Source of the DNA: Actinomycetes bacterium
Lineage (GTDB): Bacteria > Actinomycetota > Acidimicrobiia > Acidimicrobiales > RAAP-2
Length of the DNA: 33,628 nt
Direction of reading: 5' to 3'
NCBI GenBank assembly: GCA_021799615.1
Contig: JAJZAC010000020.1
Location: forward strand, 1-33,628
Both the position numbers and the translations under genes were made by a program. Below the pieces are notes generated by a model that worked only from the letters and a program-made list of their open reading frames with translations, was not told the DNA's origin and did not search any database. Below are positions 1-33,628 of the stretch, one piece after another (position 1 is the first letter of the stretch; every line of letters begins with the position of its first letter).

Positions 1-575
1 CCGCCCGCGGCCGCGGCGCTGGCTCCCGCTCCGCCGCCGCCGCCGTGACCGCCGGAGAGCAGCGGGCACGTGGACTCACCGCCGCCGCCGCCACCGCCCG
101 CTACGGCGAGCACGCTCGATGCCGGCGTGGCCGCGGTGCACGTGGTGCCGGCGCACAGCGCGCTGGCCGCCCCCCCGCCTCCGCCGCCACCGCCGCCGTT
201 CCCGCCGACGCCGAAGCCGTGGCCGCCCGATCCGGTTCCCGTACCGCTGCCGGCGCACCCGAGCACCAGGGTGAGGGGTTCACCGGACGTCACGGGGATG
301 GTGGCGGTGAGGACGCCCCCGCCCCCGCCGTCGCCCGGTGTGCCCGAGAGGAGGGAGCCCCGCCCGCTGGCTCCCGACCCGCCCGACAGGGTCAGGGTGA
401 CGGCGGTGGCGTCGGCCGGCGCGTTCAGCGCCTCCGGCGTGCCGCACCCGGTCGGGCCGTGAACGGTGACGCTGAGGGTGGCGGCGGCGGCCGGTGCCGC
501 CGGGACGACGGCGATGGCCGCGCCGACGACCAACGCCAGCGCGGCGCCAGGCGCCAACAGGTGGGACTTGCGCAT
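1..575 (-). CDS. Secreted glycine-rich protein, C-terminus cut off by window edge
   Basis: Reading leftwards from ATG 573-575, the frame stays open to base 1 (191 codons). It begins MRKSHLLAPGAALALVVGAA and has a classic signal peptide: basic start, hydrophobic core, cleavage probably after an Ala-rich stretch near residue 33. The mature part is dominated by Gly runs with Ser, Thr and Ala, plus scattered cysteines (for example GPTGCG near residue 47 and LCAGTTCTA further on), which could form disulfides outside the cell. A purine-rich GGGGAGAG about 8 nt upstream is a good ribosome binding site. Composition resembles exported glycine-rich domain proteins of Actinobacteria, but I recognise no catalytic domain and assign no function. 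It is transcribed divergently from obg across a 234 bp gap. The frame and signal peptide are clear; the role is unknown. Confidence 0.75.
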   Translation of the reverse strand, partial: MRKSHLLAPGAALALVVGAAIAVVPAAPAAAATLSVTVHGPTGCGTPEALNAPADATAVTLTLSGGSGASGRGSLLSGTPGDGGGGGVLTATIPVTSGEPLTLVLGCAGSGTGTGSGGHGFGVGGNGGGGGGGGGAASALCAGTTCTAATPASSVLAVAGGGGGGGESTCPLLSGGHGGGGGAGASAAAAG

Positions 576-751
576 CGAGACTCTCCCCGTGTGAACGGAC
601 TGGAGCGGTCGCGCGCCCCGGTCACCCGGGAGTTGTACCACGGTCGGCACCCACGGGGAAGTGCAGAGAACGGGTGACCGGGCCAGATCGGGCGTGCCGC
701 CACTCGGCGTGCTCGAGGGTGTACCTCGCGTGGGGATCCGGGCGTCGGCCC

Positions 752-781
752 CACCCGGGTCCGGACCGCGACCACCGGGTG
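752..781. terminator. GC-rich hairpin upstream of obg promoter
   Basis: CACCCGG at 752-758 pairs exactly with CCGGGTG at 775-781. The loop contains the small palindrome GTCCGGAC. No T-run follows. It lies 16 bp before the obg -10 hexamer in the 576-809 gap, so it could be a terminator insulating the gene or an operator. Nothing else is obvious in that gap apart from the obg promoter and the ribosome binding site of the minus-strand gene. Confidence 0.3.
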
Positions 782-797
782 CCCGAGGGGCGGCCGG

Positions 798-809
798 TAG
801 GATCGGGCG
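798..809 (+). promoter_or_regulatory. Leaderless promoter -10 of obg
   Basis: TAGGAT at 798-803 is followed by exactly 6 nt and then the obg ATG at 810. In actinobacteria a TAnnnT element 6-7 nt before the transcription start is standard, so transcription should begin at or next to the A of ATG. There is no Shine-Dalgarno in between. The same geometry recurs at six other genes in this window. Confidence 0.7.
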
Positions 810-2108
810 ATGTCCTCGTTCGTCGACGAAGCCCAGCTCCACGCCAAGGCGGGCGACGGCGGCGCCGGATCGGTCGCCTTCCGGCGCGAGGCACATGTCG
901 ACCGGGGGGGGCCCGACGGCGGCGACGGTGGCGGCGGTGGCGACGTCTGGCTGGTGGCGTCGACGAACGTCTCCTCGCTCCTCGGCTTCCGCGACCACCC
1001 GCACCGGCGGGCCGGCGACGGCACCCACGGAGGGGGGAAGAAGCGCCACGGCGCACGCGGCGCCGACCTGGAGGTGCCGGTCCCCGTGGGCACCCGGGTC
1101 CGGGACCGCGACGGCGAGGTCGTGGCCGACCTGGCGTCGCCCGGCGACCGTTGGCTGGCCGCCGCCGGCGGTCGGGGCGGCCGGGGCAACGCCCGGTTTC
1201 TCTCCAACCGCCGCCGAGCGCCGTCCTTCGCCGAGCAGGGCGAGCCCGGGGAGGAGCACTGGTACGGCCTGGACCTGGCGCTGGTGGCCGACGTGGCCCT
1301 GGTCGGCTTTCCCAACGTCGGCAAGAGCACCCTCATCTCCCGCATCTCCGCCGCCCGGCCGAAGATCGCCGACTACCCGTTCACCACCCTCGAGCCGAAC
1401 CTCGGGGTGGTCCGGGTCGGCGCCACCGACCTGGTGGTGGCCGACGTTCCGGGCCTGGTCGAAGGGGCGGCCGAAGGGCGGGGACTCGGTCATCGCTTCC
1501 TCCGCCACGTCACCCGGGCCCGTGTGCTCGTCGTCCTCCTGGACCTGTCGCCGGCCTCGCCGCTCCCGCCGGGGGAGCAGGAACGCATCCTCCTGTCCGA
1601 ATTGGGGCGCTACGAGCCGGCGCTCCTCGAACGTCCCCGGCTGGTGGTCGGCTCCAAGGCCGACGTGGCCGAACGGGAGGCGGGCCGGGAGCCAGCGCCC
1701 GTCGCCCTGGAGATCTCGTCGGTGACGGGCCGAGGCATCGACGATCTGGTCGGCGCCCTGGCGACGCACGTGCGCGCCGCCCGCGAGGCCGTGCCCGGTC
1801 CGTCGCAGGGCACGGTGCTCCACCGGCCGGAGCCCGACGGGTTCGTCGTGGTCGCCTCGGGCCCTGGCCGCTTCGAGGTGACCGGGCGCTCGGCCCGGCG
1901 TGCCGTGGCCGTGAGCGACCTCACCTCCGACGAGGCGGCGTCGTTCGTCGCAGCCCGGCTGGCCCGCCTCGGCGTGGACCGCGCCCTGTCCCGCGCCGGG
2001 GCACGCGACGGTGACCTCGTCACCATCGGCGACCTGTCCTTCACCTGGTACCGGGACCAAGCCGAGTACACCGGTACCCCCGCCGCCCGCAGGCGGCACC
2101 GGGCGTGA
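810..2108 (+). CDS. obg: Obg-family GTPase (CgtA)
   Basis: Essential ribosome-associated GTPase acting in 50S assembly and stress/cell-cycle control in the cytoplasm. The 432 residues show the three Obg domains: a glycine-rich Obg fold (about 1-160, with repeated GG turns), the G domain, and a C-terminal OCT-type domain (about 330-410). G1 is GFPNVGKST at about 166-174. G2 lies in the YPFTTLEPNLG stretch. G3 is DVPGL and G5 is SSVTG. The G4 motif reads SKAD rather than the usual NKxD, a mild departure in the base-specificity loop. The start is fixed by an ATG exactly 6 nt after a TAGGAT hexamer. The stop overlaps the proB GTG by 4 bp, so the two are probably translationally coupled. The usual neighbours rplU-rpmA are not seen; a glycine-rich secreted protein lies upstream instead. 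Confidence 0.97.
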   Translation: MSSFVDEAQLHAKAGDGGAGSVAFRREAHVDRGGPDGGDGGGGGDVWLVASTNVSSLLGFRDHPHRRAGDGTHGGGKKRHGARGADLEVPVPVGTRVRDRDGEVVADLASPGDRWLAAAGGRGGRGNARFLSNRRRAPSFAEQGEPGEEHWYGLDLALVADVALVGFPNVGKSTLISRISAARPKIADYPFTTLEPNLGVVRVGATDLVVADVPGLVEGAAEGRGLGHRFLRHVTRARVLVVLLDLSPASPLPPGEQERILLSELGRYEPALLERPRLVVGSKADVAEREAGREPAPVALEISSVTGRGIDDLVGALATHVRAAREAVPGPSQGTVLHRPEPDGFVVVASGPGRFEVTGRSARRAVAVSDLTSDEAASFVAARLARLGVDRALSRAGARDGDLVTIGDLSFTWYRDQAEYTGTPAARRRHRA

Positions 2109-3229
2109 CGTCCGGGGCGGCCCTCCGGCCGCGCCGGGTGGTGGTGAAGGTCGGATCGTCGTCGGTGACGGCGCCGGGCGGCGAGGTGGACGCCGACACC
2201 ATCGGCCGGCTGGCGGCGGACGTCGCCGCCGTCGTCGCCGCCGGCTCGACGGCGGTGGTGGTCACCTCGGGTGCGATCGCCGCCGGTTGGTCCAGCCTGG
2301 CACCGGGCGCTCCCCGTCCCGGCGACCCCGCCACCCTGCAGGCGGTGGCGTCCCTGGGCCAGCACCGCTTGATGAGCGAGTGGCACGGTGCGTTCGCGGC
2401 GGCCGGCCTGCTGGCCGGGCAGGTGCTCCTGGCGCCGCTCGACTTCGTTCACCGGAACCAGTACGTGCACGCCCGCCGGGCCCTGGCCAGGCTGCTGGAG
2501 CTCGGGGTGGTGCCGGTGGTGAACGAGAACGACGTGGTGGCCGACGAGGAGATCCGCTTCGGCGACAACGACCGCCTCGCCGCCCTGGTGGCCCACCTGG
2601 TCGACGCCGACCTGCTCGTGCTGCTCACCGACACCGCCGGTCTGTTCACCGGCGACCCCCGGCGCACGGCCGGCGCCGCCCTGATCGAGGAGGTGACGGA
2701 GATCGACGGGGAGCTCGAACGGATCGCCGGTGGGGCGGGGAGCGAGGTGGGGAGTGGCGGCATGGCCTCCAAGCTGGCGGCGGCCAAGATCGCCACCTGG
2801 TCGGGTGTCGAGACGGTGATCGCCGACGCCGCCCGCCCGGGTGTGGTCGGCGAGGCGGTGGCCGGCCAGCGCGGGATCGGTACCCGGTTCCGCCCCCGCC
2901 CCCGCCGCATGGCCGCCCGGAAGCTGTGGATCGCCTTCGCCGTCGGGCCGTCGGGCACCGTGGAGGTCGACGACGGGGCCCGCCGGGCACTGGTCGAGCG
3001 GGGAACGTCGCTGCTGGCGGCGGGGGTGGTCGGCGTCCGTGGCGAGTTCGGCCCGGACGACGCCGTGGACGTCGCCACGCCGGGTGGGCCCGTCTTCGCC
3101 CGTGGACTGGTCCGCTACGGGGCTGACCGCCTGGCCGGCGGGGCGGACCGCCGGGCGGGCGAGGGCCCCGGCGACGCGCCGTCCGTCGTCATCCACCGGG
3201 ACGACCTGGTGATCCTGTCCGGCCTGTGA
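2105..3229 (+). CDS. proB: Glutamate 5-kinase
   Basis: Catalyses ATP-dependent phosphorylation of L-glutamate to gamma-glutamyl phosphate, the first and usually feedback-inhibited step of proline synthesis. The 374 residues start with the amino-acid kinase fold: VVKVGSS nucleotide loop near residue 13, TSGAIAAG, then NENDVVADEEIRFGDND for glutamate binding, TDTAGLFTGDPR, and GSGGMASKLAAA. Residues from about 278 to the end form the PUA domain typical of full-length ProB. The GTG start overlaps the obg stop by 4 bp (GTGA), which decides it over downstream alternatives. proA follows 49 bp later under what looks like its own promoter, so the pathway pair may be transcribed both together and separately. 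Confidence 0.97.
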   Translation: MTSGAALRPRRVVVKVGSSSVTAPGGEVDADTIGRLAADVAAVVAAGSTAVVVTSGAIAAGWSSLAPGAPRPGDPATLQAVASLGQHRLMSEWHGAFAAAGLLAGQVLLAPLDFVHRNQYVHARRALARLLELGVVPVVNENDVVADEEIRFGDNDRLAALVAHLVDADLLVLLTDTAGLFTGDPRRTAGAALIEEVTEIDGELERIAGGAGSEVGSGGMASKLAAAKIATWSGVETVIADAARPGVVGEAVAGQRGIGTRFRPRPRRMAARKLWIAFAVGPSGTVEVDDGARRALVERGTSLLAAGVVGVRGEFGPDDAVDVATPGGPVFARGLVRYGADRLAGGADRRAGEGPGDAPSVVIHRDDLVILSGL

Positions 3230-3244
3230 GCGCGCCACCCAGGT

Positions 3245-3262
3245 CCGGGCGCCGGGGCCCGG
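3245..3262. terminator. Possible proB terminator hairpin
   Basis: CCGGGC (3245-3250) and GCCCGG (3257-3262) form a 6 bp GC stem with a 6 nt loop, 16 nt after the proB stop and just before the proA -10 element. No T-run follows, so termination strength is uncertain. Confidence 0.3.
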
Positions 3263-3266
3263 GCGG

Positions 3267-3278
3267 TACGCTACCGGC
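3267..3278 (+). promoter_or_regulatory. Leaderless promoter -10 of proA
   Basis: TACGCT at 3267-3272 is followed by 6 nt and the proA GTG at 3279. Spacing is identical to the obg element. It implies a proA transcript starting at the GTG and independent of obg-proB. Confidence 0.65.
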
Positions 3279-4568
3279 GTGACGACTCGGGCCGAGACCA
3301 CCGCGCACCGTGGCGGACCCTCGCCCACCGGGCAGCTCGCACTGCTCGGCGCCGCGGCCACGGCGGCGGCGCCGGCCGTGGCCCGGTCCTCCTCCCTGGT
3401 GCGCGACCAGGCGCTGCGCCTGGCCGGCGACCTGCTCGAGGCCGACGCCGCCGCCATCCTCGAGGCGAACGGCCGCGACCTCGAGCGTGCTTCGGCCTCG
3501 GGCCTCGATGCCACCGCGCTGGACCGGCTCACGCTCAGCGACGCGCGTCTCGCCGCCATGGCCGCCGGACTGCGGCAGGTCGCCCAGCTACCCGATCCGG
3601 TGGGCCAGGTGGTCGACGGGTGGGTGCGGCCGAACGGATTGCGGGTGCGCCGGGTCCGTGTGCCGCTCGGCGTGGTGGGCGTCATCTACGAGAACCGCCC
3701 CAACGTCACCAGCGACGCCGCCGGCCTGTGCCTGAAGGCAGGGAACGCCGTGCTCCTGCGGGGGTCGTCGTCGGCGTTGGCGTCGAACGTCGCCGTGGCC
3801 GAGCGGCTCCGGGCCGCGCTGGCCCACGTCGGCCTTCCCCCTGGTGCCGTGGGATTGGTGACCGAGACCGACCGTGAGACGGCAGTGGCGTTCATGCAGC
3901 TGCGGGGTGTCATCGACTGCCTGGTTCCCCGGGGGGGCTCGGATCTCATCGCCACCGTCCGCGACCATGCCACCGTCCCCTACGTCGAGGACGGTGACGG
4001 TAACTGCCACGTGTACGTGGACCGCGCCGCCGACTTGGAGATGGCCGAGCACATCGTGGTCAACGCCAAGACGCAGCGCCCTGGCGTCTGCAACGCGGCG
4101 GAGACCCTGCTCGTCCACCGGGACGTCGCCGACGCGTTCCTGCCCCGCATCGCCGCCGCCCTGGCCGGCGTCGAGCTGGTGGGCGACGAACGGGCACGGG
4201 CGGTGGTCCCCACCATGGGCCCGGCCACCACGGCCGACTTCGCCACCGAGTTCCTCCGCCTGCGCCTGGCCGTGGGCGTGGTCGACGACGTGGGTGCCGC
4301 CATCGACCACATCGCCCGCTTCGGCACCGGGCATTCGGAGGCCATCGTGACCATGGACCTGCCCACCGCCACCCGGTTCACCACGGAGGTGGACGCCGCC
4401 GCCGTGCTCGTGAACGCGTCGACCCGCTTCGTCGACGGCGAGGAGCTCGGCCTCGGCGCCGAGATCGGCATCTCCACCCAGAAGTTGCACGCACGGGGGC
4501 CCATGGGCCTGACCGCGCTGACGAGCGTCCGGTTCGTCATCGAGGGCGACGGCCAGGTGCGCCGGTGA
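3279..4568 (+). CDS. proA: Gamma-glutamyl phosphate reductase
   Basis: NADPH-dependent reduction of gamma-glutamyl phosphate to glutamate semialdehyde, the second step of proline synthesis after ProB. The 429-residue protein has the aldehyde-dehydrogenase-like fold. Visible motifs include VPLGVVGVIYENRPNVT near 129, the GNAVLLRGSS segment near 155, VPRGGSDLI, and the catalytic loop NAKTQRPGVCNAAETLL with the nucleophilic cysteine at about 271. The C-terminal GAEIGISTQKLHARGPMGL stretch is characteristic. The GTG start sits exactly 6 nt after a TACGCT -10 element. Its TGA overlaps the GTG of the following AAA ATPase gene, so proA opens a four-gene chain running to 7828. Confidence 0.97.
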   Translation: MTTRAETTAHRGGPSPTGQLALLGAAATAAAPAVARSSSLVRDQALRLAGDLLEADAAAILEANGRDLERASASGLDATALDRLTLSDARLAAMAAGLRQVAQLPDPVGQVVDGWVRPNGLRVRRVRVPLGVVGVIYENRPNVTSDAAGLCLKAGNAVLLRGSSSALASNVAVAERLRAALAHVGLPPGAVGLVTETDRETAVAFMQLRGVIDCLVPRGGSDLIATVRDHATVPYVEDGDGNCHVYVDRAADLEMAEHIVVNAKTQRPGVCNAAETLLVHRDVADAFLPRIAAALAGVELVGDERARAVVPTMGPATTADFATEFLRLRLAVGVVDDVGAAIDHIARFGTGHSEAIVTMDLPTATRFTTEVDAAAVLVNASTRFVDGEELGLGAEIGISTQKLHARGPMGLTALTSVRFVIEGDGQVRR

Positions 4569-5482
4569 GCGCGGCCGGGCCCGGGGTGACAACCGGGTTC
4601 CCCGAGGCGGGTCCGCCCCGCTTCGGCTCCATCGCCGAGGTGCGCACCGGGCTGGCCGGCATCGACTACCTGGCCGACGAGGGCATCGCCGGCGTCGTCT
4701 ACCTCGCCGACCGGCTGGCCAAGCCCGTCCTGGTCGAGGGGCCGGCCGGGACCGGTAAGACCGAGCTGGCCAAGTCGGTGGCCCGGCTGACGGGCAGCCG
4801 GCTGATCCGGCTCCAGTGCTACGAGGGGCTGGACGAGTCGAAGGCCCTGTACGAGTGGAACTACAAGAAGCAGCTCCTGCGCATCCAGGCCGAGGGAGGT
4901 CGCCAGTGGCAGGACCTGGAGGAGGACATCTTCTCCGAGGCGTTCCTGCTGCCCCGCCCCCTGCTCGAGGCCATCCGCTCGCCCGATCCGGTGGTGCTGC
5001 TGATCGACGAGGTCGACCGGGTCGAGCTCGAGACGGAGGCCCTGCTGCTCGAGATCCTCTCGGAGTACCAGGTGTCCATCCCCGAGCTCGGGACGGTGCG
5101 GGCCACGCAGATCCCGCTCGTCTTCCTCACCTCGAACAACACGCGCGAGCTGTCGGAGGCGCTGAAGCGGCGTTGCCTCTACCTCCACCTGGACTACCCG
5201 GACGTGGAGCGGGAGCGGGCCATCGTGCTGGCGCGGGTGCCGGGCATCGGGCCCGACCTGGCCGACCAGATCGCCAGGATCGTCCGGTCGATCCGGTCGC
5301 TCGAGCTGAAGAAGAGCCCGTCGGTGTCCGAGACGCTCGACTGGGCCCGCACCCTGGTCGTGCTGGGCGTCGAGTCGATCGATGCCGACATCGCCCGCGA
5401 CACGCTCCACATCCTGTTGAAGTACCGGACGGACATCGAGCGCGCCGCCAAGGAGCTGGCCGACGGTGGCACCGGGACCTGA
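4565..5482 (+). CDS. MoxR/CoxD-type AAA+ ATPase
   Basis: AAA+ chaperone-like ATPase of the MoxR family, thought to remodel or activate partner proteins together with VWA-domain proteins. The 305 residues contain Walker A GPAGTGKTE (about 59-67), Walker B VLLIDEVDR (about 143-151), a sensor-1 segment FLTSNNTRELSEALKRR and the arginine-finger area. The segments LQCYEGLDESKALYEWNYKKQ and EVDRVELETEALLLE are typical of the subgroup found with CoxE. The GTG start overlaps the proA stop by 4 bp. The VWA protein gene begins 17 bp before this gene ends, a tight pairing that supports a joint function. No carbon monoxide dehydrogenase genes are nearby, so the target is unknown; the name CoxD would over-state what is seen. 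Confidence 0.93.
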   Translation: MSAAGPGVTTGFPEAGPPRFGSIAEVRTGLAGIDYLADEGIAGVVYLADRLAKPVLVEGPAGTGKTELAKSVARLTGSRLIRLQCYEGLDESKALYEWNYKKQLLRIQAEGGRQWQDLEEDIFSEAFLLPRPLLEAIRSPDPVVLLIDEVDRVELETEALLLEILSEYQVSIPELGTVRATQIPLVFLTSNNTRELSEALKRRCLYLHLDYPDVERERAIVLARVPGIGPDLADQIARIVRSIRSLELKKSPSVSETLDWARTLVVLGVESIDADIARDTLHILLKYRTDIERAAKELADGGTGT

Positions 5483-7049
5483 CGGGGCCGATCCGGCCGC
5501 CGGCCCCGGGGTCGCCGGCGAGGCATCGGAGGGATCGGCGATGCTGGCGGTGCTGGGCCGGTTCATCGGCGAGCTGCGGGCGGCGGGGATCCCGGTGTCG
5601 ATGACCGAGCACCTCGACGCCGTGGAGGTGCTGCGTCATGTTCCCCTGGAGGACCGGCCGGCGTTGAAGTCGGCCCTCGGTGCCGCCCTGGTCAAGTCCT
5701 CGTCCCACTGGCGTGCGTACGAGACCGCCTTCGAGGTGTACTTCGCCCTGCGGGGCGACCGGTACGGGATCGACGGCGAGCCGGAGGGGGAACCGGGCCG
5801 GGACGACGAGGCCGGCGGCGGCGCCGCTGGCGTCGGCGACGGCGGCCGCACGGGGCGCGGGCGGGGTTCAGGCGGTGGCGGCGGCCAGGGGATGACGGCC
5901 GAGGAACTGGCGGCCATGCTGCTCTCCGCCCTGACCAGCGGGGACGACTCCATGATGGCCGCCGTGGCCCGGCAGGCCGTGGCCCGCTACGCGGGCATGG
6001 AGCCGGGCCGGCCGGTGGGCGGGACCTACTACCTGTACCGCACCCTGCGGAACCTGGACCTCGACGCCGTCCTCGAGCAGCTGGTGGCGGGGCGCCGGTC
6101 CGGCGGGGGGGACGGGTCCGGCGGGGGGGACGGGTCCGGCGGGGGGGACGTCGAGCCTCCCGGCCAGCTCACCCCCCTGGAGGACCGGCTGCTGCGCGAC
6201 GAGTTCCGGGCTCGCATCGAGCGGTTGCGCCGGCAGATCGAGGACGAGATCCGGCGCCGGCTCGTGGCCGACCGCGGTAGCGAAGCCCTGGCCAAGTCGG
6301 TCCGGAAGCCGTTGCCCGAGGACATCGACGTGATGCACGCCACCCGTGACGAGCTGGTGGCCCTGCGCCGAGCCCTCCAGCCGCTGTCACGCAAGTTGGC
6401 CGTGCGCCTTGCCCGCAAGCGGCGCCACGGGCGACGGGGCCCCCTCGACTTCCGCAGCACGGTCCGCCACTCCCTGTCGACGGGGGGCGTCCCGGTCGAA
6501 CCCCGGTTCCGGTACCCGAGACCGGCGAAGCCCGAGATCGTGGTGATCGCCGACATCTCCGGCTCGGTGGCCTCGTTCGCCCGCTTCACCCTCCACCTCG
6601 TCCATGCCATCAGCTCGCAGTTCTCCAAGGTCCGCAGCTTCGTGTTCATCGACGGGATCGACGAGGTGACCCGGTTCTTCGAGCACGCCGAGGACCCGGC
6701 CGACGCCGTCCACCGGATCAACACCGAGGCCGACGTGGTCTGGGTCGACGGGCACTCCGACTACGGGCACGCGCTCACCGTGTTCCTCGAACGGTGGGGC
6801 GACGAGCTCACGCCCCGCACCAGCGTGTTGCTGCTGGGCGACGCCCGGAACAACTACCACGCCTCCCAGGCCTGGGTGGTGGGCGAGCTGGCCCGCCGGT
6901 CCCGCCACGTCTACTGGCTGAACCCCGAGCCGCGGGCCTACTGGAACTCGGGGGACTCGATCGTGGGGGAGTACGGCGCCCACTGCGAGGACGTGGTCGA
7001 GTGCCGGACCCTCCGCCAGCTCGAGCGTTTCGTCGGCGAGCTGGCGTGA
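5466..7049 (+). CDS. CoxE-like VWA-domain protein
   Basis: Partner of the upstream MoxR ATPase. The 527 residues start with a conserved alpha-helical region (about 25-100), followed by a Gly/Asp-rich linker, another helical part with a strongly charged segment (EDRLLRDEFRARIERLRRQIEDE), and a C-terminal von Willebrand A domain. The metal-ion site is visible: ADISGS at about 362-367, then HSDYGHAL, and LLLGDARNNYHA with the downstream Asp. A short in-frame tandem repeat encodes GGGDGS units around 6105-6150. The GTG at 5466 gives a 17 bp overlap with the ATPase gene. An internal ATG at 5541 (MLAVLGRFIGELRAAG) begins where the conserved part starts and is an alternative. The phosphatase gene overlaps its stop by 4 bp. 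Confidence 0.88.
   Translation: MAPGPDGADPAAGPGVAGEASEGSAMLAVLGRFIGELRAAGIPVSMTEHLDAVEVLRHVPLEDRPALKSALGAALVKSSSHWRAYETAFEVYFALRGDRYGIDGEPEGEPGRDDEAGGGAAGVGDGGRTGRGRGSGGGGGQGMTAEELAAMLLSALTSGDDSMMAAVARQAVARYAGMEPGRPVGGTYYLYRTLRNLDLDAVLEQLVAGRRSGGGDGSGGGDGSGGGDVEPPGQLTPLEDRLLRDEFRARIERLRRQIEDEIRRRLVADRGSEALAKSVRKPLPEDIDVMHATRDELVALRRALQPLSRKLAVRLARKRRHGRRGPLDFRSTVRHSLSTGGVPVEPRFRYPRPAKPEIVVIADISGSVASFARFTLHLVHAISSQFSKVRSFVFIDGIDEVTRFFEHAEDPADAVHRINTEADVVWVDGHSDYGHALTVFLERWGDELTPRTSVLLLGDARNNYHASQAWVVGELARRSRHVYWLNPEPRAYWNSGDSIVGEYGAHCEDVVECRTLRQLERFVGELA
6104..6151 (+). repeat. 18-bp tandem repeat inside the VWA gene
   Basis: About two and a half to three copies of an 18 bp unit (GGCGGGGGGGACGGGTCC) encode GGGDGS repeats in the linker between the helical and VWA domains. 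It stays in frame and probably changes length by slippage without breaking the gene. Confidence 0.75.
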
Positions 7050-7828
7050 CGGCGGAGCCGGGCCGGAGGACCGGTGGGTTCGACGGGCTGACCGGTGCCC
7101 CACCCGCCGGGATCCGGACGGTGTCGCCCGAGGGGGGACCGGCGGCCACCCGGCTGGTCCTGGTGCGCCACGGGGAGGCCGTCTGCAACACCAGCGGGGT
7201 GTGCGGGGGACTGCGGGGCTGCTCCGGCCTGACCGAGCGGGGCGCCGCCCAGGTCGCCCGCCTGCGCGACCGGCTGGCGGCCACCGGCGAACTGGCCGGC
7301 GCCGGCGCGCTCTACGCCAGCGTGCTTCCCCGCGCGATCGAGACGGCCGAGATCCTCCGGCCGGCACTGTCCGGGCCGCTCCGGCCGGCGCTCCCGGTGC
7401 GAACCGAGTGCGGCCTGTGCGAGCTGCACCCGGGCGAAGCCGACGGGCTCACCTGGGACGAGTTCGCGGCACGGTACGAGACGCCGGACTGGGACCGGGT
7501 GCCGGATGCGCCCCTGGCACCGGGAGCGGAGAGCTGGACGTCGTTCGTGGCGAGGGCGGCCGGGGCGCTGGCGGCAGCGGCCGGGCGCCACCCGGGCCAG
7601 CAGGTCGTGGTGGCCACCCACGCCGGGGTGATCGAGGCGTCGATGCTGGCGTTCCTACCCGTCGAGGGAGGGTTGGCCGGTGCCCGCCTCAAGCTGCGGA
7701 CCCGCCACGCGTCCCTCACCACCTGGGAGGTCGAGGACGGGCGGTGGCGACTGCTCGGCTACAACGACGATGCCCACGGTGCCGGGGTGGCAGGTCCAGT
7801 GGACCGCCGGGCCGGTCAGCAGGCGTAG
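7046..7828 (+). CDS. Histidine phosphatase (phosphoglycerate mutase-like)
   Basis: Member of the histidine phosphatase superfamily, forming a transient phosphohistidine. In the 260-residue frame the catalytic motif is LVRHGEAVCN (R41-H42-G43), and the second catalytic histidine is in VATHAGVIEA (H192). The catalytic-loop Glu is probably in the ELHPGEADGLTWDEF segment, as in phosphoglycerate mutase/cobC-like enzymes. Substrate cannot be told from sequence; related enzymes act on small phosphoesters. The GTG at 7046 overlaps the VWA stop by 4 bp and leaves about 34 poorly conserved residues before the domain. Its TAG stop lies inside the 3' end of the convergent minus-strand gene (13 bp overlap). 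It is the last gene of the proA-led chain. Confidence 0.88.
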   Translation: MTAEPGRRTGGFDGLTGAPPAGIRTVSPEGGPAATRLVLVRHGEAVCNTSGVCGGLRGCSGLTERGAAQVARLRDRLAATGELAGAGALYASVLPRAIETAEILRPALSGPLRPALPVRTECGLCELHPGEADGLTWDEFAARYETPDWDRVPDAPLAPGAESWTSFVARAAGALAAAAGRHPGQQVVVATHAGVIEASMLAFLPVEGGLAGARLKLRTRHASLTTWEVEDGRWRLLGYNDDAHGAGVAGPVDRRAGQQA

Positions 7829-9366
7829 TCGCCGTCCACGTTCTGGTTGGGGCCGGCCGTATCCGAGTATTGGGTGAGCCAGATGCCGCCGGTGGGCAGC
7901 GAGACGCCGTGGGTCGCTGCGTAGCTGTACGCGGAGGTGCAGTTGCCGGCGGGATCGCCTGTGTACCACGCGAGCCACACGGGGAACGGCGGGTTGTAGG
8001 CGGAACCGGCGATGGGCGTCCAATTCAGTTCGGAGGCATAGATGCCGACAGTGGTGACGCCCTCGTGGACGAGGGCGTCGTGCGCGCCCTGGATGGTGGC
8101 GTCGTTCAGCGCGGTGGACGCCTGCCAGTAGACCCCGGGCCCTTCGACGTCGAGCCACCATGCGACCGAGGTGTTCACTCCTGCCGCACCCGCCTTTGTG
8201 AACGCATCCGCAGCCGCGTTGTAGCCCCACTGGTAGCAGGTGGAGGTCGAGGTGCACGACGGTATGTCCGACTGGACGTTGGCGAGGAACACGTACATGT
8301 TGAGCCCACCTCCGGCCCAGGCCGCTTCGGTGGCGAGGCACGGGTTCTCACTGAACGGGGCACCGGCTGCCTCGACGATGGCAATGGTGTGCGGGGGCGG
8401 TGGAAGGGACCCGGTGCAGCCCGGTCCCAGCTGCCAGTCGGAGATGTCGTAGCCGTAGGACCCGTTCTGATAGGCCGGGTCATGGCTGACGCCGGTCCCG
8501 GGGGCCTGGGCGATCGCCACGACTGGTCCCGGAGCTCCGTTCGGGTCGGATCCGAAGTAGCCCGCGTCGCCGAAATTGAGGACGAGTCCGGCGGAGTCGG
8601 CCATCCAGTACCCCCTTCCGTCGGGGGTGGCGGCAATGCCGATCACGCCGAGAGGAGGGGGGGTGACCGCGCCCGATCCGTAGAAGACGGCATCGCCGAA
8701 GTTGAAGACGCCGCCGTCGGAGGCGACCAGCCAGTACCCCCTGCCGTCGGGGGTGGCGGCCATGCCGACCACCGGCTGGACGAGATGGCGCCCGCCCATC
8801 GAGCCGTAGAAGCGGGCGTCGCCGAAGGAGAAGATGCCGCCGTCGGAGGCCACCAGCCAGTACCCCCCGTCGTCGGGGGTGGCGGCCATGCCGACCACCG
8901 GTTGGTTGAGGTGGTACGCCCCCGTCGACCCGTGGAACGGGGCGTCGAAGGAGAAGACGCCGCCGTCGGAGGCCACCAGCCAGTAGCCGCCCGTGGCCAG
9001 GTCGGCCGCCATGCCCACCACGGGTCTGTTGAGCGTGTGACCACCCGTCGAACCGTGGAAGGCGGCGTCGCCGAAGGAGAACACCCCGCCGTCGGACGCC
9101 ACCATCCAGAACCCGCCGCCGCCGCGTGTCGTCGCCTCGCCCACCACCGGCTCGTTGAGACTCCCCGACAGCTCGCCGTAGCCGCCCGCACCGCCGAACC
9201 CTTGGACGATCCCGCTGGCCGTCACCAGCCGATAGGCGGGGACGGTGGTGGTGGCGGCGGACGACGCATGCGGCGCCGGTGCCAGGAGTAGGCCGAGGAA
9301 GCTCAACAAAACCACAATCCGCGCGAGGAATCCAGAAACGGGGCCACCGTGCGTGAACATCCTCAT
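7816..9366 (-). CDS. Secreted DGGVFSFGDA-repeat protein with GH25-like lysozyme domain
   Basis: The 516-residue exported protein starts MRMFTHGGPVSGFLARIVVL; a hydrophobic core and an Ala-rich site near residue 37 mark a signal peptide. Residues about 45-290 are six repeats of about 41 residues with consensus GYWLVASDGGVFSFGDA, then F-GS and PVVGMAATPDG; the first and last are degenerate. This pattern suggests a beta-propeller. Residues about 300-516 look like a divergent glycoside hydrolase 25 (lysozyme-like) domain: GYDISDWQ, WLDVEGPG (candidate acidic pair D-x-E), VGIYASELNW, VWLAWYT, and IWLTQYSDT ending in NVDGDYAC. Cysteines near the end suggest disulfides. Likely role is cell-wall binding or cleavage outside the cell; this is inferred from motifs. 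It sits 53 bp behind aroG on the same strand. ATG 9358-9360 is an alternative start. Confidence 0.8.
   Translation of the reverse strand: MRMFTHGGPVSGFLARIVVLLSFLGLLLAPAPHASSAATTTVPAYRLVTASGIVQGFGGAGGYGELSGSLNEPVVGEATTRGGGGFWMVASDGGVFSFGDAAFHGSTGGHTLNRPVVGMAADLATGGYWLVASDGGVFSFDAPFHGSTGAYHLNQPVVGMAATPDDGGYWLVASDGGIFSFGDARFYGSMGGRHLVQPVVGMAATPDGRGYWLVASDGGVFNFGDAVFYGSGAVTPPPLGVIGIAATPDGRGYWMADSAGLVLNFGDAGYFGSDPNGAPGPVVAIAQAPGTGVSHDPAYQNGSYGYDISDWQLGPGCTGSLPPPPHTIAIVEAAGAPFSENPCLATEAAWAGGGLNMYVFLANVQSDIPSCTSTSTCYQWGYNAAADAFTKAGAAGVNTSVAWWLDVEGPGVYWQASTALNDATIQGAHDALVHEGVTTVGIYASELNWTPIAGSAYNPPFPVWLAWYTGDPAGNCTSAYSYAATHGVSLPTGGIWLTQYSDTAGPNQNVDGDYAC
8496..9234 (-). repeat. Six imperfect ~123-bp repeats encoding the propeller-like domain
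   Basis: The DNA shows a periodic motif around CCGCCGTCGGAGGCCACCAG about every 120-126 bp, corresponding to the VASDGGVF core of each protein repeat. The central copies are most alike at the DNA level, suggesting recent duplication or gene conversion among them. Confidence 0.75.
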
Positions 9367-9419
9367 GGAATGCACAGTTTGGCCGACCTGGCGCCGGCAT
9401 GCAACGACCGCGGAGGTTC

Positions 9420-10802
9420 TCAGCCGCGCAGCAATTCGGCGACCCGGAACGCCAGGTCGAGGGACTGCCGCGCGTTCAGCCGGGGGTCGCAGGCCGAGGT
9501 GTAGCGCTCTTCCAATTGTCCTTCGACGATGTCCTCGACGCCGCCAAGGCACTCGGTCACGTCGTCGCCGGTCAGCTCCACGTGGACGCCACCCGGCCAC
9601 GTCCCCGCGTCACGGTGGGCGGTGAAGAACCCCCGGATCTCGGCCAGGATGTCGTCGAACCGGCGGGTCTTGCGCCCGCCCTCGGCGGTGAAGGTGTTCC
9701 CGTGCATGGGGTCGCACGACCACACCACCGGGTACCCCTCGGTGCGCACCGCCTCGAGGAGCGGTGGCAGCGCGGTCTCGACGTTGGCGGCGCCGAACCG
9801 GGTGATGAGGGTCAATCTGCCCGGCCGGCGCTCGGGATCGAGGCGGGCGCACAGAGCGAGGACGTCGTCCGGCGTGGCACCCGTACCGATCTTGACGCCG
9901 ACGGGGTTGCGGACGCCGGAGAGGAACTCGCAGTGGGCGCCCTCGGGATCGCGGGTCCGCTCACCCACCCAGAGCATGTGGGCCGAGCAGTCGTACCACT
10001 CGCCGGTGAGGGAGTCCCGCCGCACGAGCGGTTCCTCGTAGTCGAGCAGGAGCGCTTCGTGGCTGGTCCAGAAGTCGACCTCGTGGAGGGTGGCCTCGGC
10101 GGCCAGATCGATGCCGCAGGCGGCCATGAAGTGCAGGGCTCGGTCGATCCCCTCGGCGATCCCCTCGAACTGGCGCCCTTCGGCTGACGAGGCGACGAAC
10201 TCCTGGTTCCAGGCATGGACCTGGGCGAGGTCGGCGAACCCGCCCTTGGTGAACGCCCGCAGTAGGTTGAGGGTGGCGACCGACTGGTGGTAGCCGGCGA
10301 CGAGGCGGGCAGGGTCGGGCACCCGGGCGGCGGCCGTCGGGAGGTCGTCGTTCACCATGTGGCCGCGGAACGACTCGATCTCGAGGTCGCCGACGCGTTC
10401 GGTGGGGGACGAGCGGGGCTTGGCGAACTGCCCGGCGATCCTGCCGACCTTCACCACGGGGACGCCGGCGCCGTAGGTCAGGACGACGGCCATCTGCAGG
10501 ATGACCTTGAGCTTGTCCCGGATGGCGTCGGCGGTGAACTCGGCGAACGACTCGGCGCAGTCCCCCGCCTGGAGGACGAAGGCCCGCCCCGCCGCCACGT
10601 CACCCAGCGCCTCGGTCAGACGCCGTGCCTCGCCGGCGAACACGAGCGGGGGGAGGACGGCGAGCTGGGCCCGGACCGCGTCGAGCGCCGCCATGTCGGG
10701 CCAGTTCGGCTGCTGGCGCGCCTCGCGGCCTCGCCAGCTGGCGGGCGACCAGGGAGAGCCGGACGGATCCGGCCCGGCGTCGGGCGGGCGCTGGTCGAGC
10801 AC
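9420..10802 (-). CDS. aroG: Class II 3-deoxy-7-phosphoheptulonate synthase
   Basis: First committed step of the shikimate pathway: phosphoenolpyruvate plus erythrose 4-phosphate to DAHP. The 460-residue length and motifs match the class II (plant/mycobacterial AroG) family: QQPNWPD near the N-terminus, LQAGDCAESF with the metal-binding Cys, VVKVGRIAGQFAKPRSS, a SFRGHMVN segment, the TSHEALLLDYEEPL stretch, and GANVETALPPLL, WSCDPMHGNT and HVELTGDDVTECLGG. Three GTG codons occur in a row at the start (10808, 10805, 10802, reading down). I choose the third because a TACGCT hexamer lies exactly 6 nt before it, as at other leaderless genes here. It is divergent from the LLM oxidoreductase gene with only 37 bp between. 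Confidence 0.95.
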   Translation of the reverse strand: MLDQRPPDAGPDPSGSPWSPASWRGREARQQPNWPDMAALDAVRAQLAVLPPLVFAGEARRLTEALGDVAAGRAFVLQAGDCAESFAEFTADAIRDKLKVILQMAVVLTYGAGVPVVKVGRIAGQFAKPRSSPTERVGDLEIESFRGHMVNDDLPTAAARVPDPARLVAGYHQSVATLNLLRAFTKGGFADLAQVHAWNQEFVASSAEGRQFEGIAEGIDRALHFMAACGIDLAAEATLHEVDFWTSHEALLLDYEEPLVRRDSLTGEWYDCSAHMLWVGERTRDPEGAHCEFLSGVRNPVGVKIGTGATPDDVLALCARLDPERRPGRLTLITRFGAANVETALPPLLEAVRTEGYPVVWSCDPMHGNTFTAEGGRKTRRFDDILAEIRGFFTAHRDAGTWPGGVHVELTGDDVTECLGGVEDIVEGQLEERYTSACDPRLNARQSLDLAFRVAELLRG

Positions 10803-10814
10803 CACCACAGCGTA
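10803..10814 (-). promoter_or_regulatory. Leaderless promoter -10 of aroG
   Basis: On the minus strand TACGCT (plus coordinates 10814-10809) is followed by 6 nt, GTGGTG, and then the third GTG. This spacing equals that at obg, proA, ispG and proS and is the basis for choosing that start codon. Confidence 0.6.
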
Positions 10815-10827
10815 GGGCGTCGGGCCC

Positions 10828-10839
10828 TACACTCCGGCC
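10828..10839 (+). promoter_or_regulatory. Leaderless promoter -10 of the LLM oxidoreductase gene
   Basis: TACACT at 10828-10833 plus 6 nt leads directly to ATG 10840. The hexamer is only 13 bp from the opposing aroG hexamer, so the two divergent promoters share upstream DNA and the polymerases probably compete. Confidence 0.65.
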
Positions 10840-11769
10840 ATGCATCCCTTCCGGTTCGGCGTCCAACTGTCGCGAGCCCCGTCGGCCCGGGCGTGGCGGG
10901 ACACGGCCCGCAAGATCGAGGACCTCGGGTACTCGACGCTCTTCATCCCCGACCACTTCGACGACCAATTCGGCCCGCTCGCGGCCCTGACGGTGGCGGC
11001 CGAGTCCACGACCACCCTCCGGGTCGGTTCCCTCGTCTTCGGCAACGACTACCGCCACCCGGTGGTCCTGGCCAAGGAGATCGCCACCCTCGACCTGCTC
11101 TCGGAGGGCCGGGTGGAGTTCGGCCTGGGAGCCGGGTGGATGACGTCGGACTACGACCAGGCCGGCCTCCCCCTCGATCCCCCGGCCACCAGGATCGACC
11201 GGATGGCCGAGAGCCTGGCCGTGATGCGGTCGCTGTGGTCCGGGGGCGTCACCGCCGTCGACGGCGACCACTACCGGGTCCGGGGGCTCTCCGGCACGCC
11301 GTCGCCGGCGCGCCCGGGCGGCCCCCCGGTGATCATCGGCGGCGGGGGCCGGCGTGTCCTCCGGCTGGCCGCCGCCCACGCCGACATCGTCGGGGTGAAC
11401 CCGAACCTGGCTGCGGGGGCGATCGGGCCCGACGTGATCGCCACCGCGGTGCCGGCCGCCTACGACGAGCGCCTCGCCTGGCTCCGCCAGGCGGCCGGGG
11501 CGCGCTTCGACGAGCTCGAGCTGCAGTGCCTGACCTTCGCCGTCCAGGTCGTGCCGGACGGTCCGGCGGTCCTCGAGCGGCTGGCCGCGCTCTTCGGCAT
11601 GTCCGTCGACGACGTGGCCGGATCGCCGGTGGCGCTCATCGGCTCGGTCGACGGGATCGTCGAGACCCTCGAGGAGCGCCGGCGCCGATGGGGCTTCTCC
11701 TACGTGGTCGTCCACGAGGCCGAGCTCGACGCCTTCGCCCCGGTGGTGGCCCGCCTGGCCGGTTCGTGA
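10840..11769 (+). CDS. LLM-class F420-dependent oxidoreductase
   Basis: Luciferase-like monooxygenase fold enzyme of 309 residues, probably using the deazaflavin cofactor F420. It begins MHPFRFGVQLSRAPSARAW and shows the family's TIM-barrel landmarks: YSTLFIPDHFDDQFGPL near 35, LRVGSLVFGNDYRHPVVLAKE, LDLLSEGRVEFGLGAGWM and PVIIGGGGRRVLRLAAAHADIVGVNP. These resemble a mycobacterial F420 subfamily (TIGR03621, named from memory). Substrate unknown. ATG 10840 follows a TACACT element by exactly 6 nt, so the mRNA is probably leaderless. Its TGA overlaps the nadD GTG by 4 bp, making it the promoter-proximal gene of the nadD-rsfS group. Confidence 0.9.
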   Translation: MHPFRFGVQLSRAPSARAWRDTARKIEDLGYSTLFIPDHFDDQFGPLAALTVAAESTTTLRVGSLVFGNDYRHPVVLAKEIATLDLLSEGRVEFGLGAGWMTSDYDQAGLPLDPPATRIDRMAESLAVMRSLWSGGVTAVDGDHYRVRGLSGTPSPARPGGPPVIIGGGGRRVLRLAAAHADIVGVNPNLAAGAIGPDVIATAVPAAYDERLAWLRQAAGARFDELELQCLTFAVQVVPDGPAVLERLAALFGMSVDDVAGSPVALIGSVDGIVETLEERRRRWGFSYVVVHEAELDAFAPVVARLAGS

Positions 11770-12365
11770 GCGGGGCCGGGCAACCTCGCATCGGGCTGCT
11801 CGGCGGCACCTTCGACCCCGTCCACCGGGGCCACCTGGCGGCAGCGGCGACCGTTCGCGACGCGCTGGAGCTGGACAGGGTCCTGCTGGTGGTGGCGAAC
11901 GAGCCGTGGCAGAAGGAGGGGACGCGGCCGATCACGCCGGCAGCGGACCGCTACGCCATGGTGGAGGTAGCCGTGGCCGGCCTCGACGGGATCGAGGCGT
12001 CGCCGCTCGAGATCGACCGGGGTGGCACCTCGTACACGGTCGATACCGTCGAGGAATTGCGCGCCACCCACCCGGAGGCCCGCCTGTACCTCATCGTCGG
12101 TGAGGACGTGGCTGGCGAACTGGGCACCTGGCACCGATCGGACGAGCTGGCCCGGCTCGTCGAGCTGGTGGTCGTGACCCGTGCCGGTGCGCCGAGCACG
12201 CCGGCACCACCGGGTTGGCGCGCCACGCTGGTCCCCATGCCGCCGGTCCCGGAGTCGAGCACGGAGATCCGACGGCGCATCGCCGCCGGCGAACCCGTCG
12301 CCGGCGTCCCCGCGGCGGCGATGCGCTACATCGAGGAGCGGGGTCTGTACGCTGGGAGCGGATGA
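11766..12365 (+). CDS. nadD: Nicotinate-nucleotide adenylyltransferase
   Basis: Adenylates nicotinate mononucleotide to deamido-NAD, the penultimate step of NAD synthesis. The 199-residue protein has the nucleotidyltransferase signature GGTFDPVHRGH at residues 13-23, the VANEPWQKEG segment, YLIVGEDVAGELGTWHRSDEL in the middle, and the C-terminal ESSTEIRRRIAAGEPV motif. The GTG at 11766 overlaps the preceding stop (GTGA) and places the conserved IGLLGGTF strand at the normal distance from the start. The stop overlaps the ATG of the next small gene by 4 bp. Linkage to rsfS is the widespread bacterial arrangement. Confidence 0.96.
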   Translation: MSGAGQPRIGLLGGTFDPVHRGHLAAAATVRDALELDRVLLVVANEPWQKEGTRPITPAADRYAMVEVAVAGLDGIEASPLEIDRGGTSYTVDTVEELRATHPEARLYLIVGEDVAGELGTWHRSDELARLVELVVVTRAGAPSTPAPPGWRATLVPMPPVPESSTEIRRRIAAGEPVAGVPAAAMRYIEERGLYAGSG

Positions 12366-12745
12366 ACGCCGAGGCCGGGTCCGTGGGGAGCGGTGCAGGA
12401 TCCTCGGGCACCGGCCTCCCCGGAGAGCCGGGCGTGCCGGAGGCTGGGGGTGGGCTCGCCGGCGTGGCCGGGCGCCCGGCAACGGTCCCGGAGCTCACGG
12501 TGAGGAGCCGCCGGGAGCTGCGTGCGCAGCGCCGCCAGCGACAGGTGCTCCTGGTGTGGTGCGCGGCGGCGGTGGTCGCCGTCCTGGTGGCCACGGTGGT
12601 GATCCTCGGGATCGCCCGGGACCGTTCGTTGTTCCAGCGGAGCCCGCCGGCGGGTGCCGTCTCGGCCCACCCGACCGGGCCCGTCGTACGTGCCGGAGGA
12701 CAGACGTCACCCCTGCGTGGGGGAATTGGAGGAGAAACCCAGTGA
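12362..12745 (+). CDS. Small single-pass membrane protein between nadD and rsfS
   Basis: Unrecognised 127-residue protein. Residues 1-45 are Gly/Ser/Ala/Pro-rich and look disordered. Residues 48-61 (VRSRRELRAQRRQR) are strongly basic. Residues about 62-84 form one hydrophobic helix (VLLVWCAAAVVAVLVATVVILG). A short polar tail follows. The basic patch before the helix predicts the N-terminus inside the cell and the tail outside. Its ATG overlaps the nadD stop (ATGA) and its TGA overlaps the rsfS GTG, so it is almost certainly translated as part of this operon. Other actinobacteria can carry a LytR-type envelope gene in this slot, but no such domain is visible here. Function not assigned. Confidence 0.8.
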   Translation: MNAEAGSVGSGAGSSGTGLPGEPGVPEAGGGLAGVAGRPATVPELTVRSRRELRAQRRQRQVLLVWCAAAVVAVLVATVVILGIARDRSLFQRSPPAGAVSAHPTGPVVRAGGQTSPLRGGIGGETQ

Positions 12746-13137
12746 TCACGACGACGACCACCCCGGCTGCCCCGGGAACCGCGCCGGCCCCGACGGTGCC
12801 GCACGAGTGCCTGGTGGCCGCCCGCGCCGCCGACGCCAAGTCGGGTACCGATCCGGTGGTGCTGGCGGTGGGTGAGCAGTTGGCGGTGACCGACGCCTTC
12901 GTGATCACCAGCGCCTCGAACCCGAGGCACGTGCGGACCCTGGCCGAAGAGGTCGAACGGGCGGTCAAAGCTGAGTCGGGCAGGTCGCCGGCCCGGGTGG
13001 AGGGCCTCGATGACGCCCGCTGGGTGCTGCTCGACTACGGGGACTTCGTCGTCCACGTGTTCCTCGACGAAGCCCGCACCTACTACGACCTCGAGCACCT
13101 GTGGGCGGGCGCTCCCCGGGTGGCGTGGGACGCCTGA
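12742..13137 (+). CDS. rsfS: Ribosomal silencing factor RsfS
   Basis: Binds L14 on the 50S subunit and blocks subunit joining when nutrients are low. The 131-residue frame has an about 20-residue Thr/Pro/Ala-rich leader (TTTTTPAAPGTAPAPTVP) before the conserved domain. Domain motifs are VTDAFVITSASNPRHVRTLAEEVE, then ARWVLLDYGDFVVHVFLDEARTYYDLEHLWAGAP, which match the family well. The start is GTG 12742, preceded by a strong ribosome binding site GGAGGAG at 12728-12734 and overlapping the stop of the upstream membrane protein. It ends the plus-strand operon and faces the lpqB-like gene across a 19 bp gap with a shared hairpin. Confidence 0.93.
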   Translation: MITTTTTPAAPGTAPAPTVPHECLVAARAADAKSGTDPVVLAVGEQLAVTDAFVITSASNPRHVRTLAEEVERAVKAESGRSPARVEGLDDARWVLLDYGDFVVHVFLDEARTYYDLEHLWAGAPRVAWDA

Positions 13138-13160
13138 CCGCCGGACCGCCGTCCGGTCAG
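13134..13160. terminator. Shared hairpin between convergent rsfS and lpqB-like genes
   Basis: CTGACC (13134-13139) is complementary to GGTCAG (13155-13160), and CCGGAC (13141-13146) to GTCCGG (13151-13156), giving a strong hairpin with small alternatives. It covers both stop codons (rsfS TGA at 13135-13137; lpqB-like stop at 13157-13159 on the other strand). No T-run is present, so it would be a GC-only bidirectional terminator. Confidence 0.5.
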
Positions 13161-13792
13161 GGTGCCGGTGGTGCCTGGGCCGTGTAGTCGGCCCGCCCGA
13201 CGGGACCGCTGACCAGCCCTCCCGTGCCGTTGGGGACCTGGGTCGGGGTGCCGCCGATCCGGAAGGCGACGGCGGACACCCCTGGCAGCGCGGTGGCGGT
13301 GAACACCACCTGGGCGATGGCGAGGATCTGGTCGGGCCCGACGACCTGCACGGGGTTGGCGCTGAAGTCGACGTCGGCGGTCCCGGCGGCGACGGTCGCG
13401 GTGACCTGGATGCCCGGGCCCGAGAGGAAGCTCTGGATGCCAGCGGTGGACTCCGACTCGGTGGGCCCCTCGAGGAGCGCCCCGAGCACCTGGGTCAGGG
13501 TGGCCGGCACCGCCAGGTCGCGCCGGACCGGCGTCACATGCTGGTCCGGCGCGACCAGGAAGATCGTCTCGGGGACGGACACGGCGGGCATGGTGGTCGT
13601 GGTGGTGGGCGGCGGGGTGCGGAGGAGGCCGAAGGGCACCTGGTCGCGGGGGATCGGGTGGGGGGAGGCGTCGGTCGGGATCCCACAACCGGCACCGGCC
13701 ATGACGACCACGGCCAGCACGACAGCCAGTCCCCAGCGCACCGGCGTCGGCCGGTCCGGCGTCGTGTGCCGGCGCACCTCGGCCCGGATCAT
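13157..13792 (-). CDS. LpqB-like lipoprotein with GerMN domain only
   Basis: The 211-residue predicted lipoprotein has a basic N-terminus, a hydrophobic stretch GLAVVLAVVVMAGAGC and a candidate lipidated Cys36 (lipobox not ideal). A Pro/Thr-rich spacer is followed by a GerMN domain (about 73-195): VPETIFLVAPDQHVTPVRR, LGALLEGPTESESTAGI, ADVDFSANPVQVVG and LPGVSAVAFRIGGTP. Position as third gene after mtrA and mtrB is the place of lpqB, whose product modulates MtrB sensing. Mycobacterial LpqB is much longer (about 580 residues, with a propeller-like C-terminal half); this protein stops right after GerMN. Its ATG overlaps the mtrB stop by 4 bp. Alternatively it is an unrelated GerMN lipoprotein, but the synteny argues for LpqB. 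Confidence 0.82.
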   Translation of the reverse strand: MIRAEVRRHTTPDRPTPVRWGLAVVLAVVVMAGAGCGIPTDASPHPIPRDQVPFGLLRTPPPTTTTTMPAVSVPETIFLVAPDQHVTPVRRDLAVPATLTQVLGALLEGPTESESTAGIQSFLSGPGIQVTATVAAGTADVDFSANPVQVVGPDQILAIAQVVFTATALPGVSAVAFRIGGTPTQVPNGTGGLVSGPVGRADYTAQAPPAP

Positions 13793-15279
13793 CGGGAGGG
13801 ATCCGCCCGGTCGGTGGACGCGGCCCGGGCGCCATCGGTCGCCGGCCCGCCGGGCTCCGGGTCGATCGGGAGGTCGACGACGAACCGGGCGCCTCCGCCG
13901 GGAACGTCCTCGATGCCCACCGAGCCGCCGTGCAGCCTGGCGTGCTCGGCCACCAGGGCCAGTCCGAGACCGGTGCCCTCGCCGGCGCCCCGCCGTCCCG
14001 AACTGCGTCCGCGGTAGAAGCGCTCGAAGAGGTGGCCCCGCTCGTCGGGTGCCACCCCGGGGCCGGCATCCTCGACGGTGATGCGCAGGATCGGGCCCCT
14101 CGCGCCCGGTCCGGACGGTGCGTCGACGACCACCCGGCGCGCCCCACCGGCATACTGCCGGGCGTTGTCCACCAGGTTGGCCACGATGCGCTCGATGCGC
14201 CGCTTGTCGACGCGCACCCGCAGCCCGAGCGCCCGGGGGGTCACGTCCACCACCACCGGGCGCTCCGGCGGACCGGCGGCACCGTGTGGCGGCATGGCGG
14301 CCGCCAGCGCATGGCGGACCAGCTCTCCTGCGTCGACGTCGTCGAGCGAGAGCTCGGCCGACCCGGCGTCGAAGCGAGAGATCTCCAGGAGATCGCTGAC
14401 CATCCGGGTGAAACGCGACAGGTCCCCGGCGAGCAGGCCGAGGGCTCGCTGGCCGGTGGGGCCCAGCTGCTCCCGCTGCGCCTCGAGGACGGAGAGGGAG
14501 GCCGACAGGGTGGTGAGTGGCGAGCGGAGCTCGTGGCTCACGTCCGAGGTGAAGCGTGCTTCACGCTCGATCCGCTCCTGGAGGTGGTCGGCCATGCGGT
14601 TGAACGACGACGCCAGCACCGACAGGTCGGCGTCGTCGCCAGCGTCCACCCGCGTGCCCAGATCACCCGCGGCGATGGCCACGGCGGCGTCGGACACCCC
14701 GCGCAGCGGGCGCAGGGCCCGGCCGGCGGCCCACCGGCCGACGGCGGCCCCGGCCAGGGTGGTGACACCGGCGGCGATGGCGAGGGTGAGGGCGAGGGTC
14801 CGCAGGGTCCGTTCGACCTCCTCGAGGGAGAACACCTCGAAGTAGGCGGCACCGACGCCTGGCAGTGGGACGCCTACGACCACCTCGGGCGTGGCGTCGA
14901 TAGTGAACGTCTGCGATGCGGCGGTGCCCGACAGCACCAGGGACCGCTCGGCCGGGGGGATCTGGCTCTGTCCGACGGAGATCGAGGTGGCGAACCACTG
15001 GCCGTGGGTGGCGAGCACGGAGCGGGAACCGGGCAGCGTGTCGACCGACTCGAGGAGCTGGCCGACGGCCGTGCCCGGGACCCGCAGCGAATTCTGGACG
15101 AGGCTGGCGTTCACGAAGGCCTGCCGTCGGAATTCCGCCTGCCGCTCGTTCAGGAACCCGGCGCGGGCGGTGAGGTAGGTGATGCCGGCCATGACGCCCG
15201 ATAGGGCCAGCGCACCGACGGCGAACGTCACCGTGACCCGTGTCCGGAGCCCGGGCCGGGTCCTCCTCTTCCGGGTCAC
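13789..15279 (-). CDS. mtrB: Sensor histidine kinase, MtrB type
   Basis: Membrane sensor kinase of 496 residues. TM1 lies at about 18-40, an extracytoplasmic domain at about 41-155, TM2 at about 158-180 and HAMP at about 181-232. The dimerisation/phosphoacceptor segment FTSDVSHELRSPLTT has the catalytic His at 249. The ATPase domain has an N box (RIVANLVDNARQYAGG), G1 (VEDAGPGV), F box (LFERFYRG) and G2 (GTGLGLALVAEH). The tail after about 475 is acidic and low complexity. The GTG start is 4 nt after the mtrA stop, and its own stop overlaps the lipoprotein ATG. In mycobacteria MtrAB controls cell-wall and division genes; the same role here is inferred from order and domain match. Confidence 0.9.
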   Translation of the reverse strand: MTRKRRTRPGLRTRVTVTFAVGALALSGVMAGITYLTARAGFLNERQAEFRRQAFVNASLVQNSLRVPGTAVGQLLESVDTLPGSRSVLATHGQWFATSISVGQSQIPPAERSLVLSGTAASQTFTIDATPEVVVGVPLPGVGAAYFEVFSLEEVERTLRTLALTLAIAAGVTTLAGAAVGRWAAGRALRPLRGVSDAAVAIAAGDLGTRVDAGDDADLSVLASSFNRMADHLQERIEREARFTSDVSHELRSPLTTLSASLSVLEAQREQLGPTGQRALGLLAGDLSRFTRMVSDLLEISRFDAGSAELSLDDVDAGELVRHALAAAMPPHGAAGPPERPVVVDVTPRALGLRVRVDKRRIERIVANLVDNARQYAGGARRVVVDAPSGPGARGPILRITVEDAGPGVAPDERGHLFERFYRGRSSGRRGAGEGTGLGLALVAEHARLHGGSVGIEDVPGGGARFVVDLPIDPEPGGPATDGARAASTDRADPSR

Positions 15280-15283
15280 ACCG

Positions 15284-15961
15284 TCACGCTGCCAGCTTGT
15301 ACCCCATGCCGCGCACCGTGATGATGTAGCGGGGGTTCGCGGGATCGGCCTCGACCTTCGTGCGCAGCCTCCGCACGTGCACGTCGACGAGCCGCCCGTC
15401 GCCGAAGTAGTCGTACCCCCAGACCTGTTCGAGGAGGTGCTCCCTACTCAGCACCCGGCCGGGATTGCGCGCCAGCTCGGTGAGCAGGCGGAATTCCGTG
15501 CGGGTGCAGTGGATCTCCTCGCCGCCGCGCCGGACGACACCGGCGTCGGGGACGACCTCGACGTCGCCGAAGGTCAGGGTCCCGACGTCACCGTCGGCGG
15601 CGCGGGTCCGCCGCAGCAGGGCGCGGATGCGTGCTCCGAGTTCCTTGGCCACGAACGGCTTGGTGACATAGTCGTCCGCACCGGCTTCGAGCCCGGCCAC
15701 CACATCGTGGGTGTCCGAACGGGCGGTGACCATGATCACTGGCACGGCGCTGGCCCGCCGGATGGACCGGCAGGTGTCGAACCCGTCCATGCCCGGCAGC
15801 ATCAGGTCGAGCAGGACCAGGTCGGTCGGATCGCGGGCGAAGGCGTCGATGGCCTCCTCGCCGCTGGCTACGTCCACGACGTCGTGCCCCTCGCCCTCGA
15901 GGGCGAGGCGCATCGACGAGCGGATGCGCTCGTCGTCCTCGACTACCAGGATGGTGCTCAC
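15284..15961 (-). CDS. mtrA: OmpR-family response regulator, MtrA type
   Basis: The 225-residue regulator has a receiver domain (VSTILVVEDDERIRSSM; acidic pocket D9/D10, phosphoacceptor D52 in LLDLMLPG, T79, K101) and a winged-helix DNA-binding domain (about 128-225: TRTEFRLLTELARNPGRVLSREHLLEQVWGY, RLVDVHVRRLRTKVE, ITVRGMGYKLAA). The C-terminal half closely resembles actinobacterial MtrA as I remember it. The frame is open upstream to 16039, but GTG 15961 (VSTILVVEDD) fits the family start and has an AGGGG ribosome binding site about 8 nt before it. The upstream residues are non-conserved. First gene of the mtrA-mtrB-lpqB-like operon. I found no clear TAnnnT at leaderless spacing. Confidence 0.92.
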   Translation of the reverse strand: MSTILVVEDDERIRSSMRLALEGEGHDVVDVASGEEAIDAFARDPTDLVLLDLMLPGMDGFDTCRSIRRASAVPVIMVTARSDTHDVVAGLEAGADDYVTKPFVAKELGARIRALLRRTRAADGDVGTLTFGDVEVVPDAGVVRRGGEEIHCTRTEFRLLTELARNPGRVLSREHLLEQVWGYDYFGDGRLVDVHVRRLRTKVEADPANPRYIITVRGMGYKLAA

Positions 15962-16063
15962 GGACCGCCCCTGCGGAAACCGCCCGGCCGGCCGTCCCGA
16001 CCGGGTCGTGCTCCACAGTGTGGCAGGCCCGGCCGCCATGGCGCGACCGGGACCACCGGGTGG

Positions 16064-17722
16064 TCAGGCGAGCCAGATCTGGGTGGGCCAGATGGTGCCC
16101 GAGATCATCCCGAAGGCGGGCTTTCCCTCGGGAGTGGTCGGGTTGTCGAAGTTCTGGACCTTCGCCTGGGCGCCGATCGACCAGACGGTGCGCGCCGTCC
16201 ACAGGTAGGGGATGTCCGTGCCCATCAACTGACCGACCCTCTGGTAGGCCGTGGCCACCGCCGCCGGATCGGTGGCCTGTCGGCCCTGCTGGAGCGCCGC
16301 CTCCATGGCCGGGTCGGTGTTGCGGGCCATGTTGATCGAGAACGCCGAGTTGATCTGGGTCGGGCTCCAGAAGATGTAGTTCAGGTCGGGGTTGACGGCG
16401 GAGAATTGGCGCCACACCTGGGCCTGGAACCCCCCGGTCAGCGCAGTGTTGATCAGCTGGGCCTGCTGGATGGGGTTGAGCTGGACCTGCATCCCGACCG
16501 CGGCGAACTGAGCCTGGAGGAACTGGGCGATCTGCGTGGTCGACGGGGAGGGGACGTGGTTCAGGGTGAACGACACGGGACGGCCCACGTCGGCCAGGAG
16601 CGACCGGGCCCTGGCCGGATCGTGGGTCGGGTAGCCGGTGGGCCCGTAGTAGGGGGTCCCGGGCACGAACGGGCCGTTCGACGTGGGGTTCAGCCCCTTG
16701 GTGATGACCTTCACGTAGTCGGCGGAGCTCACCGCGGCGGCGGCCGCCTGGCGGACCCGGACGTCGTCGAAGGGCGGCTTGGACAGGTTGAGGAGGACGC
16801 AGTCCATGTCCGGCTCGCCCACGATGTTCTTCGAGTCGTCGACGAAGCCGAGGGACGACTGGGCCTGGAGCTCGCCGGTGACCGACGGCGTCGACGTGTG
16901 CATGATGTCGACGACGCCGGTCTGCAGCGACTGGAAGAGCTGCTGACTGTCGGTGATGGGCCGGTACTCGATGGCGTCGAGGTAGGGAAGTCCCGGTCGC
17001 CAGTAATGGGGATTGCGGGTGGCCGTGAAGTGGTCGTTCTGGACCCATTCGGCGAAGACGAACGGCCCGGTCCCCACCGGGTGGGTGGTGCCGTTCGGGT
17101 CGGCCAGCATCGACGGGGCTACCGGGTACGCGATCTGGCCGCCGATGCCGCCGCAGAGGTAGTAGTCGAACGGCACCCACGGTGCGTGCATGGTGACCGT
17201 GACCTCCAGCGGACCCGATGCGGTCACGGTGGCGATGTTGGTGACCGCCGGGCCCGTCAGGAGGGACTTCTGGTGGGCCTGGAAATTGATGACGAGGGCG
17301 CTGGCGTCGAACGGCGTGCCGTCGTGGAACATGACGTTCGGTCGGAGCGCGATCGTCCACACGGTGCCGTCGGCGTTCCGGGTGATCGACTGGGCCAGGT
17401 AGGGCTGGACCGAGCCGTCGGCGGCCACGATGGCGAGGGGGTCGAAGACCGTGCGGGCGTAGAGGACGCCGGTTGCGTCGTAGGTCGCCGTGGTGGGATT
17501 GAACCCCTTCTCTTCGGCCTCGGTGCCGAAGATGACCTTGCCACCCCGTTTCGGGGCCGCGTTGGTGATGCCGTCCGGATGGGAGGAGCCCGAGCCCGAG
17601 CCGGAGCCGGAACCCGAACTGCAGGCACTCAGCAGGCCGCCGGCGCCCCCCACGGCGGCGATGCCGGCGGTGGTCGCCGCGCCCTTGGCCAGGAACGTGC
17701 GGCGGTCGATCCGATCGGACAT
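16064..17722 (-). CDS. Family 5 solute-binding lipoprotein (peptide/nickel-type), Tat-exported
   Basis: Extracytoplasmic binding protein of the DppA/OppA class, 552 residues, for an ABC importer of oligopeptides or similar solutes. The N-terminus has a twin-arginine motif RRTFLAK (7-13), a hydrophobic helix and lipobox LLSAC with Cys34, so it is probably folded in the cytoplasm, Tat-exported and lipid-anchored. A Gly/Ser linker follows (SSGSGSGSGSGSS). The body has family landmarks: GGKVIFGTEAEEKGFNPTTA, VWTIALRPNVMFHDGTPFDA, HPVGTGPFVFAEW and RNPHYWRPGLPYLDAIEYR. Ribosome binding site GGAGGGG lies 3 nt before the ATG. No permease or ATPase genes adjoin it, so the transporter partner is elsewhere or absent. 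Ligand unknown. Confidence 0.92.
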   Translation of the reverse strand: MSDRIDRRTFLAKGAATTAGIAAVGGAGGLLSACSSGSGSGSGSGSSHPDGITNAAPKRGGKVIFGTEAEEKGFNPTTATYDATGVLYARTVFDPLAIVAADGSVQPYLAQSITRNADGTVWTIALRPNVMFHDGTPFDASALVINFQAHQKSLLTGPAVTNIATVTASGPLEVTVTMHAPWVPFDYYLCGGIGGQIAYPVAPSMLADPNGTTHPVGTGPFVFAEWVQNDHFTATRNPHYWRPGLPYLDAIEYRPITDSQQLFQSLQTGVVDIMHTSTPSVTGELQAQSSLGFVDDSKNIVGEPDMDCVLLNLSKPPFDDVRVRQAAAAAVSSADYVKVITKGLNPTSNGPFVPGTPYYGPTGYPTHDPARARSLLADVGRPVSFTLNHVPSPSTTQIAQFLQAQFAAVGMQVQLNPIQQAQLINTALTGGFQAQVWRQFSAVNPDLNYIFWSPTQINSAFSINMARNTDPAMEAALQQGRQATDPAAVATAYQRVGQLMGTDIPYLWTARTVWSIGAQAKVQNFDNPTTPEGKPAFGMISGTIWPTQIWLA

Positions 17723-17773
17723 GGTCCCCTCCGGTGGTCTCGAGCGGCCCCCACGCGAGGGCCGCCGTGGATG

Positions 17774-17798
17774 CCGTCGACCGTCGACGTCCGTCGAC
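17774..17798. repeat. Three closely spaced CCGTCGAC repeats
   Basis: CCGTCGAC occurs at 17774, 17781 and 17791 in the 233 bp gap between the binding-protein gene and xerC. Each contains the palindrome GTCGAC. Clustered short repeats about 50-75 bp upstream of the binding-protein ATG could be a regulator site; the high GC makes chance possible. An odd palindrome CTGACGGTCAG is also present at 17839-17849. Confidence 0.35.
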
Positions 17799-17943
17799 GG
17801 CGATCGCGGCGACCTCCGGGTCCTGGTCCCCCCCGGACCTGACGGTCAGTCACGATGCCGGGAGGCTACTCGGCTGGCAACCGGTGCGCTGGACGGACCG
17901 GGTCCGCCGGGAGGGCGTCCGGGGTACCGGCGGTGGCGGGCGG

Positions 17944-17955
17944 TACCATCGGAAC
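17944..17955 (+). promoter_or_regulatory. Leaderless promoter -10 of xerC, flanked by GGTACC pair
   Basis: TACCAT at 17944-17949 followed by 6 nt leads to GTG 17956, identifying the xerC start. A GGTACC palindrome at 17942-17947 overlaps this hexamer and a second lies at 17923-17928, so a repressor site over the promoter is possible. Confidence 0.55.
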
Positions 17956-18837
17956 GTGGCATGGGACCTCGAAGGTTTCGAGCGCTCGCTCGGTGACCGG
18001 GCCGCCTCGACGCGGCGTGCCTACGTGGGGGACGTCGCCGCCTTCGTCGAGTGGGCGTCGCGAGGCTCGGTCACCGGACCGGCAGAGGTCGACCGGCTCG
18101 GCCTGCGGCGATACCTGGCCTACCTGGGCACCCGCCGGTACGCCCGGGCGACGGTGGCCCGCAAGGCGGCAGCGCTGCGCGCCTACTTCGCCTGGTGCCA
18201 CCGGCACGGTACGACGGGATCGGACCCGGCAGCGGGCCTTTCGGCCCCCGCTCCCGCCTCCCGCCTCCCCCGCGTGCTGAACGGGGACGAGGTCGCGGCG
18301 CTCCTCGACGGGGAGCGGCGCTCGGCGACCGGGGTGGCGCGCCACGTCCGCCTCCGCGACGACGCGGTCCTGGAGGTCCTCTACGGTGCCGGCCTGCGGG
18401 TGGCCGAGCTGAGCGGCCTCGACGTCGGCGATGCCGATCTCTCCCGGCGCACCCTGCGGGTCGTGGGGAAAGGCGACAAGGAACGGGTGGTGCTGGTCCA
18501 CGCCCAGGCGGCCCGAGCGGTCGCCGCCTGGCTGCGCGACGGCCGGCCGGTCATGGCGGCGTCGGGCCAGGCGGGCGAAGCCATGTTCGTCAACGCCCGT
18601 GGCCGGAGGCTCGGCGTGCGGGACGTCCGGCGCATCGTCGACCGCCGATCGCCCGTCCCGCTGCACCCCCACGCACTCCGCCACACCTTCGCCACCCACC
18701 TCCTCGACGGGGGTGCGGACCTGCGGGTGGTCCAGGAGCTCCTCGGTCACGCCAGTCTGACCACCACGCAGGTCTACACTCATGTCAGCAAGGAGCGGTT
18801 GCTCACCGTGTACGGGGGAACCCATCCACGGGCCTGA
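17956..18837 (+). CDS. xerC: Tyrosine recombinase XerC
   Basis: Site-specific recombinase that resolves chromosome dimers at dif, acting with XerD. The 293-residue protein has an N-terminal SAM-like DNA-binding domain (about 1-90) and a catalytic domain with the full active-site set: R148 (GAGLRVAELSGL), K172 (GKGDKERVV), H239 and R242 (HALRHTF), H265 (LLGHASL) and nucleophile Y274 (TQVYTHV). The frame is open upstream, but GTG 17956 sits exactly 6 nt after TACCAT and gives the normal length, starting (V)AWDLEGFERSL. There are no att-like repeats or phage genes nearby, so this is the housekeeping recombinase, not an integrase. Its 3' end overlaps the sigma gene if that gene starts at 18782. 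Confidence 0.93.
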   Translation: MAWDLEGFERSLGDRAASTRRAYVGDVAAFVEWASRGSVTGPAEVDRLGLRRYLAYLGTRRYARATVARKAAALRAYFAWCHRHGTTGSDPAAGLSAPAPASRLPRVLNGDEVAALLDGERRSATGVARHVRLRDDAVLEVLYGAGLRVAELSGLDVGDADLSRRTLRVVGKGDKERVVLVHAQAARAVAAWLRDGRPVMAASGQAGEAMFVNARGRRLGVRDVRRIVDRRSPVPLHPHALRHTFATHLLDGGADLRVVQELLGHASLTTTQVYTHVSKERLLTVYGGTHPRA

Positions 18838-19723
18838 GGGAGACGTTGCCACGCGAGCTGACATCGCCGGACAGCACACGAGCGACCCGATCGAGCACGG
18901 TGTGGCGCGCCTGTGGGCCGAGTACAAGCGGACCGGGGAACGCCACCTGCGGGACCAGCTCATCGTCCACTACGCCCCGGTGGTCAAGTACGTGGCAGGG
19001 CGGGTGTCCGTCGGGCTTCCGCGACATGTGGACGAGTCCGACCTCGCCAGCTACGGGGTCATCGGGCTGATCGACGCCATCGAGCGCTTCGACCCCGTGC
19101 GCAACGTGAAGTTCGAGACCTACGCCATCCCGCGCATCAAGGGCGCCATCATCGACGAGCTCCGCTCGATCGACTGGGTGCCGCGGTCGGTGCGCTCCAA
19201 GGCCCGGGCGGTGGAGCAGTCGTACGGCAAGCTGGAGGCGACACTGCACCGGACGCCGACCGACGCCGAGGTGGCCGCCGACCTGGGCATGACCGAAGGC
19301 GAATTCCAGACCGTGCTGCGGAAGATCTCCTTCGTCGGCGTCGTCGCCCTCGACGAGGTGTTCCACGGAGGGGACCGGTCGGAGCGCTCGACGCTGGGCG
19401 ACACGCTCGCCGACTCGGCGGCTGGCCCGGTGGCGACGTTCGAGGTCAAGGAGATGAAGGAGTCCCTGATCCGGGCGGTCAACCAGATGGCGGAGCGGGA
19501 GCGCACGGTGCTCTCGCTCTACTACTACGAGGGTCTGACCCTGGCGGAGATCGGCGAGGTGCTGGGCGTCACCGAGAGCAGGGTGTGCCAGATCCACACC
19601 AAGGCCGTCCTGCAACTGCGGGGCAAACTGGCCGACGCGTCCGACGGTCCCCGGCGCACGCCGGCCCGGACCGGCCGCGGGCGCCGGGGGGCCGCCGCCG
19701 GGGTCGATCGCGCCGCCGGCTGA
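18782..19723 (+). CDS. whiG: Sigma-28-type RNA polymerase sigma factor, WhiG/FliA family
   Basis: Alternative sigma factor of 313 residues. Region 1.2/2 motifs: LWAEYKRTGERHLRDQLIVHYAP, VKYVAGRVSVGLPRHVDESDLASYGVIGLIDAIERFD, KFETYAIPRIKGAIIDELR, and DWVPRSVRSKARAVE. Region 3 follows (RTPTDAEVAADLGM). Region 4 is MAERERTVLSLYYYEGLTLAEIGEVLGVTESRVCQIHTKAVLQL. This matches Streptomyces WhiG closely as remembered, and whiG near rpsB-tsf is also the Streptomyces order. The basic tail after about 285 is low complexity. Start uncertain: ATG 18782 overlaps xerC by 56 bp; the only other in-frame start is GTG 18902, which keeps the conserved region but leaves just 3 residues before it. No good ribosome binding site is visible at either. 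In other lineages this family controls sporulation or flagella; target genes are not in view. Confidence 0.88.
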   Translation: MSARSGCSPCTGEPIHGPEGDVATRADIAGQHTSDPIEHGVARLWAEYKRTGERHLRDQLIVHYAPVVKYVAGRVSVGLPRHVDESDLASYGVIGLIDAIERFDPVRNVKFETYAIPRIKGAIIDELRSIDWVPRSVRSKARAVEQSYGKLEATLHRTPTDAEVAADLGMTEGEFQTVLRKISFVGVVALDEVFHGGDRSERSTLGDTLADSAAGPVATFEVKEMKESLIRAVNQMAERERTVLSLYYYEGLTLAEIGEVLGVTESRVCQIHTKAVLQLRGKLADASDGPRRTPARTGRGRRGAAAGVDRAAG

Positions 19724-19747
19724 ACCTGCGGGCGGGCCCCGGTCCGG

Positions 19748-19777
19748 TTGGAGCGGACGTCCGCGACCTACTACGAT
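19748..19777 (+). promoter_or_regulatory. Promoter of rpsB-tsf
   Basis: TTGGAG (19748-19753) and TACGAT (19772-19777) are separated by 18 bp, a fair -35/-10 pair. Transcription would start near 19784, giving an about 114 nt leader before rpsB, unlike the leaderless genes of the window. Confidence 0.5.
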
Positions 19778-19837
19778 CAAGGCGCCCTGCCGACCGGCAC
19801 GGGCGGTACACCAACCGACCAGAAACCTGGCCGCGCC

Positions 19838-19883
19838 CACGGTCGCCCCTCAGGGGGTGCTGCGGTCCAGGTCGACAACCGTG
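19838..19883 (+). promoter_or_regulatory. Possible structured leader of rpsB
   Basis: CACGGT (19838-19843) can pair with ACCGTG (19878-19883), enclosing a CCCC/GGGG hairpin (19846-19849 with 19853-19856). The 3' arm abuts the rpsB ribosome binding site at 19884-19890. This is the place for an S2 autoregulatory element, but I cannot match it to a known family. Confidence 0.3.
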
Positions 19884-19897
19884 AAGGGAGCATGTCC

Positions 19898-20890
19898 ATG
19901 GCCGTCGTCACGATGAAGGAACTTCTCTCCGCAGGAGTGCACTTCGGACACCAGACCAGGCGCTGGAACCCGAAGATGCGCCGGTTCATCCTCGGCGAAC
20001 GCAACGGGATCTACCTGATCGACCTCCGGCAAACCATGCAGGGCATCGAGGGCGCCTATACCTACGCCCGCGACCTCGTCGCCAGGGGTGGGACCATCCT
20101 GTTCGTCGGGACGAAGAAGCAGACCCAGGACCCGGTGGCCACGTTCGCCGAGGCCTGCGGCATGCCCTACGTGAACGAGCGGTGGCTCGGTGGGATGCTC
20201 ACGAACTTCCAGACCGTCTCGGCACGGGTGAAGAGGATGCAGGAATTCGAGGCGATGGAGCGGGCCGGTGACTTCGCCGCCATGCCGAAGAAGGAAGCGC
20301 TCCGTCACAGCCGTGAGCTGGAGAAGCTCCGCCGGAACCTCGGCGGGATCCGTAACTTGGACCGACTGCCCGACGCCATCTTCGTCATCGACACGAAGAA
20401 GGAGCACATCGCCGTCACCGAGGCAAACAAGTTGGGACTCCCGGTGATCGCCGTCGTCGACACCAATTGCGACCCGGACGTGATCGACTACGTCATCCCC
20501 GGCAACGACGACGCCATCCGGTCGGGGACGCTGCTGTGCCGGGTCATCGCCGACGCCGTGACCGAGGGTCGCTACATCGCGCAGCAGCGCCCGAAGGCCG
20601 CCGCGGCAGCAGCCGCCGCCGCCGAAGCCGCCGCTCCCGCTGCTGCCGCCCCGGCTCCCGCCGCTCCTGCCGCCGCCGCTCCCGCTGCTGCCGCCCCGGC
20701 TCCCGCCGCTCCTGTCGCCGAAGCCGCCGCTCCCGCCGCTCCCGCTGCTGCCGCCCCGGCTCCCGCCGCTCCTGCCGCCGAAGCCGAAGCCCCGGCTGCG
20801 GCTGCCGCCGAAACCCCGGCCGCAGAGACCGCACCCGCGACCGCCGCCCCCGCCGCCAGCGACAGCGCCGAGACCCCCGAGGAGGCCTGA
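19898..20890 (+). CDS. rpsB: 30S ribosomal protein S2
   Basis: Structural protein of the small subunit, added late in assembly. It begins [21 protein letters not shown] and runs through standard S2 motifs ([82 protein letters not shown]). Core S2 ends near residue 230. The remaining about 100 residues are an Ala/Pro/Glu tail coded by tandem DNA repeats, longer than usual for S2 (330 residues total). ATG 19898 is preferred over ATG 19892 because the ribosome binding site AAGGGAG (19884-19890) is 7 nt from the former but only 1 nt from the latter. tsf follows after 2 bp. Confidence 0.96.
20631..20774 (+). repeat. 39-bp direct repeats in the rpsB 3' end
   Basis: The same 39 bp sequence, starting CCGCTCCCGCTGCTGCCGCC and ending CCGCTCCTG, occurs at 20631-20669, 20676-20714 and 20736-20774. 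The copies are in frame and encode the Ala/Pro tail of S2. Their near identity points to recent slippage or unequal exchange. Confidence 0.85.
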
Positions 20891-20892
20891 CC

Positions 20893-21687
20893 ATGCCCGC
20901 CATCACCGCGAAGGACGTCCAGCGGCTGCGCCAGGCAACCGGCGTCGGCATGCTCGACGCCAAACGAGCGCTCGAGGCGACGGACGGCGACTTCGACCGG
21001 GCGGTCACCTGGTTGCGCGAGCAGGGACTGGCCGGCGCTGCCAAGCGTGCGGATCGCGAGGCAGCCGAGGGGGCGGTGGCCGTCGGCCGGTCCGGCGATG
21101 TCGTCTCCATCGTCCAGCTGCGATGCGAAACGGACTTCGTCGCCAAGTCGGCCGAGTTCGTGAACCTCGTGGGCGAGCTGGCCGACCTGGTGGCGTCGAA
21201 GGGCGAGGCAGCGGTCGACGAGCGCGCATCGGACGTCGACCGGCTCAAGACCACGCTGAAGGAGAACATCTCCGTCGGCAGGGTGGTCCGGATCGAGGGC
21301 GGCGGGCCCGTCGTCGTCGACAGCTACCTCCATGTCCAGGCCGGTCGGGGCGTCAACGCGGTGGTGGTCGCCCTACGCGGCGGCACGGCGCAGCTCGCCC
21401 ACGACGTCGCCGCCCACATCGCCTTCGCCCGCCCGGCGTACGTCCGTCGGGACGAGGTGCCGGAGGCCGAGGTGGCGGCCGAGCGCGAGACCGTGGAGCG
21501 GATCGCCCGGAACGAGGGCAAGCCCGAAGCGGCGTTGCCGAAGATCGTCGAGGGACGGATGGGTGGCTGGTTCAAGGAGCGGGTGCTGCTCGACCAGCCG
21601 TACGTGCGTGACGAGAAGCAGACGATCGCCACCCTGCTCGGCGACGCGGAGGTCGTGGAGTTCGCCCAGGTCGTCGTGGGCGACTGA
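20893..21687 (+). CDS. tsf: Elongation factor Ts
   Basis: Guanine nucleotide exchange factor for EF-Tu. The 264-residue protein starts MPAITAKDVQRLRQATGVGMLDAKRAL (UBA-like N domain with GVGMLDAK, about 1-50), then GAVAVGRSGDVVSIVQLRCETDFVAKSAEF, the TDFVA motif that contacts EF-Tu near residue 79. Two core subdomains follow, ending in WFKERVLLDQPYVRDEKQTIATLL. Length and order match actinobacterial EF-Ts. The ribosome binding site GGAGG (20881-20885) is 7 nt before ATG and lies within the last codons of rpsB, fitting the usual rpsB-tsf co-translation. Confidence 0.97.
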   Translation: MPAITAKDVQRLRQATGVGMLDAKRALEATDGDFDRAVTWLREQGLAGAAKRADREAAEGAVAVGRSGDVVSIVQLRCETDFVAKSAEFVNLVGELADLVASKGEAAVDERASDVDRLKTTLKENISVGRVVRIEGGGPVVVDSYLHVQAGRGVNAVVVALRGGTAQLAHDVAAHIAFARPAYVRRDEVPEAEVAAERETVERIARNEGKPEAALPKIVEGRMGGWFKERVLLDQPYVRDEKQTIATLLGDAEVVEFAQVVVGD

Positions 21688-21697
21688 AGGCACGCCC

Positions 21698-22417
21698 GTG
21701 GCTCACCGGCGACGCATCGTCCTGAAGATGTCTGGCGAGGCCCTGGCCTCGTCAGCTTCGGACGAGACGGTCGACGCCACCGTGGTCGAGCGGATCGCCG
21801 CCGAGATCGCCCGGGCCCGCGCCGAGCTCGACCTGGAGCTCGCCGTGATGGTCGGCGGCGGCAACATCTGGCGCGGCGAGACCGGGGCGGGCGCCGGCAT
21901 GGACCGGGCCACCTCCGACACCATGGGGATGCTCGGAACGGTCATCAACGCCCTGGCCCTCCAGGACGCCCTGGAGCACCATGACCAGCCCACCCGTGTC
22001 CTGACGGCCATCCACATGGCCGAGGTGGCCGAGCCCTATATCCGGCGACGCGCCATCCGCCACCTCGACAAGGGCAGGGTGGTGGTGTTCGCCGCCGGGA
22101 TGGGCAACCCGTACTTCACCACCGATACGTCGGCGGCGCTGCGGGCTGCGGAGATCGAGGCCCACCTGTTGTGCAAGGGGACCCACGGCGGTGTGGACGG
22201 GGTCTACAGCGCCGACCCTCGGCTCGACCCGACGGCCACCCGCTACGACGAGATCCCGTTCATGGACGTGGTGGCGAAGGACCTGCGGGTGATGGACCTC
22301 ACGGCGATCACCTTCTGCAGGGACAACGCACTGCCCATCCTCGTCTTCGACCTGATGGGGCCGGGGAACATCGTCCGGGCGCTGGGTGGCGAGCCGATCG
22401 GGACGCTGATCCGTTGA
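21698..22417 (+). CDS. pyrH: UMP kinase
   Basis: Phosphorylates UMP to UDP in pyrimidine nucleotide synthesis; bacterial UMP kinases are hexamers of the amino-acid kinase fold, often GTP-activated and UTP-inhibited. The 239 residues show RRIVLKMSGEALA (phosphate loop), LAVMVGGGNIWRGETGAGAGMDRATSDTMGMLGTVINALALQD, KGRVVVFAAGMGNPYFTTDTSAALRAAEI, GVDGVYSADPRLDPTA, and DLTAITFCRDNALPILVFDL. GTG 21698 is preceded by GAAGG (21686-21690) with 7 nt spacing and places the conserved strand right after the start. It lies 10 bp after tsf in the widely conserved rpsB-tsf-pyrH-frr order. Confidence 0.97.
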   Translation: MAHRRRIVLKMSGEALASSASDETVDATVVERIAAEIARARAELDLELAVMVGGGNIWRGETGAGAGMDRATSDTMGMLGTVINALALQDALEHHDQPTRVLTAIHMAEVAEPYIRRRAIRHLDKGRVVVFAAGMGNPYFTTDTSAALRAAEIEAHLLCKGTHGGVDGVYSADPRLDPTATRYDEIPFMDVVAKDLRVMDLTAITFCRDNALPILVFDLMGPGNIVRALGGEPIGTLIR

Positions 22418-22466
22418 GCCGGGGCCCGTACGACGCCGAGAGCCTGCCCCGCCCGGCCCTGCTCGC

Positions 22467-22481
22467 TACGCTGGAGGTCCG
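22467..22481 (+). promoter_or_regulatory. Possible frr promoter -10 with ribosome binding site
   Basis: TACGCT (22467-22472) lies 9 nt before ATG 22482, not 6, and GGAGG (22473-22477) sits between. Either a very short-leader transcript starts here or the hexamer is chance and the ribosome binding site is what matters. The 64 bp pyrH-frr gap holds nothing else obvious. Confidence 0.35.
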
Positions 22482-23051
22482 ATGGACGACGAGCTGACCG
22501 CCCTCGTGGTGGCAGAGACCCGCGACCGCATGGCGAAGGCGGTCGACCACACGCAGTCGGAGTTCGGTTCGGTGCGGACGGGTCGTGCCACCCCGGCATT
22601 GGTGGAACACCTGAAGGTGGACTACTACGGCGCCGAGACGGAGTTGCGTCAGCTGGCAGGGTTCAGCGTGCCCGAAGCGCGGCTCCTCGTGATCTCGCCG
22701 TACGACAAGGGCGCGGTCGGTGCCATCGAGAAGGCTCTGCAGGGTTCCGACCTCGGCATCCAACCCTCGAACGACGGGACCGTGATCCGGCTGTCGTTCC
22801 CCGTGCCCACGGAGGAGCGTAGGAAGGAACTGGTCAAGGTGGTCCGCCAGAAGGCGGAGGACGGCCGGGTGGCCGTCCGCAACCTCCGCCGTTCTGCTCG
22901 TCACGAGCTCGAGGGCCTCCAGCGGGACGGCGAGCTGTCGGGGGACGCGCTCGAGCGCGTGGAGAAGGAGCTGGACCGGCTCACCCAGGAGCAGGTGGCC
23001 GCCATCGACCGCCTGCTTGCGCACAAGGAGCAGGAGCTCCTCGAGATCTGA
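22482..23051 (+). CDS. frr: Ribosome recycling factor
   Basis: Splits post-termination ribosomes together with EF-G. The 189-residue protein matches the family's length and motifs: RMAKAVDHTQSEFGSVRTGRATPALVEHLKVDYYG near 15, VPEARLLVISPYDKGAVGAIEKALQGSDLGIQPSNDG, VIRLSFPVPTEERRKELVK, and the long helical domain VRNLRRSARHELEGL. It has a GGAGG site 4 nt before the ATG. Its TGA shares one base with the cdsA ATG (TGATG), so cdsA translation is probably coupled. Confidence 0.97.
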   Translation: MDDELTALVVAETRDRMAKAVDHTQSEFGSVRTGRATPALVEHLKVDYYGAETELRQLAGFSVPEARLLVISPYDKGAVGAIEKALQGSDLGIQPSNDGTVIRLSFPVPTEERRKELVKVVRQKAEDGRVAVRNLRRSARHELEGLQRDGELSGDALERVEKELDRLTQEQVAAIDRLLAHKEQELLEI

Positions 23052-24964
23052 TGCCGGCTCGCGCATCGCGGGTCGGCACCGAGGGAAGCGACGTGGACGT
23101 GGACGACCGGGACGACCGGCAAGAGGTTGATCGTGCGGGAGCCGGTGGGGCGGCCCACGCTGCCCCCGGAGCCCCGGGCGGTCAGCGCCGGGTCCGCATC
23201 CTTGGCGCCGAAGTGGCCGGCGAGGCGACGGCGGTGGTACCGGCGGTGCGGCGCGATGACGAGCAGGACCTCCCCGGTTCCGTGGTGCCCGTCGACACCG
23301 ACGAGCCCGACGTGGCGGTACGCCATCCCCACGACGAGGCCGCCGGCAACGTGGAGGAACCGCTCCGGCCCGGTGAGACGGCAATGCCGCACTGGACGGA
23401 GCCGCCGACCGGCGCGGTGCCCGCCGTCCTGGCCCGAGAGGAGCGGGACGTCCCCGAGTTCGCCGCTCCCACCTGGCGCGAGGAGCGCTCCGACTGGCGG
23501 GCCCACGACGAGGAGTTCGACACCTCGCTGTTCAGCGACGAAGAGGCGCCCGTCGGTTCACTCGACGAGTCCGAAGCCCCCGACCTGGAGCGCCGGCCCT
23601 GGGAGTTCGACCTGGACGAGACATCGGCGCCCTCCGGGGCCCCGACCGGCGGGAGGGGCGCCGTGGACGCGTCGCCGGTCCCTGGCGAGGGGCCGGCGTG
23701 GGCCGAGGCACCGGCGGACGAACGGGCCACCGCCCCGACCTGGTTCGACCCTGACGAGCCCCCCGAACTGGCCGGAGACACGCCGCCCTATGGCGGGGAC
23801 GACGTGAAGGTGCCGCACGAGGCGCAGGAGCCGCCGGTCCAGGTCGGGCGGCGGGGGTCCACCCGCCGGATCCGTGCCCGCCGCCCGAAGGGTGCGGTGG
23901 CGGGTGCAGCCGCGCCTCTCGCCGCCTCGCCGCCCGGAGCGGCGGTGACCGAGGTTCCCGGTGTCGGCATCGGACGTGGCGGTGTGGCCGATCTCGCTTC
24001 GGCCGACGAAGGTCCGGCTCGTGCCGGCCGGCGTCGGGGTGGGCCGGCCCGCAGCCGCCGACCGGCCGGTCCCGCCGACCGGTCGCCCGGTGGCGGCCCG
24101 CCAGCCGGGACGGCGTCCCGACCCCGCGACGCCCGGCCGGCCGGGCGCGAGCCGGGCATCGCCGTACGGATCGTCACCGGCGTGGGGGTGGCCGTCGTTG
24201 CCCTGGTGCTCTTCGGCCTGGGGACGGTGACGTCGCTCCTCCTGGCGCTGTTCGTCGTCACCTTCGCCGCCGGTGAGTTGTTCGGCGTGCTCCGCCGGGT
24301 GGGGTACCACCCGGCGACCCTGCTCGGCCTGGTGGGGACCGTCTCGCTCATGGTGGCGGGCTACGAGCGCGGGATCGGCGCCCTCCCACTGGTCATGGTG
24401 CTGATCAGCGTGTTCTCGATGCTGTGGTACCTGTTCGGGATCGAGCGGGGCCGGCCGGTCGCCGGCGTGGCAGCGACCCTGCTCGCCACCGGTTGGGTGG
24501 GGCTCCTCGGGGCCTTCGCCGGCGTCCTCCTCTCGCCGTCCACCTTTCCGGACCGCCACGGGATCGCCTTCCTCCTGGGGGCGATCGTGGCCACCGTCGG
24601 TAACGACGTGGGAGGGCTGGTCGGCGGAGGGTTCTTCGGGCGCCATCCGCTCGCCCCGTCCGTCAGCCCCAACAAGACGTGGGAGGGCCTGGTCGGGGGC
24701 ATGGTCCTGTCCGTCGTCCTCTCCGCCGTCGTCACGGGGTCCATCCACCCGTGGACCCCGTCCAAAGCCGCGCTGCTCGGGGTGGTGGTGGCGGTCGTCG
24801 CCCCACTCGGCGATCTCAGCGAGTCCCTGCTCAAGCGGGACCTGGGCCTGAAGGACATGGGAACGCTCCTCCCGGGCCACGGCGGGGTCCTCGACCGCAT
24901 CGACGCCATGCTCTTCGTGCTGCCCGCCACCTACTACGTGGTCCGCGCCCTGAATCTCGGGTGA
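23051..24964 (+). CDS. cdsA: Phosphatidate cytidylyltransferase with long N-terminal extension
   Basis: Makes CDP-diacylglycerol from phosphatidate and CTP in the membrane, the branch point for phospholipids. Of 637 residues, only about 370-637 form the enzyme: several membrane helices (GIAVRIVTGVGVAVVALVLF onwards), the VGNDVGGLVGGGFFG segment, SPNKTWEG, and the family signature from SLLKRDLGLKDMGTL to PGHGGVLDRID. Residues 1 to about 370 are hydrophilic, acidic then Pro/Arg-rich, without cysteines or obvious domain (for example VDVDDRDDRQEVDRAG near the start and a basic stretch RAGRRRGGPARSRRPAG just before the first helix). The ATG overlaps the frr stop. Typical CdsA is about 250-300 residues. 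The extension may be a cytoplasmic scaffold; its role is unknown. dxr starts 20 bp downstream. Confidence 0.93.
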   Translation: MPARASRVGTEGSDVDVDDRDDRQEVDRAGAGGAAHAAPGAPGGQRRVRILGAEVAGEATAVVPAVRRDDEQDLPGSVVPVDTDEPDVAVRHPHDEAAGNVEEPLRPGETAMPHWTEPPTGAVPAVLAREERDVPEFAAPTWREERSDWRAHDEEFDTSLFSDEEAPVGSLDESEAPDLERRPWEFDLDETSAPSGAPTGGRGAVDASPVPGEGPAWAEAPADERATAPTWFDPDEPPELAGDTPPYGGDDVKVPHEAQEPPVQVGRRGSTRRIRARRPKGAVAGAAAPLAASPPGAAVTEVPGVGIGRGGVADLASADEGPARAGRRRGGPARSRRPAGPADRSPGGGPPAGTASRPRDARPAGREPGIAVRIVTGVGVAVVALVLFGLGTVTSLLLALFVVTFAAGELFGVLRRVGYHPATLLGLVGTVSLMVAGYERGIGALPLVMVLISVFSMLWYLFGIERGRPVAGVAATLLATGWVGLLGAFAGVLLSPSTFPDRHGIAFLLGAIVATVGNDVGGLVGGGFFGRHPLAPSVSPNKTWEGLVGGMVLSVVLSAVVTGSIHPWTPSKAALLGVVVAVVAPLGDLSESLLKRDLGLKDMGTLLPGHGGVLDRIDAMLFVLPATYYVVRALNLG

Positions 24965-24972
24965 GGATCGGG

Positions 24973-24984
24973 CAGGCTGGTCGG
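24973..24984 (+). promoter_or_regulatory. Imperfect leaderless -10 before dxr
   Basis: CAGGCT at 24973-24978 lies exactly 6 nt before dxr ATG 24985. It departs from TAnnnT at the first base. It could give a weak internal leaderless transcript, or be chance in the 20 bp cdsA-dxr gap. Confidence 0.3.
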
Positions 24985-26166
24985 ATGGCGTCCCCCACCA
25001 GCGTCGGCATCCTGGGTTCCACCGGGTCGATCGGCACGCAGGCCCTCGAGGTCGTCGCCTCGTGCCCGGACCGGTTCACGGTCGTCGCGCTCGGGGCGCA
25101 CCGCTCCCTCGAGCTGCTGGTCGAGCAGGTCCGTCGCTTCCGACCTTCGGTGGTCGCGGTGGGGGATGCCGCAGCAGCAGCGGAGGCGGCGCCCCTCCTG
25201 CCAGCCGGCACCGACCTGCTCGTGGGGGACGAGGGACTGTCCGTGGCCGCGGCGATGGCGGACGTGTGCGTGAACGGCGTGGTGGGGTTCGCCGGCCTGA
25301 CGGTGACGGTGGCGGCTCTCGGTGCCGGCCGTCGCCTGGCGCTGGCCAACAAGGAGTCGATCATCGCCGGCGCGCCAGTGGTCGCCCGGGCCCTGGCCAC
25401 CCCCGGGGCCGAGATCGTTCCGGTCGACTCGGAGCACGGTGCCATCCACCAGTGCCTGCGGGCGGGAGCGCGCACCGAGGTGGCCCGCCTGCTGCTCACC
25501 GCGTCGGGCGGGCCGTTCCGGGGACGGACCGCGGGCGAGCTGGCCGGCGTGGGCGTGGACGAGGCGCTGTCCCATCCGACCTGGTCGATGGGTCCGAAGA
25601 TCACCGTGGACTCGTCGACGCTCATGAACAAGGGGCTCGAGGTGATCGAGGCGCACGAGCTCTTCGGCGTGCCCTACGAGCACATCGACGTCGTCGTGCA
25701 CCCGCAGTCGATCGTGCACTCGATGGTCGAATTCGTCGACGGTGCGACGGTGGCCCAGCTGTCCCGTCCGGACATGCGCCTGCCCATCGGGTATGCCCTC
25801 GGCTACCCGGCCAGGCTCCCGGCGCCCTTCGGCGCCATCGACTGGGCCGACCTGCCCCGCCTGGAGTTCGAGCCGCCCGACCGGTCCACCTTCCGGTGTC
25901 TCGACCTGGCCTACGAGGCGGGCAGGACCGGCGACCTGGCGCCGGCGTGGCTGAACGCGGCCAACGAGGTGGCGGTGGCGGCGTTCCTGGACAAGCGCCT
26001 TGCCTGGGGCGGGATCGCCGACGTCGTCGAGGGGACCATGGACCGCTATCCGGGAGCGGCGGCATCGGCGACCACCGGTCGCTCGATGGCCGACGTGCTG
26101 GAGGCCGACGCCGCGGCGCGGCGCCAGGCAGGTGCACTGGTGGCGGCATGGGAGCGGTCACGGTGA
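24985..26166 (+). CDS. dxr: 1-deoxy-D-xylulose 5-phosphate reductoisomerase
   Basis: NADPH-dependent conversion of DXP to MEP, the committed step of the non-mevalonate isoprenoid pathway. The 393-residue protein has the dinucleotide loop GILGSTGSIGTQ (8-19), ALANKESIIAGAP, the metal-binding and catalytic segment PVDSEHGAIHQC near 148, TASGGPF, HPTWSMGPKITVDSSTLMNKGLEVIEAH, and VHPQSIVHSMVEF. The C-terminal helical region is present. ATG 24985 (MASPTSVGILG) gives the usual distance to the nucleotide-binding loop. Its TGA overlaps the protease GTG, and ispG of the same pathway follows the protease gene, the common actinobacterial order. Confidence 0.97.
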   Translation: MASPTSVGILGSTGSIGTQALEVVASCPDRFTVVALGAHRSLELLVEQVRRFRPSVVAVGDAAAAAEAAPLLPAGTDLLVGDEGLSVAAAMADVCVNGVVGFAGLTVTVAALGAGRRLALANKESIIAGAPVVARALATPGAEIVPVDSEHGAIHQCLRAGARTEVARLLLTASGGPFRGRTAGELAGVGVDEALSHPTWSMGPKITVDSSTLMNKGLEVIEAHELFGVPYEHIDVVVHPQSIVHSMVEFVDGATVAQLSRPDMRLPIGYALGYPARLPAPFGAIDWADLPRLEFEPPDRSTFRCLDLAYEAGRTGDLAPAWLNAANEVAVAAFLDKRLAWGGIADVVEGTMDRYPGAAASATTGRSMADVLEADAAARRQAGALVAAWERSR

Positions 26167-27464
26167 CCGCTGACCAGGAGCGGGCCGGCGCCGGCACCGA
26201 AGCGCCGGACCCCGGGAGGTCGTCCCGCCGGGCACTGGTCGAGCTGGTGGTGGTGCTGTCGGCGCTGTCGGCGGTGCTGGTGCTGGCCGGGGCGGGCGAC
26301 GTGCTGGTCTTCGCCGCCTGTGTGGTGGCCATGGTCATGCTCCACGAGCTCGGCCACCTGCTGGCGGCCAAGCGGGGGGGCATGAAGGTCACCGAGTACT
26401 TCCTGGGCTTCGGGCCCAAGTTGTGGTCGGTACGCCGAGGCGAGACCGAGTACGGGGTGAAGGCCCTCCCGCTCGGTGGGTACGTGAAGATCCCCGGGAT
26501 GACCGCGCTCGAGGAGGTGGACCCGGCCGACGAGGAGCGGAGCTACCGGAGCCGGCCCTTCGGCGCCCGCCTGCTGGTGGCGGTGGCCGGCTCGGCGGTG
26601 CACATGGTCATCGCCTTCGTCCTCCTCGTGGTGGTGCTGGTGGCGATCGGGACGCCGCGAAGCGACCAGGTCGCCATCGAGGGGTTCGTCCCGCTGTCCA
26701 CCGGGGTCACGCCCGCCCAGCGGGCCGGCCTGCAGCCGGGCGACGTCGTCGTCGCAGCCGACGGCCGGCCCGTGGCCGGGAACGCCACCCTCCTGTCGTC
26801 CGTCATCCGCAGCCATCCGGGCACGCCGGTCACCCTGGTGGTGGAGCGCAACGGCGTGCGCCGCACCGTCCAGGTCACGCCGGTCGACGCCCGGTCCCTG
26901 GGGGAGGCGGTGAGCGGGACGGGTGCCACGACGAACGACGGTGCCATCGGGGTCCAGCTCGGCTCCCCACTCGTCACCGTGGGCCCGCTGGCGGCGGTGG
27001 GCCACTCGTTCAGCGAACTGGGATCGGTGACGGCCGCCTCGGTCGCCGGCGTGGGCCACCTCTTCTCGCCAGCCGGCATGGTCTCCCGCTTCGACCAGGT
27101 CGTCTCGTCGAAGGCCGCGGACGCGGCCGCCGCCAACGGCACCCGCGTGCAGTCGATCGTCGGCGTGGTCCAAACGGGGGGGCAGGCCGTCCACGCCGGC
27201 ATCTACCCGGTGCTGGTCATCCTGATCACCATCAACGTGTTCTTCGCCGTGTTCAACATGCTCCCGCTCCTGCCCTTCGACGGGGGCCACGTGGCCATCG
27301 CCGTCTACGAGCGGATCCGGACCCGGCGCGGCCGGCCCGCCTACCACGCCGACGTCGCCAAGATGATGCCCTTCACGGTGGCCGTCATCGGCTTCGTGGC
27401 CGTGCTCTTCGCCACCTCGCTGGCCGTCGACCTGGCCCACCCGCTTCCCAACCCGTTCGGCTGA
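26163..27464 (+). CDS. Site-2 membrane metalloprotease (RseP/Rip1 family)
   Basis: Zinc protease cutting within membrane helices, typically anti-sigma factors. The 433-residue protein has a first helix (about 20-50), HELGH at 61-65 (zinc ligands and catalytic Glu), ALPLGGYVKIPGM, a second hydrophobic span (about 137-160), a PDZ domain (about 170-250, TPAQRAGLQPGDVVVAADG), and a C-terminal pair of helices holding the third zinc ligand in NMLPLLPFDGGH (about 364-375). GTG 26163 overlaps the dxr stop (GTGA) with GGGAG 8 nt upstream; ATG 26148 is an alternative 5 codons earlier. The position between dxr and ispG matches mycobacterial rip1. Whether it processes an anti-sigma factor here is inferred from the family. 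Confidence 0.93.
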   Translation: MTADQERAGAGTEAPDPGRSSRRALVELVVVLSALSAVLVLAGAGDVLVFAACVVAMVMLHELGHLLAAKRGGMKVTEYFLGFGPKLWSVRRGETEYGVKALPLGGYVKIPGMTALEEVDPADEERSYRSRPFGARLLVAVAGSAVHMVIAFVLLVVVLVAIGTPRSDQVAIEGFVPLSTGVTPAQRAGLQPGDVVVAADGRPVAGNATLLSSVIRSHPGTPVTLVVERNGVRRTVQVTPVDARSLGEAVSGTGATTNDGAIGVQLGSPLVTVGPLAAVGHSFSELGSVTAASVAGVGHLFSPAGMVSRFDQVVSSKAADAAAANGTRVQSIVGVVQTGGQAVHAGIYPVLVILITINVFFAVFNMLPLLPFDGGHVAIAVYERIRTRRGRPAYHADVAKMMPFTVAVIGFVAVLFATSLAVDLAHPLPNPFG

Positions 27465-27475
27465 TCGACCGGGAC

Positions 27476-27504
27476 GGCGGGTCCGGTGCGGAGCCGGAGC
27501 CGCC
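27476..27504. terminator. Hairpin between the protease gene and ispG
   Basis: GGCGG (27476-27480) pairs with CCGCC (27500-27504), and TCCGG (27482-27486) with CCGGA (27494-27498), with one G-G mismatch and a 7 nt loop. There is no T-run. It ends exactly where the ispG -10 element begins, so it may insulate ispG from upstream reading. Confidence 0.45.
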
Positions 27505-27516
27505 TACGATGGGGAC
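27505..27516 (+). promoter_or_regulatory. Leaderless promoter -10 of ispG
   Basis: TACGAT at 27505-27510 plus 6 nt leads to ATG 27517. Spacing is identical to obg, proA, xerC and proS. It predicts an ispG transcript starting at the start codon. Confidence 0.65.
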
Positions 27517-28779
27517 ATGGCACGTGCCCACGAGCTCACGGTGGCGCGCCGTCCGACTCGCCAGATCCGCGTCGGCTCGGTCCCGGTCGGCGGCGGCGCC
27601 CCGGTGTCGGTCCAGTCGATGACCACGACGAAGACCGCCGACGTCGAGGGCACGCTCAGCCAGATCTACGCCCTGGCCGCGGCGGGTGCCGACATCGTGC
27701 GCTGCACCTGCAACGAGGAGGCGGCGGCCGAGGGCCTGGCCCGGATCATCCCCCGGTCGCCGGTCCCCGTCATCGCCGACGTCCATTTCCACCACGAGAT
27801 GGCGCTGGCCGCCCTCGAGGCCGGCGTGCAGGGCCTGCGGCTGAACCCCGGTAACCTGCGCAAGCCGGAGGAGATCAAACAGGTGGCGGCCGAGGCGAAG
27901 GACCGCGGCGTGCCCATCCGTATCGGGGTCAACGCCGGCTCGCTGCACCCCGACCTCTACACGCGCTTCGGCGGCGCCACGCCTGAGGCCCTGGTCGAGT
28001 CGGCCCGGATGGAGCTCGCCACCTTCGCCGAGGTGGGCTTCGACGACGTGAAGATCTCGGTGAAGGCGTCGTCCGTCCCGCTCATGATCGCCGCCTACCG
28101 GTTGGCGTCGGAGACCTTCGACTACCCGCTCCATCTGGGGGTGACCGAGGCCGGCCCGCCACCCGGCGGGTTGATCAAGGGGACGGCGGGCATCGCCACC
28201 CTCCTGGCCGAGGGCATCGGCGACACCATCCGCTATTCGCTCACCGCCGACCCGGTGGAGGAGGCCCGTGCCGGCCGCCAGCTGCTCGAGGCCCTGGGTC
28301 TCCGGGAGCGCAAGGGGCTCGACCTGATCGCCTGCCCCAGCTGCGGCCGGGCGGAGATCGACGTGATCGACGTGGCTGCCCGGGCCCAAAAGGCCCTGGA
28401 GGACCGCAACCTGCCGATCCAGGTGGCGGTCATGGGCTGCGTCGTGAACGGGCCGGGCGAGGCCCGGGAGGCGGATCTCGGGATCGCCGCCGGTCGCCGC
28501 CGCGGCCACCTGTTCATCCGGGGCAAGATCGTCCGGGTGGTGCCGGAGGCCGACATGGTCGACGAGCTCGTCGCCGAGGCGGAACGCCTGGTGGCCGAGG
28601 GCGTCGACGCGCGCCTGGCCGCCGCCGACGCCGGTGCGGAGGCGGAGGCGGCCGCCGACCGGGCCGACCTGTTGGCGGCCAAGGGGGCGGACGCCAACGC
28701 GTCGGAGGTGACGGTGGCCCGGATCCGCAGGAAGTTCGGCGACGACACCGACGAGGCCGTCGCGCCCACCCAGGCCTAG
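27517..28779 (+). CDS. ispG: 4-hydroxy-3-methylbut-2-enyl diphosphate synthase (flavodoxin/ferredoxin)
   Basis: [4Fe-4S] enzyme converting MEcPP to HMBPP, the penultimate MEP-pathway step. The 420-residue protein has a TIM-barrel part (RQIRVGSVPVGGGAPVSVQSMTTTKTAD; VPVIADVHFHHEMALAAL; GLRLNPGN; IRIGVNAGSLH) and a C-terminal cluster domain with CPSCGR (cysteines about 273 and 276) and a third cysteine in GCVVNGPGEA at about 308. Residues after about 370 are an extra Ala/Glu-rich tail ending in a short basic segment. ATG 27517 is 6 nt after TACGAT. It follows dxr and the site-2 protease gene, and proS comes next under a similar promoter. Confidence 0.97.
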   Translation: MARAHELTVARRPTRQIRVGSVPVGGGAPVSVQSMTTTKTADVEGTLSQIYALAAAGADIVRCTCNEEAAAEGLARIIPRSPVPVIADVHFHHEMALAALEAGVQGLRLNPGNLRKPEEIKQVAAEAKDRGVPIRIGVNAGSLHPDLYTRFGGATPEALVESARMELATFAEVGFDDVKISVKASSVPLMIAAYRLASETFDYPLHLGVTEAGPPPGGLIKGTAGIATLLAEGIGDTIRYSLTADPVEEARAGRQLLEALGLRERKGLDLIACPSCGRAEIDVIDVAARAQKALEDRNLPIQVAVMGCVVNGPGEAREADLGIAAGRRRGHLFIRGKIVRVVPEADMVDELVAEAERLVAEGVDARLAAADAGAEAEAAADRADLLAAKGADANASEVTVARIRRKFGDDTDEAVAPTQA

Positions 28780-28808
28780 GGCCCGGCCGTCCCGCCCGGG
28801 TTGCTGGG

Positions 28809-28820
28809 TAGGATCCTGCG
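28809..28820 (+). promoter_or_regulatory. Leaderless promoter -10 of proS
   Basis: TAGGAT (28809-28814) plus 6 nt precedes ATG 28821, the same hexamer and spacing as at obg. A weak CCCGG/CCGGG hairpin (28782-28786 with 28796-28800) lies just upstream in the 41 bp gap. Confidence 0.68.
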
Positions 28821-30545
28821 ATGCGCATGTCCCGGTTGCTGCTCCGAACCCTCCGTGAGGCGCCGGCCGATGCCGAGGTGGCCAGCCACCGGTTGCTGGT
28901 TCGAGCCGGCTACATCCGGCGCCTGGCATCGGGGGTCTACACGTTCCTGCCGCTCGGTGTCCGGGTCCTCCACCGCATCGAGCGGATCATCCGTGAGGAG
29001 CTGGACGGCGCCGGTTGCCAGGAGGTCCTGCTGCCCGCGCTGCATCCCTTCGAGCTGTGGGAGGAGAGCGGTCGTGCAGCCCTGTTCGGCAGCGATGCCC
29101 TCCCGGCGCTGGTGGTCGAGGGGCGCGGAGGGCGGTTCGTCCTCGGGCCGACCCACGAGGAGGTGGTGACGGCCACGCTGGCCGCCGAGGTGGACTCGTA
29201 CCGCCAGCTTCCCCAGACCGTCTACCAGATCCAGACGAAGTTCCGCGACGAGGCCCGGCCCCGTTTCGGGCTGCTGCGCACCCGAGAGCTCATCATGGCC
29301 GACGCCTACTCGTTCGACGTGGACTCGGCGGCGATGCAGGGCACCTACGACGGTATCTACCAGGCCTATCTGCGCATCTTCGGGCGCCTCGGCCTGGACG
29401 TGACCCCGGTCGAGGCCAGCTCGGGTGCGATCGGAGGCGAGGTCAACCACGAGTTCATGGTGCCGTCCCCGGTGGGCGAGGACCACTTCGTGCGCTGCCC
29501 GGCCTGCGGGTACGCGGCCAACGTGGAGGCCGCCGTCCGGCAGGTCGTGGACGCGGGTGGACAGTCCGACGGTGCGCCGCCCGCCCTCGAGCTCCACCAC
29601 ACCCCGGATCGGCCGGGGATCGACGCGGTGGCCGAGCAGTTCTCGTCGCGGGGCGTGACCGCCGCCGACCTGCTGAAGTGCCTGGCCGTGGTGGACGGCG
29701 ACGGCCGTGCCCGTCTGGTCGTCCTCCCCGGCGATCGCGACGCCCGGCTTCCCGGCGGTTGGCGACTGTTCGAGGACGCCGACTTCGCCGCCCATCCCTC
29801 CCTGGTCAAGGGGTATATCGGACCCGATGCGGCCAACGGCGCGGGGATCCCGGTGGTGGCCGACGTCGGGGTCCGGGCGCCTCGGGTGGGTGGGTGGATC
29901 ACCGGGGCCAACCGCCCTGACCACCACGTGTCCGGGGCCGTCCTCGACCGCGACTTCACGGTGGACGAGTGGGGCTCGTACGCGGTGGTCGTCGAGGGGG
30001 ACGCCTGCCCCCGGTGCGCTGCCCCGCTCGACCTGGTGCGCAGTGTCGAGGCTGCCCACACGTTCCAGTTGGGGACGAAGTACTCGGGCGTCATGTCCGG
30101 CGCGACGTTCGTCGACGAGGCCGGGGACGAGGTGCCCTTCTGCATGGGGTGCTACGGCATGGGGGTCAGCCGGCTGGTGGCCGTGATGGCCGAGGCGTTC
30201 CACGACGACGCCGGGCTGACGTGGCCGGCCGCCATCGCGCCGTTCGCCGTCCACCTCGTGCCCCTGGGGGCCGGCCGCGTCGTCGAGGTGGCCGACGCTG
30301 CCGACACCCTGTACCAGGAGCTCGTCGCACGGGGTGTCGAGGTCCTGGTGGACGACCGGCAGGCCTCACCCGGGGTGTCCCTGGCCGACGCCGACCTCCT
30401 CGGGATCCCGGTGCGGGTCGTGGTCGGGGCCAAGGGCCTCGCACGGGGGGTCGTCGAGGTGTCGCGGCGGGACGGCTCGTCCCCCCAGGAGGACGTACCG
30501 GTGGCGGAGGCGGCGGGCGTGATCGCAGCGCTGGTCGGCGCCTGA
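28821..30545 (+). CDS. proS: Prolyl-tRNA synthetase, bacterial type with editing insert
   Basis: Charges tRNA-Pro. The 574-residue protein has the class II core: LLRTLREAPADAEVASHRLLVRAGYIRR at the N-terminus, motif 1 around RVLHRIERIIREELDGAGCQEVLLP, motif 2 RPRFGLLRTRELIMADAYSFD (about 151-171), and motif 3 GCYGMGVSRLVAVMAE (about 443-458). An insert of about 240-400 between motifs 2 and 3 corresponds to the YbaK-type editing domain that removes mischarged Ala (for example DLLKCLAVVDGDGRARLVVLPGDRD). The anticodon-binding domain occupies about 470-574. This is the long bacterial form, not the eukaryote-like one. It has its own leaderless-type promoter and ends before a strong hairpin. Confidence 0.97.
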   Translation: MRMSRLLLRTLREAPADAEVASHRLLVRAGYIRRLASGVYTFLPLGVRVLHRIERIIREELDGAGCQEVLLPALHPFELWEESGRAALFGSDALPALVVEGRGGRFVLGPTHEEVVTATLAAEVDSYRQLPQTVYQIQTKFRDEARPRFGLLRTRELIMADAYSFDVDSAAMQGTYDGIYQAYLRIFGRLGLDVTPVEASSGAIGGEVNHEFMVPSPVGEDHFVRCPACGYAANVEAAVRQVVDAGGQSDGAPPALELHHTPDRPGIDAVAEQFSSRGVTAADLLKCLAVVDGDGRARLVVLPGDRDARLPGGWRLFEDADFAAHPSLVKGYIGPDAANGAGIPVVADVGVRAPRVGGWITGANRPDHHVSGAVLDRDFTVDEWGSYAVVVEGDACPRCAAPLDLVRSVEAAHTFQLGTKYSGVMSGATFVDEAGDEVPFCMGCYGMGVSRLVAVMAEAFHDDAGLTWPAAIAPFAVHLVPLGAGRVVEVADAADTLYQELVARGVEVLVDDRQASPGVSLADADLLGIPVRVVVGAKGLARGVVEVSRRDGSSPQEDVPVAEAAGVIAALVGA

Positions 30546-30550
30546 GGGAT

Positions 30551-30573
30551 CGCCGGCCGGCACCGGGCCGGCG
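30551..30573. terminator. Hairpin after proS
   Basis: CGCCGGCC (30551-30558) and GGCCGGCG (30566-30573) form a perfect 8 bp GC stem with a 7 nt loop, starting 6 nt after the proS stop. No T-run follows. It is followed at once by the rimP promoter, so it probably separates the two transcription units. Confidence 0.5.
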
Positions 30574-30591
30574 GGACCGTCAGCGACCTGC

Positions 30592-30600
30592 TGGTATACT
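30592..30600 (+). promoter_or_regulatory. Extended -10 promoter of rimP-nusA-infB
   Basis: TGG followed by TATACT (30595-30600) is an extended -10 element and the most AT-rich stretch for several kilobases. No good -35 is seen. A start near 30607 would give an about 116 nt leader before rimP. Confidence 0.6.
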
Positions 30601-30636
30601 TGGTTGTTCCGTTCTCGGAGTGAAGATGCGCTGGAG

Positions 30637-30661
30637 GAGCGTGGGCGGAATGCCCACGCTC
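30637..30661 (+). promoter_or_regulatory. rimP-nusA leader hairpin
   Basis: GAGCGTGGGC (30637-30646) and GCCCACGCTC (30652-30661) form a perfect 10 bp stem with loop GGAAT, followed by TTGTCTTCCTC. It lies about 30 nt into the predicted leader. From memory, hairpins of the form GAGxGGGC...GCCCxCTC precede rimP in other bacteria too. A transcription attenuation or autoregulation role through NusA is plausible but inferred. Confidence 0.6.
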
Positions 30662-30722
30662 TTGTCTTCCTCGGCGCTCCGAGGACGGGAGAGGCCATCA
30701 CGACCGGAGAGGAGGGAACGAC

Positions 30723-31250
30723 ATGGCGGAAGATCTCTACTCGCAGCTGGCGCCGGTCGTTGCCGCCCAGGGACTGGAGCTCTTCGACGTCGAGGTGCGC
30801 CCCGGGTTCGTCGTCGTGTCGGTCGACCGCCCCGGCGGGGTCGACCTGGACGAGCTGGCCCAGGCCAACCGGGTGGTGTCTGCCTATCTGGACGAGCATG
30901 ACCCCGTTCCCGGCCGGTACACCCTCGAAGTGTCGAGTCCCGGGGTGGAGCGGCAGCTGCGGCGCCCCGAGCATTTCGCACGGGCCGTCGGCCAGACGGT
31001 CCAGGTGAAGACCCGTCCCGGCACCGGCGAGGTCCGACGGGCCACCGGTGTGCTGTCCGCCTCCGACGACGTCGGGTTCGTCGTCACCGAGGGCGAGGGG
31101 CCCGACGGCGCCCCCCTCCAGACCCGGTTCGCCTACGCCGACGTCGACCGGGTCCGGACCGTGTTCACCTGGGGACCCGGTCCCAAGCCCGGCGCCGCCG
31201 AGCGGCGCTCCACGCCCACGCCGAAGAGGAAGCAGGTCACGACCAGATGA
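30723..31250 (+). CDS. rimP: Ribosome maturation factor RimP
   Basis: Needed for 30S maturation. The 175-residue protein starts MAEDLYSQLAPVVAAQGLELFDVEV; the N-terminal domain includes GFVVVSVDRPGGVDLDELAQANRVVSAYLDEHDPVPGRYTLEVSSPGVERQLRRPEHFARAVGQ, with the hallmark LEVSSPGVERxL motif near residue 70. The C-terminal SH3-like domain is about 90-150, followed by a basic tail. The ribosome binding site GGAGGG (30711-30716) is 6 nt before the ATG. The stop overlaps the nusA ATG (ATGA), and rimP-nusA-ylxR-infB is a near-universal order. Confidence 0.96.
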   Translation: MAEDLYSQLAPVVAAQGLELFDVEVRPGFVVVSVDRPGGVDLDELAQANRVVSAYLDEHDPVPGRYTLEVSSPGVERQLRRPEHFARAVGQTVQVKTRPGTGEVRRATGVLSASDDVGFVVTEGEGPDGAPLQTRFAYADVDRVRTVFTWGPGPKPGAAERRSTPTPKRKQVTTR

Positions 31251-32581
31251 GCAAGACGAACTTCGAGTTCTTCGACGCCCTCGGCCAGATCGCACGCGAC
31301 AAGGGCATCTCCGTGGAGACGCTCCTGGACGCGCTGGCCAATGCCCTGGTGGCAGCGTACAAGCGGAGTCCGGACTCGGCCGAGGAGGCGGTCGTCACCA
31401 TCGACCCCGAGTCGGGGGAGATCCGCGTCTACGGCCAGGAGCTCGACGAGGAGGGCAACGTCATCCGCGAGTGGGACGACACGCCCGAGGACTTCGGCCG
31501 GATCGCTGCCCAGACGGCCAAGCAGGTCATCCTCCAGCGGATCCGGGAGGTCGAGCGCGACCTGAAGTACGAAGAGTACGCAGGTCGCGAGGGTGACATC
31601 GTGACGGGGATCGTCCAGCAGACGGACAACCGCTACACCCTGCTCGACCTGGGCAAGGTCGAAGCGCTGCTGCCCCAGGCGGAGCAGGTGTCCTACGAGC
31701 GCTACGAGCACGGTGCCCGGCTGAAGGCCTACATCGTCGAGGTGCGCAAGACGACCAAGGGACCGCAGATCGTGGTGAGCCGGAGCCATCCGGGCCTGAT
31801 CAAGCGCCTCTTCGAGTTGGAGGTCCCCGAGATCTCGTCGGGTGCGGTGGAGATCAAGGCGGCGGCGCGCGAGCCGGGCCACCGCACCAAGATCGCCGTG
31901 TGGTCGAACGACCCGAACATCGACCCCGTCGGCGCGTGCGTCGGGGCACGGGGGTCGCGCGTCCGCATGGTCACCAACGAGCTCCGTGGCGAACGGGTCG
32001 ACGTCGTGCCGTTCTCGGACGATCCGGTCGAGCTGATCCAGAGCGCGCTCGCACCCGCACGGGTGCGCGAGGTGCGCCTGGACGACCAGACGGGGACGGC
32101 CACCGTGGTGGTGAGCGACTACCAGCTGTCCCTGGCCATCGGCAAAGAGGGGCAGAACGCCCGCCTGGCTGCCCGGCTGACCGGGTGGCGCATCGACATC
32201 AAGAGCGAGACCCAGTTGGCCGAGGAAGAGGCCGGCTACCAGGGCGAGGAGTGGGCCGAGGGCGAATGGGTCCAGAACGAGGCCGGTGAGATGGTGTGGC
32301 AGCCGGCCGAGGGCGGCGCCGCCGTTTCAGCCACCGAGTGGACGCAGGCGGTCACGGACGACACCGGTGGTGCCGAAGCTGACGGTGCGGGTGCGGCCGG
32401 TGCGGCTGACGGTGCCGAAGCCGGCGGAGCCGGAGCTGACGGTGCGGAAGCCGGCGGTGCGGAAGCCGGCGGAGCCGGAGCCGGCGGAGCCGGAGCTGAC
32501 GGTGCGGAAGCCGGCGGAGCCGAGGTTGTCACCTCCGAGGCGACCGGCGAGCCTGCAGCGGCGACGGAGGGAGAGGCATAG
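31247..32581 (+). CDS. nusA: Transcription factor NusA
   Basis: Modulates pausing, termination and antitermination of RNA polymerase. In 444 residues: N-terminal polymerase-binding domain (1 to about 115, [40 protein letters not shown]), S1 domain (about 120-190, [29 protein letters not shown]), KH1 and KH2 (about 195-325, [66 protein letters not shown]). After about 325 there is an acidic segment and then a tail of Gly/Ala/Glu/Asp repeats. Actinobacterial NusA usually ends near residue 330-350, so the about 100-residue tail is an addition. The start overlaps the rimP stop. Confidence 0.96.
32419..32517 (+). repeat. 39-bp direct repeat in the nusA 3' end
   Basis: An identical 39 bp sequence is found at 32419-32457 and 32479-32517, exactly 60 bp apart, within a longer array of GCCGGCGGAGCC-type units. 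It encodes the [13 protein letters not shown] tail and keeps frame. Confidence 0.85.
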
Positions 32582-32586
32582 TCCCG

Positions 32587-32907
32587 ATGAGGACCTGCGT
32601 CGGCTGTCGGCGCAGGTCCCCGGTGGCCGGGCTGCTGAGGGTGGGGCGTCTCCCGGGCGGACGGCTCACGCTGGACCGCGCTGCTCCGGGGCGGGGAGCA
32701 TGGGTGTGCCCGGATCCGGCGTGCGTGGCCGTCGCTGGCCGGCGCCGGGGGTTCGAGCGGGCATTCCGGGCGCCGGTGGAGCCCGGTGACGTGGACAGGA
32801 TCGAGGAAGCGACCCGCCGGAGCGGGGGACGTGTCCCGATGTGCGAGGATGGAGACCCGCGTCCGGACCCAGTTCCGGTCGCGACCGAGGAACAGGAAGG
32901 CCAGTAG
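32587..32907 (+). CDS. ylxR: YlxR-family (DUF448) RNA-binding protein
   Basis: Small 106-residue protein of the nusA-infB operon. The conserved N-terminal motif is MRTCVGCRRRSPVAGLLRV (usually RTCIxCRx), followed by RAAPGRGAWVCPDPACVAVAGRRRGFERAFRAPV. The four cysteines (two in CVGC, two in CPDPAC) could bind a metal, though many family members lack this. The last about 25 residues are polar and unconserved. Family members bind nucleic acid and have been linked to transcription regulation; the exact role is unsettled. It starts 5 bp after nusA and ends 6 bp before infB, so it is clearly operonic. Confidence 0.92.
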   Translation: MRTCVGCRRRSPVAGLLRVGRLPGGRLTLDRAAPGRGAWVCPDPACVAVAGRRRGFERAFRAPVEPGDVDRIEEATRRSGGRVPMCEDGDPRPDPVPVATEEQEGQ

Positions 32908-32913
32908 AAGCCG

Positions 32914-33628
32914 TTGCCGAAGAAGATCCGCGTCTATGAGCTCGCCCACGAGCTCGGTCTGACCAACAAGGAAGCGCTCGACCTGTGCCTGTCGTTGGGC
33001 ATGGGGGTGAAGAGCCACTCGTCCTCCATCGAGGACGCCCAGGCCGACCGCGCCCGGCGCAAGGCGGATCGTGAGGGGCTGCGCCGGGAGGTGCAGCCGC
33101 CCGAGGAGGCACCGGCGAAGAAGGCGGCCGCCAAGAAGGCACCGGCGAAGAAGGCGGCAGCGTCGAAGGTCGGCGCCCCGTCGGCTCCGGGCGAGCAGGC
33201 CGTCGAGTCAGGCCCTACCGACGACGGGGGGGAGCCCGCCCCGGCTCGCCGCGCCCCGCGCCTCATCACCAGCCGTACGGTCCACGAGCCGGCCCGCCCG
33301 CCCGCAGCTCCTGCGCCGACGCCCCAGGTGGCACCGGCAGCGGCAGCTCCGATGCCGACAGCTCCTGCGCCGACGGCGCCGACGGCGCCGGCTCCGATCT
33401 CCCCCGCGGCGGCAGCTCCTGCGCCGGCACCTCAACCGCCAGCGGCCCCGCCAGCGGCCCCGCCGGTGGCACCCGCAGCGGCTGCGCCCGCAGCGGCCCC
33501 GCCGGTGGCACCCGCACCGCCAGCAGCTCCGGCCGCCGCAGTGCCCGCACCGCCAACAGCTCCGGCCCCGACACCGGCAGCCCCGACCAACGCAGCCCCG
33601 ACCGGCCCTGCCACCGCTGCCGCACCGC
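32914..33628 (+). CDS. infB: Translation initiation factor IF-2, N-terminal part (runs off window)
   Basis: The frame from TTG 32914 stays open to the window end (238 codons). Translation begins (L)PKKIRVYELAHELGLTNKEAL, the conserved IF2 N-terminal helix domain (residues 1 to about 55, with LGMGVKSHSSSIED). A Lys/Ala segment follows (KKAAAKKAPAKKAAASK), then a very long Ala/Pro-rich linker up to the edge. The GTPase domain must lie beyond 33628. Start choice: no in-frame ATG or GTG lies near the stop of ylxR and TTG aligns with the family's first residue, with AGGAAGG at 32894-32900 somewhat far (13 nt) and GAAG at 32907-32910 close by. The order rimP-nusA-ylxR-infB supports the call. Confidence 0.92.
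   Translation, partial: MPKKIRVYELAHELGLTNKEALDLCLSLGMGVKSHSSSIEDAQADRARRKADREGLRREVQPPEEAPAKKAAAKKAPAKKAAASKVGAPSAPGEQAVESGPTDDGGEPAPARRAPRLITSRTVHEPARPPAAPAPTPQVAPAAAAPMPTAPAPTAPTAPAPISPAAAAPAPAPQPPAAPPAAPPVAPAAAAPAAAPPVAPAPPAAPAAAVPAPPTAPAPTPAAPTNAAPTGPATAAAP
33340..33620 (+). repeat. Low-complexity Ala/Pro-coding region of infB
   Basis: Repeats of GCAGCTCC, GCGGCCCCG and CCGGTGGCACCCGCA units (for example CCGCCGGTGGCACCCGCA at 33459 and 33498) encode the Ala/Pro linker. Such linkers vary in length between close relatives. Confidence 0.7.

Follow-up and report, generated by a model that had tools for sequence, protein, structure and literature searches.

A general rimP-leader in Acidimicrobiia: a conserved terminator hairpin and its probable role in NusA-dependent attenuation

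Introduction

The general rimP-leader was described as a terminator with a GGGc...gCCC stem and a U tract, which is found 5' of rimP-nusA-infB at 4-130 nt from the gene (Naville and Gautheret, 2010, Genome Biol 11:R97, Fig. 2b; PMC2965389). According to the accessible parts of that paper, the terminator is accompanied neither by a larger conserved element nor by a visible antiterminator, and the motif is absent at other terminators. NusA is named there as the best candidate regulator, with RimP also mentioned as possible. For several Gammaproteobacteria, an extra upstream terminator and a potential antiterminator are reported in addition (PMC2965389). Neither Acidimicrobiia nor hairpins preceding nusA in genomes devoid of rimP appear in the consulted portions of the 2010 description.

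Two related leaders are backed by RNA evidence, as far as the consulted passages of the sources tell. In Streptococcus agalactiae, transcription of the rimP operon stops 31 nt past its start at a predicted intrinsic terminator (PMC4448216), and NusA feedback is proposed. In Bacillus subtilis, NusA is reported to be autoregulated via termination in the leader (Mondal, 2016, as cited in PMC12288461). A literature search that reached few subscription papers returned, among the matches listed, no paper on a rimP leader in Acidimicrobiia, and none was obtained for a nusA leader.

The following sections concentrate on the leader of a rimP-nusA-ylxR-infB operon from an Acidimicrobiales genome, located on a stretch of 33,628 nt (contig JAJZAC010000020.1), hereafter the window. 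Like the leaders of B. subtilis and S. agalactiae, it carries an intrinsic terminator upstream of rimP/nusA, in this case predicted from the sequence. An attenuator at this position is expected biology. Of wider interest are the extension of the general rimP-leader to Acidimicrobiia, where it is supported by covariation and can now be searched for with a model, and its presence in front of nusA in genomes where RimP is not detected.

The operon and its promoter

The promoter element, the leader, and the operon genes all lie on the + strand. The operon encompasses rimP (30723..31250; Pfam RimP_N, 5.6e-18, and RimP C-terminal SH3 domain, 4.4e-8), nusA, which encodes the proposed regulator (31247..32581; KH_5, 5.5e-29; NusA_N, 3.7e-24; S1, 2.3e-6), ylxR (32587..32907; YlxR, 3.7e-20), and the 5' part of infB (32914..33627; IF2_N, 1.1e-10), whose open reading frame leaves the window. 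A Shine-Dalgarno sequence, AGGAGG, precedes rimP at 30710..30715. The gene 5' of the operon ends with a stop at 30545 and codes for a class II core with editing and anticodon-binding domains; we take it to be proS. Between this stop and the promoter, a second intergenic hairpin without a U tract is found at 30550-30574 (GCCGGCC...GGCCGGC, -24.5 kcal/mol).

The original prediction, made from the letters of this DNA, had postulated an extended -10 element followed by a structured leader of about 116 nt, and both were recovered. The element, TGGTATACT, occupies 30592..30600 and is present in a single copy on the + strand and in none on the - strand of the window. A consensus scanner gave no -35/-10 pair within 30300-31000, and the -10 is therefore regarded as lacking a recognisable -35. 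With the start put 7 nt past the -10, the predicted leader extends over 30607..30722, i.e. 116 nt from the putative start at 30607 to the rimP ATG at 30723. For 30603-30725, the fold energy is -62.8 kcal/mol compared with -46.0 kcal/mol for shuffles (z -4.7), none of 200 shuffles being as good; together with the Pfam assignments this agrees with the earlier reading as a structured leader of rimP-nusA-infB.

The promoter arrangement recurs in relatives. Among 55 genomes (own included), the -10-like hexamer, picked by best score, is separated from the stem described below by a median of 38 nt, with 31-47 nt in 51 of them, and a TGn extension accompanies it in 37.

Anatomy of the leader hairpin

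The perfect 10-bp hairpin with an adjoining pyrimidine-rich stretch, also anticipated from the sequence, is located at 30637-30661 and reads GAGCGTGGGC-GGAAT-GCCCACGCTC, followed by TTGTCTTCCTC. Its 5' arm (30637..30646) contains the core GCGUGGGC at 30639-30646, its 3' arm (30652..30661) the core GCCCACGC at 30652-30659, and both arms belong to the covarying helix described below. Past the core, a U/C tract, TCTTGTCTTCCTC (30660..30672), is less uniform than the consensus of the relatives, UUUUGUUUUG. It comprises 6 U in the first 10 nt, compared with a median of 7 in the 55 genomes, 25 of which show 6 or fewer. A standard terminator pattern does not match the window's hairpin, and the tail is C-rich. 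The putative start is followed by about 30 nt, then by the GC stem, the U tract, a spacer, and the Shine-Dalgarno sequence, an anatomy that corresponds to that of an early intrinsic terminator.

The hairpin stretch alone folds at -24.4 kcal/mol (shuffles -13.5 kcal/mol; z -3.8). The intergenic hairpin at 30550-30574 has an equal fold energy and lies nearer to its own shuffles (z -2.2). Perfect 10-bp hairpins with loops of 3-8 nt occur four times in the window; two are situated within the ORF 23051-24964, and one, at 8056, where long frames are open on both strands. Among the hairpins met, that at 13513-13559 is the strongest (-43.9 kcal/mol, z -8.3); it is contained in the - strand ORF 13157-13792 and is therefore probably coding. 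The leader, which the original prediction had ranked as the strongest non-coding structure of the window, has a hairpin less stable than this one and is set apart by conservation, not by stability.

In comparison with the general rimP-leader, the window is alike in operon context, in the stem, where GUGGGC/GCCCAC represents the GGGc(...)gCCC motif, in the gap to the rimP start (63 nt from the core, 61 nt from the 10-bp stem), in specificity, and in that neither a general antiterminator nor a larger conserved element was seen. It differs in a core extended to GCGUGGGC/GCCCACGC and in an interrupted U tract: the U stretch is clear in the consensus of the relatives, whereas the window's tract is mixed. 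Gene context, the motif of the stem, the spacing, and the specificity together assign the leader to the general rimP-leader. A comparison with known rimP leaders, which had been proposed with the original prediction, was accordingly positive for this published element, as far as the consulted parts of PMC2965389 describe it, and negative for the Rfam family RF01770.

The latter, a rimP leader of Gammaproteobacteria, is associated with the same gene and the same proposed role. Membership in RF01770 was rejected, since its model matched neither the window nor, at E<=1, any of 21 genomes. Scanning the window against Rfam, at the gathering threshold and at E<=5, gave only sub-threshold matches to unrelated families.

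Conservation and covariation

RimP was matched in 55 of the 61 genomes searched (own included), and each of these 55 carries a hairpin 5' of rimP with a GCGUGGGC-like stem closing on GCCCACGC. The hairpins were located by a core search; at four loci (L040, L041, L051, and L052), an automatic best-hairpin pick had landed on a different hairpin or on a variant. A strict rule that includes the U tract accepted 46 of the 55, compared with a mean of 0.1 for shuffles and 0 on the opposite strand. U occupies the first three positions past the core in 44, 45, and 50 of the 55. Within the 11-bp helix, 97.4% of the cells are paired, and two-sided changes are seen in 6 of the 11 pairs (30 cells).

A covariance model, R1, was built from these 55 rows. 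It finds 30635-30671 in the own genome at E 9.6e-7, the window being one of the training rows. When applied to another 80 loci (the best 80 of 581, whose titles are mostly Acidimicrobiales, Acidimicrobiia, Actinomycetes, and Actinomycetota, with a few others, e.g. Bifidobacterium breve and Acidobacteria), R1 matched the + strand of 70. Eight of these were training rows and were left out of the covariation set. In the remaining 62 rows, which were chosen by R1 itself and are not fully independent because some loci are close to training genomes, 9 of the 11 pairs changed on both sides (45 cells), a result reached by 0 of 500 shuffles. The original prediction had suggested such a covariance comparison of rimP upstream regions and had named a lack of compensatory changes as one half of what would speak against it; this half fails, as compensatory changes are abundant.

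Eight of the ten loci missed by R1 display variant hairpins by eye, in several of which the changes in the stem are compensated, e.g. GGCGUGGCC/GGCCACGCC (L208) and GGCACGGGU/ACCCGUGCC (L209). In the named locus L189, with full upstream sequence, no hairpin was seen by eye, and L193 offers only 191 low-complexity bases upstream. By these sequence comparisons the leader hairpin is not a product of chance, and a conserved RNA structure at 30637-30661 is well supported; the mechanism discussed below is a proposed one.

The hairpin is also specific for this site. In the own genome, the sole matches of R1 at E<=1 are the leader hairpin, on both its strands, and a second site, as would be expected of a regulon, was not found there at this threshold. 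With stricter filters, R1 at E<=1 matched 59 of the 61 genomes. The extra matches in the other 60 genomes mostly have E values of 0.01-1, as expected by chance per genome; two stronger off-site matches (G051:C17 and G001:C10) are positioned just 3' of ORFs and not in leaders. One genome without a RimP match, G034, shows the hairpin 5' of a rimP start that is cut by the contig end.

Distribution across the phylum

R1, which is tuned to the window's order, gave matches at E<=0.1, at any genomic position, in 50 of 198 genomes of the phylum, and RimP_N was found in 162 of the 198. A broader view was obtained from 51 hand-chosen rimP upstream regions from 47 families, two from the window's order and four from its class (L103 is counted although a contig end limits it to 85 bases; L144, genome G250, represents family f72). 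A G[UC]GGG hairpin with a U tract is present in 37 of these 51 (shuffle mean 0.2; opposite strand 1). Outside the window's order, a common form is GAAGUGGGC-loop-GCCCACUU followed by U. Twenty further regions were inspected; most of them were chosen from families missed at the first look, and the count of 37 of 51 was therefore left unchanged.

In the 51 and 20 regions taken together, the core hairpin is absent from all inspected members of f49 (7/7), f54 (5/5), f61 (2/2), and f40 (6/6), and from the single members of f39 and f58. In the regions of f49 (L112, L229-L234) and f54 (L116, L141, L235-L237), the 220 nt ahead of the RimP domain are also free of any terminator-like hairpin; the genomes of both families measure 5-10 Mb, and the leader seems to have been lost in these large-genome lineages. 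In f32 (4/4; L099, L243, L244, L245), an inverted terminator-like hairpin, AGCCCCUC...GAGGGGCU, replaces GGGC...GCCC 5' of rimP, and in f42 (3/3; L107, L246, L247) another hairpin with a U run, GUUGCUUUUUUA, takes this place. A comparison of lineages that keep, invert, or lose the stem makes it testable what preserves the stem sequence of a terminator and whether this sequence is read by NusA.

Hairpins preceding nusA in genomes without detected RimP

A set of 25 genomes without detected RimP was assembled from 20 of the 36 phylum genomes lacking RimP_N (E<=0.001) and from G009, G032, G044, G046, and G056. These genomes are mostly drafts, in which a diverged rimP elsewhere may be missed. A nusA match was obtained in 22 (all except G009, G117, and G159), and 19 upstream regions were usable after G032 as well as G046 and G092, which are without upstream sequence, had also been left out. 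Linkage to nusA itself, as looked for in a leader autoregulated by NusA, was found in 10 of these 19: under a fixed rule, the core hairpin and U tract both lie no more than 120 nt from nusA. Shuffles satisfied this rule in 0.08 genomes on average and in 1 at most, and the opposite strand did so in 2. In the ten positives, which come from families f9, f21, f33, f35, and f47, with six of the ten from f35, the hairpin stands 24-40 nt 5' of nusA and leaves no room for rimP.

The clearest cases are G044 and G056 (92 and 94% complete), from two families of the window's order. RimP_N was not detected in either at E<=1, and in both the hairpin is positioned 29 nt 5' of nusA (core end to start) with a -10-like TATACT ahead of it. 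In three of the other nine genomes, about 500-550 nt separate the hairpin from nusA, and the ORF of 143-180 aa found in this interval may be a diverged rimP. In two (f53), the distance is 116 and 219 nt without a long ORF, and four show no hairpin by the rule, G141 among them looking positive by eye.

Since the hairpin directly precedes nusA in genomes without detected RimP, the element appears to follow nusA and not rimP, a linkage that infB, as a remaining part of the operon, shares. To judge from the literature consulted, this arrangement is new. It bears on the point left open in the 2010 paper, i.e. whether NusA or RimP is the regulator, and strengthens the case for NusA.

Proposed mechanism and alternatives

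Most probably (we would estimate roughly 0.78), the leader attenuates transcription in the manner of the general rimP-leader, by an early intrinsic terminator through which NusA limits its own operon. RNA polymerase would start from the extended -10. The GC-rich hairpin would be complete once about 55 nt have been transcribed and, followed by the imperfect U tract, could serve as an intrinsic terminator. A share of the transcripts would end there, and the remainder would read on into rimP-nusA-ylxR-infB. If termination depends on polymerase-bound NusA, a rise in NusA would shift the balance towards early termination and lower the amount of operon mRNA, forming a negative feedback loop. We infer where transcription starts, that it terminates in the leader, that this depends on NusA, and in which direction the feedback acts; the NusA dependence in this organism is presumed by analogy with other phyla and from gene linkage. 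Points that weigh against this account are the C-rich tail, the miss by the standard terminator pattern, and the families of the phylum, along with locus L189, in which the hairpin is absent.

The same terminator might be set by another regulator, such as RimP, IF2, or NusG, or partial termination might be constitutive and determine the output. This is unlikely in our estimate, albeit the best placed of the alternatives. The hairpin and its tail may suffice for intrinsic termination, a NusA-specific element was not found in the leader, and RimP is named as a possible regulator in the consulted part of PMC2965389. RimP is rendered improbable by the hairpins preceding nusA where RimP is not detected, and the portions of the literature consulted report, for E. 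coli and B. subtilis, that NusA feeds back on this operon.

The 5' end of the leader (30603-30616) could instead pair with the Shine-Dalgarno region (30705-30720), hiding the rimP start and forming a translational switch. This pairing is part of the minimum-energy fold of the window's leader, its own duplex amounts to -25.6 kcal/mol, and in the own family matched partners pair better than permuted ones (p 0.03, n 31). Over all 50 leaders compared (5 of 55, without a safe start codon, were left out), p rises to 0.07, and within two subgroups it is 0.13 and 0.23. Moreover, a pyrimidine-rich 5' end matches nearly any Shine-Dalgarno sequence, and we consider such a switch improbable.

Still less can be said for a termination/antitermination switch, in which an alternative hairpin of the window's subgroup, ACGCU-N5/6-AGCGU, would capture the 5' arm. 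A consensus fold of 11 subgroup leaders from which the 3' arm was removed does yield the ACGCU/AGCGU hairpin, and the mean arm pairing of the subgroup is 0.70 compared with 0.55 for shuffles, with L001, L002, and L010 at or above the 90% level. The competitor, however, leaves the GGGC/GCCC core unpaired. Over 53 leaders in four hand-made groups (L026 and L042, with little sequence 5' of the stem, were left out), the share of shuffles that equal or surpass the real leader has a median of 0.32, 0.65, 0.68, and 0.45; the 5' arm thus pairs upstream no more than shuffles do, and no general antiterminator was found in these 53 leaders. Its absence agrees with the published view of protein-set termination, most likely by NusA, as given in the accessible part of PMC2965389. 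An upstream ORF or leader peptide controlling the operon, starting with an ATG at 30626 after GGAG, is barely credible, since the ATG with a plausible ribosome site occurs in L001 and L002 and has no counterpart at this alignment column in the other nine subgroup members, and its frame overlaps rimP out of frame up to 30901.

The NusA-dependent attenuator may be extended further, and this we propose only tentatively and hold to be rather doubtful as a whole: the "rimP-leader" could in fact be a nusA leader whose stem is more than a terminator. Its near-invariant core, G-rich on the 5' and C-rich on the 3' side, would be recognised in a sequence-specific manner by the NusA-polymerase complex. 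It would stay with nusA when rimP is missing, and lineages with rewired control would have lost it, reversed it (AGCCCCUC...GAGGGGCU), or replaced it. A further role of the stem is conceivable because a plain terminator needs no invariant stem core. If this holds true, lineages with a lost, reversed, or replaced stem would serve as natural experiments on what NusA reads.

Further observations

A GUCC stretch near the putative start is conserved in most of subgroup B (the L011-L022 members and L025) and in L024, L031, L034, L040, L044, L052, and L054. A weak pairing of this stretch with (U/C)GGGC of the terminator arm is conceivable, for which shuffles give no support. Within f54, one of the families devoid of the core hairpin, the region of L116 contains AACTCAAGAT near the rimP start, which we presume to resemble the RNA bound by the KH domains of Mycobacterium tuberculosis NusA.
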